Shown piece by piece: positions 1-64,000 of a DNA stretch of 64,000 nt (positions are counted from its first letter, which is position 1; each line of letters begins with the position of its first letter). Origin of the DNA: Flagellimonas lutaonensis. Lineage in GTDB: Bacteria > Bacteroidota > Bacteroidia > Flavobacteriales > Flavobacteriaceae. The position numbers were made by a program, and so were the translations under genes. The notes under the pieces were generated by a model. It was not told the DNA's origin. It saw only the letters and a list, made by a program, of their open reading frames with translations, and did not search any database. The stretch lies in NCBI RefSeq assembly GCF_000963865.1, contig NZ_CP011071.1, positions 996,501 through 1,060,500 on the forward strand, in the 5' to 3' direction.

Positions 1-2383
1 ACAGTTCTACCTTGGTACGGCCCTTTAAGATATTGTGCCGGCCCCAGCGGGCCTTTTCGATACGGATGCCCTCACTGGGCCATTCTTGCACCAGTTTTTC
101 GGCTTCCTTTTTCTTCTTGGCCTCTATGAGTTCTGCAATATCCTCTTTAGAAAGGTTGTCGAAGTCGTATTTCTTGTTCACGTTGATGAACATACCATCC
201 CATTTGATGTATGGGCCGAAACGACCCTTTCCTTTGGTAACTTCCTTGCCCTTATAGGTGGCGATCGGGGCATTGGCCTCTTCTTTGGCCTTGATCAATT
301 CAATGGCCCTTTCCAAATCGACATCAAAAACACTTTCACCCTTGTCAAGCGAAATGAACTGCTTTCCAACCCGGATATACGGACCGTAGCGCCCAACATT
401 GGCCTCTATGTCTTCACCTTTGTACTCGCCCAATTTTCTGGGAAGCTTGAAAAGGTCCATCGCCTCTTCAAAGGTGATGGTATTGATAGACTGCTCTGGC
501 AACAAACTGGCGAACAGTGGCTTTTCTTCTTCTTCGGCGGTACCGATCTGTACCATGGGGCCAAAACGGCCCAAACGTGCGGCCACCTGTCGGCCTGTTT
601 TGGGGTCAGTGCCCAACACACGCTCGCCACTGGCCCGCTCGGCATTCTCCTCAACTTCCTCAACGTTCGGGTGAAACTCTTTATAAAATTGCCCCAACAT
701 CTTTTTCCAATCTTCCTCACCAGCGGCGATTTCATCGAAGTCTTCCTCGACCTGGGCGGTAAAATTGTAATCAAGGATCTTTGAGAAATGGTTCACCAAA
801 AAATCGTTGACGATGATGCCAATATCGGTGGGAACCAATTTGCCCTTATCTGACCCTATCATTTCCGACAATTGTTTTTCAGAGATAGTGCCTCCCTCCA
901 AAACCAATTGCACATATGGTCTTTCTTTGCCCTCTACCGAACCCTTTTCAACGTAGCCCCTATTCTGTATGGTAGATATGGTAGGGGCATAGGTGGATGG
1001 CCTTCCGATGCCCAACTCTTCCAAACGTTTTACCAACGAAGCTTCCGTATATCGATAGGGCGGTCTTGTGAACCTCTCGGTAGCGGTTATATAATTAAGG
1101 TATAGCGAATCGTTCACCTTCATGGCCGGTAGCATGCCTTCCTGTTCTTCGGCAAGGTCTTCCTCGTCGGTACTCTCAAGGTACACTTTCAAAAAACCAT
1201 CAAACTTGACCACCTCGCCATTGGCGGTAAATTCATCATTGTGTGCCTTGGTGGCGATTTTGACCGAGGTGCGTTCCAGTTCGGCATCGCTCATCTGTGA
1301 GGCAAGCGTACGTTTCCATATGAGCTCATAAAGCTTTGCTTGGTCACGCTCAAGTGAAGGATTCTGCAATTTCATGTCGGTAGGGCGAATGGCCTCGTGA
1401 GCTTCTTGTGCCCCTTTCGACTTACCGGTATACTTTCTAGTGTGGCTGTACTTTTCTCCGTAGTTTTCAACGATAGCTTCTTTGGCCGCCTGTAGGGCCT
1501 CGTTCGATAGGCTCACACTATCGGTACGCATATAGGTTATGAGCCCCGCCTCGTATAATCTCTGTGCCACTTGCATGGTGCGGGCCACTGAAAAATATAG
1601 CTTTCTAGATGCCTCTTGCTGCAAAGTTGATGTGGTAAAGGGTGGTGCAGGCGATTTTTTGGCCGGCTTTTTGTCAAGATTCGAAACAAAAAAATCAGCC
1701 CCTATATTTTGTTTTAAGAAAGTCTCTGCCTCTTCTTTGGTGGCAAAGGTCTTGCCCATTTTTGCTTGAAAGACACCGCCTTCTTCGGTTTTGAACTCTG
1801 CACGGATCCTAAAGGATGCCTCAGGGTTGAATTTTTCAATCTCACGTTCACGTTCGACGATCAGCCGAACTGCGACAGATTGTACCCGCCCCGCTGAAAG
1901 CCCGGGCTTTATCTTTTTCCAAAGAACGGGCGAAAGCTCATAGCCTACCAAACGATCCAAAACCCGTCTGGCCTGCTGGGCATTGACCAGGTCGTAGTTG
2001 ATGTCCCTAGGGTTTTCTATGGCCCTTTGAATGGCAGACTTGGTGATGGAGTTAAAAACGATTCGCTTCGTCTTGTCTTTGTCCAATCCCAAGGTTTCAG
2101 ACAAGTGCCATGATATGGCCTCTCCCTCGCGGTCTTCATCACTGGCCAACCAGATGGTATCGGCCTTCTTTGCCAATTCCTTTAGCTTTTTTACAATCGG
2201 CTTCTTTTCTTTGTCAACCACATATTTGGGCTCGAAGCCCTTTTCGACATCGACCCCCAATTCGTTCGAGGGCAGGTCGGCAATATGGCCAAAACTCGAT
2301 TCGACCTGATAATCTTTCCCCAAAAAACGTTCAATGGTCTTCGCTTTCGCGGGGGACTCAACAATCACTAAATTCTTCGGCAT
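1..2383 (-). CDS. topA: DNA topoisomerase I, C-terminal end cut by the window edge
   Basis: Type IA topoisomerase that relaxes negative supercoils by nicking one strand. The start is the ATG whose complement is at 2381-2383; the protein opens MPKNLVIVESPAKAKTIE, the TOPRIM signature of TopA. The catalytic tyrosine lies in ITYMRTDS; its codon is at 1532-1534, residue 284. The reading frame stays open to base 1, so about 794 residues are visible; family members in Flavobacteriia are usually somewhat longer, so only the extreme C-terminus should be missing. It is leftward and monocistronic on its upstream side, with a TAnnTTTG promoter element about 20 bases before the start. Several long frames on the opposite strand here are shadows. 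Confidence 0.97.
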   Translation of the reverse strand, partial: MPKNLVIVESPAKAKTIERFLGKDYQVESSFGHIADLPSNELGVDVEKGFEPKYVVDKEKKPIVKKLKELAKKADTIWLASDEDREGEAISWHLSETLGLDKDKTKRIVFNSITKSAIQRAIENPRDINYDLVNAQQARRVLDRLVGYELSPVLWKKIKPGLSAGRVQSVAVRLIVEREREIEKFNPEASFRIRAEFKTEEGGVFQAKMGKTFATKEEAETFLKQNIGADFFVSNLDKKPAKKSPAPPFTTSTLQQEASRKLYFSVARTMQVAQRLYEAGLITYMRTDSVSLSNEALQAAKEAIVENYGEKYSHTRKYTGKSKGAQEAHEAIRPTDMKLQNPSLERDQAKLYELIWKRTLASQMSDAELERTSVKIATKAHNDEFTANGEVVKFDGFLKVYLESTDEEDLAEEQEGMLPAMKVNDSLYLNYITATERFTRPPYRYTEASLVKRLEELGIGRPSTYAPTISTIQNRGYVEKGSVEGKERPYVQLVLEGGTISEKQLSEMIGSDKGKLVPTDIGIIVNDFLVNHFSKILDYNFTAQVEEDFDEIAAGEEDWKKMLGQFYKEFHPNVEEVEENAERASGERVLGTDPKTGRQVAARLGRFGPMVQIGTAEEEEKPLFASLLPEQSINTITFEEAMDLFKLPRKLGEYKGEDIEANVGRYGPYIRVGKQFISLDKGESVFDVDLERAIELIKAKEEANAPIATYKGKEVTKGKGRFGPYIKWDGMFINVNKKYDFDNLSKEDIAELIEAKKKKEAEKLVQEWPSEGIRIEKARWGRHNILKGRTKVEL

Positions 2384-2402
2384 GAAATAGGTTTTGCGTC
2401 AA

Positions 2403-2429
2403 CAAAAGTATGTGAATTTTTTTATTCAC
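2403..2429 (-). promoter_or_regulatory. topA promoter -7 element with adjacent palindrome
   Basis: On the minus strand TACTTTTG (2410-2403) matches the Bacteroidota -7 consensus TAnnTTTG, 20 bases before the topA ATG. Directly upstream, 2412-2429 is a perfect inverted repeat GTGAAT-N6-ATTCAC with a T-only spacer. It sits in the spacer/-33 region where no good TTG is visible, so it could be an operator; that role is inference. Confidence 0.55.
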
Positions 2430-2452
2430 TTTTTTTCATTTCCCAGATAGCA

Positions 2453-2484
2453 CAAAAAATGCCCCATAAAAACGGGGCATTTGA
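2453..2484 (-). terminator. Rho-independent terminator of the LVIVD gene
   Basis: A 9-bp perfect stem AAATGCCCC / GGGGCATTT (2457-2465 with 2474-2482) is followed on the minus strand by a T run. It lies just past the stop of the leftward gene at 2504 and before topA, so it separates the two transcripts. Confidence 0.8.
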
Positions 2485-2503
2485 ACTACTTATTGCCATG
2501 ATT

Positions 2504-3775
2504 TCAGTTTAGCTGAAATTGACTGATGAGCCGAATGTCATTGTCCAAGTATTCATATTGGTAAAGCATGCCATCGCCGACCATTAGCAGTTGCTCCTCG
2601 AGCGGGATCACGTCATATGTCACAATATTCTCAAAATGGTTCAAGGGCACAATGTTCGGGGCCTCTGATTTATCATAGACCCTGAGCCCCGATGAACCAT
2701 CGCAGATAAAGAGCTTTTCACCTTTTATGCCAAGGCCATAGGGCTCATCCAAAGGGTAAATTACCTCAAGCTCTGGTTTCTCTATGGTTGAGATATCAAC
2801 AATGTACAGACCGCTTTCGACCGCTCCGCAAAAGTTGCCCCCACGCAGGGTCACGTAGGCATAGTCGCCATCGACCACCACCGGATCACATGCTGTGCCA
2901 TGTTGAAATTCTGAAACGAATTCAGGTTTGTCTGGTCTGGCGATATCATAAATATACATGCCACGCATGCTACCCAAGAACAAATGTTCGCCTTGGTTGA
3001 AGATGGTTTCAATGTCAAAGCCCACAAAAACATCATCAAGCTCTTTTGGGTCTTCAAGATTCGATATATCGAAAACATTCAGGTTTTGATTGTCGACCAC
3101 ATATAAGTAATCTTCTACGATTTTAAATCGTGCCAAAGAGCCTCCTTGACCAACATTGCCCCCCTCGGCACCGTTGGTATTGGCCAGGGCATCATCGAAA
3201 AATTCCGGTTGCCCCTGTTGAACGGGTCTCAGTTCAGTCTTGACCTCCCATCCTACGATTACATCATTATCAAAATCAACCCCTTCATAATCATAGATAT
3301 CTGCTTGGGGCCATTGGATATCCTGTAATTGGGCGGCGAGCCAAAATCCGCCATTGCCCAAAACACCCTCAAGCCAATCTACAATTTTCACATTGTTCAC
3401 ATCAGAAATATCAAGCACGACCAGATCGGTTAGGCTATCAGCATAGAGGTAGTCATCTTTGATGGATATATCGACATTGCCCGCAATCTTGATAAAAGAT
3501 ACCTTTTGTGGGTTTTCAGGATTGCTGTTATCGATCACATGTACACCTTTATAGGTATCGTTCACAAAAATGTAGTCTTTGTAAGCATACATTTTACCCG
3601 ATTCAGAAATAGGCAGGGGATCGACAACGGTTACGCTGTTCTCCCTAAACTCGGCTTTTGAGATGGTCAACGGTCTTGCCACCTGATACTCTTGAAAAGG
3701 CCCCTTGTCATCATCGTCGCAAGAGAACAACAATGACAATGAAACAAATAGGGTCAAAAACACATTTCTCTTCAT
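2504..3775 (-). CDS. LVIVD-repeat lipoprotein
   Basis: Predicted outer-surface or periplasmic lipoprotein of 423 residues. The N-terminus is a lipoprotein signal peptide ending in LLFSC (Cys19) followed by four aspartates. The rest is a series of about six repeats of the LVIVD type (PF08309), seen as GVHVIDNSNPENP, LVVLDISDVNNV, LNVFDISNLEDP, MYIYDIARPDKP, LYIVDISTIEKP and LRVYDKSE, which in this family are thought to build a beta-propeller. Function in the cell is unknown; such proteins are common in Bacteroidota. It is leftward, alone between its own terminator and the divergent miaB. No clear TAnnTTTG element was found upstream of this gene. Confidence 0.88.
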   Translation of the reverse strand: MKRNVFLTLFVSLSLLFSCDDDDKGPFQEYQVARPLTISKAEFRENSVTVVDPLPISESGKMYAYKDYIFVNDTYKGVHVIDNSNPENPQKVSFIKIAGNVDISIKDDYLYADSLTDLVVLDISDVNNVKIVDWLEGVLGNGGFWLAAQLQDIQWPQADIYDYEGVDFDNDVIVGWEVKTELRPVQQGQPEFFDDALANTNGAEGGNVGQGGSLARFKIVEDYLYVVDNQNLNVFDISNLEDPKELDDVFVGFDIETIFNQGEHLFLGSMRGMYIYDIARPDKPEFVSEFQHGTACDPVVVDGDYAYVTLRGGNFCGAVESGLYIVDISTIEKPELEVIYPLDEPYGLGIKGEKLFICDGSSGLRVYDKSEAPNIVPLNHFENIVTYDVIPLEEQLLMVGDGMLYQYEYLDNDIRLISQFQLN

Positions 3776-3952
3776 AACAGTTTGTTTTCTTTGGATAGTA
3801 TTCTACGCCTAAGATGAAAATGCCATTGTAGAGTTGCGTTGGGTTTGGGCAAAATCGTTCTTCGGCAAAGCCTCTTATTTCATCCCCTCGACCAACGGTC
3901 AAGGTATTGATCTTTAAAAATCATAGTGTGCATGCTATATTTAACTGCCAAA

Positions 3953-3984
3953 TTGTCATATTTGGATTAGATAGCTTATCTTTG
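3953..3984 (+). promoter_or_regulatory. Bacteroidota-type promoter of miaB
   Basis: ATTG (3953-3956) and TATCTTTG (3977-3984) with a 20-bp spacer match the Bacteroidota sigma-A consensus TTTG-N19/20-TAnnTTTG. The miaB ATG at 4002 is 18 bases downstream of the -7 element, giving a very short leader. Confidence 0.75.
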
Positions 3985-4001
3985 CGGGCTCATAATATTT
4001 G

Positions 4002-5462
4002 ATGATGAAATCCCATTCAGGAAGCGAAAAAATAATTGATGAAAGCATTCAGGGCTCAACTTTGACGCTGGAGCAAAGTGAACAAAACACCAGAAAGCTT
4101 TATATCGAGAGCTATGGCTGCCAGATGAATTTCTCCGATAGTGAAATCGTGGCCTCCATACTTGCCAAAGAGGGTTTCAACACCACCCAAGAACTGAGCG
4201 AGGCAGACTTGGTCTTGGTCAACACCTGTTCTATACGTGAAAAAGCAGAGCAGACCGTTCGCAAGAGACTTGAGAAGTTCAACGCGGTCAAAAAAATAAA
4301 CCCGGGCATGAAGGTCGGGGTACTCGGTTGCATGGCCGAACGTTTAAAGAGCAAGTTCTTGGAAGAGGAAAAAATAGTTGACATGGTCGTGGGGCCCGAT
4401 GCCTACAAAGACCTTCCGAATTTGGTGAAAGAGGTCGATGAAGGTCGAAATGCGGTAAATGTCATTCTCTCAAAAGAAGAGACCTATGGCGATGTGGCCC
4501 CGGTTCGCCTGAACTCAAACGGGGTTACGGCCTTTGTGTCCATTACCCGTGGCTGCGACAACATGTGCACGTTCTGTGTGGTACCCTTTACCCGTGGCAG
4601 GGAACGCAGCCGCGACCCCCAATCGATCATTGAAGAGGTAAACGACCTGTGGGACAAAGGGTTCAAAGAAATAACCCTCTTGGGCCAAAACGTCGACAGT
4701 TACCTGTGGTATGGCGGTGGGCTCAAAAAAGATTTCGACAAAGCCACCGAGATACAAAAGGCCACTTCTGTCAACTTCGCAAAATTGCTTGAAATGGTGG
4801 CCTTGGCCCAGCCCAAGATGCGCATTCGGTTTTCGACCTCAAACCCACAAGACATGACCTTGGATGTCATCGAGACCATGGCCAAATATGACAATATCTG
4901 CAAGTACATTCACTTGCCCGTTCAAAGTGGTAGCAACCGCATCTTAAAAGCGATGAACCGCCTGCATACACGCGAGGAATATTTTGAGTTAATCGATAAC
5001 ATTCGCAAGATCATTCCCGATTGTGCCATCAGCCAAGACATGATTGCGGGTTTCCCAACAGAGACCGAAGAAGACCACCAAGACACCCTTTCGTTGATGG
5101 AATACGTGAAGTATGACTTCGGATTCATGTTTGCCTATTCAGAACGCCCGGGAACTCTGGCGGCCAGAAAGATGGAAGATGACATTCCCGAAGAGACCAA
5201 AAAAAGACGGCTCAGAGAGATCATCGACCTGCAGCAACAACACAGCCTATATCGTACCAAGCAACATCTGGGCAAAGTTGAAGAGGTGCTCATCGAGGGG
5301 CCATCAAAAAAATCGGATGCACACTGGATGGGGCGCAATTCCCAAAATACCGTGGTGGTCTTCCCAAAAGAAAACTATAAGGTGGGTGACTTTGTGAACG
5401 TAAAAATCAACGATTGTACCTCGGCCACCCTTATCGGTGAGGCGGTGGGGTTAGCCCCCTAG
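4002..5462 (+). CDS. miaB: tRNA-2-methylthio-N6-dimethylallyladenosine synthase MiaB
   Basis: Radical-SAM methylthiotransferase that turns i6A37 into ms2i6A37 in tRNAs reading UNN codons. The UPF0004 domain carries the three cluster cysteines ([12 protein letters not shown] near residue 40, [19 protein letters not shown]). The radical-SAM CxxxCxxC motif is in [16 protein letters not shown] (about residues 185-200), and a TRAM RNA-binding domain ends the protein. Length (486 residues) is normal. ATG 4002 is preferred to the TTG three bases earlier; ATG 4005 is also possible. The last codons (GLAP and the stop) lie inside the inverted-repeat element at 5448-5593, so the C-terminus has been altered by that insertion. 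Confidence 0.97.
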
Positions 5463-5593
5463 CCCCCAAAGGGGGAACTTTGTGGCTGAATCGAGGATAG
5501 ACGCTAACCAAAATTTAAAATAATGAACAATTGAGATGATGCACAACACTTTATATAAAATAAACTTTAATCCCCCATCGGGGGCTAGGGAGC
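5448..5593. repeat. Short palindromic element filling the miaB/sigma-54 regulator gap
   Basis: The left end (5448-5482) and right end (5562-5593) are imperfect inverted copies: both contain CCCTAGCCCCC, a 3-base loop and a G-rich arm followed by AACTTT or ATTAAAGTTT when the right end is read on the minus strand. Each end is also a hairpin in itself (CCCCC-AAA-GGGGG and CCCCC-ATC-GGGGG). About 79 AT-rich bases without an open frame lie between. The layout looks like a MITE/REP-type element. It supplies the miaB stop codon and abuts the ATG of the next gene. A related half-element follows groEL at 10857. Confidence 0.65.
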
Positions 5594-5594
5594 C

Positions 5595-6878
5595 ATGGAA
5601 AACGTACAAGCAATAAAACAGCGGTTTGAACTCATCGGCAACGATGTGAAGCTGAACCGTGCAATTGAAAAGGCCATTCAAGTGGCCCCTACGGACATCT
5701 CGGTCTTGGTGACCGGTGAAAGCGGTGTTGGCAAAGAGGCCATCCCAAAAATAATCCATTCGCTTTCGCACCGAAAGCACAGCAAATATATTGCGGTAAA
5801 CTGCGGGGCCATCCCCGAGGGCACCATAGACAGTGAACTGTTTGGCCATGAGAAAGGGGCATTTACCGGGGCCACCCAGACCCGTAGCGGTTATTTTGAG
5901 GTAGCCGACGGGGGCACCATTTTTTTGGATGAGGTCGGTGAGCTTCCCCTGACCACCCAGGTGCGTTTGCTACGTGTACTTGAAAACGGTGAGTTCTTGA
6001 AAGTGGGTTCATCAAACGTTCAAAAAACGAACGTACGTATAGTGGCGGCCACCAACATTAATATGTTCGAGGCCATTAAAAAGGGAAAGTTTAGGGAAGA
6101 CCTGTATTACCGATTGAGCACGGTTGAGATCAACATTCCGCCATTGCGCGAACGCCAAGGCGACATCCACCTGTTGTTCAGAAAATTTGCCTCCGATTTT
6201 GGCCAAAAATATAAGATGCCCACCATTCGCTTAGAGGATGATGCCGTGCAGCTCTTGCTCAATTACCGATGGCCGGGCAACATACGCCAATTGCGCAACA
6301 TTGCCGAACAGATTTCCGTGTTGGAAGAAAAGCGCATCGTTTCAGCGGCCACCCTGAGCTCTTACCTACCAAACTACAATGCCTCAACCCTTCCTGCAGT
6401 CGTCGGACCAGAAAAAAAAGAAGGAGATTTTAGCAACGAGCGTGAAATTCTGTACAAGGTGCTCTTTGACATGAAAAGCGACCTGAACGATCTCAAAAAA
6501 CTGACCTTAGAGCTACTCAAGAACAACGACAGCCAAAAAGTCCAGGAAGAAAACGAAGGGCTGATCCGTAAAATTTACGGTGGCGAACAGTCAGACCTCT
6601 CTGAAGAAAGCCATGCGGCAGAGGTGTTGCACCTACCTCAGCCGGTGGCCCAAAACGGTAATTCAGTAACACCACGGCCGGCACCAGCGCAACAAGAAGA
6701 CCGGTATTCTTTTGCCGAGGAAATTGAAGAAGAGGAAACCCTATCTTTACAGGAGAAGGAAATCGAGCTCATCAAAAAATCGCTCGAACGCAATAACGGC
6801 AAACGAAAGGCAGCAGCTGCAGAGCTTGGCATTTCAGAACGCACGTTGTACAGAAAAATAAAACAGTACGATCTTTAA
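5595..6878 (+). CDS. Sigma-54-dependent transcriptional activator without receiver domain
   Basis: Bacterial enhancer-binding protein of the NtrC class, 427 residues. The AAA+ domain starts at the N-terminus: Walker A GESGVGKE (41-48), the sigma-54 contact loop GAFTGA (88-93), Walker B TIFLDEVGEL (about 108-117), and the arginine finger region RLSTVEINIPPLRER. A charged linker with coiled-coil character follows and a Fis-type helix-turn-helix ends the protein (GKRKAAAAELGISERTLYRK, about 402-421). There is no receiver, GAF or PAS domain, so its input is not evident. It precedes lptE, a TPR-like gene and secG in one direction. A -24/-12 promoter in front of groES 2 kb downstream is a possible target; that link is inference. 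Confidence 0.93.
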   Translation: MENVQAIKQRFELIGNDVKLNRAIEKAIQVAPTDISVLVTGESGVGKEAIPKIIHSLSHRKHSKYIAVNCGAIPEGTIDSELFGHEKGAFTGATQTRSGYFEVADGGTIFLDEVGELPLTTQVRLLRVLENGEFLKVGSSNVQKTNVRIVAATNINMFEAIKKGKFREDLYYRLSTVEINIPPLRERQGDIHLLFRKFASDFGQKYKMPTIRLEDDAVQLLLNYRWPGNIRQLRNIAEQISVLEEKRIVSAATLSSYLPNYNASTLPAVVGPEKKEGDFSNEREILYKVLFDMKSDLNDLKKLTLELLKNNDSQKVQEENEGLIRKIYGGEQSDLSEESHAAEVLHLPQPVAQNGNSVTPRPAPAQQEDRYSFAEEIEEEETLSLQEKEIELIKKSLERNNGKRKAAAAELGISERTLYRKIKQYDL

Positions 6879-6887
6879 ATCTATAGA

Positions 6888-6908
6888 AATTTGGAATTTG
6901 GAATTTGG
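6888..6908 (+). repeat. Three tandem heptamers over the lptE start codon
   Basis: AATTTGG is repeated three times without interruption at 6888-6908, followed by AA. The TTG start of lptE (6891) is inside the first copy. Gain or loss of one 7-bp unit would shift the frame of the start relative to the gene. Confidence 0.8.
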
Positions 6909-7439
6909 AACTTTAAACAGGTCATAGTAAATGTTTTAGTAGCTTTTTTATGTGGATGGGCTTTTCTTTTAAATGGTTGCGGGGCCTATAATTTTTCAGG
7001 TGCCAGTACCGGTACCGCTGAGAGTTTTCAGGTAAATTTCTTTCAGAACATGGCCGACCAAAGCCCTGGCTCTACCTTTGAGCCCGGCCTAGACCGTGAT
7101 TTTACTTTGGCACTTCAAGACCTGATTGCCAATTTGACCAGCCTAAACCTTACCAATTCGAACGCTGATTTGGTATTTGAAGGCGAAATCGTTGAATACA
7201 GGGTGGCCCCGATGACTGCAACAGCCAACCAAACCGCCGCACAGAACCGGCTGACCATGAGCGTGAACGTTCGCTTTTATAACAAGACAAAAGAAGAGGC
7301 CGATTTTGAAAGACGCTTCTCGTTTTTCTACGATTTTCCGGGCAACCAATTGTTAGAGTCGGTAAAGAGCGAAGCGCACCAAGTGCTGTTCGAACGTATT
7401 ACACAAGATATTTTTAACGCCTCGTTGGCCGATTGGTAA
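6891..7439 (+). CDS. lptE: LptE-family LPS assembly lipoprotein
   Basis: Predicted outer-membrane lipoprotein of 182 residues that would plug the LptD barrel in lipopolysaccharide export. After a hydrophobic signal segment (VIVNVLVAFLCGWAFLL) comes a lipobox ending in NGCGAYNFSG; the Cys-Gly-x-Y-x-F start of the mature protein is typical of Bacteroidota LptE. The body is short alternating strands and helices, as in the family. No ATG is available near the start: the frame opens at TTG 6891, and the stop of the preceding gene (6876-6878) is in the same frame. The start lies in a heptamer repeat. It is followed after 4 bases by the next gene, so the two are cotranscribed. Confidence 0.78.
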   Translation: MEFGIWNFKQVIVNVLVAFLCGWAFLLNGCGAYNFSGASTGTAESFQVNFFQNMADQSPGSTFEPGLDRDFTLALQDLIANLTSLNLTNSNADLVFEGEIVEYRVAPMTATANQTAAQNRLTMSVNVRFYNKTKEEADFERRFSFFYDFPGNQLLESVKSEAHQVLFERITQDIFNASLADW

Positions 7440-7443
7440 GCCC

Positions 7444-8322
7444 ATGAACGTTCAAGATTTCATAGCATTGCTGCAAAAACCGGCAACGATACTTTCTCCG
7501 AAGCAAACCCGCGAGTTGGAGGAAATCTTGGATGAATATCCCTATTTTCAAGCGGCGAGGGCACTTCACCTTAAAGGGTTGCACCAGTTAAAGAGCTACA
7601 AGTACAACAATGCCTTGAAGCTCACCGCAGCCCATACGGCAGACCGAGAGGTGCTGTTCGATTTTATTACTAGCAAAGAGTTTCTGCAGAACCAGATTGC
7701 AGATACCCTTGTCGGTAGAACCGCCAATATCTCAGACAGTGAGGTAGTGGCAGAAGAAGTCGAGCCGAGTGAAGAAATAGAAACATTGCTGCCAGAATCT
7801 GAAGAAGCGCCCTTGCCACAGAGCGCCAAGGATGCCGAACAGATTTTGAGCCCGCGCTTGTTTAAGACATCTGAAAAAGACACCCTCACCACATCTGAGG
7901 AAGAGTCGGGCCAAGAGCTCGAATTGGGCCAGCCGTTGCCCTTCACCAAAGATGAGCGGCATTCGTTCGCCGAATGGCTACAGCTTACCTCAAAGAGGCC
8001 GATCAAAAGGGAAAAAGGCAAAAAGATTGAAGATGATGAGCGCAAGAAAAAATTCGAATTGTTGGACAGGTTCATCGAGTCAAGCCCCAAAATTGTCCCA
8101 AAAGAAACAGAAGTCGTAAAGGTTAACATAAAAGAGTCGGTCACCATAGACCAAAACGAGTTGATGACCGAGACATTGGCCAAGGTCTATTTGGAACAAA
8201 AAAAGTTCAAAAAGGCCATTCAGGCGTATAAGATTTTGAGTTTGAAATATCCGGAAAAAAGTGGTTTCTTTGCAGACCGAATTCAAGCCGTTAAACGCTT
8301 GCAGAACGAAAACAAAGACTAG
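7444..8322 (+). CDS. Conserved TPR-like protein of unknown function
   Basis: A cytoplasmic-looking protein of 292 residues with no signal peptide. The N-terminal part (about 1-90) has helix pairs such as EILDEYPYFQAARALHLKGL that resemble a degenerate TPR. The middle (100-220) is acidic, low in complexity and probably disordered. The C-terminus contains one recognisable TPR motif (LAKVYLEQKKFKKAIQAYKI, about 245-264). It sits between lptE and secG with 4-base gaps on both sides, an arrangement I know from other Flavobacteriia. A role as an adaptor in envelope assembly would fit the neighbours but is only inferred. Confidence 0.75.
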   Translation: MNVQDFIALLQKPATILSPKQTRELEEILDEYPYFQAARALHLKGLHQLKSYKYNNALKLTAAHTADREVLFDFITSKEFLQNQIADTLVGRTANISDSEVVAEEVEPSEEIETLLPESEEAPLPQSAKDAEQILSPRLFKTSEKDTLTTSEEESGQELELGQPLPFTKDERHSFAEWLQLTSKRPIKREKGKKIEDDERKKKFELLDRFIESSPKIVPKETEVVKVNIKESVTIDQNELMTETLAKVYLEQKKFKKAIQAYKILSLKYPEKSGFFADRIQAVKRLQNENKD

Positions 8323-8326
8323 TGTT

Positions 8327-8698
8327 ATGAGCACATTTACAATATTTTTGGTGTTGATCATTTTGGTCTGCCTATTGCTTGTTTTGGTCATTATGGTGCA
8401 AAACCCGAAAGGTGGCGGACTTTCATCTTCCTTCGGCGGAGGGGGCAGTCAAGTGGTCGGAGGTGTTAAAAAGACCGGCGATTTTCTCGACAAGAGTACT
8501 TGGACCCTGGCCACCCTGTTGATCGTTTTGATCTTGCTTTCAAACGTAAGCCTAAAGAGCAATTTCGGACAAGCCGATTCTAAGTTGTTGGATGGTGACG
8601 ACATAGAGAACACCGTACCCGAAACAGTTCCTGAAGAGGTTCCAGAAGAGACCCCCTCAACGGATACAGGGGCAAATCCTTTGGATACCATCCAGTAA
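8327..8698 (+). CDS. secG: Preprotein translocase subunit SecG
   Basis: Small inner-membrane subunit of the SecYEG channel. The protein (123 residues) has two membrane segments, FTIFLVLIILVCLLLVLVIM and TLATLLIVLILLSNV, joined by the SecG signature QNPKGGGLSSSFGGGG. The acidic tail rich in Glu, Pro and Thr (residues 90-123) is longer than in E. coli but usual for Bacteroidota. ATG 8327 was chosen because the sequence starts with the first membrane segment; the frame is open upstream but overlaps the previous gene. A strong terminator follows. Confidence 0.95.
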   Translation: MSTFTIFLVLIILVCLLLVLVIMVQNPKGGGLSSSFGGGGSQVVGGVKKTGDFLDKSTWTLATLLIVLILLSNVSLKSNFGQADSKLLDGDDIENTVPETVPEEVPEETPSTDTGANPLDTIQ

Positions 8699-8720
8699 AT
8701 AAATATGACAAAAAAGAATA

Positions 8721-8757
8721 AAATGCCAGCTTGAATGACAAGCTGGCATTTTTGTTT
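8721..8757 (+). terminator. Rho-independent terminator after secG
   Basis: A 12-bp perfect stem AAATGCCAGCTT / AAGCTGGCATTT (8721-8732 with 8740-8751) with a 7-base loop is followed by TTTGTTTT. It ends the transcript that includes lptE and secG and separates it from the groESL promoter. Confidence 0.9.
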
Positions 8758-8782
8758 TAACAGAATGTCAGTTTTGGTGCCA

Positions 8783-8797
8783 TGGCACAATTTCTGC
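8783..8797 (+). promoter_or_regulatory. Putative sigma-54 (-24/-12) promoter of groESL
   Basis: TGGCAC-N6-TGC at 8783-8797 has the invariant GG (8784-8785) and GC (8796-8797) exactly 10 bases apart, as in sigma-54 promoters (consensus TGGCAC-N5-TTGC, one mismatch). The -24 box lies in a perfect 12-bp palindrome GTGCCATGGCAC (8777-8788). The expected transcript start is about 37 bases before the groES ATG. No TAnnTTTG element is visible between the secG terminator and groES. The assignment is from motif only. Confidence 0.6.
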
Positions 8798-8845
8798 CAC
8801 CCTGTTTGAGGATTTTTAAAAAACTAATACCTAAAAATTAGAAAT

Positions 8846-9124
8846 ATGGCTAAAGTGAACATCAAACCATTGGCGGACAGGGTACTTGTCGAGCCCGTCG
8901 CTGCCGAGACCAAGACCGCATCAGGAATCATCATTCCTGACACTGCAAAAGAAAAGCCCCAAAAAGGCAAGATTGTGGCGGTAGGCCCGGGCACCAAAGA
9001 CGAAAAAATGACCGTAAAGGTGGGCGACACCGTTCTCTACGGAAAGTACGCTGGCACAGAGTTGAAACTTGACGGCGTCGATTATTTGATGATGCGCGAA
9101 AGTGACATTCTAGCAATCGTATAG
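8846..9124 (+). CDS. groES: Co-chaperonin GroES
   Basis: Ten-kilodalton lid of the GroEL chamber, 92 residues. The GroES fold signature [14 protein letters not shown] is at the N-terminus, the mobile loop follows at about residues 16-32 ([14 protein letters not shown]), and the C-terminal strand [12 protein letters not shown] is typical. It starts a two-gene unit with groEL, 100 bases apart. Expression is probably heat- or stress-linked through the -24/-12 promoter upstream; no CIRCE inverted repeat (TTAGCACTC-N9) was seen. Confidence 0.98.
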
Positions 9125-9182
9125 ATTTTTCATAAGTAGCACCGCCAACAGCGGTATTAATAAAGCATAACCAAAAGTATAA

Positions 9183-10856
<1,674 letters not shown>

Positions 10857-10884
10857 AAGCCCCTAAATCCCCAAAGAGGATTTA
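10857..10884. repeat. Degenerate half copy of the AGCCCC palindromic repeat
   Basis: AGCCCCTAAATCCCC-AAA-GAGGATTT directly after the groEL stop has the same order as the left end of the element at 5448 (AGCCCCCTAGCCCCC-AAA-GGGGGAACTTT), with several substitutions. Its arms still pair weakly. It is read as a decayed relative of that element. Confidence 0.5.
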
Positions 10885-10891
10885 AAAATCA

Positions 10892-10920
10892 AAACGCCCT
10901 GAATTTCAGGGCGTTTTTTT
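10892..10920. terminator. Bidirectional terminator between groEL and the metal operon
   Basis: The stem ACGCCCTGA / TCAGGGCGT (10894-10902 with 10906-10914) has A runs on its left and T runs on its right, so it works for groEL on the plus strand and for the leftward operon ending at 10976. Confidence 0.9.
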
Positions 10921-10975
10921 ATTTACGGTCACATTAAAGTGTAAGCCACATACTGGAAGGCCATCCCGTTTGGTG

Positions 10976-11692
10976 CTAAAAATATTGCACAAGCATTGTG
11001 ACCGCCATCACCAACATGATGGTATTTTCAATAAAGGTAGCCTCGGTCATGGGCAAATTAAGGGCAGTACCAAGACACGCACAGCGGATGCTTTTTTTAT
11101 CCAGTAAGGTTTTGGTCACTCCAAAAGTGGTAATGCCCAAAATAACGACGGTCGCAATAAGTGCGGTTTGAATCTGAAATCGCATCAAGAACATGAGTCC
11201 GAGTGCAAGTTCCAAAAAAGGATAGACCCAACCATAGGCGGGCAACGCTTTTGCAAGCGGGTCGTACATACGAAAGCTATCAGGGAATCCTTTCAAATCC
11301 AGAAATTTGAAGAAACTGAACACGATATAGAACAGCCCCATAAAATCGAGCATGGCCTCGCCCATATCCCAATCCTTGTAGTTCAAAAAAAATGCTGCCG
11401 CAAAAAGGTACCCAAAAATCAAGAACAGCGGTCGAAGTTGATTCAGTTTTGAAGTCTCTTTGGGCACGGCCATTTCCATGGCATGATGCCCTTTTTCTTC
11501 AATTGAATATGTATCGGGTAAAGCTTTCTTTAGTTTTTGAATGGGCACATGACCGTTCATGGATATTTCTGCTTCCCCTTTCTTCAAATCAACCTCTACA
11601 TGTCGAACCCCTTCGACCTGTGAGAGCTTTTCGGTTACCGAGGCAACACAACCCTCACAGGTCATTCCCGTGACCGAATAGGTATGCCTCAT
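10976..11692 (-). CDS. HMA domain fused to MauE/DoxX-like membrane protein
   Basis: A 238-residue fusion. Residues 1-65 form a heavy-metal-associated domain with the canonical MTCEGC site (Cys12 and Cys15). After a linker come about four membrane segments (PLFLIFGYLFAAAFFL, MLDFMGLFYIVFSFFKFL, YPFLELALGLMFLM, ALIATVVILGITTFGV) and a MauE-like cysteine pair in RCACLG near residue 205. MauE relatives are redox-associated membrane proteins; here the HMA domain may hand Cu or another soft metal to the membrane part, or keep the pair reduced. The gene starts in a 4-base overlap with the upstream HMA gene, so the two are translationally coupled. It is the last gene of the operon. Which metal it handles is not visible. 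Confidence 0.82.
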   Translation of the reverse strand: MRHTYSVTGMTCEGCVASVTEKLSQVEGVRHVEVDLKKGEAEISMNGHVPIQKLKKALPDTYSIEEKGHHAMEMAVPKETSKLNQLRPLFLIFGYLFAAAFFLNYKDWDMGEAMLDFMGLFYIVFSFFKFLDLKGFPDSFRMYDPLAKALPAYGWVYPFLELALGLMFLMRFQIQTALIATVVILGITTFGVTKTLLDKKSIRCACLGTALNLPMTEATFIENTIMLVMAVTMLVQYF

Positions 11693-12051
11693 CGGTGATG
11701 TTTCTTACTATCATCGGAATCGTCTTCACGATACTTGCAACAGGGGTGAATGTTATCGTATGCCTCCTGTGTGGCCTTTAATTCTTTAGTGTCGTGCCCG
11801 ACTTTTGCCAGAGCAGATTTTATCTCCATGGCGTTGGTCTTTCGCTCATCGACCACCAATGATAACTGGTGGGTGGGAATATCCCACTGGGCATACTTGA
11901 CCCCTTTGACCCCCAAAGCGGCCTTTTCGATGCGCATCTTGCACATCTCACACTTACCATCGACCTCAAAGGTCATTTTCTTGTTTTTTTCCTGTGCATA
12001 TCCCACCAAGGAAACAAACAAAAAAGCTAAAATCAATGTTACATTTCTCAT
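11689..12051 (-). CDS. Secreted heavy-metal-associated (HMA) domain protein
   Basis: A periplasmic metal-binding protein of 120 residues. The ATG at 12051 opens directly on a signal peptide (MRNVTLILAFLFVSLVGYAQ); an upstream ATG five codons earlier is less likely. The mature part is an HMA fold with the site GKCEMC (Cys34 and Cys37), using GKC in place of the usual MTC. The C-terminus adds a second possible site, HPCCKYREDD, and a His-rich end (KKHHR). It lies between the TonB receptor and the membrane HMA/MauE gene, so a shuttle from outer membrane to inner membrane is a reasonable reading, but inferred. Confidence 0.85.
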   Translation of the reverse strand: MRNVTLILAFLFVSLVGYAQEKNKKMTFEVDGKCEMCKMRIEKAALGVKGVKYAQWDIPTHQLSLVVDERKTNAMEIKSALAKVGHDTKELKATQEAYDNIHPCCKYREDDSDDSKKHHR

Positions 12052-12067
12052 ATCAATAATTTGCATT

Positions 12068-14311
12068 TTATGATTTAAATCGAAATCCTGCGTACACCAT
12101 ACGCCCTAAAATCGGGGCGAACACAATAGTGGTATCAAAATTGGGGCCAAATGGATCATCTGCACCCAGCACAGGGTTGTCTTGCTTAAAGTTAGTCAAA
12201 TTCTCACCGCCAAGATATACTTCGAATTTTTTTGAAAATACCTTGGTGATCTGGGCATTCATCAGGCTATAGCTCTCAGCAAAATCACCAAATTGAAAGT
12301 TTTCTATATTCGCGTTGCTACTTGGCAAACGCTGTTTGCCCAAGGTATGCAAGGTATAGTCGAACCGCCATTGGGCTCCGTTTTCCTTCTCAGGGGTATT
12401 GTAACCCAAATTGGCAAAGTACCGGTGTCGGGCCTGTAGCGGTTTTTGCAAGAATCCGGTTTGGTAATCGGTCTTTACATCGTAAAATTTATAAGCGGTG
12501 CGCAGCTCGAGCCGCGGCAGCACCTCGTGGTTGAGTTCTACCTGAAGGCTGTTGGCGTAGCTCTTGCCTTCTAAATTGGTAAAGACCACTTCACTCGGAT
12601 TTTCCCAATCGACCACCACTTGGTTCTCAAAGTCGGTACGGTAAAAATCGATGGAAAAATCGCCCGGTCTTTCGAAAAGGGTGAAACCCTGTAAAAAACT
12701 GACGCCAAAGTTTACGGCCTTTTCAGGGTCAAAGCCGTACACTTCGCCTCCGTTACCTTGCAATTGTATTGTTCTGGACGAAGCGAACAATCGTTGGTTC
12801 TCGGCAAAGATGTTGGCAGCCCGGCGACCTATGCCGAAAGAACCCCTAAGACTCCCCTTTTCCCAAGGGGTGTAGCGAATATGGAACCTGGGCGTCACAA
12901 AATTGCCCAATCTATTGTGTGTATCAAACCTAAGGCCCGCTGTTAGGCTCACCTTTTCAAGGTCGTCGTAGCTATACTCAAAAAAGGCTCCGACCGAACG
13001 GTCTACCCGCTCAAAATCTTGGTTGTTCACCAACTCTTCATAACCATCGTAAGCAAAGGTCAGCCCTGTTTTGAACTTATGCTGGGTGTTGCTGATGATC
13101 GAGTTGAAAATGAGGTTCGAATAAATGCTCTCATGGTCAATATCATAGATGTTGAAGCCATAGTAAGAATCTTGTCGGTGCTTGCTGTACGAGGCCTGAA
13201 AACCAAAGCTCTGGTAGGGCAGCTCAGGAAATACATAACCCAACTTTACCGATGAGTCAAAGCGTTTGGTGTTGATTTCACTTCCCCAGGCATTGGTGGT
13301 GAACTTATCGGTATCGGGGTTGAACTGTTCTTGCCCAATTTGCTTTTCATCATTGAGAAACCGCACGTTCAAAAAACTCACCCACCCTTTTTCGGGGTCT
13401 TGGTATTGCCAGCGATTCTGTATATTGATCTGGTCTGACAACGGTGCATCCAAAAACCCATCTTCATTGTTATCAACCTCGACTGTTCGCTGGTTTCCGT
13501 GAAGGTAAATGCCTGTGCTCCATTTATCCGATAGTTTATGGTTTAAATGGGTGTTCAGTTCCAATCTACCGTTCAAGTTGGCGTAACCGTTCACGAAAAT
13601 GGGTATATCGGTGAAGGGTTTGACCAGTTCGGTGTTTATCTGGCCCGAGATACTCTCATAACCGTTCACCACGCTGCCGGCGCCCTTGGTAATCTGGATG
13701 CTCTCTACCCATGTGCCTGGTGTAAAGGTAAGCCCATAGGTCTGCGAAGCGCCACGCACCATAGGAATGTTCTCTTGTGTGATCAACAGGTACGGACTCG
13801 TAAGGCCCAGCATCTGAATCTGTTTGGTGCCCGTCAGTGCATCGTTGAAATTGACATCGATGGCCGGGTTGGTCTCAAAACTTTCAGATAGGTTACAACA
13901 GGCTGCTTTCAGCAGTTCTGCGCTGTTGACGGTTACGATGTTTTGGGTAGAGAAATAGGCCTTTTGCACGGCATCCCTTTCTTTTTCAACAACCACCTCA
14001 TCCAATTGGTTGGATGGCTCTAACCAGTGGTGTACCATTTTGGGTTCATCAATGGTCAAGGTATCTGTCTTAAAACCTATGTAACTGATGACCAGTTTGT
14101 TGTATTCCTTACTATAGGGAATGGAAAAAAGCCCCTCTTCGTTGGTAATGGTGCCTATCGGTGAGTCTAACCAATAGACATTGGCACCGGCAAGACCGAT
14201 GTGTTTTTTTTCATCATTGGCCTCCATGACCATGCCCTCAACTTTTTCTTGGGCAGCCAATTGAACGCTGTTCAATAAGATTATGGCGAAAAACCATGTA
14301 TATAATTTCAT
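12068..14311 (-). CDS. TonB-dependent receptor of the metal operon
   Basis: Outer-membrane active transporter of 747 residues. Signal peptide (MKLYTWFFAIILLNSVQLAAQ), then a carboxypeptidase-D regulatory-like domain (about 22-100, VEGMVMEANDEKKHIGLAGA), a plug domain (about 120-230), and a 22-strand type barrel ending in an aromatic residue pattern (LGRMVYAGFRFKS). A Cys-Cys pair (138-139) in the plug, AACCNLSESFETNP, is a marker I know from a subfamily found beside HMA proteins and could bind a soft metal. ATG 14311 is chosen over upstream codons because it begins the signal peptide. Neighbouring HMA genes point to copper, mercury or a similar cation as cargo; this is inference. Confidence 0.9.
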   Translation of the reverse strand: MKLYTWFFAIILLNSVQLAAQEKVEGMVMEANDEKKHIGLAGANVYWLDSPIGTITNEEGLFSIPYSKEYNKLVISYIGFKTDTLTIDEPKMVHHWLEPSNQLDEVVVEKERDAVQKAYFSTQNIVTVNSAELLKAACCNLSESFETNPAIDVNFNDALTGTKQIQMLGLTSPYLLITQENIPMVRGASQTYGLTFTPGTWVESIQITKGAGSVVNGYESISGQINTELVKPFTDIPIFVNGYANLNGRLELNTHLNHKLSDKWSTGIYLHGNQRTVEVDNNEDGFLDAPLSDQINIQNRWQYQDPEKGWVSFLNVRFLNDEKQIGQEQFNPDTDKFTTNAWGSEINTKRFDSSVKLGYVFPELPYQSFGFQASYSKHRQDSYYGFNIYDIDHESIYSNLIFNSIISNTQHKFKTGLTFAYDGYEELVNNQDFERVDRSVGAFFEYSYDDLEKVSLTAGLRFDTHNRLGNFVTPRFHIRYTPWEKGSLRGSFGIGRRAANIFAENQRLFASSRTIQLQGNGGEVYGFDPEKAVNFGVSFLQGFTLFERPGDFSIDFYRTDFENQVVVDWENPSEVVFTNLEGKSYANSLQVELNHEVLPRLELRTAYKFYDVKTDYQTGFLQKPLQARHRYFANLGYNTPEKENGAQWRFDYTLHTLGKQRLPSSNANIENFQFGDFAESYSLMNAQITKVFSKKFEVYLGGENLTNFKQDNPVLGADDPFGPNFDTTIVFAPILGRMVYAGFRFKS

Positions 14312-14423
14312 TTTGAATTTGATTTGATTTATGAATCGTGCTCTAATGCCAGATTTGAATATGGCAATAATTTCAAGAGATTCGCGCATTTGCTGAATCA
14401 AGTTCAGACCTGGCGAAAACAAA

Positions 14424-14828
14424 TCAAATCAGGAAGACCTCGTGCAAAATGTTCAAATCTTGCACCAGAAATGGAGGAGGATATGTATGTAATGGTATGG
14501 GAAGTTGGTCTATATCGAGAAGCGTTCCCAAATAAGATTGGGCAAAGGTTGCCAAAACGACCTGATGCCCCAATTGAATGTCGTTCCAAGTCAATTTCAG
14601 GTCATCTTGCCCCTCAATTGTAAAGCTTTCATCGTCACAACAATGGTTGTCAATAGTTTCTAGCAATGTGGCGGCCACATCCATACCGCAATCCTCAGCT
14701 TGGGCAAAAAAGGAAATATCCATCACGCGGCCCATGCACAGGTGTTTATCGACCGTCCATGAAACGGTTGACAACAATAGTAACAAGGCCATTGCAGACG
14801 ATACTGTTTTATGTACGAACGCTTTCAC
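14424..14828 (-). CDS. HYC_CC_PP family protein
   Basis: A small secreted or membrane-anchored protein of 134 residues with a hydrophobic N-terminus (VSSAMALLLLLSTVSWTV). It shows the ordered residues that name the HYC_CC_PP family: HLCMG (Cys31), DCG (Cys47), HCCDDE (Cys63-64) and YPPP (116-119). The function of the family is unknown; the cysteines and the location as first gene before a TonB receptor and two HMA proteins suggest metal binding or sensing. Translation would start at GTG 14828, only five bases after a -7 promoter element, so the message is leaderless or nearly so. Confidence 0.78.
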   Translation of the reverse strand: MKAFVHKTVSSAMALLLLLSTVSWTVDKHLCMGRVMDISFFAQAEDCGMDVAATLLETIDNHCCDDESFTIEGQDDLKLTWNDIQLGHQVVLATFAQSYLGTLLDIDQLPIPLHTYPPPFLVQDLNILHEVFLI

Positions 14829-14832
14829 GCCG

Positions 14833-14840
14833 CAAAGTTA
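14833..14840 (-). promoter_or_regulatory. -7 element of the metal operon
   Basis: TAACTTTG on the minus strand fits TAnnTTTG. It ends four bases before the GTG start at 14828, which puts the transcript start at or very near the start codon. The -33 region has no clear TTTG. Confidence 0.5.
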
Positions 14841-14955
14841 AAAAATATCAGTTTTTACCCCTGAAAAACCCTGTTTCTTAACAAATTTTGGCAGTTTCAA
14901 AGTTGTGAGTTTTACCGATTTGCCCCACTTTTACATCTTGTATAATTCATTTCTC

Positions 14956-15417
14956 ATGCATACCATGTTCGAAACGCTGCGCCAGTCAGTCATAGAGATC
15001 CTCGAAAAAAAAGATGGTGATTCCACTGAAAAAATGCAGCAGATTTGTGATTTGCTTCGCAATACTGCTGATTATTATGACTGGGTAGGCTTCTATTTCA
15101 AAAACGGCGACAAACGCGAATTGAAACTGGGGCCCTATGCTGGCGAGCCTACCGATCACACCATCATTCCCTTTGGCAAGGGCATCTGCGGCCAAGTGGC
15201 CGAAAGCAACCAAAATTTTGTGGTGCCCGATGTTTCGGCCCAAGACAACTACATTGCCTGCAGCCTGACCGTCAAGTCTGAAATAGTGGTGCCCTTGTTC
15301 AAAAACGGCGAGAACATTGGCCAAATCGACATTGACTCGAACACGCCCGACCCCTTTACAGAGGCAGATGAGCGTTTTTTGGAATTTGTGAACCAAAAAG
15401 TGGCCGAGATCCTTTAA
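14956..15417 (+). CDS. GAF domain protein resembling free methionine-R-sulfoxide reductase
   Basis: A single GAF domain of 153 residues. The segment GPYAGEPTDH...FGKGICGQVAES...DNYIACSLTVKSEIVVPL aligns with fRMsr, the enzyme that reduces free methionine-R-sulfoxide. Two of the three family cysteines are visible (Cys78 in KGICGQ and Cys102 in YIACSL). The first one, usually in a GKIAC-like stretch before the IPxGxGVCG motif, is replaced (GEPTDHTIIPFG). It may still be active with two cysteines or may be a ligand-binding relative. The ATG at 14956 is preferred; ATG 14965 is also possible, and the GTG at 14905 adds an unusual N-terminus. Confidence 0.85.
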   Translation: MHTMFETLRQSVIEILEKKDGDSTEKMQQICDLLRNTADYYDWVGFYFKNGDKRELKLGPYAGEPTDHTIIPFGKGICGQVAESNQNFVVPDVSAQDNYIACSLTVKSEIVVPLFKNGENIGQIDIDSNTPDPFTEADERFLEFVNQKVAEIL

Positions 15418-15469
15418 AACTTCGTTGTTTTTGTTGATAAACTACTCTGTTTCATCACCCCAAAAAAAG

Positions 15470-15500
15470 TAAATTTGGTGCTTTATTTTTCACTAGCACC
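15470..15500 (+). promoter_or_regulatory. purH promoter -7 element and leader hairpin
   Basis: TAAATTTG (15470-15477) matches the -7 consensus, 29 bases before the purH ATG. The start of the leader can form a small hairpin, GGTGCT (15477-15482) with AGCACC (15495-15500). The leader is far too short for a purine riboswitch. Confidence 0.5.
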
Positions 15501-15506
15501 TTTTTC

Positions 15507-17039
15507 ATGAGCACTACCAAAAAAGCCACCTCGGCACTTATCTCCGTATTTCATAAAGACGGCCTGGAGCCGATTGTCAAAAAACTCGACGAACTTGGCG
15601 TAACCCTTTATTCTACGGGTGGCACCGAGAAATTCATCAAAGACCTCGGCATCGAGGTGATCGCCGTGGAAGATGTCACTAGCTACCCTTCGATTTTGGG
15701 CGGGCGTGTCAAGACCCTGCACCCAAAAGTATTCGGGGGTATATTGAACCGCCAAGACCATGAGGGCGATGTGGCCCAGATGGAAGAATTTGACATCCCA
15801 CAACTTGACATTGTCATCGTGGACCTCTATCCCTTCGAAAAAACCGTGGCAAGCGGGGCCTCTGAGCAAGAGATTATTGAAAAAATCGACATTGGCGGCA
15901 TCTCGCTTATACGTGCCGCTGCAAAAAATTACAAGGATGTTCTCTGCGTTTCCTCTATGGAGGATTATGCGGAGTTTCTTCACATTATTTCCGAAGGAAA
16001 CGGCAGCACCACCCTTGAACAGCGCAAACGTTTTGCCACCAAGGCCTTTAACATCTCTTCGCACTACGACTCGGCCATCTTCAACCACTTCAACAAAGAC
16101 CACGAAATGGCCGTATTGAAAATTAGTGAAACGAAGGGGAAAGTGCTCAGGTACGGCGAAAATCCGCACCAAAAAGGTTTTTTCTTCGGGGATTTCGATG
16201 CCATGTTCGACAAACTTCATGGCAAAGAGCTGTCGTACAACAATCTCTTGGATGTTGATGCCGCCATTAATTTGATGGAAGAATTCAAGAACGACGACCC
16301 CACTTTTGCCATTCTAAAGCACAACAATGCCTGTGGCCTCGCCACAAGGCCAACCATAAAACAAGCATATGTGGATGCCCTGGCGGGCGACCCCGTTTCT
16401 GCTTTTGGGGGCATTTTGATCAGCAACACGAAAATTGATTCGGCCACCGCAGAAGAAATACACAAACTGTTCTGTGAAGTGGTCATCGCGCCAAGCTATA
16501 GCGAGGAGGCATTGGGCATATTGAAAGGAAAAAAGAACCGTATCATTTTGGTGCAGAAAGAGGTTTCACTGCCCCCGACATTGGTCAGGACCTGCCTAAA
16601 CGGGGTTTTGGCACAAGACAAGGACCACAAGACCGATTCGCTCAACGATTTGCAAAATGTGACCGGCAAAACCCCGAGTGCCCAAGAGTTGGACGACCTC
16701 ATATTTGCCTCTAAATTGTGCAAACACACCAAGAGCAACACCATTGTCTTGGCCAAGAACAAACAATTGTGCGCCAGCGGCACGGGCCAGACCTCAAGGG
16801 TCGATGCCCTCAACCAAGCCATCCACAAGGCGAGATCCTTTGATTTTGACCTGGAAGGTGCAGTGATGGCGAGCGATGCATTTTTTCCGTTTCCCGACTG
16901 TGTCGAGATAGCCCATAAGGCTGGCATTACAGCGGTAATACAGCCCGGAGGCTCCATCAAAGACCAGTTGAGCATCGATTATTGCAACGAAAACGGCATG
17001 GCCATGGTGATGACGGGAATACGTCATTTTAAGCATTAA
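15507..17039 (+). CDS. purH: Bifunctional AICAR transformylase / IMP cyclohydrolase
   Basis: Catalyses the last two steps of de novo IMP synthesis: formylation of AICAR with 10-formyl-THF and ring closure. The 510-residue protein has an N-terminal MGS-like IMP cyclohydrolase domain (about 1-195, with LYSTGGTEKFI and GGRVKTLHPKVFGGIL) and a C-terminal transformylase domain (RYGENPHQKGFFFGD, LKHNNACGLA, DAFFPFPDCVEIA). The substrate-binding Lys-His pair is in LKHNN. It ends 36 bases before mreB and has its own promoter, so it is probably monocistronic with some read-through into mreB. Confidence 0.97.
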   Translation: MSTTKKATSALISVFHKDGLEPIVKKLDELGVTLYSTGGTEKFIKDLGIEVIAVEDVTSYPSILGGRVKTLHPKVFGGILNRQDHEGDVAQMEEFDIPQLDIVIVDLYPFEKTVASGASEQEIIEKIDIGGISLIRAAAKNYKDVLCVSSMEDYAEFLHIISEGNGSTTLEQRKRFATKAFNISSHYDSAIFNHFNKDHEMAVLKISETKGKVLRYGENPHQKGFFFGDFDAMFDKLHGKELSYNNLLDVDAAINLMEEFKNDDPTFAILKHNNACGLATRPTIKQAYVDALAGDPVSAFGGILISNTKIDSATAEEIHKLFCEVVIAPSYSEEALGILKGKKNRIILVQKEVSLPPTLVRTCLNGVLAQDKDHKTDSLNDLQNVTGKTPSAQELDDLIFASKLCKHTKSNTIVLAKNKQLCASGTGQTSRVDALNQAIHKARSFDFDLEGAVMASDAFFPFPDCVEIAHKAGITAVIQPGGSIKDQLSIDYCNENGMAMVMTGIRHFKH

Positions 17040-17045
17040 TTTTGC

Positions 17046-17053
17046 TACATTTG
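17046..17053 (+). promoter_or_regulatory. mreB operon -7 element
   Basis: TACATTTG matches TAnnTTTG and lies seven bases after the purH stop and 23 bases before the mreB ATG. No good -33 TTG was seen. It would let the elongasome genes be expressed apart from purH. Confidence 0.55.
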
Positions 17054-17075
17054 CCGATAAACCTGATTAACGCTT

Positions 17076-18104
17076 ATGGGATTCTTTGATTTTATGACCG
17101 AGGAAATTGCCATCGACCTCGGTACCGCCAATACCCTCATCATCCATATGGACAAAGTGGTGGTAGACAGCCCTTCGATAGTGGCACGTGACCGCATATC
17201 GGGCAAAATCATCGCTGTTGGCCGAGAAGCGAGCATGATGCAGGGCAAGACCCATGAGAACATCAAGACCATACGCCCATTGAAAGACGGTGTGATTGCC
17301 GACTTTGATGCTTCGGAAAAGATGATCAACATGTTCATCAAAAACATTCCGGCATTGAAGAAAAAATGGTTTCCACCGGCCTTGCGCATGGTCATCTGTA
17401 TTCCTTCGGGCATTACCGAGGTAGAAATGCGGGCCGTTCGCGAATCGGCAGAGCGGGTAAACGGAAAAGAGGTCTATTTGATCCATGAGCCCATGGCGGC
17501 CGCCATCGGTATTGGCCTGGACATTATGCAGCCCAAAGGCAACATGATCGTCGATATCGGAGGGGGCACCACAGAAATCGCTGTAATTGCCCTGGGTGGA
17601 ATCGTCTGTGACAAGTCGGTGAAAATCGCGGGTGATGTTTTTACCAACGACATCATTTATTACATGCGCACCCAACACAACCTCTACGTGGGTGAGAGCA
17701 CTGCCGAGGCCATCAAAATAGAAATCGGTTCGGCCATCGAAGATCTAAAATCGCCCCCCGAAGACAAACAGATCCAAGGTCGCGACCTTCTGACGGGCAA
17801 ACCAAAACAAGTCTCCATATCATACCGAGAAATAGCCAAGGCATTGGACAAGAGCATCCTTCGGGTTGAAGATGCGGTGATGGAAACATTATCACAAACA
17901 CCACCGGAACTGGCAGCAGACATTTATAATACGGGCATCTATCTTGCCGGGGGTGGATCCATGTTACGTGGATTGGACCGTAGGCTTTCGCAAAAAACCG
18001 ACCTACCGGTGTATATTGCCGAAGATCCGCTGCGTGCTGTGGTCAGGGGCACCGGCATTGCCCTGAAGAACCTAGAGCGCTACAAGAGTATTTTGATCAA
18101 ATAG
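17076..18104 (+). CDS. mreB: Rod-shape-determining actin homologue MreB
   Basis: Bacterial actin that polymerises under the inner membrane and guides lateral wall synthesis. Length (342 residues) and motifs fit: the N-terminal membrane-binding MGFFDFMTEEIAIDLGTANT containing phosphate loop 1, IVDIGGGTTEIAVIA for phosphate 2 (near 160), and LAGGGSMLRGLDRRLSQKT for the adenosine motif. It begins a cluster mreB-mreC-mreD-PBP2-rodA that covers nearly the whole Rod complex. mreC starts 58 bases downstream. Confidence 0.98.
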   Translation: MGFFDFMTEEIAIDLGTANTLIIHMDKVVVDSPSIVARDRISGKIIAVGREASMMQGKTHENIKTIRPLKDGVIADFDASEKMINMFIKNIPALKKKWFPPALRMVICIPSGITEVEMRAVRESAERVNGKEVYLIHEPMAAAIGIGLDIMQPKGNMIVDIGGGTTEIAVIALGGIVCDKSVKIAGDVFTNDIIYYMRTQHNLYVGESTAEAIKIEIGSAIEDLKSPPEDKQIQGRDLLTGKPKQVSISYREIAKALDKSILRVEDAVMETLSQTPPELAADIYNTGIYLAGGGSMLRGLDRRLSQKTDLPVYIAEDPLRAVVRGTGIALKNLERYKSILIK

Positions 18105-18162
18105 CATACCTGTGCCTAATCAGGCATTCAGTTCTGAACTTGGGGCGATAAAACAGTATTGA

Positions 18163-18981
18163 ATGCAGCAGATAATCAATTTTATACTTCGGTACAAAAA
18201 TTCATTTTTATATGTCTTTTTGGGATTGATAGCCATGGTGCTTACCATACGGTCGCATTCATACCACCAGTCAAAATTTTTTAACTCCTCAAAATGGCTG
18301 ACCGCCAACATCTATGAAATCTCGAGCAATATTTCGGCATATTTCGATTTAAAGGAGGAAAACGAAAAACTATCCAAAGAAAACCAAGAACTCAGAATAC
18401 TCTTGTTCAACCGCGACAGCCAATTGGTGAAACCCCTAGATACCGCTAGAGCAAAGTTCAATGTTATACCGGGTAAAGTGGTCAAGAACAGCTATGCCAA
18501 CCTGCGAAACTACATTACCATCAATGTGGGCCGCAAACAAGGCGTTCGACAGGATATGGGGGTCATCACCCCGCAGGGAATTCTTGGTATCGTCGAGAAC
18601 ACTTCGAACAATTATTCGACGGTGCAGAGCATTCTCAACACCAAATCGAACATCAATGCCAAGGTGAAGAACACCAATTATTTTGGTTCACTTGTATGGA
18701 ATGGGGAACGGTACGATGAGGTACAATTGGTGGACATTCCAAGGTTGGTGCCCTTGGTAGTGGGCGATACGATCGTAACCGGTGGCATGTCGAGTATTTT
18801 TCCTGAGGGAATACCCATCGGCACCATTAAAAAATATGAGTTGAACACCGCGCAGAGCTTTTATGACATTGAGGTGTCACTGTTCAACGACATGACCAAT
18901 ATCGGCCATATATATGTGATTGAAAGCTTTGACCGACCAGAGATTCTAGAACTTCAAGCAGAGACCGGCGATGAGCAATAA
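18163..18981 (+). CDS. mreC: Rod shape-determining protein MreC
   Basis: Periplasmic scaffold of the Rod complex that activates PBP2. The protein (272 residues) has one N-terminal membrane segment (FLYVFLGLIAMVLTI, about 15-30), a coiled coil (LKEENEKLSKENQELRILLF, about 66-85) used for dimerisation, and the two six-stranded barrel domains of MreC (GVRQDMGVITPQGILGIVEN, then VVGDTIVTGGMSSIFPEGIP). The last 11 bases overlap the start of mreD. Confidence 0.96.
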   Translation: MQQIINFILRYKNSFLYVFLGLIAMVLTIRSHSYHQSKFFNSSKWLTANIYEISSNISAYFDLKEENEKLSKENQELRILLFNRDSQLVKPLDTARAKFNVIPGKVVKNSYANLRNYITINVGRKQGVRQDMGVITPQGILGIVENTSNNYSTVQSILNTKSNINAKVKNTNYFGSLVWNGERYDEVQLVDIPRLVPLVVGDTIVTGGMSSIFPEGIPIGTIKKYELNTAQSFYDIEVSLFNDMTNIGHIYVIESFDRPEILELQAETGDEQ

Positions 18982-19480
18982 TGTCATATTTACAAATATC
19001 GTTCGGTTTTTACTCTTGGTACTTTCACAAGTGCTCATTTTCAACCATTTGAACTTTTTTGGTTCGATCAACCCAATGGTCTACATCATTTTTCTGTACT
19101 GGTACCCCATTCGAGAGAACAGGGCCCTATTTTTATTGGTCTGTTTTTTATTAGGGCTTACCATTGATATTTTTTCAGACACCTTGGCCCTTCATACGTT
19201 TGCCTCTTTGACCATTGCCTACGCCCGCCCTGTGATCATGCGTTTCTGCTTTGGGGTAAACTACGAATTTCAGACATTCACTTTTAAAAACACCACCCGC
19301 ATACAACGAATAACGTTTTTGGCCCTTTTGGTGTTGACGCATCATTTGATATTCTTTACGTTCGAAATTTTAAGTTTTTCACATATCCTATTACTTTTGA
19401 AAAAAGTTTTGCTCACCAGCATCTTGACCATTTTTATTTGTGTGATGCTCAGTTCGCTTTTTACAGTTCAGACTGAATAA
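18971..19480 (+). CDS. mreD: Rod shape-determining protein MreD
   Basis: Small inner-membrane partner of MreC, 169 residues. About five membrane segments are visible, for example FLLLVLSQVLIFNHLNFF, MVYIIFLYWYPI, LFLLVCFLLGLTIDIFSD, TFLALLVLTHHLIFFTFEIL and VLLTSILTIFICVMLSSLF. The GLTIDIFSD stretch at the end of the third segment is the family signature. Start and stop overlap and order place it between mreC and PBP2. Confidence 0.93.
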   Translation: MSNNVIFTNIVRFLLLVLSQVLIFNHLNFFGSINPMVYIIFLYWYPIRENRALFLLVCFLLGLTIDIFSDTLALHTFASLTIAYARPVIMRFCFGVNYEFQTFTFKNTTRIQRITFLALLVLTHHLIFFTFEILSFSHILLLLKKVLLTSILTIFICVMLSSLFTVQTE

Positions 19481-19546
19481 AATGCTTATTTGAACGTTCT
19501 TTAAAGAAATAAAGGCCACAAAAATCTTTTCCCTAAAGGAATAACA

Positions 19547-21415
19547 ATGAAGAAGTTACTGCTCTCATCCATTATTGTGATCATAGGCATTACCTATTTG
19601 GGCAGGCTTTCTTATCTGCAATTGTTCAGGTTTTCACCCAACCAAATTTTGGAAGATCCAGCGATAAAGGCCGTGTACGACTATCCTGAAAGAGGTTATA
19701 TCTACGATAGAAACGGTAAGCTTCTTGTCGGCAACCAGCCAGCCTATGACGTTATGGTGATACCGAGGGAGGTTAAACCACTCGACACCCTTGAATTCTG
19801 CGGGCTATTGGGTATTGACAAACAGAAATTTATCGAGAGAATGAACAAGGCCCGGCATTATTCTCCAAGGCTTCCTTCTGTTTTGGTGCCCCAATTATCA
19901 AAAGAAGACTATGCCAAGCTTCAAGAAAAAATGAGGCGTTTTACGGGCTTTTATATCCAGAAACGCTCGTTGCGCTATTACGCCACCAATAGTGCGGCCA
20001 ACGTGCTGGGCTATATCAGCGAGGTAAACGAGAACGATCTAAGGAGAAACCCATACTATGAAGCAGGCGAACTGATGGGCCGAACCGGTGTCGAAAAACA
20101 ATACGAAAACATTCTCAGGGGGCGCAAAGGGGTAAAGTATATTCAAAAAGACCGGTTTAACCGCGATATTGGCCCTTATAAAGATGGTAAACTTGACACC
20201 CTGCCCGAACTGGGCAAAGAAATACACATTACCATTGATAAGACCCTACAGGAATATGGTGAACGTTTGATGAACGGCAAACGGGGTGGTATTGTAGCCA
20301 TAGAGCCAAGCACGGGTGAAATACTGAGTCTGATATCGGGGCCCACTTATGATCCGGCCCTATTGGTGGGGCGTGAAAGATCGGCCAACTATACCAAACT
20401 GCATTACGATACCATAGCAAAGCCCACATGGGACCGCTCCATATTGGCAGAACCTTCGCCAGGATCGCCCTTTAAGGCACTAAATGCCCTGGTCGGACTT
20501 CAAGAAGGGGTCATCACCCCTGATACAAAGTTTACATGTTACAACGGTTTCTACGTTGGAAACAATAAACGGGGTTGCCATTGCGGCGGCGGTGTACGAA
20601 ACCTGAACTCTGGCATATACCGCTCTTGCAATGCTTACTTTGCGGGCACCTTCAGAAAAATTTTCGGCAAGTTTGAAACCACCGATGAGGGTATGGATGT
20701 TTGGGAAAAGCATATGAAAAGCTTTGGCTTGGGCAACTATCTGGGCACTGACCTGCCCACCGGCCGGCCAGGTAGAATTCCCAGTAAGGAATATTACGAT
20801 AAATGGTACGGAGACAACCGATGGGCCTCGTCTACCATTATATCAAATGCCATTGGCCAAGGCGAAGTGGCCGCCACCCCATTGCAGTTGGCCAATATGA
20901 CGGCAGCCATTGCAAACCGCGGCTATTACTATACTCCCCATGTCATCAAAAAAATTGGCAGCTCTGAAAATATTGACCCTAAATTCAAAGAAAAACGCTA
21001 CACCTCAATCGACCGAGAGCATTTTGAACCCATTATTGAGGGCATGACCAATGTTTATGAATATGGGACGGCCAAGTGGATTCAAATACCCGATATCACC
21101 ATTGCTGGTAAAACGGGTACGGTAGAGAACTTTACACGAATCGATGGTGAAAGGGTGCAGCTTACCGACCATTCGGTTTTTGTTGCCTTTGCTCCGGTTG
21201 AAAACCCCAAGATTGCCATTGCTGTCTATATCGAAAACGGATACTACGGTGCCCGATACGCTGGGCACATAGCCTCTTTGATGATCGAAAAGTATATCAA
21301 GGGCAAAATCACAAGAAAGGATCTAGAGAAAAAAATGTTGGAAAAAACACTCGAACATGAATACGCCAAGCCCTATAGTGGTGAACCTTTCAAGATAAAT
21401 GAGTATGTCTGGTAA
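19547..21415 (+). CDS. mrdA: Penicillin-binding protein 2 (elongation transpeptidase)
   Basis: Class B penicillin-binding protein that cross-links lateral peptidoglycan together with RodA. The 622-residue protein has one N-terminal membrane anchor (LLLSSIIVIIGITYLGRLSY), a dimerisation domain (DYPERGYIYDRNGKLL) and a transpeptidase domain with all three active-site motifs: SPFK (serine nucleophile, in PSPGSPFKAL), SCN (in YRSCNAYFAG) and KTGT (in IAGKTGTVENF). Its last 17 bases overlap the start of rodA, as expected for a polymerase/cross-linker pair made together. Confidence 0.97.
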   Translation: MKKLLLSSIIVIIGITYLGRLSYLQLFRFSPNQILEDPAIKAVYDYPERGYIYDRNGKLLVGNQPAYDVMVIPREVKPLDTLEFCGLLGIDKQKFIERMNKARHYSPRLPSVLVPQLSKEDYAKLQEKMRRFTGFYIQKRSLRYYATNSAANVLGYISEVNENDLRRNPYYEAGELMGRTGVEKQYENILRGRKGVKYIQKDRFNRDIGPYKDGKLDTLPELGKEIHITIDKTLQEYGERLMNGKRGGIVAIEPSTGEILSLISGPTYDPALLVGRERSANYTKLHYDTIAKPTWDRSILAEPSPGSPFKALNALVGLQEGVITPDTKFTCYNGFYVGNNKRGCHCGGGVRNLNSGIYRSCNAYFAGTFRKIFGKFETTDEGMDVWEKHMKSFGLGNYLGTDLPTGRPGRIPSKEYYDKWYGDNRWASSTIISNAIGQGEVAATPLQLANMTAAIANRGYYYTPHVIKKIGSSENIDPKFKEKRYTSIDREHFEPIIEGMTNVYEYGTAKWIQIPDITIAGKTGTVENFTRIDGERVQLTDHSVFVAFAPVENPKIAIAVYIENGYYGARYAGHIASLMIEKYIKGKITRKDLEKKMLEKTLEHEYAKPYSGEPFKINEYVW

Positions 21416-22688
21416 GAGTGTACTACGAAGATTGGATTGGCTTACCGTTTTTTTTTATGTCTTGCTGGTCTTTATTGGTTGGATCAACATCTATTCTACC
21501 ACCTTGGGTGAGGGCCACACATCGATCTTCGACTTCTCGACCCTGTATGGCAAACAATTGTTCTTTATTCTCTTCAGTGTTACCGCAGCCTTTTTTGTAT
21601 TCTTTATTGAGAGTGGCTTTTTTGAGCGCTTTGCCAGTATTTTCTATCTCATCTCATTGGTATTGCTAATCGGACTCTTTCTCTTTGGAAAGACCATTGC
21701 AGGCGCCACCTCATGGTACGACCTGGGCTTTTTCAACCTACAGCCCTCAGAGCTGGCAAAAGTTACCACTGCACTTGCCTTGGCCAAATACCTGAGCGAT
21801 ATTCAGACCGACATAAGAAATAGACGGCACCAATTGTATGCCTCGCTCATTATTTTGGTGCCGGCCTTGTTGATTTTGCCCCAACCCGACCCGGGAAGTT
21901 CACTGATTTTCTTTTCGTTGTTCTTTGTGCTGTTCAGAGAGGGGCTGCCACTCTATTACTTTTTGGTGCCCATAATATTGGTGGTCTTGTTCGCCACCAC
22001 CTTGATGTTCGGCACTGTTTGGGTGGCCATAGCCTTGGTATTGTTGTTTGTACTCTTTTTTCTGTTTAAGAAACCTACTGTCAAAGTTCGTGTGCTGCCT
22101 CTGGTGCTGGTATTCGTGACATCGGTTCTCTTTTCACTATCGGTCAATTTTGTCTTTGAAAACGTATTTGAACAACGCCACAGGGATAGGTTTGCTCTTT
22201 GGCTCGGACTTGAAAAAGACGAGGCCAAACTTGACCAAATAAGAAAAACCATAGGCTATAATACCTACCAATCGGAGAAAGCCATTGAATCGGGCGGGTT
22301 TTTTGGCAAAGGCTTTCTAGAAGGTACGCGAACCAAGGGCGATTTCGTGCCCGAACAACATACCGACTATATATTCAGCTCTGTGGGCGAAGAATGGGGC
22401 TTTCTCGGTACCGCAGCCGTAATCCTTATTTTTTCGTTCTTTTTCTTGCGCCTCATCCATTTGGCAGAACGGCAGAAGAACGCATTTGTTCGCATGTACG
22501 GCTATGGGGTCATCTCAATATTGTTCATTCACTACCTCATCAATATTGGCATGGTGATTGGTCTGTTGCCCACTATTGGCATTCCCCTGCCCTTTTTTAG
22601 TTATGGGGGATCGGGCATGGTGTTTTTTACCCTCTTGCTGTTCATCTTTTTAAAGCTTGACTCAAACCGATTGAGGGAAGGTATCTAG
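21399..22688 (+). CDS. rodA: Rod-shape glycosyltransferase RodA (SEDS family)
   Basis: Peptidoglycan polymerase of the Rod complex, a multi-pass SEDS protein of 429 residues. About ten membrane segments can be seen. Family motifs are GATSWYDLGFFNLQPSELAK (around residue 105) and the C-terminal GIPLPFFSYGGSGMVFF. ATG 21399 or ATG 21405 could be used; both overlap the PBP2 gene. A hydrophilic loop with many charged residues (FEQRHRDRFALWLGLEKDEA) sits in the middle, as in other Bacteroidota RodA. The stop codon overlaps, as CTAG, that of the convergent nuclease gene. Confidence 0.97.
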   Translation: MSMSGKSVLRRLDWLTVFFYVLLVFIGWINIYSTTLGEGHTSIFDFSTLYGKQLFFILFSVTAAFFVFFIESGFFERFASIFYLISLVLLIGLFLFGKTIAGATSWYDLGFFNLQPSELAKVTTALALAKYLSDIQTDIRNRRHQLYASLIILVPALLILPQPDPGSSLIFFSLFFVLFREGLPLYYFLVPIILVVLFATTLMFGTVWVAIALVLLFVLFFLFKKPTVKVRVLPLVLVFVTSVLFSLSVNFVFENVFEQRHRDRFALWLGLEKDEAKLDQIRKTIGYNTYQSEKAIESGGFFGKGFLEGTRTKGDFVPEQHTDYIFSSVGEEWGFLGTAAVILIFSFFFLRLIHLAERQKNAFVRMYGYGVISILFIHYLINIGMVIGLLPTIGIPLPFFSYGGSGMVFFTLLLFIFLKLDSNRLREGI

Positions 22689-23485
22689 AATTTCCAAAGG
22701 GAGGTATCGATGCGGCTTTCTATTGCTGCTTCACGTTCTTCATCCATTTTTTCAAAGAAATCGATTCCAGTGATATTCTCAAGACTATCCAATGTGACGA
22801 CAAAGTTTTTTAAGGGTACCGTGGTTTCCTCATGGGGCAGCAAAAAGGCCAGTGCATAAACTTTATTTTCCTCCTCCCTGAAAACTACCTTGTAAAATTG
22901 GTTTGGCACATCGACGCCCTCTTCCCCTATTTCTTTTAATCCTGGCTGCAGCACTCCCCCCGCAATCACATACAGTTTGCCATATCTTTTGCACCACTGC
23001 CTGATTTGCTGCTCTAACCGGTTCCACACCCCTGCGTTGAAGTCTTTTTTTTGCGGACTGATATTGCTTGTATAAAAAGTTTCGTTATAGGCCTGCTCAG
23101 AAAAACGGCGGTCCCCTGCCGGGCATAAGTGCCCTCTGTCAAATCCCGAACCCTTGTAGTTGCGCCAGTCGGCAGATTTGGTTTTTACTTTTGGGTCTTC
23201 TATAAAATAGGGCCGTTCCCTATCATCGTATGTCAGGTGTTTTCTTGACAGTTCGTATGCCACCCATTCGGCCTGCTCATGTGGCTCACTATATGACAAC
23301 ATGTAGTGGTCATGGATGACCATTTGGCCAAAAGTGCTACTTGGCAAAAATAATCTTTCGAACGGCAGGGCACTCACCTCATCTTTGTCTGATGAGTAGT
23401 GGGCAGGGGTATAGAAATTATCAAACAACCAAAATCCTACGACACAAACTATCAGTAAAAGTGTATAGACCGTTTTTCTGTTCAT
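22685..23485 (-). CDS. Membrane-anchored DNA/RNA non-specific endonuclease
   Basis: NUC1/Serratia-nuclease family enzyme of 266 residues. An N-terminal membrane segment or signal anchor (TVYTLLLIVCVVGFWLFDNF) precedes the nuclease domain. The catalytic DRGH motif is present in GSGFDRGHLCPAGDRRFS (near residue 135), followed by the metal-binding Asn in TFYTSNISPQKKDFNAGVWN. It would cut extracellular or periplasmic nucleic acid, perhaps for phosphate. ATG 23485 was chosen because it begins the membrane segment; the frame stays open for another 18 codons upstream. It is leftward and convergent with rodA. Confidence 0.92.
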   Translation of the reverse strand: MNRKTVYTLLLIVCVVGFWLFDNFYTPAHYSSDKDEVSALPFERLFLPSSTFGQMVIHDHYMLSYSEPHEQAEWVAYELSRKHLTYDDRERPYFIEDPKVKTKSADWRNYKGSGFDRGHLCPAGDRRFSEQAYNETFYTSNISPQKKDFNAGVWNRLEQQIRQWCKRYGKLYVIAGGVLQPGLKEIGEEGVDVPNQFYKVVFREEENKVYALAFLLPHEETTVPLKNFVVTLDSLENITGIDFFEKMDEEREAAIESRIDTSLWKF

Positions 23486-23551
23486 AAAAAAAGTTTGGCC
23501 AAAGATAGGGCCGCATTTGATTAATGGAAAACCATACAACAGGCCCCAAAC

Positions 23552-23584
23552 AAAAAAGCCCTGGCCGCATACGGCCAGGGCTTT
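23552..23584 (-). terminator. Rho-independent terminator of the tail-specific protease gene
   Basis: A 13-bp perfect stem AAAGCCCTGGCCG / CGGCCAGGGCTTT with a 4-base loop (23555-23584) is followed on the minus strand by a T run. It lies between the protease stop and the nuclease start, so the nuclease needs its own promoter. Confidence 0.92.
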
Positions 23585-23605
23585 CGATATGCCTTGAAAT
23601 ATTTC

Positions 23606-25807
23606 TTACCCTTTTACACTAGCCAATTTTGTGTTGCTACCTCTAAAATTGTTCATTTTCAAGTCCTTCAACACATTGATGGCTTCTTCAACGTAAACGT
23701 CTTTGGCCAGTTCTTGATGCCATCGGTTTCTTTTTTCCCTCAACACTGAATCTTTGGTAAAGAGCTCTGTCTCGTACTTCAACGAATTAAAAGTCAGTTT
23801 TGAATCGTAATTTCTCAAGCTCTTGAAATACTTTGAACGCTCTTTGGCCCTCTGTTCCCTTATCTTATAGGCATCATAGTTCAAAGATATTACCGTCTCA
23901 TCTTGCTGCTCTTTGAGCCACTTGGCATTTTCTTCGATCAGTTTTACCTGTGGATTGTTTGCCAGACGTTTTTTGCTGTTGGCCACTGCAGTTTCAAAAT
24001 CAATGTATCCGTCCCAAATTTCATAATCGGCAGGGGTAATCTTGTCCCATCCCAAAGGATTTTCCTGGTCTTTCTCACCAAGGTCGATGTAACTGTACTT
24101 ATCGGGAACAACAATGTCGCTTTTTACACCTTCCAATTGGGTCGAACCACCATTGATGCGGTAAAACTTTTGGGTAGTCAATTTAATGGCCCCCAAATCG
24201 CCATGTTCGTTGCTTCGAACGATGTTGTCCAGCGGAATTACATTTTGTACCGTACCTTTTCCGAAGGTTTGTTTGCTACCGATGACAATGGCCCTTTTAT
24301 AGTCTTGCATGGCGGCGGCCAAAATTTCAGAGGCTGAAGCGGACAATTCGTTCACCAAAATCACCAATGGCCCATCCCATTGAATGCGCTCATCTTTGTC
24401 TTCGTGGACCTCTTTGCGCTGCCCCGACGATTTCACCTGTACAATTGGCCCCTGCTTGATGAACAGTCCGGCCATTTCCACTACGGTCTTCAAAGAACCT
24501 CCACCGTTATCGCGCAAATCCAGAACAAGTCCTTCGATTCCCTCTTCTTTCAGGCGCTCGACCTCTTTCGCCACATCTGTTGCTGCATTTCGCTCAGAGT
24601 AATCTTCAAAGTCAACATAGAATTTCGGCAGATGGATGATACCATATTTCATATCATCTTTGGTGACCGTGGCAGACTTTGCGAACGATTCTTCCAAAAC
24701 CACCACATCCCGGGTCACCGAAACGGTTTCAATGGTTCCATCGACCCGCCTCACGGTCAAGTTCACCACCGTGCCTTTTGGGCCCTTGATCAATTTTATG
24801 GCATCATCAAGTCGCATGCCCACAATATCTATGGGCTCTTCACCTTCTTGGCCCACTTTCAGAATTTCATCACCGACCTCAAGGCTTTGGGCCCTCCAAA
24901 CAGGACCACCTGATATAATTTCAACAATACGGGCACCTTCAGGCTTCTTCTGCAAACGGGCCCCAATACCCTCAAACTTGCCTGACATGCTTATGTCAAA
25001 TTTGTCTTTGTCATCGGGGGCGAAGTAAAAAGTGTGCGGATCAAATTCCTCAACGATCGTGTTCACATATTGCACGAACCAATCTTTGCGTTCGAGGTCA
25101 TCGACAAAGTCAAAGAATTCATCAAGTGTATTGCGCGTGGTCTCACGGGCAGCTGTTTCAATCTCAGCGACGGTCATGTCTCCAACATTCTCTTTGGCCA
25201 TCTTTATACTCTTTGCCTGGCCCGAAACACCTGCGATATCTGCAGCGGAACCATCTTTGGTATAGCCGGCCCCCTGGCCCAAATCGGCGATCTTGTTGTC
25301 ATAGATGCCAAGGGTGTTGTATTTTAGTTGTTTTCTCCAACGTTCTTTCAGCTCTTTCTTGTTTTTGGCAAAGGGCTCTTTGCTGTAATCGATATTGATC
25401 TGTTCTTCGATCGTGTAGTCAAAAGGCTCATCCAATATCTCTTTGTAGAGTTCTTTGGCCTCATCCATACGCTTCATCAAGCGTTGGTACACCAAATTGA
25501 AGAAGGTGATGTCGGTGTTCTTTATCTGGTCGTCAATCTGATATCTGTATTGCTCAAATTCGTCGATATCGCTCTGCAAAAAGTATCGCTTGGTAGGATC
25601 AATGACATCTATAAAATCGTCAAAGACATTTGACGAAAAATTGTCGTTGATCTCTTTGGGCTCATAGTGCCCCTTTTCAAGCACATAGGTAATCAAATCG
25701 AGTAGAAGCTTGTCTTTATCATTGGTATCAAACGATTTATTGGTAAAACTGCAAGAAGCTATGGCTACCAAAATCACTAAAAAAGCCAACGTGAAGTTCT
25801 TTTTCAT
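23606..25807 (-). CDS. Carboxy-terminal processing (tail-specific) protease
   Basis: Periplasmic S41 protease of the Prc/Tsp type, 733 residues. It opens with a lipoprotein signal (FTLAFLVILVAIASCSF). A long helical N-terminal domain is followed by a PDZ domain (about 230-330, with FEGIGARLQKKPEG and GDEILKVGQ), the catalytic domain with GLVLDLRDNGGGSL, the serine in ELSASASEILAAAMQDY (near residue 488), and the lysine in GSKQTFGKGTVQ about 25 residues later, giving the Ser-Lys dyad. A C-terminal DUF3340-type domain completes the protein. ATG 25807 is used rather than an upstream ATG because it begins the signal peptide. Confidence 0.95.
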   Translation of the reverse strand: MKKNFTLAFLVILVAIASCSFTNKSFDTNDKDKLLLDLITYVLEKGHYEPKEINDNFSSNVFDDFIDVIDPTKRYFLQSDIDEFEQYRYQIDDQIKNTDITFFNLVYQRLMKRMDEAKELYKEILDEPFDYTIEEQINIDYSKEPFAKNKKELKERWRKQLKYNTLGIYDNKIADLGQGAGYTKDGSAADIAGVSGQAKSIKMAKENVGDMTVAEIETAARETTRNTLDEFFDFVDDLERKDWFVQYVNTIVEEFDPHTFYFAPDDKDKFDISMSGKFEGIGARLQKKPEGARIVEIISGGPVWRAQSLEVGDEILKVGQEGEEPIDIVGMRLDDAIKLIKGPKGTVVNLTVRRVDGTIETVSVTRDVVVLEESFAKSATVTKDDMKYGIIHLPKFYVDFEDYSERNAATDVAKEVERLKEEGIEGLVLDLRDNGGGSLKTVVEMAGLFIKQGPIVQVKSSGQRKEVHEDKDERIQWDGPLVILVNELSASASEILAAAMQDYKRAIVIGSKQTFGKGTVQNVIPLDNIVRSNEHGDLGAIKLTTQKFYRINGGSTQLEGVKSDIVVPDKYSYIDLGEKDQENPLGWDKITPADYEIWDGYIDFETAVANSKKRLANNPQVKLIEENAKWLKEQQDETVISLNYDAYKIREQRAKERSKYFKSLRNYDSKLTFNSLKYETELFTKDSVLREKRNRWHQELAKDVYVEEAINVLKDLKMNNFRGSNTKLASVKG

Positions 25808-25969
25808 AAACATATTTTTAATTTGGGGGACATTTAGCCTTAATGCCTTGTTCACTCTTCATTTGTTTTTCTTCCAATTCCCTAAGATACAGAAAAAACC
25901 ATGCCAGTATCTGATACGGCATTTAATTTTTTGTTAAACGGGGCATATACCATATCCTTATGAAAAACG

Positions 25970-25977
25970 TATTTTTG
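25970..25977 (+). promoter_or_regulatory. surE operon -7 element
   Basis: TATTTTTG fits TAnnTTTG and lies 18 bases before the surE ATG. The -33 position has no clear TTTG. It would drive the five-gene run surE to comEC. Confidence 0.5.
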
Positions 25978-25995
25978 CCGCATTAAGTATGCCCG

Positions 25996-26781
25996 ATGAA
26001 AAAACCCTTGATTCTTGTCACAAATGACGACGGTATAACAGCCCCTGGGTTGCGCGCCTTGATCTCGGTGATGAAAGAAATCGGCGAGGTGGTCGTAGTG
26101 GCCCCCGACAGTCCGCAATCGGGCATGGGCCATGCCATTACCCTAGACAACACCCTCTATTCGAAAAAAGTGGTCATCGACAAAGAGAAGGGAGCCCCGC
26201 TTGAGTACAGTTGCAGTGGCACCCCGGCTGATTGTGTAAAACTGGCTCTGCAAGAACTATTGGACCGTAGGCCCGACATTTGTGTGAGTGGCATCAACCA
26301 TGGCTCCAATTCATCGATCAATGTCATTTATTCAGGTACCATGAGCGCTGCCATAGAGGCCGGTATCGAAGGGGTGCCCGCCATTGGTTTTTCGCTCTGT
26401 GATTACGGTTGGGACGCTGATTTTCAACCTTCACTTAAATTTGTAAAGAAAATTGTTGTAGAGACCTTAAAAAATGGCATCCCGAAAGGAACCGTGCTCA
26501 ATGTAAACATTCCCAAAACGGATGGAACACCTCCAAAGGGTATCAAAATATGCCGTCAGGCAAGGGCCAATTGGAAGGAAAAATTCGACAAACGCACGAG
26601 TCCAACCGGAAAAGAATATTATTGGCTGACGGGCGAGTTCGAATTATTGGACAAAGGCGAGGATACCGACGAATGGGCACTTGCCCATGGTTATGTCTCT
26701 GTGGTGCCCACACAGTTCGACCTCACCGCCCACCACACTATACCACAATTGAACAACTGGACATTGAATGAACAAGAATAA
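25996..26781 (+). CDS. surE: 5'/3'-nucleotidase SurE
   Basis: Metal-dependent nucleoside monophosphate phosphatase, 261 residues. The signature LVTNDDGITAPGLRAL carries the Asp-Asp metal ligands near residue 10, and VVVAPDSPQSGMGHAITL and CVSGINHGSNSSINVIYSGT complete the active site. It leads a run with a small membrane protein, lpxB, an NlpC/P60 lipoprotein and comEC; neighbouring surE and lpxB is a common Bacteroidota order. The stop overlaps the next start by 14 bases. Confidence 0.97.
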   Translation: MKKPLILVTNDDGITAPGLRALISVMKEIGEVVVVAPDSPQSGMGHAITLDNTLYSKKVVIDKEKGAPLEYSCSGTPADCVKLALQELLDRRPDICVSGINHGSNSSINVIYSGTMSAAIEAGIEGVPAIGFSLCDYGWDADFQPSLKFVKKIVVETLKNGIPKGTVLNVNIPKTDGTPPKGIKICRQARANWKEKFDKRTSPTGKEYYWLTGEFELLDKGEDTDEWALAHGYVSVVPTQFDLTAHHTIPQLNNWTLNEQE

Positions 26782-27052
26782 AGAAGTTATCATCGGTTTT
26801 TTGGTCGGCATCATTGCCAACACATTCGGTACATTGTTGTATATACTGCTCTTTTCAGACATGGGCATAGCGGACACCTTAAAGACGGCAACTGCACAAG
26901 ACCATTTGGGCAGCCTCTTGGCATTGGGTGCCATTTTGAACTTGGTGGCCTTCTTTGGTTTTCTTAGGATAAAAAGAGATTTAAGGGCACGCGGTGTAAT
27001 GATTGCAACCCTTTTGACTGCCTTGATTATTCTGTTCTACAAAATTTTCTAG
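26768..27052 (+). CDS. Small three-segment membrane protein of unknown function
   Basis: A 94-residue integral membrane protein with three predicted segments: EVIIGFLVGIIANTFGTLLYI, LGSLLALGAILNLVAFFGFL and VMIATLLTALIILFYKIF. I know conserved hypotheticals like this between surE and lpxB in Flavobacteriia, but no function is known. Its first 14 bases overlap the end of surE and its stop is three bases before lpxB, so translation is probably coupled. Confidence 0.8.
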   Translation: MNKNKEVIIGFLVGIIANTFGTLLYILLFSDMGIADTLKTATAQDHLGSLLALGAILNLVAFFGFLRIKRDLRARGVMIATLLTALIILFYKIF

Positions 27053-27055
27053 TGC

Positions 27056-28165
27056 ATGAAGTATTACATCATAGCTGGGGAAGCTTCGGGTGATCTTCAT
27101 GGATCCAACCTTATCAAGGCGCTTAAAAAGAAGGACGCCCAGGCCCAAATTCGATGTTGGGGCGGTGACCTTATGCAAGCTGCCGGTGGTGAGTTGACCA
27201 AGCATTACAAAGAAATGGCCTTTATGGGATTTTTTGAGGTCATTGCCAACATTCCAGCTATTCTGGGCAATATCAAATACTGCAAAAAAGATATTGAGGC
27301 CTTTGGCCCCAACGTCATCATTTTCATAGATTTTTCAGGCTTTAACCTTCGCATTGCCAAATGGGCCAAGAAAAAGGGCTACAAAACAAATTACTACATA
27401 TCTCCACAGATCTGGGCATCGCGTGAGGGGCGTATCAAGACCATCAAAAAGACCATCGACAAGATGTACGTCATACTTCCTTTTGAAAAGGGTTTCTATG
27501 AAAAAAAACATGGGTATCCGGTAGCGTTTGTTGGTCACCCGTTGATCGATGCCATTGAAAATTCCGACGTATTGGATGAAAGGACTTTTCGTTCCAAAAA
27601 CAACCTTTCTCAGCAAAAGCCCATTATCGCGCTCTTGCCCGGAAGCCGAAGGCAAGAGGTGCAAAAAATGCTTCGGGTCATGCTGGCAGTGGTGCCCGAT
27701 TTTCCGGAATATCAATTTGTAATTGCGGGGGCACCGAGTCTTGATGAAGGGTTTTACAACGATTTTATGACCGACTCAGTAACCTTTGTTTCTGGCCAGA
27801 CCTATTCGCTCTTGGCGAATTCACATGCCGCCCTGGTGACCAGTGGAACCGCCACTTTAGAAACGGCTCTCTTTCAGGTGCCCCAAGTGGTCTGTTATAA
27901 AGGCAATTGGATCTCGTACCAAATCGCTAAACGCATCATCACCCTCGACTATATTTCGCTGGTAAACCTGATTATGGACAAAGAAGTGGTAAAAGAGCTC
28001 ATACAGGGGCAACTTACGCCCCAAAACCTGAAAAGTGAACTTACAAAAATACTCGACGGGCCCGCACGAAACCAGATGCTTTCAGATTATGAGGCGTTGA
28101 GAAAAAAATTGGGGGGCAGGGGTGCCAGCGACAAGGCTGCCGCGTTAATTGTCGAAAATATGTAA
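27056..28165 (+). CDS. lpxB: Lipid-A-disaccharide synthase LpxB
   Basis: Peripheral inner-membrane GT19 glycosyltransferase that joins UDP-diacylglucosamine and lipid X to form the lipid A disaccharide. The 369-residue protein starts with IAGEASGDLHGSNL, the LpxB signature, and has FIDFSGFNLRIAKWAKKKG, YISPQIWAS, FVGHPLIDAI and LLPGSRRQEVQKML. GTATLETALFQVPQVVCYKG forms the donor site. With lptE and lptC it shows a complete LPS line in this chromosome. Confidence 0.97.
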   Translation: MKYYIIAGEASGDLHGSNLIKALKKKDAQAQIRCWGGDLMQAAGGELTKHYKEMAFMGFFEVIANIPAILGNIKYCKKDIEAFGPNVIIFIDFSGFNLRIAKWAKKKGYKTNYYISPQIWASREGRIKTIKKTIDKMYVILPFEKGFYEKKHGYPVAFVGHPLIDAIENSDVLDERTFRSKNNLSQQKPIIALLPGSRRQEVQKMLRVMLAVVPDFPEYQFVIAGAPSLDEGFYNDFMTDSVTFVSGQTYSLLANSHAALVTSGTATLETALFQVPQVVCYKGNWISYQIAKRIITLDYISLVNLIMDKEVVKELIQGQLTPQNLKSELTKILDGPARNQMLSDYEALRKKLGGRGASDKAAALIVENM

Positions 28166-28197
28166 TTTTATTCACCAAGAGACCGTTATTTTCTTGG

Positions 28198-28749
28198 ATG
28201 GCAAAAAAAATCTTCATTATTTCTTCGTTGGTACTGTTGCTCGTTGGCTGCGGGGTTGTCAAGAAAAAAACGACCTATGGCAAAAACCGAACGGTCTCCG
28301 TCGAAGCTACTGAAACCGACAGCTTGGTGTCGAACAAAACGAGCCTGCCAGAAGTGGTAGAAGATGAAAAGGCCGAACAGATCATCTCCACGGCCATGAC
28401 CTTCTCAGGGGTACGCTACAAATTTGGGGGCACGTCACGCAGGGGAATGGACTGCTCTGGGCTGTTGTATGTTTCTTTTAAGGAACATGGCATCGAGTTT
28501 CCCCGCATATCGTACGAAATGGCCAACCAAGGCCGCAAAATAGGTGTCAAAAAAGTCCGAAAGGGTGATCTGCTGTTCTTTAAGACCCGAAAACGTGGCA
28601 AGCGCATCAACCATGTGGGGCTGGTGGTCGATGTCGATGGGGATGACATCAAGTTCATACACTCAACCACTTCAAGGGGTGTCATCGTATCATCCCTTCG
28701 CGAAGGCTATTGGAACCATGCCTTTGTCAAAGCTACCCGTGTATTGTAA
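28198..28749 (+). CDS. NlpC/P60 (C40) peptidoglycan peptidase lipoprotein
   Basis: Predicted lipoprotein endopeptidase of 183 residues. Signal peptide with lipobox SLVLLLVGCG (Cys18). The NlpC/P60 domain (about 60-183) has the catalytic cysteine in RGMDCSGLLY (Cys86), a histidine in NHVGLVVDV (near 140) and a third polar residue region in FIHSTTSRG. Such enzymes cut D-Glu-diaminopimelate bonds in cell-wall peptides. The stop codon TAA overlaps the ATG of comEC by one base (TAATG). Confidence 0.93.
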   Translation: MAKKIFIISSLVLLLVGCGVVKKKTTYGKNRTVSVEATETDSLVSNKTSLPEVVEDEKAEQIISTAMTFSGVRYKFGGTSRRGMDCSGLLYVSFKEHGIEFPRISYEMANQGRKIGVKKVRKGDLLFFKTRKRGKRINHVGLVVDVDGDDIKFIHSTTSRGVIVSSLREGYWNHAFVKATRVL

Positions 28750-30773
28750 TGGGGTTGGGGCGATTGGTTTCCATTAAACTGACCCTTTGCCTCATTGTAG
28801 GTATTATTGTCGGTTTTTATCTCGAGATACCCATAAGCCTTCCCTTTTTGGCTTTATTGTTTTTGCTTGTGTGGATGGCTTTTGTTTTTCGAAAAAAGTC
28901 TCGAGTAAGCATTTATATCTTCATGGCTCTGGTCGCCGCTGCATTCGTATGCTTGGGAATTCTTACCATTCGAATGGCCCATCCAGGCAGCCAACCACAA
29001 ACGTACCTGAAACATCACTTGGCATCATCGCATGCCTTTGGGGTAAAAATTACCGATGTCTTAAAGCCTACCGACTTTTCACATCGCTATTTTGTCGAGA
29101 TAGCAACCGTTGACGAACAAGCTGCAAATGGCAAAATTCTGCTCAATATTAGCCGCAACCCCTCACAGAAACAATTTGGTGTAGACGACGAACTGGTAGT
29201 GTATGGAAAATTGGATTCTGTGAATCCGCCGTTGAATCCCTACCAGTTCGATTATCGCGATTACCTGAAGAAACAGGGCATACACCATCAAATTCGCGCC
29301 GATTCAGCCCAAGTTCTACCGCTCAACCATAAGAAAACAACACTTTTCGGTCATGCCCAAGACTTACGCAAACACATCATCACCAAACTTGAACAGCACA
29401 CCTTTGGAACCGAAGAACTATCGGTAATACAAGCCCTGCTGTTGGGTGAGCGAAGTGCTGTGTCACAAGAAACCTATGATGATTACAAGAACGCCGGTGC
29501 CGTTCACATTTTGGCCATTTCGGGGCTGCATGTGGGCATATTGCTATTGTTGCTACAGTTTTTGCTCAAGCCTATGGAGAGACTTCCCAAGGGCAGGACC
29601 CTAAAATTGGTCACCATCGTTTTGCTTCTGTGGTCGTTCGCTTTTATCGCAGGGCTCTCACCATCTATCGTAAGGGCCGTTACCATGTTTTCGTTCGTGG
29701 CCTACGCACTGCACTTGAACCGCCCCACCAACACATTCAATACCTTGGTGTGGTCAATGTTCTTCATTTTGTTGTTTGAGCCGTTGTTTTTGTTTCAGGT
29801 AGGATTTCAGATGAGCTATGCCGCTGTTTTTGCCATTGTGTGGCTCTACCCCAAACTTCAAGACTTTTGGAGGCCAAAAAACGTTCTTTTAAGAAAAACA
29901 TGGCAACTATTCTCTGTAGGAGTGGCCGCACAGCTGGGTGTATTGCCCTTAAGCCTATTTTACTTTCACCAATTTCCGGCCTTGTTCTTTGTATCGAACT
30001 TGGCGGTGGTTCCGTTTTTAGGCTTCACCTTGGGGTGGGGCATCTTGGTGATTGTACTTGCACTACTCGATATGCTGCCCGCTTTCTTGGTTTCGGCCTA
30101 CAATGGCATCATTCACATGATGAATGCGGTCATCGGCTTTGTGGCCGAGCAAGAAGCCTTTGTATTTAAGCAAATACCCTTCGATTCCGTGCAAATGGTT
30201 ACTGCTTATCTTATTATCATTTTCTTGGTGCTTGTCTTATCAAAACCCCGGTTTAGGCATATCGCCTTTTTGGGCATTTCAATATTACTGTTTCAGGGTT
30301 GGGTTTTATATGACTCCGTTCAAGCAAAGAGCAAACAAGCGCTAGTTGTTGCCCACCAGACCAAGAACACCATTTTATTGAACCGCTCAGGTGATGCGGT
30401 GCAAGTACATCCCCACGCTGTGGAGGCGGCCAAAAGAACAGTTTCAGATTATGTGGTTGGCGAGAAAATAGATTCTGTTGCCTACTTTCCTCTTCGAAAC
30501 ATGTACAAGATTGGCCACAGAACGTTTTATGTGATGGACAGTCTTGGACTGAAACCACCCATACAACCAGACTATCTGCTTATTACACATTCACCAAGAA
30601 TGAATTTTGAACGTTTTCTTGATGGTATGGAACCCAAAAAAATCATCGCCGACGGTAGTAACTACAAAAGTTATGTTTCGCGGTGGAAGAAAACCTGTCA
30701 AAAAAGAAAAATCCCCTTTCACTACACGGGTGAAAGGGGCGCTTTTATCATTGATTTGAATGCTTTGGACTAG
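28749..30773 (+). CDS. ComEC/Rec2-family DNA uptake channel, short form
   Basis: Polytopic inner-membrane protein of 674 residues. Residues 1-90 have membrane segments, then an OB-like extracytoplasmic part (KILLNISRNPSQKQFGVDDELVVYGKLD), and the Competence domain with AISGLHVGILLLLLQ and GLSPSIVRAVTMFSF, the ComEC signatures. The C-terminal 130 residues have no HxHxDH motif, so the metallo-beta-lactamase nuclease domain of long ComEC proteins is absent or unrecognisable. The protein may import single-stranded DNA with a separate nuclease. The start ATG 28749 overlaps the previous stop. Confidence 0.88.
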   Translation: MGLGRLVSIKLTLCLIVGIIVGFYLEIPISLPFLALLFLLVWMAFVFRKKSRVSIYIFMALVAAAFVCLGILTIRMAHPGSQPQTYLKHHLASSHAFGVKITDVLKPTDFSHRYFVEIATVDEQAANGKILLNISRNPSQKQFGVDDELVVYGKLDSVNPPLNPYQFDYRDYLKKQGIHHQIRADSAQVLPLNHKKTTLFGHAQDLRKHIITKLEQHTFGTEELSVIQALLLGERSAVSQETYDDYKNAGAVHILAISGLHVGILLLLLQFLLKPMERLPKGRTLKLVTIVLLLWSFAFIAGLSPSIVRAVTMFSFVAYALHLNRPTNTFNTLVWSMFFILLFEPLFLFQVGFQMSYAAVFAIVWLYPKLQDFWRPKNVLLRKTWQLFSVGVAAQLGVLPLSLFYFHQFPALFFVSNLAVVPFLGFTLGWGILVIVLALLDMLPAFLVSAYNGIIHMMNAVIGFVAEQEAFVFKQIPFDSVQMVTAYLIIIFLVLVLSKPRFRHIAFLGISILLFQGWVLYDSVQAKSKQALVVAHQTKNTILLNRSGDAVQVHPHAVEAAKRTVSDYVVGEKIDSVAYFPLRNMYKIGHRTFYVMDSLGLKPPIQPDYLLITHSPRMNFERFLDGMEPKKIIADGSNYKSYVSRWKKTCQKRKIPFHYTGERGAFIIDLNALD

Positions 30774-32308
30774 TGGACATTGCCCATCAATCGTTTGATC
30801 AACGGAGATGCCAACAAGACTATAATGCCCGCACCCAACGAGTATTTTGCAATCAGCATGAAGCCATCGGTATAGACACTCAGCGTGTCAAAGCCTCCCA
30901 CATTGGCATCGGTGCTTTCAATGGCCAACTGTTTGCCGATAAAGCCTACCACTTGAAAGGCAAAGGCCGATGACAAGAACCAAACACCCATCATAAAAGC
31001 GACTATTCGCTTGGGCGACAGATCGGTAATCTTAGATAGCCCCACCGGCGACATGAACAATTCCCCTATCGACAACAAGAAATACATCAAGAGCAGGTAT
31101 GCAAAAGGCACCATGCCATTTTCATTGGCGCTGTTACCGCTGATGGCCAGCACATAAAAACTGACGCCGGCGAACACCAAGCCCAGCCCGAACTTAAATG
31201 GCGTTCTCGGATTGAGGTTTCGCTTCGAGAGCCACGTCCAGAGCAATGAAATGGGTATAGCCAACAGAATTATGAACATGGGGTTCAGCGAGTTGGTCTG
31301 GGAAGCCGACATGATACCAGCCAAATCGACATTACGGGCAGAAAAGAGGGTAATCACGCTGCCCGACAGTTCATGGAAGCCCCAAAAGATGGTCATGAAA
31401 AAGGTAATGAGGACTGCCACAAAAAGTTTTTTGCGTTCTTCCAAGGTCGCCTTGAACATGATATAGGCAAGGTAGAGCAAGATGGTGACCGCAATTCCCT
31501 TAAAAATGACATTGACAATATTTTGGTCTTCAAAAAAGCTTCCCTCAGACCCTAGCGGTTTGTATGCGGAAAGAAGAAATGCGATAACCGGCACAGACAA
31601 AACCGATATAATGGGCACCATGGTTCGATTGGGCACACCCAAAAACTTTTTTTCATCCGCTTTTTCAACCGGTGGCATTCCCTTATCGCCAAAAACCCCT
31701 TTTCTGATACCGCTCCAGAAGAACAACAGTCCGGTCAACATCCCGATTCCGGCCAGTCCAAAACCGTAATGCCAACCATAGCTTGCGGCCAACCAACCAC
31801 AGAGCAGCGGTGATATCCACGCCCCAATATTGATGCCCATATAAAAGATGGTAAAGCCCGAATCTTTTTTGGGATCGCCATCTTTATATAAGGTTCCCAC
31901 GAATGTGGAAATGTTCGGTTTGAAGAAACCATTACCGACAATAATAAAAGACAGTGCCAAAAAGAACGCGATGTTGTGTTCGATGGCCAGCACAAAATGG
32001 CCGATGGCCATTAAGATGCCACCCAAAAAAATGGAATTTCGCATGCCCAGGATACTATCTGAAATACGCCCACCTATAACGGTCGAGGCATACACCAACG
32101 ATCCGTAGGAAGCGTAAACCGCTGCGGTTGCATAATCACGCTCGGCCAAAGCCTCGAAAATCACGTTGACCATGTATAGGGTCAACAGGGCGCGCATGCC
32201 ATAGAAGCTAAAGCGCTCCCAGAGTTCTGCAAAGAATAGGTAAAACAATCCTTGGGGGTGGCCGAACAATCTCTTTTCAGCTGCTGGATTCTCGTTTATC
32301 TGTGCCAT
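30770..32308 (-). CDS. POT-family proton-dependent peptide transporter
   Basis: Major-facilitator superfamily di/tripeptide:H+ symporter of 512 residues with about twelve to fourteen membrane segments. The POT signature ExxERxxxY is clear in FFAELWERFSFYGMRALL near residue 30, and the PTR2 motif appears in FTIFYMGINIGAWISPLLCG. It is the second gene after a DPP-IV-like peptidase, 16 bases downstream, so peptides released outside can be taken up. Its stop overlaps the comEC stop in a CTAG. Confidence 0.95.
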   Translation of the reverse strand: MAQINENPAAEKRLFGHPQGLFYLFFAELWERFSFYGMRALLTLYMVNVIFEALAERDYATAAVYASYGSLVYASTVIGGRISDSILGMRNSIFLGGILMAIGHFVLAIEHNIAFFLALSFIIVGNGFFKPNISTFVGTLYKDGDPKKDSGFTIFYMGINIGAWISPLLCGWLAASYGWHYGFGLAGIGMLTGLLFFWSGIRKGVFGDKGMPPVEKADEKKFLGVPNRTMVPIISVLSVPVIAFLLSAYKPLGSEGSFFEDQNIVNVIFKGIAVTILLYLAYIMFKATLEERKKLFVAVLITFFMTIFWGFHELSGSVITLFSARNVDLAGIMSASQTNSLNPMFIILLAIPISLLWTWLSKRNLNPRTPFKFGLGLVFAGVSFYVLAISGNSANENGMVPFAYLLLMYFLLSIGELFMSPVGLSKITDLSPKRIVAFMMGVWFLSSAFAFQVVGFIGKQLAIESTDANVGGFDTLSVYTDGFMLIAKYSLGAGIIVLLASPLIKRLMGNVH

Positions 32309-32324
32309 TGGTCAATTGGTTTGG

Positions 32325-34484
32325 TTAAAGGTTTTCTTTTACAAAATTTGTCATCATGGTATACAGGTGCAATCGGGTATTGCCCCCATAGATGCCGTGG
32401 TTACGGTCTGGGTAAATGGCCCAATCGAATTGCTTGTTGGCCTGCACCAGGGCATCGATCATTCGCATGGTGTTCTGCACATGCACGTTGTCATCGCCCG
32501 AACCATGCACCAATAGGTACTTGCCCTTCAACAACTCAGGATAGTTGAACGGCGATTCATTGTCATACCCTTCAGGATTTTCTTGCGGGGTGCGCATAAA
32601 ACGCTCGGTGTAGATCGTATCGTAGAAACGCCAGCTGGTGACCGGTGCCACGGCTATGGCCATTTCAAAGGTGTCGTTGCCTTTGAGCAAACAGTTGGTG
32701 CTCATATGCCCCCCGAAACTCCACCCCCAAATACCGGTACGTTCTTCATCGATATAGGGGAGTTCGCTCAATTTCTTCGCCGCGGCAATCTGGTCTTCTG
32801 TCTCGTATTTCACCAAGTTGAGATAGGTGACTTTCTTAAAGTCGCGGCCCTTGAATCCGGTGCCCCGGCCATCGACACAAGCGATGATGTACCCTTCTGA
32901 GGCCAACATTTGGTGCCAGTAATCATTGGAGCCCATCCAACGGTTGGCCACTTGTTGTGATCCCGGTCCGCTATATTGGAACATGAACAGCGGATACTTT
33001 TTATTGGGATCAAAATCAACCGGCTTGATCATGTACATATTCAGGTCGTTGCCGTTTATGGAAATCGTCGAAAACTCTTTGGGAGCCACTTCATAGCCAT
33101 CGAGTTTTTCTTTCAATTGTTGGTTGTCGATGATCTCTTTTAGCAGTTTGCCGTCCGATGCCCTGTGCAGTGTGTACTGCCAAGGGGTGTTGGCACTGGA
33201 GTAGGTGTTGATGAAGTAGGTATAATCGGCACTGAAGTCGGCCATATTGGTGCCTTCGCGCTCGGTCAGCCGCTTTTTCTTTTTACCGGAACTACTGATG
33301 CTGTAGACATCTCGATTTATGGAACCATTTTCTACAGATTGATAGTAAATACGGTCTTTTTTCTCATCAAAGCCATAGTACGCGGTTACCTCCCATGGGC
33401 CTTTGGTTATCTGGTTCTTCAGGTTTCCTTTCTGGTCGTAGAGGTACAAATGGTTAAAGCCATCGCGTTCACTCGTCCAAATAAAGCTATCATTTTTTAA
33501 AAAGGTAAGATTGTCATGAATATCGACATAGGCCTTGTCTTTTTCCTCCAGCAACAAAGAAACCGAACCATCGTTTGCGTTTACCCGTTGCAGTTTCAAA
33601 TGGTTTTGGTGGCGGTTGATGGTCTGAACGCTCAATTGGTCAGGGTGGTTCATCCATTTTATTCTAGGAATATAATAGGGGTCGCCCAAATCAATATCTG
33701 AAATAGATCCGGCAGCCACATCGTACATATGCAACGAAACAATGGCGTTTTCTTCACCTGCCTTGGGGTATTTGAACTCATATTGAAAGGGGTATAGGTC
33801 TTGTCCATAGATGTCCATTGAGAAATGTGGCACATTCGTCTCATCAAATTTCAAGAAGGCGATCTTGCTTCCATCGGCATTCCATTCAAAGGCCTGCACG
33901 AACGAAAACTCCTCTTCGTACACCCAATCGGTAATACCATTGATGATACTGCCCTTTTTACCATCTATGGTAACTTGCACGGTCTCGCCACCTTCAACAT
34001 CGAACAAATAGAGGTTGTTGTCATAGGCGTAGGCCACTTTAGAGCCATCTGGCGACAATTCAGGTTCTTGTATCAAATTGTCTGAAATCTTGGTCAAGGT
34101 CTTATCGGCAAGGTCGTACACATAATAGATGCCACGTCTAGATCGCCTGAAGATAGGTTCGATCTCTGTGGCCAAAATCAATTTCGATTCATCAGCACTG
34201 AACTCATAGGAAGTAAAATAGGGCACCTCATCTGAAGAGGCAACCAAGGTCTCGACCTTTTCAAGCGTTTGGTAATCATACTTATCAAGCGAACTGCCCC
34301 TTGGGTTTCTGTTGAAGCTCAACACGGTGTAGTGGTCTCCATCCTTCATTGAACGCAGCGCATCCATTCGCTCGGTACGGAAGGCACCGCCCCAGATTTC
34401 CTCCAAGGTTATCTGTTTCTTTTGTGCCGTTAAAACTGTGGTTGAAATAAAGAGTAAAACTAGCGGAAAGAAGTGTTTTCGCAT
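32325..34484 (-). CDS. S9 family prolyl dipeptidyl peptidase (DPP-IV-like)
   Basis: Secreted or periplasmic serine peptidase of 719 residues. A signal peptide (KHFFPLVLLFISTTVLTAQ) precedes an eight-bladed propeller (about 30-480) that ends before the alpha/beta-hydrolase domain. The triad is visible: Ser in IWGWSFGGHMS (near 586), Asp in HGSGDDNVH and His in DRNHGIYGG near the end. DPPs of this type remove Xaa-Pro dipeptides. The Glu-Glu pair that binds the substrate amino group in DPP-IV may be WVYEEEFSFV in the propeller. First gene of a pair with the POT transporter. Confidence 0.94.
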   Translation of the reverse strand: MRKHFFPLVLLFISTTVLTAQKKQITLEEIWGGAFRTERMDALRSMKDGDHYTVLSFNRNPRGSSLDKYDYQTLEKVETLVASSDEVPYFTSYEFSADESKLILATEIEPIFRRSRRGIYYVYDLADKTLTKISDNLIQEPELSPDGSKVAYAYDNNLYLFDVEGGETVQVTIDGKKGSIINGITDWVYEEEFSFVQAFEWNADGSKIAFLKFDETNVPHFSMDIYGQDLYPFQYEFKYPKAGEENAIVSLHMYDVAAGSISDIDLGDPYYIPRIKWMNHPDQLSVQTINRHQNHLKLQRVNANDGSVSLLLEEKDKAYVDIHDNLTFLKNDSFIWTSERDGFNHLYLYDQKGNLKNQITKGPWEVTAYYGFDEKKDRIYYQSVENGSINRDVYSISSSGKKKKRLTEREGTNMADFSADYTYFINTYSSANTPWQYTLHRASDGKLLKEIIDNQQLKEKLDGYEVAPKEFSTISINGNDLNMYMIKPVDFDPNKKYPLFMFQYSGPGSQQVANRWMGSNDYWHQMLASEGYIIACVDGRGTGFKGRDFKKVTYLNLVKYETEDQIAAAKKLSELPYIDEERTGIWGWSFGGHMSTNCLLKGNDTFEMAIAVAPVTSWRFYDTIYTERFMRTPQENPEGYDNESPFNYPELLKGKYLLVHGSGDDNVHVQNTMRMIDALVQANKQFDWAIYPDRNHGIYGGNTRLHLYTMMTNFVKENL

Positions 34485-34621
34485 AGGTACGTTATATTGG
34501 TTAAAAACCATCAAGTTTACTAATAATTTACCTAAAAATTAAATTTTTCACCCCATAAACCTTTATTGGCAACCGGGCTACACCGAGCGCCACTGCAGTG
34601 CGCCATATATGGGGTAATGAT

Positions 34622-34629
34622 TATCTTTG
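34622..34629 (+). promoter_or_regulatory. mvaA -7 promoter element
   Basis: TATCTTTG matches TAnnTTTG, 18 bases before the mvaA ATG. The -33 site is weak. A 10-bp palindrome CACTGCAGTG lies about 20 bases upstream. Confidence 0.5.
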
Positions 34630-34647
34630 AACCCTTAACCGAACACC

Positions 34648-35973
34648 ATGCAAAAACCGGTAGAAGGGTTCTCAAAATTCACCAAGGAAGAAAAAATAAA
34701 ATGGTTGGTAGACCAGTATTGTGACAACCCCAAAGAAGCCGGGGAAACCCTCAGGCGATATTGGCACCAAGACCCACACGTTCAAAAGCGGCATGACGAG
34801 TTTATCGAAAACACCCTTTCGAACTATTACCTGCCCTTCGCCATAGCCCCAAATTTTCTGATCAACGAACGGTTGTATGCCATACCCATGGCCATAGAAG
34901 AAAGTTCAGTGGTTGCCGCTGCAAGCAAGGCCGCCAAATTTTGGCTTTCAAGGGGAGGGTTCAAGGCTACGGTTATCGGCACTGAAAAAGTGGGGCAGGT
35001 ACATTTTCTGTATCATGGCGACAAGAATAAACTGCATGCCTTTTTTGCGACCGTCAAGGAATCACTTATCGCAAGTGCAAAGCCCATTACAAAGAACATG
35101 GAAAAAAGGGGTGGTGGCATTAAAGAAATCGAACTTCGCGACAAAACCCACACCACTGAAGGCTACTACCAGTTGCACTGTACCTTTGAAACGCTTGATG
35201 CCATGGGGGCCAACTTTATCAATTCTTGTTTAGAGCAATTCGCGGACACCCTAAAGGATGAGGCAAAAGAACACAAACCGTTTACCGACCGAGAGAAAAA
35301 CATCGAGGTCATCATGTCGATTCTGAGCAACTATGTGCCGAACTGCTTGGTGCGGGCAGAAGTGTCCTGCCCCGTGTCGGCTTTGGGCGAAGATGACATA
35401 GACCCAGAAACCTTCGCCAAAAAAATGGTACAGGCCGTTGCCATTGCAAAAAATGACCCCCATCGGGCAGTAACGCACAACAAGGGCATTATGAACGGTA
35501 TCGACGCGGTTGTGGTGGCCACAGGAAACGATTTTCGGGCCATTGAAGCAGGCGTTCATGCCTATGCCTCAAAAGATGGCCACTATTCAAGTCTTACCCA
35601 TGCTGAGATCGACGACGGAATTTTTAAGTTTTGGATGGAAGTACCATTGGCACTGGGCACTGTCGGCGGACTTACATCATTGCACCCATTGGTAAAACTG
35701 GCATTGGAAATTTTGCAGAAACCTACTGCCAAAGAGCTGATGCAGATTGTGGCCGTTGCCGGTCTGGCCCAAAATTTCGCCGCCCTCAGGTCACTTGTTA
35801 CCACAGGTATTCAAAAGGGGCATATGAAAATGCACCTGTTGAACTTGCTCAACCAATTGGGCGCCACCGAAAAGGAAAAAGAAACACTCGTCGCCCACTT
35901 CAAGACCGCAACAGTCAGCAATGCCTCTGTAAAAGAAGCCCTTGAAAACGTTAGAAACGGGCACCATGATTGA
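34648..35973 (+). CDS. mvaA: Hydroxymethylglutaryl-CoA reductase, class II
   Basis: Interconverts HMG-CoA and mevalonate. Class II features are seen over 441 residues: the catalytic glutamate region ENTLSNYYLPFAIAPNFLIN near residue 50, the cofactor and CoA region MAIEESSVVAAASKAAKFW, the DAMGANF stretch, and a C-terminal helical domain with a histidine (GHMKMH). Although class II enzymes are named degradative, in Flavobacteriia the gene is part of mevalonate-route isoprenoid synthesis. A GHMP kinase overlaps its last 8 bases, supporting this role. Confidence 0.94.
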   Translation: MQKPVEGFSKFTKEEKIKWLVDQYCDNPKEAGETLRRYWHQDPHVQKRHDEFIENTLSNYYLPFAIAPNFLINERLYAIPMAIEESSVVAAASKAAKFWLSRGGFKATVIGTEKVGQVHFLYHGDKNKLHAFFATVKESLIASAKPITKNMEKRGGGIKEIELRDKTHTTEGYYQLHCTFETLDAMGANFINSCLEQFADTLKDEAKEHKPFTDREKNIEVIMSILSNYVPNCLVRAEVSCPVSALGEDDIDPETFAKKMVQAVAIAKNDPHRAVTHNKGIMNGIDAVVVATGNDFRAIEAGVHAYASKDGHYSSLTHAEIDDGIFKFWMEVPLALGTVGGLTSLHPLVKLALEILQKPTAKELMQIVAVAGLAQNFAALRSLVTTGIQKGHMKMHLLNLLNQLGATEKEKETLVAHFKTATVSNASVKEALENVRNGHHD

Positions 35974-36868
35974 GCTGTACAGCCATGGAAAACTACTTTT
36001 AACGGGGGAATACGCCGTGTTGGATGGGGCAAAGGCTTTGGCCGCACCCACAAAATTTGGGCAATATCTTCGCTACAAAAGAGCATCGGGGCCAAAGGTG
36101 GAATGGAAAAGTCTTGACCACCGGGGCCATGTTTGGTTCGAGGCAATTTTCGATCTGGGCAATTTTAAAATCGTTTCAAGCTCGAAAGCCGATATGGCCA
36201 AGGTCTTGCAAACCATTTTGATTGAGGCCAAAAAATTGAATATGGATTTTTTGGTGGATGGAGGATTTGAGGTTGAGACGGAACTCACCTTTCCGAACGA
36301 TTGGGGGCTGGGCTCTTCTTCGACCTTGATCAACAATATTGCCACATGGGCCAAGGTTGATGCCCATCAATTGCTACAGAACACCTTTGGTGGCAGTGGG
36401 TACGATATTGCCTGCGCCAAAGCGGAAAGTGCCATTGTCTATCAATTGGTCGAGGGAAATCCCACAACCAAAGAAGTGGGGCTTGATTTTCCCTTCTCCG
36501 ATATGCTGTTCTTTGTTCATCTCAACCAAAAACAGAACAGCAGGGAGGCAATCGCGAGTTATAGAACACAAAAGATTGACAAGCATACTTTGTGCAAAGA
36601 GGTTTCCCGTATTACGGAAGCTATTTTGGGCGTAGACTCCCTTCAAGATTTTGAAGGCCTTTTGGCCGAGCATGAAGCGTTGCTGTCAAAAGTATTGAAA
36701 ATGCCCCCTGTCAAAACAAGACTGTTCCCCGATTATTTTGGTGAAATCAAGAGCTTGGGCGCCTGGGGCGGAGACTTTGTCTTGGCCACCGGAAATGAAA
36801 AAACCCCTGAATACTTTGTATCCAAGGGTTTTGAGACAGTTATTACCTATAAAGGGATGGTACGTTGA
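35966..36868 (+). CDS. GYDIA-family GHMP kinase (mevalonate branch)
   Basis: Small-molecule kinase of the GHMP superfamily, 300 residues. It starts with YSHGKLLLTGEYAVLDGAKA, has the ATP loop LTFPNDWGLGSSSTLINNIA (near residue 110-130) and the motif GGSGYDIACAKAESAIVY that names the family. The C-terminal GHMP motif is GAWGGDFVLATG. Substrate is probably mevalonate, phosphomevalonate or similar, judged from the overlap with HMG-CoA reductase; it is not proven by sequence. The ATG at 35966 overlaps the mvaA stop. It ends three bases before the convergent ppiD. Confidence 0.9.
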   Translation: MIELYSHGKLLLTGEYAVLDGAKALAAPTKFGQYLRYKRASGPKVEWKSLDHRGHVWFEAIFDLGNFKIVSSSKADMAKVLQTILIEAKKLNMDFLVDGGFEVETELTFPNDWGLGSSSTLINNIATWAKVDAHQLLQNTFGGSGYDIACAKAESAIVYQLVEGNPTTKEVGLDFPFSDMLFFVHLNQKQNSREAIASYRTQKIDKHTLCKEVSRITEAILGVDSLQDFEGLLAEHEALLSKVLKMPPVKTRLFPDYFGEIKSLGAWGGDFVLATGNEKTPEYFVSKGFETVITYKGMVR

Positions 36869-36871
36869 CCA

Positions 36872-38992
36872 TTAATAAAAAATGGCCCTTCTATCCTCTA
36901 TTTCAGCCTTCTCTTTTAAGGCCCTATAGACATCACCGTTTACCCTGTTAACCCTAGTGGTTCTAACTGAGTTGGCGTAGGTGGTAAAGTTATCGATGTC
37001 CGGCGCTTCTTCCCTCTTGGTGACCTTGACCATAAAAACACCGGTTTCGCCTTCCAATAAATCAGAAGTTTCGCCCTCGGCAAGGCCAAAAGCACGCCCC
37101 ACAACATAAGGCTCTCTGCCGGCCCCCGGTATGGTGGGCGACTTCAACGTCAACGCAGAAGCGGTAGATAGGCTGACATTATTGTCTTGGGCCAATGCCT
37201 CCATAGACTTACCTTGGTTTTCACTGATGATTTTCGCGGCTTTTTTCTTTTTTCTGATTTTGGGCAGCACCGTGGCAGAGGCATCCTCAGGCGCCATTAC
37301 CCCTTCTTTGTATTTTTTGGTCAACTGAACCACGGCATAACCCTCGGCAAGGTCGAATCTTCTGATGTCGCCCACTTCGGTATCGTCATTAAAGGTCCAC
37401 TGTACAATAGCCCGTTGCGAACCGAGACCGGGCAGGTTCTCATCCATTTCCTTTATTTTGTTCACGGGCCTTACGGTCAGCTCGCTTTCTTTGGCAATTT
37501 CTGAAAACTGCTCTGGTTCTGCCTCGGTGGCGGCCATTTCAAATTTGGTGGCCTCGGTGAACAAGGTGTTTATGGTTTCTTCAGATGGTGCAATTTCACG
37601 GGCAAGCGTGGCCACTTTTACCACATCTTGTTTGTCATCAATCTTGATGATGTGGAAACCGAACTCGGTCTCGACCAATCCGATTTCCCCCACAGGATTT
37701 CCAAAACAGAAATCGTTGAACTCATCGGCCATGATGCCTTCTTGGAAATACCCTAGGTCTCCCCCTCTTTGGGCCGATGGACCATCGGAGTTTTCTCGGG
37801 CCAATGTTGTGAACACGGTTCCTTCTTTTTTGGCTTCTTCCAGCAATTCCTTGGCCCTCGCCTCGGCTTCTTCTTTTGTTCGGGTCACATTAGGGTTGGC
37901 CCTAGTAGCCCCTTCGTAAGAGATCAATATGTGGCTGGCCTTCACCGTACCGTTTGGCTTTCTGTCCATTACCTTTGAAAGCTTGAAATAATCGCCATCT
38001 CGGTAGGGCCCGTAAATCTCTCCTACTGAAAGCGCCATGATACTATCGGCGGCTACGGCGGGCAAATCTTTTTTGGCCTTATAAATGGTATCATACTTCA
38101 GGTCTGAATTCCTATCCAGAAAAGCTTCCATATCCCTAGTGTCCCTAAAACCGGGAATCGTATCGGTTGTATCGGCAGCCTCGTTGTACTCAACCCTGTT
38201 TCCTAAAAGTTCTATCAAGGCATCTTTAACGGCCTTTTCATCTTCTGCAGAGGGCTTTTCCTCAAAAAATACAAATCGGATATCTCGTGCCTTTTCTTGC
38301 TTGTAATCTTCTTTGTGCTCTTTCACATAGGCGGCAATCTCTTCTTTGGAAACTTGAATCGTGCTGTCTGGAATTGAAGAATAGGGCACCCTGACATACT
38401 GTATATCGATTTTATCGTTCGACATCTTATAGTCTAGCTTGCCCTCGATCAAGGTGGCCGTGACCCCTGCCTTGATCAAATTGAAGTACAATTGCTCTTT
38501 GGCAGATTGCATAATGGCCTTTTCATCTTCAAGCCATGCCTCGTAACGCAATGGATCGTTTCTACGCCAGTCGGCAACGGTTGCCTTAAAAATCTCTGGA
38601 TTGAAGATACCGTTCTCATCTTGAAAATCAGGAATCTGCGCATAACCGGAATTTCTGACGAATTCGACGATTTGATCGCTCTCCACAGAAATACCCAAAT
38701 CTTCGAACTGCTGGCCCAACAATTTTTCGCGAATCTGTTGCTCGTAAACAGTGCTCACCAGTTGGGTAGATGATAAATTGGGCCCATATCTTCGTGAAGC
38801 CTGCTCTACCTCTTGTCTGAACTCATCAATTGAAATACTTTCACCGTTTACCTCGGCGACTGCCGAACCCACTTTGCCACCTGTGAAATCGCTACCGGTA
38901 AACACCCCTGAGATAACAAATGCAAAAAGGGCCATACCAATGATCAAGATAAGTACGGTGGTTCGCTTTCTAATATTTTCTAAAACTGCCAT
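36872..38992 (-). CDS. PpiD-like periplasmic peptidyl-prolyl isomerase/chaperone
   Basis: Inner-membrane anchored folding factor of 706 residues. One N-terminal membrane segment (TTVLILIIGMALFAFVISGVF) is followed by a SurA-like chaperone region (about 35-330) and a parvulin rotamase domain (about 343-455, starting VKASHILISYEG and with RGGDLGYFQEG). A second helical region ends the protein. Parvulin residues such as the two histidines (ASHIL and FGFHIIKI) are present. It is the last gene of the leftward envelope run that starts at coaX, following the CNNM gene after 84 bases. Confidence 0.94.
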   Translation of the reverse strand: MAVLENIRKRTTVLILIIGMALFAFVISGVFTGSDFTGGKVGSAVAEVNGESISIDEFRQEVEQASRRYGPNLSSTQLVSTVYEQQIREKLLGQQFEDLGISVESDQIVEFVRNSGYAQIPDFQDENGIFNPEIFKATVADWRRNDPLRYEAWLEDEKAIMQSAKEQLYFNLIKAGVTATLIEGKLDYKMSNDKIDIQYVRVPYSSIPDSTIQVSKEEIAAYVKEHKEDYKQEKARDIRFVFFEEKPSAEDEKAVKDALIELLGNRVEYNEAADTTDTIPGFRDTRDMEAFLDRNSDLKYDTIYKAKKDLPAVAADSIMALSVGEIYGPYRDGDYFKLSKVMDRKPNGTVKASHILISYEGATRANPNVTRTKEEAEARAKELLEEAKKEGTVFTTLARENSDGPSAQRGGDLGYFQEGIMADEFNDFCFGNPVGEIGLVETEFGFHIIKIDDKQDVVKVATLAREIAPSEETINTLFTEATKFEMAATEAEPEQFSEIAKESELTVRPVNKIKEMDENLPGLGSQRAIVQWTFNDDTEVGDIRRFDLAEGYAVVQLTKKYKEGVMAPEDASATVLPKIRKKKKAAKIISENQGKSMEALAQDNNVSLSTASALTLKSPTIPGAGREPYVVGRAFGLAEGETSDLLEGETGVFMVKVTKREEAPDIDNFTTYANSVRTTRVNRVNGDVYRALKEKAEIEDRRAIFY

Positions 38993-39076
38993 CTGCGTTC
39001 TTTTTCCTTAAAATTAAGAGCGCGAAAATAGTGTTTTCTTTCCAAAAAAGAAAGAATACCAAGCTGTCGAAACCTG

Positions 39077-40366
39077 TTAATTATCTGGTATGGCGTGTAC
39101 GGTCACCAAATCGATTTTTGTGTTCGAGACTTCCAAAATCTTAAAACGGAACCCTTCGATGACAATCTCAGAATCTTTTTCCGGTATTTCACCCATTTGG
39201 TTCATGATCAACCCTCCCAGCGTTTCGTACTCATCGCCTTTCGGAAGATCCAGTTTGTAATGCTCGTTCACGTAATCTACCTCTAACCTGGCCGAGAATT
39301 TATAGGTGTGCTCATCTATCTGCTCTTCATGCAGATCGGTGGTATCGTGCTCATCTTCTATTTCACCAAAAAGTTCTTCAACGATATCCTCAATGGTCAA
39401 AATGCCCGATGTGCCGCCATATTCATCTAAAACGACCGCCATGCTCTTACGTTTTTTGGTCAGTACATTGAGTATGTCGTGAATAATCATGGTCTCTGGC
39501 ACAAACTCGACCGGCAACAGCACGCTTTTGATGGTCTTTGGTTTTTTGAAGAGTTCAAACGAGTGCACATAGCCAATGATCTCATCGATGTTTTCTTTGT
39601 AAACCAAAATTTTTGAATAGCCTGTTTCAATAAAGAGCTTGGCCAGATTCTTGGGGGTTTCGTGCAGTTCTACCGCCGTAATTTCAGTACGCGGCACCAT
39701 GACCTCACGGGCCTTTACCTCTGAAAACTGGAGGGCATTTTGAAATATCTGTATCTCAGAATCGATCTCGTCGCGCCCCTCCACCGATTCCATTTGCTCG
39801 GTAATGTAATCGCCCAGCTCTATTTTGGTAAAGGCAAGCTGCACCTCGTCGCCATCAGTGTTGAAAAAATTCTTGAGAATGAAGTCAGACACCTTGATTA
39901 CAAACCACGATATAAACGAAAAGAGCAAATAAAAGAAATATGCAGGAAGAGCCAATATCTTTAACAGGGTGTTGGCGTAAATCTGGAACAACACCTTAGG
40001 CAAGAACTCTGCCGTAAGCAATATGATAAGGGTAGAGAGCAAGGTCTGGGTCAGAAGGCTAAAATCGGTCAACATAACATCGACGAAGCCATAGCCCGAA
40101 GGCACCAAGGTGGCAAACCAACCCATCAAAAGGTCACCCATAAAGAACCCGTAGACCACAAGGGCTATATTGTTGCCGATCAGCATGGTGGCGATAAACT
40201 TTGAAGGTTTCTCGGTCAGCCAGGTCAGCACTTTTGCCAAAAAACCCTCTTGCTTTTTTTCGATTTCGATATGGATTTTATTGGCCGACACAAAGGCGAT
40301 TTCCATACCTGAAAAAAATGCGGAAAACAATAAGGAAACAATGATTATGAGCAGAGAGGTGTCCAA
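39077..40366 (-). CDS. CNNM/CorC-type transporter-like membrane protein
   Basis: Hemolysin-family protein of 429 residues. A CNNM/DUF21 membrane domain (about 1-180, with segments LLIIIVSLLFSAFFSGMEIAF and LLIGNNIALVVYGFFMGDLL) is followed by two CBS domains (about 215-335, MVPRTEITAV and KSMAVVLDEYGGTSGILTIED) and a CorC_HlyC domain (about 350-425). Family members are linked to Mg2+ or Co2+ export; the gliding protein GldE has the same architecture, so gldE is an alternative. Gene follows a 67-residue membrane protein after two bases. Confidence 0.9.
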   Translation of the reverse strand: MDTSLLIIIVSLLFSAFFSGMEIAFVSANKIHIEIEKKQEGFLAKVLTWLTEKPSKFIATMLIGNNIALVVYGFFMGDLLMGWFATLVPSGYGFVDVMLTDFSLLTQTLLSTLIILLTAEFLPKVLFQIYANTLLKILALPAYFFYLLFSFISWFVIKVSDFILKNFFNTDGDEVQLAFTKIELGDYITEQMESVEGRDEIDSEIQIFQNALQFSEVKAREVMVPRTEITAVELHETPKNLAKLFIETGYSKILVYKENIDEIIGYVHSFELFKKPKTIKSVLLPVEFVPETMIIHDILNVLTKKRKSMAVVLDEYGGTSGILTIEDIVEELFGEIEDEHDTTDLHEEQIDEHTYKFSARLEVDYVNEHYKLDLPKGDEYETLGGLIMNQMGEIPEKDSEIVIEGFRFKILEVSNTKIDLVTVHAIPDN

Positions 40367-40368
40367 GG

Positions 40369-40572
40369 CTATTCTTTATTTTCCCTTTTTCTTTTCTCAA
40401 ACCGCTTTCGATAGTTTCGCCTGAAAAGGAACATCGCGATCGAGACTACCGCAAAAAAGATGAAGATATACGTGTCTTTGGGGTTTATCGACCAAAGGGT
40501 CACTATTTTATAGATAGATATGATGGCAACTGCCAGATAAAGGTATTCGGTGTAGCGCAAGATTTTTATCAT
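40369..40572 (-). CDS. Small two-segment membrane protein of unknown function
   Basis: A 67-residue protein with two hydrophobic segments (YTEYLYLAVAIISIYKIVTL and TYIFIFFAVVSIAMFLF) and a strongly basic C-terminus (RRNYRKRFEKRKRENKE). It is one base downstream of lptC and two bases upstream of the CNNM gene, so it is almost certainly translated as part of that operon. I recognise it only as a conserved neighbour in Flavobacteriia. Confidence 0.8.
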   Translation of the reverse strand: MIKILRYTEYLYLAVAIISIYKIVTLWSINPKDTYIFIFFAVVSIAMFLFRRNYRKRFEKRKRENKE

Positions 40573-40573
40573 G

Positions 40574-41173
40574 TCATTCGTCTTTTATGGTCATCAATCC
40601 AAATGTTCTATGGGCATTGAAAAAAGTAAAGTCACGGTTGAAATCCATGCCCTCTCCTTCCATTATGGTTCTATCCTCAGGATTGGTATAGGTGAACCCG
40701 TGTTCGGTGAAAATCCAGTTTTGGCTGCGATCCCAATACAACTGCGAAGTCTCCAATTTTTTGCCGTCATGGCTTTCAATAACCACATTGCCCTGTAAAT
40801 CTATCAAATTTGTGGCCGAGTACACGATACCATAATCAGCCTTAATGATACTCTTTCTATTTTGTTCATCATAAAAATCAACTTGGAGCCCCTCAGGAAA
40901 AATTTGGTGACGAAACTTTAGGTTGTCATAATTCTCGTTCAACGGACTGGTCAGTACCACCACCACCCTTGACTCTGTGGAATCTTGGGTGCCGAGTTCT
41001 TTTTTTGCCTCGGTGTAGGTCAATGTGAAATTTTTGGCCACCCCTTGCGGCACCAAGTTGGTCATGGCCTCTTCGCCCACTCTTTTATAGTTGTCTTTGC
41101 AAGACATAAAAAGTAATGCCACGGTAAAGACCGTGGCAAAACGTACTGCACAATATTTTATGGATTGTTTCAA
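40574..41173 (-). CDS. lptC: LPS export protein LptC
   Basis: Periplasmic bridge component of the Lpt machine that moves lipopolysaccharide to LptA/LptE-D. The 199-residue protein has an N-terminal lipobox-like segment (TVALLFMSCKDN), unlike the E. coli membrane anchor but usual in Bacteroidota. The beta-jellyroll is seen in FPEGLQVDFYDEQN, KADYGIVYSATNLIDLQGNV and YWDRSQNWIFTEHGFTY. It lies two bases after the TPR gene and is followed closely by two membrane protein genes. Confidence 0.9.
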   Translation of the reverse strand: MKQSIKYCAVRFATVFTVALLFMSCKDNYKRVGEEAMTNLVPQGVAKNFTLTYTEAKKELGTQDSTESRVVVVLTSPLNENYDNLKFRHQIFPEGLQVDFYDEQNRKSIIKADYGIVYSATNLIDLQGNVVIESHDGKKLETSQLYWDRSQNWIFTEHGFTYTNPEDRTIMEGEGMDFNRDFTFFNAHRTFGLMTIKDE

Positions 41174-41175
41174 CC

Positions 41176-42546
41176 TTATAGGTTTGGCACTTTAACGCTA
41201 CCGCCGACCCAACAGTTGAAACTGATAGTCTTACCTGCCATACCAGAGTTGAAAATCATCTCTTTGGTGGGTGCCTTGGCCGCATAACTTGCAGCGGCTT
41301 GGCTGGCCCGTGAGCTCAAAGAAGGGTCTACCCGGGCGGCTTTTCTAGCCATATCTTCAGCTTTCCAGTAAATGGCCCGCTTTTCGAACGGTGTGCTACC
41401 ACAATCGTTTGCACTGGTGGCATACAAGTTAGCAATCAACAGATAGGCCTTACCATTGGCCGGGTTGGCGTCTATGGCCTTCATGGCATAGTTTCTTGCC
41501 TGCGATTTACTGCCCCTACGAACCGTGGTGGCTATCTTATACAGAATGTCTGATTTTTTTCTTGCATCGGTTTCCAATTCAACGGCCTTGTTAAAATCAG
41601 CAATGGCACCTTTGCTGTCGCCTGCCTTTTGTTTTAGGGTACCACCATATAGGTATGCGCTGGCTGAAGGTTCTAGTGCCAATTGGGCCTCAAACAACTT
41701 TCTGAAAAGTGGATCATCGGTACATTCTTTACTGAACATTCTACCAACGGCCCGCTTTACCCAATTAATATCGCCTTTTTTAGCTTCAAAGCTTTTTTGG
41801 TACAAGGGTATCAGGTTGTCGCAATCGGCCAAAGCACCCAATTTTGAGTCGATACTACCGGCAATTTTACCGTACGATTCTGAATTGGTATTGGCTGCCT
41901 TAAGTTGTTTTTTCTCCTTTGAAGTCAAGGTGCCAGCATCTTCTTTTGGCAATAACCTGTTGATGGTGTCGGTCAACTTTTGGTTTTCCTCCTCAATTTT
42001 TTCGGTTACATCATCGTATACGTCGAAAACCTCTTGCAGGTCTTTTTTACCGGCATTGTGAAGATCGACCAAGGTCGAAAAGTAAAGATACAGTGCCTTT
42101 GGGTTCTTGAAATTGGCCTTGTCTTCTTTAAAAGCCTTATCGAGCATATTGTATAGCTCTTCATCTGAGGCCATCTTATTGTCATACATCAATAGGGCCT
42201 TGTCAATTTGGACCTCTGCCGTCGTATACTTGGCGGGAAAATATTTTCTGCTATTGTCATAAAGGTTCAACAATTCTTGGATATACCCATCTTTATCGGC
42301 CCCTGAAGAGTTTTTGATCTTGTGCTTCAAGATGCGCTCTCCATATGTGAAATTTGCCTTGTTGATCGCAGGGCAGTTTTCGTATACCATTTTCCAAGGC
42401 TCGTAGGCAGAATCGTAGTTCTTTACCTTGGCGTGTTCTGCGTAGATGGAAAGATTGGTCATACACTCAGGATTTTGCGCCTGAGCACTACTTATACCCA
42501 CCATCATCACGACACCTATCATCGTTAAGTAAAATTTCTTTTTCAT
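41176..42546 (-). CDS. Secreted tetratricopeptide-repeat protein
   Basis: Exported protein of 456 residues. The ATG at 42546 opens a signal peptide (KKFYLTMIGVVMMVGISSAQAQ). The body has several TPR helices, such as SAYLYGGTLKQKAGDSKGAI and AYLLIANLYATSANDCG near the C-terminus, and a long charged helical section in the middle (EEENQKLTDTINRLLPKED). Cysteines in MTNLS and FSKECTDD regions could form a disulfide. It sits between a beta-barrel gene and lptC, a conserved order. An outer-membrane assembly role is plausible but not shown. Confidence 0.85.
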   Translation of the reverse strand: MKKKFYLTMIGVVMMVGISSAQAQNPECMTNLSIYAEHAKVKNYDSAYEPWKMVYENCPAINKANFTYGERILKHKIKNSSGADKDGYIQELLNLYDNSRKYFPAKYTTAEVQIDKALLMYDNKMASDEELYNMLDKAFKEDKANFKNPKALYLYFSTLVDLHNAGKKDLQEVFDVYDDVTEKIEEENQKLTDTINRLLPKEDAGTLTSKEKKQLKAANTNSESYGKIAGSIDSKLGALADCDNLIPLYQKSFEAKKGDINWVKRAVGRMFSKECTDDPLFRKLFEAQLALEPSASAYLYGGTLKQKAGDSKGAIADFNKAVELETDARKKSDILYKIATTVRRGSKSQARNYAMKAIDANPANGKAYLLIANLYATSANDCGSTPFEKRAIYWKAEDMARKAARVDPSLSSRASQAAASYAAKAPTKEMIFNSGMAGKTISFNCWVGGSVKVPNL

Positions 42547-42585
42547 CTTACTGGTTTTTAAGCGGTTCAATGTACTAATTTTTTA

Positions 42586-43863
42586 TCAATTTATTTTTCT
42601 TTTTTGGAACCAGAGGGCATTCAACGAGAGGCCGATATTGACTTTAAAGTAACTTTCTTCAATCAAATTTGCATCGGTGGTCCCCCTTCTTCCGAGTTCA
42701 AATCCTATGTTGATATTTGAGAATCGGTCGGTAATGGTTCCGCTCAACGGCAATCCAAGCCCAAAAGTTATGCCAAAATTGTTTATCTCCTTGTCATTTA
42801 CCACCAAACCTGTTACATCGTAACGCAGGCCCGCACGGTAGGTCACCCTTTTAAAATATCCTGATAAAGCAGTGTAATCAGGTATAAAATGCCCGCCCAG
42901 GGCATAGCTCTTCGCATCTTGATAAGTGACATTGTCTTGACCAAGAAACCGGTTCTCAAAAGAACTGAACTGCTGAAAACTGTACTCTGCCCCCATGAAC
43001 CACTTTTTTTCTTCCCCAAAGCCAAGCCCCAAGGTCGTGGTGGTAGGAATCTTCAATTCTGTATTACGAAGATTTTGGGCATCAAGATCAACGTCGATCA
43101 CCTCAATTTCTTGACCGGTCTCTTGCGAAAAGGATCCTATGCGCTCTGAATTTTTTGAGACAAGGTTAATCTGGGTGTTGACCGCCACCGATGAGTACAG
43201 GGTATACTTATCTTTGATTTTTGGTGTGTAGATCGCCGAATAGTTGAAATCAAAACCATTGATTCGTGACTCGCGGTTATCAATGGTGCCAAACTGCACC
43301 CCTTCAACCTGTTGTAGGCGTTGGTACTCCAATGTTCCAAAATTATAATTGGCAGTGGCACCCAGCGCTAAGTTCTTGACCGGCCTGAACCCTAGTGATA
43401 TGTAGGCGCGGTTTAGCCCGCCTTCGCCAGTGAAAACGTTGGTGACGTTTTGTTGGTCACCATTGGTGCTTTGTGAGATCAAATTGTACCCGACCGATGA
43501 GAATGGCATGAGCCCAAACCCAAGGCCAACCCCCTTGCCCAACGGCAGGCCCACAGACAAATAGTCAAGATTGGTAACTGAGGTGTTCTGTTGCTCGTTG
43601 AAATCCTTTAATCGATATTCCCTATGCGAGACCCCCAAGGTATACGTAGTGAGTGCCAACTTTGAGTAGGCCGCAGGATTTCTAAGGTTTACGTGAATGC
43701 TGTCGACGTACATACTGATACCCCCCATCATTTGGTTTTCTACCGTACCATTCTCTCTAAAATCACCAACTCCAAAGAATGAATAGGGGGAAATGGTTCC
43801 GTTTTGCGATTGGACAAAAGTGGAGGCCATGCAAAACAACGCAATCAGAGTTTTCTTTACCAT
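42586..43863 (-). CDS. Outer-membrane beta-barrel protein
   Basis: Predicted outer-membrane protein of 425 residues. Signal peptide (TLIALFCMASTFVQSQ) followed by PYSFFGVGDFRENGTVENQM, a start I know from a Bacteroidota barrel family with weak likeness to FadL/OmpP1. Many alternating amphipathic strands (LGVSHREYRLKDF, LSVGLPLGKGVGLGFGLMPF) lead to a short aromatic-poor end. Substrate is unknown. The start is directly next to the stop of coaX (no gap), and the TPR gene is 39 bases further on. Confidence 0.85.
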   Translation of the reverse strand: MVKKTLIALFCMASTFVQSQNGTISPYSFFGVGDFRENGTVENQMMGGISMYVDSIHVNLRNPAAYSKLALTTYTLGVSHREYRLKDFNEQQNTSVTNLDYLSVGLPLGKGVGLGFGLMPFSSVGYNLISQSTNGDQQNVTNVFTGEGGLNRAYISLGFRPVKNLALGATANYNFGTLEYQRLQQVEGVQFGTIDNRESRINGFDFNYSAIYTPKIKDKYTLYSSVAVNTQINLVSKNSERIGSFSQETGQEIEVIDVDLDAQNLRNTELKIPTTTTLGLGFGEEKKWFMGAEYSFQQFSSFENRFLGQDNVTYQDAKSYALGGHFIPDYTALSGYFKRVTYRAGLRYDVTGLVVNDKEINNFGITFGLGLPLSGTITDRFSNINIGFELGRRGTTDANLIEESYFKVNIGLSLNALWFQKRKIN

Positions 43864-44592
43864 CTAACGTTTATTGTACTCAAGCAAGTGATTAAGCCCC
43901 ACTAAGAGAAATTTGGGGTTCGCAAATATGGTATTTTTTAGGCTTTTGGCAAAAAAATGGGCGTCACCGCCTGTTAAAATAACTGTTAAATGTTTGAAGC
44001 GCTTTCGATATTGGTCGATTACCCCATCGATTTCCTGTACCATGCCGTTGACCACCCCACTATGTATGCTCGATTCAGTGGTGTTCCCAATAAAATCCAA
44101 TATTTCTTTGGGAGACAACAATGGTAGGCCTGCTGTATGTTCATGCAAGGCACGGTACCGCATTTCAAGACCCGGCGAAATAGCCCCTCCCAAATACTCA
44201 GCATAATCGTTGACCATATCATACGTAACGCAGGTACCGGCATCTACGACCAAGGTATTGCCGTTCGGGTTATGGTAAAAGGCCGCCGTGGCCAGCGCAA
44301 TTCTATCAACCCCCAAAGTCTGCGGGGTGGCGTAACTGTTTTTGAAAGGTGTTTTTGTCTGGTGAGACAACTGGTGTACCTGACAGAAAAGCGACAACAC
44401 CTCAAAGGCCTTATGCTCATCGCCCCCTACCGAAGAAACGATCGCATGGTTTATTTTTTGATGGTTTTTAAAAAGGGCCTTTACCGTTTTAAGAAAATCA
44501 TCGGGTTCTGAGGTTTCTAAGAGCATCATTTCGCTTCTATCAAAGACCGCATATTTGATAAGGGTATTACCGATGTCAACAACGAGGTTCAT
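43864..44592 (-). CDS. coaX: Type III pantothenate kinase
   Basis: Makes 4'-phosphopantothenate, the first step from pantothenate to CoA. The 242-residue ASKHA-fold protein starts MNLVVDIGNTLIKYAVFD and has VDAGTCVTYDMV with GGAISPGLEMR (catalytic aspartate and pantothenate site) in the second half. The ATG at 44592 is chosen because upstream codons would overlap the tRNA-Phe terminator and gene. It begins a leftward series of envelope genes that ends with ppiD. Confidence 0.96.
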   Translation of the reverse strand: MNLVVDIGNTLIKYAVFDRSEMMLLETSEPDDFLKTVKALFKNHQKINHAIVSSVGGDEHKAFEVLSLFCQVHQLSHQTKTPFKNSYATPQTLGVDRIALATAAFYHNPNGNTLVVDAGTCVTYDMVNDYAEYLGGAISPGLEMRYRALHEHTAGLPLLSPKEILDFIGNTTESSIHSGVVNGMVQEIDGVIDQYRKRFKHLTVILTGGDAHFFAKSLKNTIFANPKFLLVGLNHLLEYNKR

Positions 44593-44611
44593 ATAGGCCA
44601 AAGTTACAAAA

Positions 44612-44640
44612 CAAAAAAACCCCAACAAGATTGTCGGGGC
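44612..44640 (-). terminator. Rho-independent terminator after tRNA-Phe
   Basis: On the minus strand an 8-bp stem (CCCCGACA with TGTTGGGG, one G-T pair; 44620-44627 with 44632-44639) is followed by seven T. It follows the tRNA by a few bases and lies just before the coaX start. Confidence 0.88.
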
Positions 44641-44643
44641 TTG

Positions 44644-44716
<73 letters not shown>

Positions 44717-44735
44717 AAGCTTGAATAAGCGGGTG

Positions 44736-44766
44736 CAAATATACTTTCAAATTTAGGATTTACAAA
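44736..44766 (-). promoter_or_regulatory. Promoter of tRNA-Phe
   Basis: On the minus strand TTTG (44766-44763), a 19-bp spacer and TATATTTG (44743-44736) give an exact match to the Bacteroidota promoter. The -7 element ends 19 bases before the tRNA 5' end. Confidence 0.85.
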
Positions 44767-45225
44767 CAAAAAAGAAAAAAAGCGGCCTGCCCATTTCACT
44801 TATGGCCCCTCTTGATCTCGAACAGCCAATTAGGCACAACAGGTTAAGACCATTTATATAAAAAAATCGACCATTCATAAATATTCGGGCCCAGCGAACA
44901 ACCTAATACGTAATTTCATTTCAAATTATCACCAAGTAGAGACACATGAACACTATTGAACGAAAAATCGGCTACATCTTTTGGTATATGGTCTTATTGT
45001 TCTCAATTGCAATGTTTGCCCAAAGCCTATACCACTACTTTCAGTAAATCGAAGTGCCCCCCCTGACATCCCTATTTTTATGTTAGAATCGAGCCTATGC
45101 ATTGATTTTCACCTTCTCGCATTTTCTTAAATATTTCATAAATATCAAAATTCGATGGCCATATAAAAACAAAATATGGTTATTTGAAAAGGAATTTAGA
45201 GTGGCACCTTAATTTTAAAACAAAA
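44767..45225. other. Gene-poor, AT-rich gap with a possible small ORF
   Basis: No long open frame on either strand. The plus strand holds one plausible small membrane peptide (44946-45047, listed separately). The rest, up to the small conserved gene at 45226, is AT-rich and shows no tRNA, strong hairpin or promoter beyond weak matches. I see nothing further. Confidence 0.5.
44946..45047 (+). CDS. Possible 33-residue single-span membrane peptide
   Basis: An ATG frame of 34 codons ending in TAA encodes MNTIERKIGYIFWYMVLLF followed by SIAMFAQSLYHYFQ. It has one hydrophobic span flanked by charged N-terminal residues, as in many real small membrane proteins. It has no homologue I recognise, and no clear promoter or ribosome site. 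It may be real or chance. Confidence 0.35.
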   Translation: MNTIERKIGYIFWYMVLLFSIAMFAQSLYHYFQ

Positions 45226-45453
45226 ATGACCAAAGAGTTAATGCAATCTGCTTTAGAGTTTGAAAACAGAACTCTAAGTCACATGTCAACAAGCGACCGC
45301 GTAGCGGCTTCAAGGGAGGCAAAGAGACTGATCCTTGCCATCAATGAAATCTACAAAAAAACCAAAGATTCAAGTTTGATGGACCTTATGAAACGTTTGA
45401 CGGTCAAAAAACAAAAAATTGAAAAACGTTTGAAGGGCAGGCCGCTTATTTAA
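45226..45453 (+). CDS. Small conserved basic helical protein
   Basis: A 75-residue cytoplasmic protein rich in Lys and Arg, all helix: SALEFENRTLSHMSTSDRVA and SREAKRLILAINEIYKKTKD, then a basic C-terminal helix (LTVKKQKIEKRLKGRP). I know similar short conserved hypotheticals from Flavobacteriia, without function. ATG 45226 is preferred to the upstream TTG (45184) because it begins the conserved part. The stop overlaps that of the convergent GH32 gene by eight bases. A DNA- or RNA-binding role fits the charge but is only a guess. Confidence 0.72.
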   Translation: MTKELMQSALEFENRTLSHMSTSDRVAASREAKRLILAINEIYKKTKDSSLMDLMKRLTVKKQKIEKRLKGRPLI

Positions 45454-47020
45454 GCACCCCTTTAGAAACGTCCCAGATAGAGGCAACATTGCTTATTGAG
45501 AATCCTTTTAATTCCATTTGTGAGTTAGAGGTATTCCCGATAAGCAATTTTGTATATGGCCTTGTCGGGAATATCTGCTGTGTCATTACAAACTGCCCCC
45601 TGTTTACAAACAGTTCAACCGAACCGGCATCGACCAATAGTGTTACCTCATACAGCCCTTTAGGAAGCTGTTTTACATCCATGTAATGCAATTTATTGCC
45701 AAACTCTTGTTGAAACCCGGTGAGGCCCGATCGGGTTCTATCAACAATGACCAAATCAGAGGCTGCATCAAAAATAACGTTAAGGTGCTCGCCTTTATCA
45801 TTCGTCAGGGCCAACGAAAAATCACGGGTTTCCGTAGTGAACGATATCTCTGACCTATTTAGGCCATCATGCATAAATTCTTTGGTTTCCGCTGCCTTTA
45901 GCACCATGTCTTGGGTTTGCCCTTTGGCCAACAATTCAAATACCGCCTCAACGGGGTAGTTCACTACCATATGGTCATCACCAAATTTTTTCAACGATAA
46001 TTTCCTTGGCAGGGTCATTGCGCTCCGCCATGTAGAAGTGGGTGTCAACACGGCATACTGCCAGTTGCTCATCCATCCTATAAAAATTCTGTCATTGTTG
46101 GGCACATTGTTGTAGGTGACCCCTGCATAGTTATCGGTGCCCCAGTCGAGCCACTTGTACTCTTCATGGTTTGGTGTAAAGGTGGTGCCATCAAAGTCGC
46201 CCACAAAATACTGGGTGCCACTGCCGCCGTTGGGGCCACCACTTCCAATACTGATGATCAGTACCCACTTTGTTTCGTCGGTTCCCTCAACTTGCAACGG
46301 AAACAGGTCGGGGCATTCCCAAACTCCGCCTTGGGCTCCTTGCCCTTTGCCAAAATCGCTGAGATGCTGCCACTCTTTTAGGTTTATAGACCGATAGAAC
46401 CTTACATGATCGCCCACCACCAAGGCCATGATCCAGCTCTGTGTGTCTTCGTGCCAAAATACCTTGGGATCCCGAAAATCCCTTACACCGGGGTTGCCGA
46501 TGACAGGGTTGCCTTCATATTTCGTCCAAGTCTCTCCATTGTCAAGGCTAAAGGCAATACCCTGGGTCTGAAAATCGTTGCGCCCGGTCTTTTCCCCCTG
46601 TATCGAATGGTAGGTGTAGATGGCCACCAGTGGTATTTTTCCTTCCTTTCCAAAACCTGAGGTGTTGTTCTTATCGACCACGGCGCTTCCCGAGAAAATA
46701 AGTCCATTTTCATCAGGAAACAGTGCAATCGGCCGGTGTTGCCAATGCACCAAATCTTCGCTAACGGCATGCCCCCAGTGCATGGGCCCCCATACAGTGG
46801 CATCGGGATAATATTGGTAAAACAGGTGATAGACCCCATCTTGATAGACCAAACCATTTGGGTCGTTCATCCAACCCCTAGTAGGTGAAAAGTGAAATTG
46901 TGGACGGAAGGGCTCTTGATAGGCCCCGCTCGCAGCGGTTTTTTCCATATTTGGCACTGTCTTCTCCCAACAACTGGCCATTATCAAAGGTAGCAATACA
47001 ATCAGGATCGTTCTAAGCAT
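45446..47020 (-). CDS. Glycoside hydrolase family 32 lipoprotein (fructan or sucrose hydrolase)
   Basis: Predicted outer-surface enzyme of 524 residues that cleaves fructosyl bonds, for example in levan, inulin or sucrose. A lipobox signal (LLPLIMASCWEK) is at the N-terminus. The five-bladed propeller starts with TRGWMNDPNGLVYQ (nucleophile Asp, near residue 50), has the stabilising Asp in VRDFRDPKVFWHE and the acid/base Glu in VWECPDLFPL. A beta-sandwich ends the protein. The ATG at 47020 is used because it begins the signal peptide. No susC/susD pair or fructokinase is in the window, so this is not a complete fructan locus here. Confidence 0.94.
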   Translation of the reverse strand: MLRTILIVLLPLIMASCWEKTVPNMEKTAASGAYQEPFRPQFHFSPTRGWMNDPNGLVYQDGVYHLFYQYYPDATVWGPMHWGHAVSEDLVHWQHRPIALFPDENGLIFSGSAVVDKNNTSGFGKEGKIPLVAIYTYHSIQGEKTGRNDFQTQGIAFSLDNGETWTKYEGNPVIGNPGVRDFRDPKVFWHEDTQSWIMALVVGDHVRFYRSINLKEWQHLSDFGKGQGAQGGVWECPDLFPLQVEGTDETKWVLIISIGSGGPNGGSGTQYFVGDFDGTTFTPNHEEYKWLDWGTDNYAGVTYNNVPNNDRIFIGWMSNWQYAVLTPTSTWRSAMTLPRKLSLKKFGDDHMVVNYPVEAVFELLAKGQTQDMVLKAAETKEFMHDGLNRSEISFTTETRDFSLALTNDKGEHLNVIFDAASDLVIVDRTRSGLTGFQQEFGNKLHYMDVKQLPKGLYEVTLLVDAGSVELFVNRGQFVMTQQIFPTRPYTKLLIGNTSNSQMELKGFSISNVASIWDVSKGVLK

Positions 47021-47071
47021 TGGTTTTTCGTTTGATTTCTCAAGATAATAAAAACCTTTCCCCGATTCCAG

Positions 47072-47079
47072 TATCTTTG
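47072..47079 (+). promoter_or_regulatory. -7 element of the rhodanese gene
   Basis: TATCTTTG fits TAnnTTTG and lies only seven bases before the ATG at 47087, so the transcript would be leaderless or have a leader of a few bases. No good -33 TTG is visible. Confidence 0.45.
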
Positions 47080-47086
47080 GTTTCAC

Positions 47087-47587
47087 ATGAACAATTTACG
47101 GCCATTACTTTTATTATATATTTTACTCTTGGCAATTACAAATGTATTCTCACAGAAAAACCTTGACAAAACGTTAAAACTGTTCAATAAAGAGACAGTG
47201 CCCTATATTACTGTGCAAGAGCTTAAGGTGAGTGACTCAATAGTGTTGCTAGACACCCGCAAATGGGAAGAATTTGCCGTCAGCCATTTGAAAAATGCGA
47301 AATGGGTGGGCCATAAAGAATTTGACATCGATTCGATTATCGCCCAAATACCTGACCGGCAAACACCCATTGTGGTCTATTGCTCCATTGGTGTGCGTTC
47401 TGAAGATATTGGAGAAAAGCTGCAAAAGGCGGGCTATGCCCATGTGAGGAATTTGTATGGCGGAATTTTTGAGTGGAAAAACCAAGGCAATCCTGTTTTT
47501 GATTTGGAGGGAAGAAAAACCGAAAAAGTACATGCCTTCAGCAAATACTGGGGCAAATTGCTGAAAAAAGGCAAAAAGGTCTATTGA
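47087..47587 (+). CDS. Exported rhodanese-like protein
   Basis: A single rhodanese domain of 166 residues behind a signal peptide (LRPLLLLYILLLAITNVFSQ). The active-site loop is present as VVYCSIGVRS (catalytic Cys near residue 104), and the CH2B-like LYGGIFEWKNQGNPV follows. It could carry sulfane sulfur in the periplasm; the substrate is unknown. It is convergent with the ThuA gene and divergent from GH32. No partner in sulfur metabolism lies near. Confidence 0.9.
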   Translation: MNNLRPLLLLYILLLAITNVFSQKNLDKTLKLFNKETVPYITVQELKVSDSIVLLDTRKWEEFAVSHLKNAKWVGHKEFDIDSIIAQIPDRQTPIVVYCSIGVRSEDIGEKLQKAGYAHVRNLYGGIFEWKNQGNPVFDLEGRKTEKVHAFSKYWGKLLKKGKKVY

Positions 47588-47593
47588 AGACCT

Positions 47594-48559
47594 TTAATCG
47601 ACAACCTCAGGCCGGAGGTTTTTTTTGAATTTCTCTCCAAAACCGGAATTATTGGGATGGTAGCTGCCTTCAATGGTGACGTTCACCCCTTCGGGGGGGA
47701 TTTCGTCTTCCCTGCCCAATGCCCAGTACATGCCATTGATGGCCAATTTGCGCATCGGTACCTCCTTGAAATCATACGGATGGCCCAAGGTGGTAAAGAA
47801 GATGCGTGCCGTTTTTCCCTTGCTACCAGTGTATGTCTTTGTCCAAGCCACCGGGTTTTCCAATGGAAACTTATCCAATCGGCCTTCCATTTCATGTTTT
47901 GACCTGAGTGAACGCCCCATAAGTATCGGCTCACTGTCACCGGCCAACTCATGGTCTCCGCCATCTACATGGTACAGCCATGAAAAGGCTTTGAAGTCTG
48001 ATACCCCGTTCAATATGGGGTTATCCTTGCCCACCAAAAAGACTTGGGTCAAGGGGTCATGGCCATCTGAAAAATGCCCGTGATGGGTAATCCATTTTTG
48101 TCCGAATACCTTTATTGGCCATTCATCGTTATAAATTTCCATGGAATGCCCTTCGTCGTACCTAAAGGCATGTGTTGTGGTTCTAAAACCCACAACGGGC
48201 CTGCCGGTCTCAACATATTCCAAAATCATATGAAGTTCTTCCTCGGGCAAGGCCCTGAAGCGTGTGAACAATACCATCAGGTCAGCCGTTTTTAAGGCCT
48301 TCAACCCAGCAATATGGTCTTTGACATTTGGGTTTACAAAGCCCAGTGAATCCAAGGGATAACAAAGACTTACCTTCGCGCCCAGCTCCCGTTTGAGAAT
48401 TTTTGCCAACATGGGCATCGATTCTTCAGACCGATACTCCTCGTCCCCCATCACAAAAACCACGTGTGGGGCCCTTTCTGGATACCTATCGGCCTGACCC
48501 AAAACGGCAGCACCTAGAAACAAGAAGACGACTATACAGATTGATCTAGCTCTTTTCAT
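47594..48559 (-). CDS. Exported ThuA-domain protein
   Basis: A 321-residue protein with a signal peptide (SICIVVFLFLGAAVLGQ) and a class-I glutamine-amidotransferase-like ThuA domain (PF06283), seen in HVVFVMGDEEYRSEESMPML and in GHFSDGHDPLTQVFLVGKDN and ARIFFTTLGHPYDF. ThuA is linked to use of trehalose, palatinose and related sugars. It starts two bases after the stop of the large PVC-type heme protein, so the two are one operon. This pairing is common in Bacteroidota and Planctomycetota sugar loci. Confidence 0.9.
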   Translation of the reverse strand: MKRARSICIVVFLFLGAAVLGQADRYPERAPHVVFVMGDEEYRSEESMPMLAKILKRELGAKVSLCYPLDSLGFVNPNVKDHIAGLKALKTADLMVLFTRFRALPEEELHMILEYVETGRPVVGFRTTTHAFRYDEGHSMEIYNDEWPIKVFGQKWITHHGHFSDGHDPLTQVFLVGKDNPILNGVSDFKAFSWLYHVDGGDHELAGDSEPILMGRSLRSKHEMEGRLDKFPLENPVAWTKTYTGSKGKTARIFFTTLGHPYDFKEVPMRKLAINGMYWALGREDEIPPEGVNVTIEGSYHPNNSGFGEKFKKNLRPEVVD

Positions 48560-48561
48560 TT

Positions 48562-51500
48562 TTATTTTTCTAAAGGATGTGTCTCCAATAATTCTTCAGG
48601 GGTGTAAAACCCTTTCTTTTCCTTTGTCATTTCCCGAACCTTCTTCACTTTGTCAGCAGTTATCACAGAAGCCTCGTTACCAAACGAATTGCGCACATAG
48701 GTCAACACGGCGGCAATCTCCTCGTCGTTCAGCATATTGCCATACGCCGTCATGGGCACTTGGCCGGGGTATTGCCCACCTTTCACCTCAATCGGACCAT
48801 ACAGACCGTTCAGAGCAATTTTTATCAACCGATCTTCATTGCCCGTGACCCATTGGGTCTGCGACAGGGGTGGGAAACCTGATTGCTTCAATCCTTCCCC
48901 ATCCGCTTGGTGGCAGGTGATACAGAAACCGTCCCTACCGTAAATCTCTTTGCCTTTTTGAAATAGTACCAGGTCATCACCGGTCAAACCAACCGTTTCG
49001 GTCTCAATTTTTTCTTCTGCGCTCTCCCCGCCATGTGAAGTAAAGGCTAGGGCAGCCTCAAATATAGGTTTTGACCACTCATCGAGGGCATTTTTATCCA
49101 CTATGCGATAAACATCCAAGGCATCTTTTTTGGAAAGCCAGGATGCCGCAACGATCGCTGCCAACCGCACCCTGCCGTGGGGGTCTTGTACGGCATTTTT
49201 CAAAAGCTTCATTGAATCATTTAGGTGATGGTCCATGTAGCGCAGTACAGTTACCGCAGCGGCCCTTACCCTGTGGTCGTTTGCTTTGAGACAATTTTTC
49301 AAGAGCTCTTCATCCACCTTATTGGTGCCCCAGGCGACCCAAAGGGCCTCCAACAGATGGTGTTCGTATTGCTTATCGTTCTTGTCGAGTTCAGCGACCC
49401 AATTTGAGAGTGCACCCATTACCTCATCCACATTTCTACCCCTTAGCTCCCTGCGGGTCCGGTAACGGGTTCGGTACTCGGGCAGTTTCAGGTTGTCCAA
49501 CAACTGGGGAATAGTGGCCCCATCGATATTCGCAGGTTGCAACAAAGGCCTGGATGGATAAGTGATCCGGTATACCCTACCATGTGAATGGTCGCGAAGG
49601 GGGTCGCGCGCATTGTGCTGCATATGCCCGATCAATATGTTGTGCCAATCTATGAAGTACAGTGATCCATCGGGGGCAAACTCCATATCGACGGGCCTAA
49701 AATTTCCATCGTCTGACCAGATAAGGTCTTGGCGGTGCCTGCTTTTATAGCCTGTACCACTCTCTGTTATCTGGTGTTGCTTCATCCCCAAAAAGCCTAT
49801 GGTATTGTTGATCAGCAGATCCCCCTGCACCTCGTCTGGAAAATGGCGGCTCGAGACAAACTCAAGACCACTTGTGGGGCGTACCCGGTGTGATTCTTCA
49901 ATCAGGTTTTCAGATTTTGGGGAGGCCTTTCCGTATACCGGTTTGATCGTACTGGGCATTAGCCAGCGCACCGGTGGGCCCGATGTCTCGGCAAAAAAGT
50001 ATTGGCCGTAGTCGTCAAAAGCGATGCCCCAAGGGTTTGGTATCGCGATCTGTGCCGTACGCTCAAGATACCTTCTTGTTGGGTTGTACCTGTAAAACCC
50101 ACCGTTGGAACCCCTGACCGGGCCATAGGGTGTCTCGACATTGGTGTGCAGAAATACCCCTTCGCCCATATAAATGGCCCCCGAGGGATCGGCACAGAAT
50201 GCACTTATGGTGTGATGAGTGTCGTGGTCATCAAATCCACTCAATACGATTTCGACCGCATCGGCCCTGTCATCGCCATCAGTATCGCGATAGCATTTTA
50301 GGTGCGTACCCTGAGAAACAAAAACCCCATGCTCCGTTATCTCAAAACCCACGGGCACATGCAAGCCATCGACAAAGGTGGTCTGCTTGTCTGCCTTGCC
50401 GTCGGCATCGGTGTCTTCCAGTATAATGATTTTGTCATTTGGTTTGCGGTCACCCGGTCGATAGTGTGGATAACTGGGCATGGTGGCGACCCAAAGTCTA
50501 CCCTTGTTGTCAAAAGCCATCTGCACCGGATTTGCCAAATCAGGAAATTCTTTCTCTGAGGCAAAAAGTTCTACTTGGTACCCTGGTGCCGTATGGATGG
50601 CGGCCACAGCCTCTTCCCCATACAAATATCTGGCGCCTTCTTCTTGATCGCCCAGTGTATAGTTCGTTTGTACCTCGGGCAATTTATGGGTCAGCCTGTC
50701 ATATTTGGCCAGGTCTCTTTTTTCACCGCGCAGTGCCTCCCAAATGGCGGCATCGCGAATGGCCGTCATTTCACGGATCTTCTTCAGTTCGTAGGGGTAA
50801 TTATCGGGGCCGTAAGGCTTATATCTTCTGCCGTAGACGTGCACGCCGTTGGGTATTTTGTAATCGTTGTGCCACATCCAATTTTTCTCGTTGACAGCCT
50901 CTAGCACCAAGGCGGCGTGGGTCCGGTCAGGTCGCCGTTTTCCAAAGACTTCATCTGCCAGAAAACGGGCCAGCTTCTTATAGCCCCTGTCGTTCAATTG
51001 CACCCCGTCGATTGTCAAGGGCTCTTTTTTTTTATACCACTTTTTGCTCTCAGCAAAGGCATCTACAAAAACAACGGCATTGGCTTGGGCCACCTTGCGC
51101 ATGGCACTGGCATAATGAAAAAGGCGTTCGTTTGCCTTCGAACCATTCGGCACATCAATGGAGTCTGACACGTCTTGAAAAGCCGTGGGCGACACCAAGA
51201 CAAGTTGGGGTGCGCTAGATCCATTGTACCTTTGTGATCGAACATGTTTGACATAGGCATCCAGTTCTGCCGCAAAATTCGCGAGCCCCTCGGGGCCGTC
51301 AAAGGAGGAATTATAACCAAAAAAGGCCAAGATAACATCTGGCTTGAGTCTCGAGAGCCATTCATCGGGGTATTCAAAATGCCCCTGGCTATCGGTTGGA
51401 TTCGACAGCTCATCTTTGTGAAAAGCCTCGGCCCCCGGAAAAGACCATGGCGTCTCCCTACCCGAATGGGGCCAAAAACCAGGGGTGTTGCCGCCGTCTG

Positions 51501-51747
51501 CCATATTTCGTATCCATAGGGAATCTTGGGGATGTCTCAGGTGGAGTTCGGTCTCAAAATGACCAAAATCCATCATCCTAGAGGCCATATTGCTTCCTAC
51601 GATAACAATTCTGTCATGGCGCAGTAATGAAATCTTGGGTTCTTCACTACAACCATGGAGCAATACCATAAAAAGTGTAAAGAGCAGAACCCGTTTAAAA
51701 AACAAAAAACCCTTGGGGCTACCGGATATAAGGCGGTAATCGATCAT
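48562..51747 (-). CDS. PVC-type heme-binding CxxCH protein with SGNH-like domain
   Basis: A large exported protein, 1061 residues from ATG 51747 (an upstream ATG would add 27). A lipobox-like signal (FKRVLLFTLFMVLLHGC) is followed by a SGNH-hydrolase-like domain (about 45-270, IVIVGSNMASRMMDFGHF, AFFGYNSSFDG, DGVQLNDRGYKKLA) whose Ser and His catalytic positions do not look standard. Next come a membrane-bound dehydrogenase-like propeller (about 375-750), HEAT repeats (about 770-890) and a C-terminal cytochrome c with CITCHQADGEG (near 940) and axial Met region. A role in periplasmic sugar oxidation with ThuA is likely from context, not proven. Confidence 0.88.
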   Translation of the reverse strand: MIDYRLISGSPKGFLFFKRVLLFTLFMVLLHGCSEEPKISLLRHDRIVIVGSNMASRMMDFGHFETELHLRHPQDSLWIRNMADGGNTPGFWPHSGRETPWSFPGAEAFHKDELSNPTDSQGHFEYPDEWLSRLKPDVILAFFGYNSSFDGPEGLANFAAELDAYVKHVRSQRYNGSSAPQLVLVSPTAFQDVSDSIDVPNGSKANERLFHYASAMRKVAQANAVVFVDAFAESKKWYKKKEPLTIDGVQLNDRGYKKLARFLADEVFGKRRPDRTHAALVLEAVNEKNWMWHNDYKIPNGVHVYGRRYKPYGPDNYPYELKKIREMTAIRDAAIWEALRGEKRDLAKYDRLTHKLPEVQTNYTLGDQEEGARYLYGEEAVAAIHTAPGYQVELFASEKEFPDLANPVQMAFDNKGRLWVATMPSYPHYRPGDRKPNDKIIILEDTDADGKADKQTTFVDGLHVPVGFEITEHGVFVSQGTHLKCYRDTDGDDRADAVEIVLSGFDDHDTHHTISAFCADPSGAIYMGEGVFLHTNVETPYGPVRGSNGGFYRYNPTRRYLERTAQIAIPNPWGIAFDDYGQYFFAETSGPPVRWLMPSTIKPVYGKASPKSENLIEESHRVRPTSGLEFVSSRHFPDEVQGDLLINNTIGFLGMKQHQITESGTGYKSRHRQDLIWSDDGNFRPVDMEFAPDGSLYFIDWHNILIGHMQHNARDPLRDHSHGRVYRITYPSRPLLQPANIDGATIPQLLDNLKLPEYRTRYRTRRELRGRNVDEVMGALSNWVAELDKNDKQYEHHLLEALWVAWGTNKVDEELLKNCLKANDHRVRAAAVTVLRYMDHHLNDSMKLLKNAVQDPHGRVRLAAIVAASWLSKKDALDVYRIVDKNALDEWSKPIFEAALAFTSHGGESAEEKIETETVGLTGDDLVLFQKGKEIYGRDGFCITCHQADGEGLKQSGFPPLSQTQWVTGNEDRLIKIALNGLYGPIEVKGGQYPGQVPMTAYGNMLNDEEIAAVLTYVRNSFGNEASVITADKVKKVREMTKEKKGFYTPEELLETHPLEK

Positions 51748-51944
51748 ATACCTCCAAGATACAATTTTAAAGCAGTTCACCACACCCTTTTGGTAAACTG
51801 GCTTTTTATCGGGCATTGACATGGGCAATCCTCAAATAAATGGTACAATACCTTACTTTTACAGCCAACAATTCTTGGACCTTTTTGTAAAGATATGTAC
51901 ACACCACAGACCAAGGTCGGTGAACTTACAAAACAAAAAAATTG

Positions 51945-52565
51945 ATGGACGCCTCAAAGGATCTACTGCTCATCTTTACCCGAAACCCCGAATTGGGAAA
52001 ATGCAAGACCCGCTTGGCAAAGACCGTTGGCGACCAAGCGGCCCTCGACATCTATACATTTTTGTTGGAACACACCTTGCAAATTACCAAAGGGCTGCCC
52101 GCAACCAAATATGTCTACTACTCAGAAGAGATTTGGCAAGATGATATTTGGGAAGCCGGTATCTACACCAAAAAACTGCAACAGGGCAACGACTTGGGCA
52201 ACCGTATGCACAATGCTTTTGTTGAAGGCTTTGACGAAGGGTTTGAAAAAATCGTCGTTATCGGAAGCGATATGTACGATCTCTCCCAAGTAGACCTTGA
52301 ACAAGCCTTTCGGGAGTTGGACACCAACGATTTTGTCATTGGCCCTGCGCATGATGGGGGCTACTACTTGCTCGGCATGAAACGTTTATATGCGCCTTTG
52401 TTCAAAAACAAGGCTTGGGGCGCAGAAAATGTGCTGCAAGACACCTTGGCCGACTTAAAAAATGAAGAAATCGTTTTGCTCGATATGCGAAATGATGTTG
52501 ATTTGTATGACGATATCAAAGATATTGAGGCCTTTCAGGCTTTTCTAAAACATATGGAAGAATGA
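51945..52565 (+). CDS. TIGR04282-family glycosyltransferase (DUF2064)
   Basis: GT-A-fold protein of 206 residues. LLLIFTRNPELGKCKTRLA near the N-terminus is the DUF2064/TIGR04282 start, and VVIGSDMYDLSQVDLEQAF and IGPAHDGGYYLLGMKR are the conserved core. TIGR04282 proteins are linked to arsenosugar biosynthesis by neighbourhood. It overlaps the next gene by four bases (ATGA), so it is coupled to purine nucleoside phosphorylase. ATG 51945 is used; TTG 51942 is also open. Confidence 0.9.
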   Translation: MDASKDLLLIFTRNPELGKCKTRLAKTVGDQAALDIYTFLLEHTLQITKGLPATKYVYYSEEIWQDDIWEAGIYTKKLQQGNDLGNRMHNAFVEGFDEGFEKIVVIGSDMYDLSQVDLEQAFRELDTNDFVIGPAHDGGYYLLGMKRLYAPLFKNKAWGAENVLQDTLADLKNEEIVLLDMRNDVDLYDDIKDIEAFQAFLKHMEE

Positions 52566-53377
52566 CACAGAAACTGTTGGATGAATCAGTAGCCTATTTG
52601 CGGTCAAAAGGGTTCGTAGACCCCGAAATAGGCATTGTACTCGGTACTGGGCTCGGACAATTGGTCGATGAGATCGAAAACCCGGTGGAAGCCCATTACA
52701 ACCATATCCCCTATTTTCCTCTGGCAACGGTCGAGTTCCACTCTGGCAAACTACTTTTCGGCACCATTGAAGGTACGCAGGTCGTGGTCATGCAGGGTCG
52801 CTTTCACCTGTATGAGGGATATGATTTTTTGGATGTAACCTACCCCATCAGGGTCATGCACCAATTGGGTATCAAGAAACTGTTCATATCCAATGCCGCA
52901 GGGGCCATCAACCTGAACTTTAAAAAAGGTGACATGATGCTCATCGAAGACCATATAAATCTTCAGGGGGGCTCGCCTTTGGCATTCAAAAACGTGACCG
53001 AATTCGGGGACCGGTTTGTGGATATGAGTGAGCCCTACGACATTGAAATGCGCAAAAAACTTGAGGAAATTGCCAAGCAAAAGGGCATTACCTTGCAAAA
53101 AGGGGTCTATGCCTCGGTCGTTGGCCCACAATTGGAGACCAAGGCCGAATATCGTATGCTGAAAATATTGGGGGCCGATGCCGTGGGCATGAGCACGGTG
53201 CCCGAGGTTATTGTGGCCAACCACCTTCGTTTGCCCATAGTGGCGGTTTCTGTGCTCACCGATGAGTGCGACCCCGACAACCTTGAACCCATCAACGTTC
53301 AAGAAATTATTGAAGTTGCAGGCAAGACCGAGCCCAAAATGGTCAAATTGTTCAAAGAACTGATCAAGCAAATATGA
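52562..53377 (+). CDS. Purine nucleoside phosphorylase, trimeric type
   Basis: Phosphorolyses purine nucleosides to base and (deoxy)ribose 1-phosphate. The 271-residue protein is a PNP of the trimeric class: VLGTGLGQLVDEI, GRFHLYEGYDFLDVTYPIRV, FISNAAGAINLNFKKGD with the phosphate site, and GMSTVPEVIVANH near the base site. The gene lies between two glycosyltransferases (TIGR04282 and TIGR04283); in arsenosugar synthesis such an enzyme could remove the adenine from 5'-deoxy-5'-dimethylarsinoyl-adenosine. It could also be ordinary salvage. Confidence 0.95.
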   Translation: MTQKLLDESVAYLRSKGFVDPEIGIVLGTGLGQLVDEIENPVEAHYNHIPYFPLATVEFHSGKLLFGTIEGTQVVVMQGRFHLYEGYDFLDVTYPIRVMHQLGIKKLFISNAAGAINLNFKKGDMMLIEDHINLQGGSPLAFKNVTEFGDRFVDMSEPYDIEMRKKLEEIAKQKGITLQKGVYASVVGPQLETKAEYRMLKILGADAVGMSTVPEVIVANHLRLPIVAVSVLTDECDPDNLEPINVQEIIEVAGKTEPKMVKLFKELIKQI

Positions 53378-53469
53378 TGAACGGTGGGCACAGGTACTTT
53401 CATAAACATTCAATGACCGTTTACTTGCGGCCAACGTAAGGTTTTGCGCATTTTGCCCACTATTGAACA

Positions 53470-53477
53470 TACGTTTG
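53470..53477 (+). promoter_or_regulatory. -7 element before the TIGR04283 gene
   Basis: TACGTTTG matches TAnnTTTG, with a TTTG 23 bases upstream (53443-53446), slightly longer than the usual spacer. It lies 13 bases before the ATG, so this gene may be transcribed apart from the PNP gene. Confidence 0.5.
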
Positions 53478-53489
53478 AGCACATAGCCC

Positions 53490-54185
53490 ATGAGCACCCC
53501 AACAATCAGTATCATCATCCCCACCCTAAATGAAGCGGCACATATTCAAGTGCTGCTCAATTGGTTGAAAGGCCATAGCACTGCCCAAAATATTGAGGAA
53601 ATCATAGTTGTGGATGGCGGCAGCACTGACCAAACTATCGAACTCGCCAAGCGTTCCGGCGTTTCCACCCTCTCGGGGCCACGTGGCCGGGCGCACCAAA
53701 TGAACCTCGGCGCAAAAAGCGCCAAGGGTGAAATACTCTATTTTCTACATGCAGATACTTTGCCTCCCAAAAATTTTGACACAACCATTTTAAGGGCGGT
53801 TGCCGCAGGCCACGAAGCAGGCTGCTTTCGCATGCGGTTCGACACAAAAAATCCCGTGTTGCGTTTCTTTGCCTGGTTGTCAAGAATCAACCACACCCTG
53901 TGCAGGGGCGGCGACCAATCGCTTTTTGTTACCAAACAGGTTTTCTTTGGAAACAGGGGGTTCAATGAAGACTACCTCATTTATGAGGATAGTGAATTCA
54001 TCCGTAGGCTTTATAGAAACACCGACTTTAAGGTGTTGCCGAGGCAGGTGGTTACCTCGGCCAGAAAGTATCGCCAAAAAGGCTGGTTGCGGGTACAGTA
54101 TCACTTTGCCATGATCCACCTCAAAAATTATCTTGGTGCAGGCCCGGAAGAGCTGTACCGCTATTACAGCAAAAACTTACTTTGA
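53490..54185 (+). CDS. TIGR04283-family glycosyltransferase
   Basis: Family 2 glycosyltransferase of 231 residues. It starts TISIIIPTLNEAAHIQVLL, has VVDGGSTDQTIELAKRSGV (donor site), YFLHADTLPP (metal-binding DxD-like), and CRGGDQSLFVTKQVFFGNRG with DSEFIRRL near the acceptor site. TIGR04283 is annotated as an arsenosugar biosynthesis glycosyltransferase, by neighbourhood. Its 3' end overlaps the convergent amidase gene by nine bases. Confidence 0.9.
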   Translation: MSTPTISIIIPTLNEAAHIQVLLNWLKGHSTAQNIEEIIVVDGGSTDQTIELAKRSGVSTLSGPRGRAHQMNLGAKSAKGEILYFLHADTLPPKNFDTTILRAVAAGHEAGCFRMRFDTKNPVLRFFAWLSRINHTLCRGGDQSLFVTKQVFFGNRGFNEDYLIYEDSEFIRRLYRNTDFKVLPRQVVTSARKYRQKGWLRVQYHFAMIHLKNYLGAGPEELYRYYSKNLL

Positions 54186-55199
54186 GGAAACCGTTTTTGA
54201 GGATTCATAATCCAGCATGATCCCCTCTGAAATCCATTTGGCCAAAGCCTGTCGGTTGTCAGGGTCCAAAATACGGCGTTGGTCTTTTTTGCTTCTGATA
54301 TTGCCGATTTCGATATAGGCCATGGCCGGCAGCGTATTTTTTACCACGTACAGGCCGCTGCGTTCCATAAAGGTGCCATGATAGGTCCTGTTGGGTTGAA
54401 ACTTCTTGTACTTTCTTAAAAATGTCTGGTGGATGCTCTCGGCCAACCGCTTGCCACTCTTGCTTTTTTCGTGGTGATAGAAAAACACATCGATATCAGT
54501 GCCCCTACTTCTACTATCGATATGGGTTACCAGCAACCGTTGGTACTTGCCCCGGTTTTTTAGGTATAAACGGTTAACGGCCTCGGTACGCTGTTTTAGG
54601 CGCGCCAATTGTTTTATGGGAATGGCCTTGTCAGGAATCACGAATTCGTCCGTATCCAATTCAAGGGCCCTATCGTCCCGTATTCCATCATTCCCGTCTT
54701 GTACGATAATATGCACCTCCGCGCCATGCGATAACAGCTCTCGGGCCAATCGAAGCGTTACATCGTATGCATACTCATCTTCGGCAATCAATGTTCCATT
54801 ATACTTCTCAACTGCCCCGGGATCTGGCCCACCATGCCCCGATATCAAATAATACACCGTATCATCCAACCGGTTGCTGACCGAATCGACCTTGGCAAAG
54901 GCATTGCCAAAAAGCGGATATCGTATGCCCGTATCATTTTCTTCGGCTTCTTTTAGCGCCAAGGTATCGGGCAACAAATAGGCACGGCCCATGTACAGCG
55001 ACTCATCTTCCCCCAACCTTTCAGCATTGAGCTCCACAAAGTTGTTATAAAATTTTGTGGGATTTACCCCATGCCTGCGCAGCAGGGAATAAATGCCATC
55101 GCCCTGCTTGGCCACGACGGTGGCCAGCGTATCTTGGGCCACCATAAAACAGGGAAGCCAAAAAATGAACAGGAAATATTTTAACGGGCAGGGTTTCAT
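54177..55199 (-). CDS. N-acetylmuramoyl-L-alanine amidase with LysM-like N-terminus
   Basis: Exported zinc amidase (Amidase_3 type) of 340 residues that cuts stem peptides from the glycan. After a signal peptide (YFLFIFWLPCFMVAQ) comes a LysM-like segment (about 25-80, VVAKQGDGIYSLLRRHGVNP). The catalytic domain (112-330) has the expected zinc ligands: His122 in ISGHGGPDPG, a glutamate in IAEDEYAYD (140-142), His226 in VTHIDSRS, and the catalytic Glu297 in AYIEIGNI. It is preceded by a diverged paralogue with which it shares a 4-base ATGA overlap. Confidence 0.92.
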   Translation of the reverse strand: MKPCPLKYFLFIFWLPCFMVAQDTLATVVAKQGDGIYSLLRRHGVNPTKFYNNFVELNAERLGEDESLYMGRAYLLPDTLALKEAEENDTGIRYPLFGNAFAKVDSVSNRLDDTVYYLISGHGGPDPGAVEKYNGTLIAEDEYAYDVTLRLARELLSHGAEVHIIVQDGNDGIRDDRALELDTDEFVIPDKAIPIKQLARLKQRTEAVNRLYLKNRGKYQRLLVTHIDSRSRGTDIDVFFYHHEKSKSGKRLAESIHQTFLRKYKKFQPNRTYHGTFMERSGLYVVKNTLPAMAYIEIGNIRSKKDQRRILDPDNRQALAKWISEGIMLDYESSKTVSSK

Positions 55200-56110
55200 C
55201 GATCTTCAATTTCAATATCGGCATAATCTTGGAGCATACCATTGGCTATCCACCGGGTCAGGGCCCTTTGATCCTTTCTCACCAAATGTCTGGCGGGCGT
55301 TGTAACCGCATCTGAAAGGGAAAGCACTGTTATGGGAGGCAGCATGTTTCGTGCCAAAAATAGACTTTGGTTGTCGACAAACACACCCGGGGCATCAGAC
55401 ACTTTTCCCACTTTCTTGCTATATCTGCCAAAAATGGCTTTCAGGTTCTCGGCCAACCGTTCGCCCTCGTCACTGCCATCGTAATGGTAAAAAGATACAT
55501 CCAGGCTTTTGCTTTCCAGCGAACCGTTGGCACGAAGAATGAGCAACCGCTGGTACTTGCCCTGGTTCTTAAGGTATCTCTTGTTCACCACATCAACATA
55601 CTGCTGGGCCCTAGAAAAGGCATTGGCCGTATCATCGCTGACACTTTCATTTTTGATTACATATACCTTGGCGCCGTTCACCAACAACCTACTGGCCAAA
55701 TTGGTGGCCATGGTCGTGATGAAATCATTCTGCACCTTATCTTCAACAACCAAATAATATACCGCATTCTTCAGTTCTTCGCTCTTTAAATCGAGCTTTG
55801 CCAATTCAACATCAAAAAGGGGCGTTTCGGTTCCATCGGGCAATGATACCGCCCTGCCCATGTTCTTAAACGAATCTGGTGCCATGGGAATTTTATAGGG
55901 CCAACCCTGTTTAAGCTCGCTGCCGTTTTTAATATGTCCTTCATTGAGTTCTAAAAAGGCCCCAAAATATTTCTTTGGATGGATACCCTGCTTTCTTAGG
56001 ATGGAGAAAATACCATCACCGGGTTGGGCAACAACCGTTAGAACCGAGTCTTGGCCCAAGAGCATGAATGAAAAAAGAAAAAAAACAAAAAAGGCAAGGC
56101 AATGTCGCAT
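55196..56110 (-). CDS. Amidase paralogue that has lost its zinc ligands
   Basis: A 304-residue exported protein colinear with the amidase downstream: signal peptide (RHCLAFFVFFLFSFMLLGQ), the LysM-like part (VVAQPGDGIFSILRKQGIHP), and the same helix (KRYLKNQGKYQRLLI versus RLYLKNRGKYQRLLV). At each catalytic site the residues differ: SGHGG is replaced by VVEDK with a gap that removes the first glutamate, THIDS by LRANGS, and IEIGN by LSLSD. It cannot bind zinc in the usual way. No frame defect is seen, so it is probably an expressed non-catalytic protein that may bind wall or regulate the active partner. Confidence 0.88.
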   Translation of the reverse strand: MRHCLAFFVFFLFSFMLLGQDSVLTVVAQPGDGIFSILRKQGIHPKKYFGAFLELNEGHIKNGSELKQGWPYKIPMAPDSFKNMGRAVSLPDGTETPLFDVELAKLDLKSEELKNAVYYLVVEDKVQNDFITTMATNLASRLLVNGAKVYVIKNESVSDDTANAFSRAQQYVDVVNKRYLKNQGKYQRLLILRANGSLESKSLDVSFYHYDGSDEGERLAENLKAIFGRYSKKVGKVSDAPGVFVDNQSLFLARNMLPPITVLSLSDAVTTPARHLVRKDQRALTRWIANGMLQDYADIEIEDR

Positions 56111-56214
56111 GGGCGTTCCAAATAAATTCTATACGTTACAAAATTCTGTAAAATTTAGGGCAATGGAACGGGCGGCTGCATGAACTTTTCAAACAATTTG
56201 CCCACATTTATCAA

Positions 56215-57216
56215 CTATTGCTTTTTGTAGAACGATCGTATCACTTCTTCGGCGGGCTTGTTCTGGGGAGTAAAACGGTTGTCGTTGGCACCACCGACCT
56301 TATTATGGTGAATAAACCATTTCCATACAAACCCCCCGGCGAACCAATCTTCGGTCCAAAATTCTTGGAATATGGCCCGTAGGGCATTGGCCTGGGCTTC
56401 AAGGTTCACTTTCATTTCATTGCGATCGACCAACCAAGGTTTATGGGCCGTATAATCCATACTACGGTAGCCAAATTCGGTAAACAATATGGGCCTACCC
56501 TTTTCGGCAGAGAAAGAGGCCAGCGGCTCCTTCCATTTTTGCCAGCCCGCTTTGAGTTCCTCTGGCATGGGGTGTTCTGTATCGGAAAGTGGAAAATAGG
56601 CATCGATGCCGATATAATCGAGTTCTTTCCAGAAAGGGGTTCTGGAATATTCGTCCCAGTTGGCAGCATACGTCAGTTTGCCCTTATAGACCTGCCGCAC
56701 TTTAGCAATCAGGCTTTCCCAAAAATCAGGACGGTATTTTACAAATTCTTCCAGTTCGGTGCCGATACAGAAAATATCCGTCTTTGTCTCTTCCGCAAGT
56801 TCTGCATAGGTTATAATGAACTGTTCGTATGAATCCTCAAGTGTTCTCCAATCTTCTTCAGATTGCATCATCATGTCGCCAGTGAACTCACCACGCCAAA
56901 TCCATATCTGAGGTTTGAGCATGATCTTGATCCCATTTTTCCGCAACAGCTCAATGTACTGTTTGGCGCCCGCCCTTGTTTCACCGTACCATTGACGATC
57001 CGTATTAAAGATCACGTTGGGCGATTCGAGGCTTCGAAGAAAGCCAAAAGGCATTACGGCCGCATAATTGGCGCCGACAGACACCACGGGATCAATATTT
57101 TCCTGCGACACCTTATCTCGTGAACCCACAAAGCTCACCCCATTTATTTTCTCTTGCACCTGACTGCTACAACTCAGTTGCAAGAGGCACAATAAAAAAA
57201 GCCAAAGGTTTTTCAC
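56215..57216 (-). CDS. GH113-like TIM-barrel glycoside hydrolase lipoprotein
   Basis: Exported enzyme of 333 residues with a lipobox (LFLLCLLQLSCSSQ). The TIM barrel has AAVMPFGFLRS, the acid/base candidate in FCIGTELEEFVKYRPDFWE, DYIGIDAYFPLSD, and the nucleophile candidate in RPILFTEFGYRSMD. This pattern is that of GH113-like beta-mannanases and related proteins. The substrate is uncertain; a role on wall or mannan is possible. The start is GTG 57216. It lies between a DUF547 gene and the amidase pair, all leftward. Confidence 0.85.
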   Translation of the reverse strand: MKNLWLFLLCLLQLSCSSQVQEKINGVSFVGSRDKVSQENIDPVVSVGANYAAVMPFGFLRSLESPNVIFNTDRQWYGETRAGAKQYIELLRKNGIKIMLKPQIWIWRGEFTGDMMMQSEEDWRTLEDSYEQFIITYAELAEETKTDIFCIGTELEEFVKYRPDFWESLIAKVRQVYKGKLTYAANWDEYSRTPFWKELDYIGIDAYFPLSDTEHPMPEELKAGWQKWKEPLASFSAEKGRPILFTEFGYRSMDYTAHKPWLVDRNEMKVNLEAQANALRAIFQEFWTEDWFAGGFVWKWFIHHNKVGGANDNRFTPQNKPAEEVIRSFYKKQ

Positions 57217-57268
57217 ACATCCACATTAGGCTTCTAAAATACTGTATCTTGGAAACTTAAGGCGGTTT

Positions 57269-57997
57269 TTAAGATTTATTTAAGTCGTTTAGACGCCAGT
57301 CATAGGAATAATGCCCAACACCTTTGTCTACCTCGATTTTCTCTTTCCTGAATCGGTTGATGAAATCGATCACTGTTTTTCCGCCCTGAACAAAATCTTC
57401 CCTATACCACTCAAAAATCTGTGAAAGCAACACTTTATCGCCCCTTATCTTGATAAACTCGGGATTGTTGAGGGCCTGTATGGTCTGGCGCTGCATCTGG
57501 GCCTCAAGCTTATTGGGCAGATAGGCCTCGTCTATCAACGGTGGGCAACCCAGTCCGGCGCATACCAAAACAAAGTGGAACCGTGCCTCTTCAGGAAACT
57601 TTCTCCGCAACAGGTCGTTTTCAATCTCGTTCAGGGTAACGTTCTTACCCGATACCTTGTGCTTTTTTTCGTCAAAGATGCCTTTGATGTCAAGCGGAGA
57701 GGATACTGGGTAATGGGCCACCACTTCATGGATGACCAGTAGGTTATAGGCGTTGATCCAAAAAGCTTGGTATACTTTTGGGTCGTCCATAGAAACGGAA
57801 AACTCTTTGGCCATATCGATAAGCCCATTCAATGTGGTGGGATTTTGTTTGATGGATTGGTAATCGACCCTTCCGTTCTTGACGTGGGTACTGAGGAAAT
57901 CGTCTGCCTTTGAGAAGAATGCAGTCGTACTTTGTGGGAAGCCCAACTGATAGAACCCAAACAATAGAACCGTAACAATTTTTTTCAATATTGGCAT
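57269..57997 (-). CDS. Exported DUF547 protein
   Basis: A DUF547-family protein of 242 residues with a signal peptide (LKKIVTVLLFGFYQLGFPQ). The family signature FWINAYNLLVIHEVVAHYPV is near residue 85-105, and HFVLVCAGLGCPPLIDEAY holds a conserved cysteine pair. A thiol-protease-like role has been suggested for the fold, but it is not shown. The gene begins at ATG 57997 and is the first of the leftward run that includes the GH113-like gene and the amidase pair. Confidence 0.88.
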   Translation of the reverse strand: MPILKKIVTVLLFGFYQLGFPQSTTAFFSKADDFLSTHVKNGRVDYQSIKQNPTTLNGLIDMAKEFSVSMDDPKVYQAFWINAYNLLVIHEVVAHYPVSSPLDIKGIFDEKKHKVSGKNVTLNEIENDLLRRKFPEEARFHFVLVCAGLGCPPLIDEAYLPNKLEAQMQRQTIQALNNPEFIKIRGDKVLLSQIFEWYREDFVQGGKTVIDFINRFRKEKIEVDKGVGHYSYDWRLNDLNKS

Positions 57998-58128
57998 CGA
58001 CAATTCTTAATTCTTGGTGTTGGTCGCAAAAAAAGGCCGTAACCTACAGTTTAATAGGAAATATCGTCAAACCCGGTGCCCGGTGGGCCACAAAATAGCA
58101 AAACCTTACATATCCCAACAAAATTTAA

Positions 58129-58148
58129 ACTCTTTCTAAATAAAGAGT
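58129..58148. promoter_or_regulatory. Inverted repeat in front of the FAD oxidoreductase gene
   Basis: ACTCTTT (58129-58135) and AAAGAGT (58142-58148) form a 7-bp perfect inverted repeat with a 6-base spacer, in the divergent gap between the DUF547 gene and the oxidoreductase. A near -7 element, TATCTTTA, is at 58163-58170. It may be an operator; the evidence is weak. Confidence 0.3.
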
Positions 58149-58203
58149 GTGCGTTAAGTTTCTATCTTTAAATGCGACACAATTCTCAACCGATTCACAA
58201 TCA

Positions 58204-59553
58204 ATGCAAAACATAGTTATAATTGGTAATGGCATAGCTGGTGTCACCGCTGCACGTCATATCAGGAAGCTTTCTGACCATCGCATCATTATCATTTCTG
58301 CCGAGACCGATTACTTTTTTTCAAGAACGGCCTTGATGTATGTCTACATGGGCCATATGAAATTTGAGCATATACAACCCTATGAAAATTGGTTTTGGGA
58401 AAAAAACCGAATCGAATTGGTACGGGGTTATGTTACCCAGGTGGATGCCGACAACAAGCAACTCTTGGTCGATAACACCAAAAAGTTTCATTACGACAAA
58501 TTGATCATCGCCACTGGCTCAAAACCGAACAAGTTTGGCTGGCCCGGACAAGATTTACATGGTGTACAAGGGCTTTATTCAAAACAAGACCTTGATTTAT
58601 TGGAGGTCAATGCCCCCAATAAGAAAAAGTGTAAGCGGGCCGTCATCGTGGGGGGCGGATTGATTGGCATTGAGCTCGCTGAAATGCTACGAAGCCGTGA
58701 CATTCCCGTTACTTTTTTGGTGCGTGAAAGCAGTTTTTGGAACGGTGTCTTGCCCGAAGGTGAATCACAGATGATCAATGAACATATTCGTGAGCACCAC
58801 ATTGACTTGCGGTTGAGCTCGAACCTAAAGGAAATCGTTTCAGACAAGAACGATCGCGTCAAAGCGGTGATCGTACAGGAAACCGGTGAAGAAATTCCCT
58901 GTGATTTTGTCGGTCTTACCGCAGGGGTTTCGCCAAATATTGATTTTTTAAAGGATTCGGGCATCGAACTCGGTCGGGGCGTGAAGGTCAATCGTTTTTT
59001 GGAAACCAACAAAGAAGATGTATATGCCATCGGTGACTGTGCCGAACAGCGTGAGGCCATCGGTAACCGACGCCCCATTGAGGCCGTTTGGTACACAGGG
59101 CGAATGATGGGCGAAACGGTGGCCCAGAGCATTTGCGGCAATCGTGTTCCGTACAATCCGGGCCATTGGTTCAACTCTGCCAAATTTTTGGACATCGAAT
59201 ACCAAACCTATGGCTGGGTCTTTAGCGAACGGGGCAAAAAAGAGTATGAAAAGCATTTTCATTGGCGCCATTCAAAAGAAAAAATATGCATCACTGTTGC
59301 TTTCCATAAAGAGACACAACAATTTTTGGGTATCAATACCTTCGGAATACGCATGCGCCACGAAATTTTTGACCGTTGGCTGACCGAGGAACGTGATGCG
59401 GATTTCGTGATAGAGCATCTGATCGATGCCAACTTCGACCCTGAGTTTTATAGAAATCACGAGCAAGAAATCATTTCAAAGTACAATTCAGATTTTGGGA
59501 AATCTATAAAAATCAAAAAGAAAAACATCAAGAGAATATTTCAATTCAACTGA
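58204..59553 (+). CDS. FAD-dependent pyridine-nucleotide oxidoreductase
   Basis: Flavoprotein of 449 residues of the Pyr_redox_2 class. The N-terminal FAD loop is IVIIGNGIAGVTAARH; the second, NAD(P) loop is AVIVGGGLIGIELAEML (about 160-180), and the FAD ribityl motif is DVYAIGDCAEQ (about 280). No redox-active cysteine pair is visible, as in rubredoxin or ferredoxin reductases. The last 70 residues are a helical tail with a basic end (KSIKIKKKNIKR). Its neighbour, after a broken gene, is a membrane iron-sulfur protein; together they look like an NAD(P)H-to-membrane electron path. Confidence 0.93.
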   Translation: MQNIVIIGNGIAGVTAARHIRKLSDHRIIIISAETDYFFSRTALMYVYMGHMKFEHIQPYENWFWEKNRIELVRGYVTQVDADNKQLLVDNTKKFHYDKLIIATGSKPNKFGWPGQDLHGVQGLYSKQDLDLLEVNAPNKKKCKRAVIVGGGLIGIELAEMLRSRDIPVTFLVRESSFWNGVLPEGESQMINEHIREHHIDLRLSSNLKEIVSDKNDRVKAVIVQETGEEIPCDFVGLTAGVSPNIDFLKDSGIELGRGVKVNRFLETNKEDVYAIGDCAEQREAIGNRRPIEAVWYTGRMMGETVAQSICGNRVPYNPGHWFNSAKFLDIEYQTYGWVFSERGKKEYEKHFHWRHSKEKICITVAFHKETQQFLGINTFGIRMRHEIFDRWLTEERDADFVIEHLIDANFDPEFYRNHEQEIISKYNSDFGKSIKIKKKNIKRIFQFN

Positions 59554-59591
59554 TTGGATGGTTTAGTGTTCATAGTTTTTAAGACGATATA

Positions 59592-60005
59592 ATGGCAACT
59601 GTAGATAAATTCGAAGATTTAGAAGTTTTGCAATTGGCTAGAGTGGTTTGTCAGCAGGTAGAGAAGCTTTTTCAAAACACCTAACTTGCTGGAAATTTTT
59701 CACTTCGTGACCAAATGGAAAGAAGTTCAGGTTCAATAATGGATAACATTGCTGAAGGGTTTGACAGGGATGGAAATAGTGAGTTCCATAACTTTTTAAG
59801 CTATTCTAAAGGTTCGTGTTCTGAATTGAAGTCCCAAACCTATCGGGCTTTTGACAAAGGATTGATTTCAGTGGAAGTGTTAGAGCAGATTCAATCAAGA
59901 ATAGAAATAACAACAAACAAAATAGGAGCTTTCATGTTCTATTTGAGAAAATCTAACTTCAGAGGTCAAAAATTCAAATGGACACCGAACAACAATAAAC
60001 CATGA
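59592..60005 (+). pseudogene. Four-helix-bundle protein (S23/avd-like) with an in-frame stop
   Basis: From ATG 59592 the frame reads MATVDKFEDLEVLQLARVV and continues to an in-frame TAA at 59682-59684 after 30 residues; the same frame then continues LAGNFSLRDQMERSSGSIMD and NIAEGFDRDG to a stop at 60003-60005. Together these match the four-helix-bundle family (TIGR02436), known from 23S rRNA intervening sequences and as the avd protein of diversity-generating retroelements. No reverse transcriptase or repeat is present here. The break is a single nonsense codon, so recent loss (or read-through) is likely. A downstream ATG (59715) could yield a shortened product. Confidence 0.82.
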
Positions 60006-60018
60006 ACTAAAAACAACT

Positions 60019-61608
60019 ATGTACTACGAACAACATAGCAAAAACATGTCCCTCACGGGTGAACCGCCCAAAGCCTTGAACAGGGGCCAAAAGTTGGCAA
60101 CGGCAGTGGGCACGGCCGGATTGGGCATTTTGACCCTTTCGCTTTTCAACCTAAATTTTCCGAACAGGCCAATGTTGTTAACGGTTTCACTGATGGCGAT
60201 TACCCTTGGGGTCGTTTGGTTTGCCAAGGCCCAATATGGCAACAAGCACAAAGGCATCAAAAACGACGGGGTGATGTTCAAGTCGATTTCAAGCCGTGGG
60301 CTTGGGGGGTGGGTTTCGGGCATCGCCTTGACCGGGTTTTATATCGTTTTATACTTCTTCCCAGAATATTTGGGGTTGGTGCAAGACGGTGACAACAAGG
60401 GCATCATCGCCTTATTCGACCCTTTGAGCAAAGCACTTAGTGGCAACCCAGCCAGCCAGTGGTTTGTGTATGGCGCCCTGTACACCGTGGCGATATTGGC
60501 CTTTGGCATCAAGTTCATCTGGAAATACCGTCACAATACCTATGAGATCATACGTACCGTGAGCGTCATGTTCTTTCAGACGGCCTTCGCGTTTCTCATT
60601 CCAGAATTTATGGCAAGGCTAAACGGTAAACTTCCTTATTACGATTTAAAGAATATCTGGCCGCTCAACTATTACAATTTTGAACGCTATCGCGTCAACA
60701 GTTTTATCGATGCAGGCGACATTGGTCTGGCCATGTTGATCTTTGGCATACTGTCAATTTTTGTGATTACCCCAATATTGACCTATTTCTATGGAAAGCG
60801 CTGGTACTGCTCTTGGGTCTGTGGCTGTGGCGGCTTGGCCGAGACTGCCGGGGACCCCTTTCGGCACTTAAGCGACAAGACCCTGTCGGCATGGAAGGTT
60901 GAGCGCTGGGTAGTACACAGTGTGGTGGTATTTGTGACCCTCATGACCATTGCCGTGGTACATTCATACTTGGGCAACGATACCAGTAAATATTGGCTGA
61001 CCAAAAACACGTTCTTGATAGCATCGGCCACTTTGTTGACCTTCGTATTCGCATGGGTCATGATTTTCAAAAGGAAACAACTGCAGAAAGATGCCCAATA
61101 TGGGGCCATTGGCTATTTTATGATCATTGTGGTGCTGTTGGGCCTCCACTTTTTTGGCGGCGACAACAACTTATTTCTGTTCAAGGCTGAAAGCCTTCGA
61201 AAATGGTATGCCTTTTTGATCGGGGCCGTTTTCAGCGGAGTGATCGGAGTCGGGTTCTATCCTATTTTCGGCAGCCGTGTTTGGTGCCGGTTTGGCTGCC
61301 CCATGGCGGCCATTCTAGGGTTTCAGCAACGCTTGTTTTCAAGGTTCAGGATCACCACCAATGGTGGGCAGTGCATCTCATGTGGCAATTGCTCGACCTA
61401 CTGTGAAATGGGCATCGATGTTCGGGCCTACGCTCAAAAAGGCGAAAATATCGTGCGCTCAAGTTGTGTGGGGTGCGGCATCTGTTCGGCCGTATGCCCA
61501 AGAGGTGTTCTAAAGCTCGAAAACGGCCCATTGAAGGGGCGTATCGACAGCAATGAGGTATTGCTTGGAAACGATGTTGATTTAATGAATTTGGTGAACA
61601 AAAAATAA
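60019..61608 (+). CDS. NapH/NosR-like membrane iron-sulfur protein
   Basis: A polytopic inner-membrane protein of 529 residues with about eight segments (for example LATAVGTAGLGILTLSLF and GWVSGIALTGFYIVLYFF). Cysteine motifs typical of NapH/NosR-like proteins are WYCSWVCGCGGLAETAGD (near 258) and WCRFGCPMAAILGF (near 420). Two [4Fe-4S] ferredoxin sites follow: QCISCGNCSTYCEMG and SCVGCGICSAVCPRG. The protein may take electrons from the FAD oxidoreductase just upstream, but no nitrate or nitrous oxide reductase gene is in the window. The ATG at 60019 or at 60046 could be used. Confidence 0.88.
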   Translation: MYYEQHSKNMSLTGEPPKALNRGQKLATAVGTAGLGILTLSLFNLNFPNRPMLLTVSLMAITLGVVWFAKAQYGNKHKGIKNDGVMFKSISSRGLGGWVSGIALTGFYIVLYFFPEYLGLVQDGDNKGIIALFDPLSKALSGNPASQWFVYGALYTVAILAFGIKFIWKYRHNTYEIIRTVSVMFFQTAFAFLIPEFMARLNGKLPYYDLKNIWPLNYYNFERYRVNSFIDAGDIGLAMLIFGILSIFVITPILTYFYGKRWYCSWVCGCGGLAETAGDPFRHLSDKTLSAWKVERWVVHSVVVFVTLMTIAVVHSYLGNDTSKYWLTKNTFLIASATLLTFVFAWVMIFKRKQLQKDAQYGAIGYFMIIVVLLGLHFFGGDNNLFLFKAESLRKWYAFLIGAVFSGVIGVGFYPIFGSRVWCRFGCPMAAILGFQQRLFSRFRITTNGGQCISCGNCSTYCEMGIDVRAYAQKGENIVRSSCVGCGICSAVCPRGVLKLENGPLKGRIDSNEVLLGNDVDLMNLVNKK

Positions 61609-61633
61609 GCGACTTTTGCACCAAAATCCCTCC

Positions 61634-62323
61634 ATGGCAGATATCAAGGTCATAATCCCCGCCTTCAACGAAGGTGATTCAATAACCAAGGTAATAGAGG
61701 AAGTTCCTGATTTTGTGTCGGAAATTATAGTGGTCAACAACAATTCAACCGACGATACCTTTGAAAAGGCCAAGAAAGCAGGAGCCACTGTTTTGACCGA
61801 AACCCGCAAAGGATACGGCCATGCATGTCTTTGTGGCCTGCATTACATCGATAAACGATCCAAAACACCCGATATCGTCGTATTTATCGACGGAGACTAT
61901 TCAGACTATCCCGAGGATATGGAAAAAGTGGTGGCCCCGATTTTGAACGAGAACATTGATTTTGTGGTCGGGGCACGCAAAAAAGAGCTCAGAGAACCCG
62001 GGGCGATGACCCCACAACAGGTTTTCGGCAATTGGTTGGCCACTTTTTTGATGCGATTGTTCTTTGCTGCAAAATACACCGACCTGGGGCCCTTTAGGGC
62101 CATCAAGTACAAAAAGCTCAAAGAACTGCAGATGGAGGACAAAACGTACGGTTGGACTGTGGAAATGCAGTTGAAGGCCTTGCGTAAAAAACTGACATAC
62201 AAAGAGGTACCCGTACGCTATAAAAAAAGAATTGGCGTTTCTAAGGTATCTGGTACCGTAAAAGGTACTATATTTGCAGGCGTAAAAATTTTGGGTTGGA
62301 TTTTTAAATACAGTATAAGATAA
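61634..62323 (+). CDS. Family 2 glycosyltransferase (DPM1-like)
   Basis: A soluble GT2 enzyme of 229 residues. KVIIPAFNEGDSITKVIEEV opens the domain, VNNNSTDDTFEKAKKAG and VFIDGDYSDYPEDMEKVV give the donor and DxD sites, and VVGARKKELREPGAM follows. It resembles polyprenyl-phosphate sugar transferases without membrane segments. ATG 61634 begins the domain. The stop is two bases before the next gene, so the two glycosyltransferases are cotranscribed. Acceptor unknown. Confidence 0.92.
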   Translation: MADIKVIIPAFNEGDSITKVIEEVPDFVSEIIVVNNNSTDDTFEKAKKAGATVLTETRKGYGHACLCGLHYIDKRSKTPDIVVFIDGDYSDYPEDMEKVVAPILNENIDFVVGARKKELREPGAMTPQQVFGNWLATFLMRLFFAAKYTDLGPFRAIKYKKLKELQMEDKTYGWTVEMQLKALRKKLTYKEVPVRYKKRIGVSKVSGTVKGTIFAGVKILGWIFKYSIR

Positions 62324-62325
62324 TC

Positions 62326-63810
62326 ATGGCACTCACTTTAACTTACATCATTATTGCTATTTACAGCATCGCGTTGATGTTGATTTTCTTCTACAGTTTG
62401 GCCCAGCTCAACTTGCTCATCAATTATCTTAGCTACAAAAAGCGCAACGACGAGGCCCCGAAATTCAACCTTATGGATCCAAGGGAAATACCCTATGTGA
62501 CCATTCAATTGCCCATTTATAATGAGGAATATGTGGTAGAGCGATTGCTCGATAACATTTCAAAAATAGAATACCCAAAAAGCAAACTGGAGATTCAGGT
62601 GCTCGATGACTCTACCGATGATTCAGTTTTGGAGACGGCAAAGAAAATTGAAGAACTTCAAAAACAAGGGCTCGACATAAAGCACATTCGCCGCGAAAAC
62701 CGTCAAGGTTTCAAGGCCGGTGCTTTAAAAGAAGGGCTTGCCATCGCAAAAGGCGACTTTATTGCCATTTTCGATGCCGATTTCATGCCAGAGAGCGATT
62801 GGCTCAAAAAGACCGTGCCTTATTTCAAGGATGAGGAAATCGGGGTGGTTCAGACCCGTTGGGGGCATATCAACCGTGATTATTCCACCCTTACAAAAAT
62901 CCAGGCCTTTGCCTTGGATGCCCATTTTACATTGGAACAGGTCGGAAGAAACTCAAAGGGCCACTTCATCAACTTCAACGGTACCGCCGGTATTTGGCGT
63001 AAACAATGTATCATCGATGCAGGTAACTGGGAAGGTGACACCCTCACCGAAGACCTCGATTTGAGCTATCGTGCCCAGTTGAAGGACTGGAAATTTAAAT
63101 ACCTGGAGGATGTAGAGACCCCCGCTGAGCTGCCCGTGGTCATGAGTGCCGCCCGCTCTCAGCAATTCCGATGGAACAAAGGAGGTGCCGAAAATTTCAG
63201 GAAGACGGTCTGGAGCGTTATTACCGCTAAAAATCTTGATTTCAAGACAAAGTTTCATGGGGTAATGCACCTTTTGAACAGTTCAATGTTCTTGTGTGTG
63301 TTCTTGGTGTCTGTACTGAGCATCCCCATGCTGTATATAAAGAACTCCTATGGCCACCTTGCTTGGGTTTTTGAGGTTACCAGTTTCTTTATCGTCAGTA
63401 CCATTATTCTGTTTTTCTGCTACTGGTTTACCTACAAGAGTATGCAGGGAGGTGGTTTTGACAAGTTTGTAGACTATATAAAGCTGTTCTTCACGTTTTT
63501 CTCTGTGGCTCTGGGACTGTCGTTGCACAATTCAATCGCCGTACTGGAAGGCCACTTGGGCAAGCGAAGTGAATTTGTCAGAACCCCGAAATTTAACATC
63601 AACAGCCTCAGCGACACATGGAAGGGCAACAAATACATTACCAACAAACTCTCACCGAACATGTTGGTAGAGTTCGGGCTTATGCTTTACTTCCTTTTTG
63701 GAATGTACAGTGCCGTACCATTGAATGATTTTGGTCTTTTTCCCTTCCATCTGATGTTGTTCTTGGGCTTCGGTTTTGTATTCTTCAAATCGTTGACGGC
63801 CAAGGCGTAA
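62326..63810 (+). CDS. Membrane glycosyltransferase, cellulose-synthase-like GT2
   Basis: A processive-type GT2 of 494 residues with a membrane segment at the N-terminus (YIIIAIYSIALMLIFFYSLA), a catalytic domain with LDDSTDDSVLE, IFDADFMPES, TEDLDLSYRAQ and the QxxRW-type motif SQQFRWNKGG, and four or more C-terminal membrane segments (MFLCVFLVSVLSIPMLYI and FFIVSTIILFFCYWFTYK). These are the D,D,D,Q(Q/R)xRW features of BcsA/ceramide glucosyltransferase-like enzymes. It probably makes an envelope glycan or glycolipid. Product unknown; no PilZ domain is seen. Confidence 0.92.
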   Translation: MALTLTYIIIAIYSIALMLIFFYSLAQLNLLINYLSYKKRNDEAPKFNLMDPREIPYVTIQLPIYNEEYVVERLLDNISKIEYPKSKLEIQVLDDSTDDSVLETAKKIEELQKQGLDIKHIRRENRQGFKAGALKEGLAIAKGDFIAIFDADFMPESDWLKKTVPYFKDEEIGVVQTRWGHINRDYSTLTKIQAFALDAHFTLEQVGRNSKGHFINFNGTAGIWRKQCIIDAGNWEGDTLTEDLDLSYRAQLKDWKFKYLEDVETPAELPVVMSAARSQQFRWNKGGAENFRKTVWSVITAKNLDFKTKFHGVMHLLNSSMFLCVFLVSVLSIPMLYIKNSYGHLAWVFEVTSFFIVSTIILFFCYWFTYKSMQGGGFDKFVDYIKLFFTFFSVALGLSLHNSIAVLEGHLGKRSEFVRTPKFNINSLSDTWKGNKYITNKLSPNMLVEFGLMLYFLFGMYSAVPLNDFGLFPFHLMLFLGFGFVFFKSLTAKA

Positions 63811-63813
63811 CAT

Positions 63814-64000
63814 ATGCTTTCTTATTGGAAACTACACAGAATACCCATCCTGCTAGCGCTGGGAAGTGTGTTGTTTTATTGGGTCTTTGCCTACAACCTA
63901 GTACGTGAGGACAGTATAAAATTGTTCTCTCTTTTCGGTGCACTTTTCTTTTTCTATTTCAAATTGATCCAGTTTGAAAAATGGAACCTGAGGTTTATGG
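63814..64000 (+). CDS. Start of a multi-span membrane protein, cut by the window edge
   Basis: From ATG 63814 the frame remains open to the window end. The visible 62 residues have two hydrophobic spans (IPILLALGSVLFYWVFAYNL and LFSLFGALFFFYFKLI). I think it is a polytopic glycosyltransferase (ArnT/mannosyltransferase-like), as is usual after the BcsA-like gene in Flavobacteriia, but too little is visible to be sure. It starts three bases after the previous stop. Confidence 0.6.
   Translation, partial: MLSYWKLHRIPILLALGSVLFYWVFAYNLVREDSIKLFSLFGALFFFYFKLIQFEKWNLRFM

Follow-up and report, generated by a model that had tools for sequence, protein, structure and literature searches.

A catalytically dead Amidase_3-like paralogue of Flagellimonas lutaonensis is kept intact by selection and also occurs without its active twin

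Does a protein that has lost the catalytic site of a cell wall amidase exist to serve the active amidase encoded beside it? The question is raised by a tandem pair of genes in a 64,000-nucleotide stretch of the Flagellimonas lutaonensis genome (the window; contig NZ_CP011071.1, positions 996,501 to 1,060,500), in which a catalytically dead protein, here termed DEAD, is encoded upstream of an active-type enzyme, AMI (Table 1). An initial annotation of the window had read the two genes as a coupled pair, with the dead protein acting as a regulator, a substrate-presenting subunit or a decoy for the active amidase. Inspection of the sequence bore out its coordinates, its assignment of both genes to the minus strand, the ATGA overlap and the intactness of both frames. 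In a BLASTP comparison, DEAD and AMI exhibited 31% identity over 315 columns (E = 7e-48), a level far above chance, and on this evidence the two are paralogues.

Table 1. Features of the DEAD-AMI locus, with positions numbered from the first letter of the window
Feature	Position	Strand	Basis
DEAD, catalytically dead LysM-like + Amidase_3-like protein, 304 aa	55196..56110	-	intact open frame, paralogy to AMI
AMI, active-type LysM-like + Amidase_3 enzyme, 340 aa	54177..55199	-	Pfam Amidase_3 68.9 bits, model, conserved residues
ATGA stop/start overlap of the DEAD and AMI genes	55196..55199	-	sequence
Hydrophobic N-terminus of DEAD, likely signal peptide ending before Gln20	56054..56110	-	sequence; Q20 invariant
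LysM-like domain of DEAD, residues 23-76	55883..56044	-	profile-profile comparison
Pseudo-catalytic Amidase_3-like domain of DEAD, residues 113-300	55211..55774	-	structural alignment to CwlD, Rv3717, AmiC2 and others, Z 13-16
AMI His122, predicted first zinc ligand (SGHGG)	54834..54836	-	alignments
AMI Glu140, predicted zinc-ligand glutamate	54780..54782	-	alignments
AMI His226, predicted second zinc His	54522..54524	-	alignments
AMI Glu297, predicted catalytic glutamate; Ser in window DEAD	54309..54311	-	alignments
GH113-family gene, upstream, same strand	56215..57216	-	Pfam GH113 153.9 bits, synteny
DUF547 gene, head of syntenic block	57269..58003	-	Pfam DUF547 78.3 bits, synteny

AMI passed the Pfam Amidase_3 cut-off (68.9 bits versus 27), and alignments placed in it three predicted zinc ligands, H122, E140 and H226, and a predicted catalytic glutamate, E297. 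The three ligands were fully conserved in 52 non-redundant AMI orthologues, and E297 was conserved in the AMI orthologues listed. Judged by these residues, AMI is a divergent LysM-like plus Amidase_3 enzyme of the active type.

At the columns of H122, E140, H226 and E297, DEAD of the window has an aspartate, a gap, an arginine and a serine, respectively, and the loops between the catalytic-site columns are deleted. The His/Glu/His ligands and catalytic Glu by which an Amidase_3 enzyme is recognized are all missing from it, in agreement with the initial annotation, which had reported the loss of the zinc histidines, the first glutamate and the catalytic glutamate. Across orthologues this description required qualification. 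In none of the 38 non-redundant DEAD orthologues was the second zinc His present, its column holding N, R, D, Q or K, but a Glu persisted at the catalytic-Glu column in at least a quarter of this set, never alongside the second zinc His. The remaining zinc-site columns were variable, with His retained at the H122 column in 1 of the 38 and Glu at the E140 column in 2. Because the replacements were many and different, no substitute zinc ligand is evident in DEAD, and alternative metal ligands were rejected as the orthologue alignment contained no conserved substitute.

Seven polar residues (N176, Y186, Q187, R188, H209, N255 and D295) were invariant in the DEAD clade and could be taken as signs of some other catalysis or of a remodelled metal site. 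Most of them are shared with the active enzyme and hence are part of a common core, the columns of the former metal site are free to vary, and an analysis of column conservation detected no His/Glu/Asp/Cys set that was new and specific to the dead clade in the amidase-like domain. We therefore regard such an activity as very unlikely. As the pocket columns vary freely, a substrate-mimicking, substrate-presenting or decoy role mediated by the old pocket is likewise disfavoured on the sequence data.

Although the catalytic site has gone, the Amidase_3 fold is predicted to have been kept. DEAD matched no Pfam family, and NCBIfam gave only a trace of CwlD (15 bits). Prediction of the structure of each protein alone, a check that the initial annotation had proposed, produced an Amidase_3 fold for both, with Z scores to CwlD of 16.2 for DEAD and 21.4 for AMI. 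The best solved neighbours of the DEAD model (pLDDT 88.8, pTM 0.86) were CwlD (7rag_B; rmsd 3.5 over 169 residues), Rv3717 (Z 15.8) and AmiC2 (Z 15.0). All structural neighbours listed for residues 113-300 were Amidase_3 proteins, a result that taken alone does not rule out another fold such as LytM, and the known partner-bound amidases AmiB-EnvC, CwlD-GerS and LytH-ActH were among the structural neighbours. DEAD is thus linked to this family in fold by the structural score and in ancestry by the BLASTP match with AMI and by the tree described below.

The LysM-like start that had been ascribed to both proteins held as a remote relation, and not as a Pfam LysM domain, for which there was no match in 43 family members. 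When profiles were compared with those of LysM domains from the same genome, the probability was 88% for the dead clade, 59% for the active clade and ≤7% for column shuffles, and the DEAD model has a beta-alpha-alpha-beta order in this part. These data are consistent with a remote LysM relation of the approximately 50 residues that follow the predicted signal peptide. The latter was predicted from a hydrophobic N-terminus, read by eye, in the aligned DEAD orthologues, and Q20 (DEAD numbering) did not vary in either the dead or the active non-redundant set.

In the phylogenetic tree the 17 DEAD sequences grouped as a single clade, with an SH-aLRT support of 100 and a stem of 1.01, that arises from within the active enzymes, which argues for one old duplication followed by many losses; because of long branches, the attachment point of this clade was unsure. 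A recent duplication of the neighbour was rejected because this clade is separate from every active sequence. The AMI group, comprising divergent LysM-like Amidase_3 enzymes of Bacteroidia, is the apparent sister group and origin of DEAD, sharing its domain order and its syntenic site. Unlike DEAD, its members have fully conserved active-type catalytic residues, and it is their catalytic domain in which conservation is strongest.

Three observations would fit a functionless duplicate in decay: DEAD evolved approximately 2- to 3-fold faster than AMI in the tree, was absent from many genera and was apparently broken in two genomes, by split frames in G176 and by a stop in G730. Selection analyses contradicted this reading. 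In pairwise codon models of the closest congeners, omega was 0.187 for DEAD, 0.109 for AMI and 0.067 for GH113, with a likelihood ratio test (LRT) value of 52 for purifying selection on DEAD. Whole-gene omega values for DEAD ranged from 0.03 to 0.24 in all close pairs tested, with LRT values against neutrality of at least 29, and the clade is an old one of 10 genera. The pseudogene reading was rejected by these tests, and functionless decay is largely refuted and scarcely credible. Overall, these analyses supported DEAD as a catalytically dead paralogue that is kept intact by selection.

The distribution of both genes was then relevant to whether they work as a pair. Family members were detected in 84 of 397 Flavobacteriaceae genomes, and, counting that of the window, 24 of 295 genomes of the class had an active-type relative. 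A combination of the family search, genus searches and residue checks located DEAD in about 41 Flavobacteriaceae genomes from 10 genera, the two apparently broken copies included. Most Flavobacteriaceae genomes searched were without DEAD, which is therefore dispensable for the family. In G176 (L078 5986-6971), the gene is split into two overlapping frames, possibly by a frameshift or an assembly error, and the active amidase is located elsewhere in the genome. Absence or breakage of the upstream gene in close relatives would have counted against the initial annotation, but the window's three congeners all had an unbroken DEAD, and in each the two genes shared the ATGA overlap.

This overlap is one reason for considering DEAD as a dedicated regulator of the adjacent amidase, whether an activator, an inhibitor or a heterodimer subunit, with translational coupling setting equal amounts of the two proteins. 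It was present in 4 of 4 genomes of the window's genus, and both genes were found in all 12 genomes of genus g33 and in tandem in most genomes holding both; the partner-bound amidases among the structural neighbours would also fit such a role. The four-base overlap was, however, restricted to the window and its three congeners among the loci examined; elsewhere the genes abut, are spaced by tens to approximately 490 bases or have other genes between them, and in genus g184 the two genes were apart where both were present. (G709, with a completeness of 99%, was the only g184 species with neither gene.) Co-transcription is probable where both genes are present, because a tandem duplication left them side by side. 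Most AMI-bearing genomes were without DEAD, and rate covariation with DEAD was not higher for AMI (partial r, 0.38) than for GH113 (0.48) or for a POTRA protein of the same block (0.52) and did not discriminate between them in a common set of 12.

A test of dependence was provided by 10 genomes from three genera (G112, G146, G190 and G710 to G716; 92 to 99% complete) which had DEAD without AMI. G718 was left out of this set as the gene was at a contig end. In the syntenic blocks of these genomes AMI was not beside DEAD, and in G710 to G716 the gene next to DEAD was a DUF6503 gene or a GT2 gene. The dead-clade profile detects AMI readily where it is present (about 230 to 270 bits), and hence the absence of AMI is real at that sensitivity. 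Some of these genomes contained short Amidase_3 frames (~200 aa) and second AmiC-like genes, which were taken as other subfamilies because the dead-clade profile missed both. Analysis of DEAD-only species pairs with unsaturated dS gave omega values of 0.10 to 0.20 for the whole gene (LRT of 29 to 84 versus neutrality) and 0.09 to 0.16 for the amidase-like part alone. As omega is low in these species, DEAD appears to do work without its twin. Retention of a constrained DEAD in these 10 genomes weakened the coupled-pair interpretation: a dead paralogue is indeed kept under selection, but its existence as the partner of the adjacent amidase is not supported, given this retention and the absence of DEAD from most AMI genomes. 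Partnership is neither required nor proven, and we consider a dedicated regulator to be rather unlikely.

Conservation was distributed differently in the two proteins. Among 12 genomes with both genes, mean identity in the LysM-like part was 54% for DEAD versus 50% for AMI, while in the amidase-like part it was 35% for DEAD versus 74% for AMI. Residues conserved only in the dead clade were found mainly in the LysM-like part and the linker (K47, G63, S64, S80, K82, E95, E102 and L103). These computations showed that constraint in DEAD has moved towards the LysM-like part. The amidase-like part, which is still constrained between close species, may have a role beyond that of holding the fold.

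The drift of the zinc-site columns and the location of the dead-clade-only residues suggested a binding protein built on an inert scaffold. Our preferred explanation, which we regard as evenly poised between right and wrong, is that DEAD is a non-catalytic wall-binding, scaffold or targeting factor that is independent of the adjacent amidase and possibly serves other hydrolases. An ancient single duplication of a LysM-like/Amidase_3 enzyme within Flavobacteriaceae would have given rise to an exported pseudo-amidase. The putative signal peptide would direct DEAD to the periplasm, the remotely LysM-related domain may bind peptidoglycan or a glycan, and the inert amidase-like domain could act as a scaffold contacting other envelope proteins, possibly the main AmiC-type amidase, which is always present, or proteins encoded at the GH113 locus; DEAD would not be a dedicated subunit of the adjacent amidase. 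More tentatively, DEAD might represent a family of exported pseudoenzymes with the Amidase_3 fold, where the target of selection moved from the catalytic to the LysM-like domain, so that a wall cutter became a wall receptor or hub outliving its enzymatic twin.

A special case of the preferred explanation is that DEAD activates or recruits other hydrolases, above all the main AmiC-type amidase, in the manner of DipM and EnvC. An AmiC-type Amidase_3 protein (about 175 to 190 bits) was present in every genome checked, the DEAD-only ones included, and DipM provides a precedent for a dead hydrolase domain serving several autolysins (PMC10336132). As DEAD is absent from many genomes with the main amidase, we consider this specific form unlikely.

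Control by a dead homologue had been thought undescribed for this family, a claim which the literature overturned. CwlM of mycobacteria is an Amidase_3 homologue in which the zinc ligands are not conserved and which regulates wall synthesis, EnvC is a dead wall-hydrolase homologue with a regulatory role (PMC4946905), and amidases are activated by LytM proteins that have degenerated, EnvC and DipM among them (PMC10336132). Dead wall-hydrolase homologues are thus already known as regulators. CwlM resembles DEAD in being an Amidase_3-type homologue with a degenerate zinc site, and its essential role is regulatory; unlike DEAD, it is cytoplasmic, has no secretion signal and acts on MurA, whereas DEAD has a predicted signal peptide, a LysM-like domain and, in many genomes, a tandem active twin. 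EnvC, NlpD, ActS and DipM share with DEAD a hydrolase fold, lost catalysis and export (predicted for DEAD), and work via wall hydrolases, several of them amidases, but they have the LytM (M23) fold and are not paralogues of the target amidase. CwlD-GerS and LytH-ActH are Amidase_3 enzymes with a dedicated extracytoplasmic protein partner and so resemble AMI with DEAD as candidate partner. To our knowledge, those partners are not dead copies of the amidase, whereas DEAD is a paralogue that has lost the catalytic site and is found in genomes lacking the enzyme as well. A literature search found no paper on the flavobacterial pair. The apparent novelty of DEAD is the combination of predicted export, a LysM-like domain, paralogy to an active neighbour and an ability to persist without it. 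If this view is correct, an exported paralogous pseudo-amidase would be added to the few inactive wall hydrolases that have a regulatory or structural role, and genera with DEAD but without the active twin would constitute a natural test. The locus also serves as a warning against reading a partnership from tandem position and gene overlap alone.

The genes surrounding the pair form a block, DUF547 - x290 - GH113 - (x247) - POTRA protein - DEAD - AMI, facing GT2 - PNP - TIGR04282, which is kept across the family with gaps. The initial annotation had proposed that the pair, with the GH113-like and DUF547 genes, could make up a wall-remodelling set; GH113 was near every DEAD locus examined but also occurs without DEAD. 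The POTRA protein (~421 aa), located between GH113 and DEAD in most relatives (L051 5216-6481 and equivalents), had a weak N-terminal match (22.7 bits; cut-off, 21.3) and gave no match in a PDB sequence search. It was present in all 10 DEAD-only loci, but an obligatory link to DEAD was rejected as it is absent from the whole window genome; in congener G002 it is found at another place. A conserved protein of ~290 aa without a Pfam match lies between DUF547 and GH113 in relatives (L051 3271-4137 and equivalents) and is missing at the window locus. A promoter and terminator scan yielded no more than about chance, the patterns being those of sigma-70 and not suited to Bacteroidota.

On the other side of the pair, positions 51942-54185 of the window contain in conserved order a gene that is presumably TIGR04282-like, a purine nucleoside phosphorylase gene and a TIGR04283 arsenosugar-type glycosyltransferase gene. 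In many relatives a 321-aa methyltransferase is added at this position, and the window is without it at that place. A small frame at 59715-60005, which we take to resemble the four-helix-bundle proteins encoded in 23S rRNA intervening sequences, lies in the window between the genes for an FAD oxidoreductase and a 4Fe-4S protein; only ~6 bases separate this gene pair in congeners G001 and G002.
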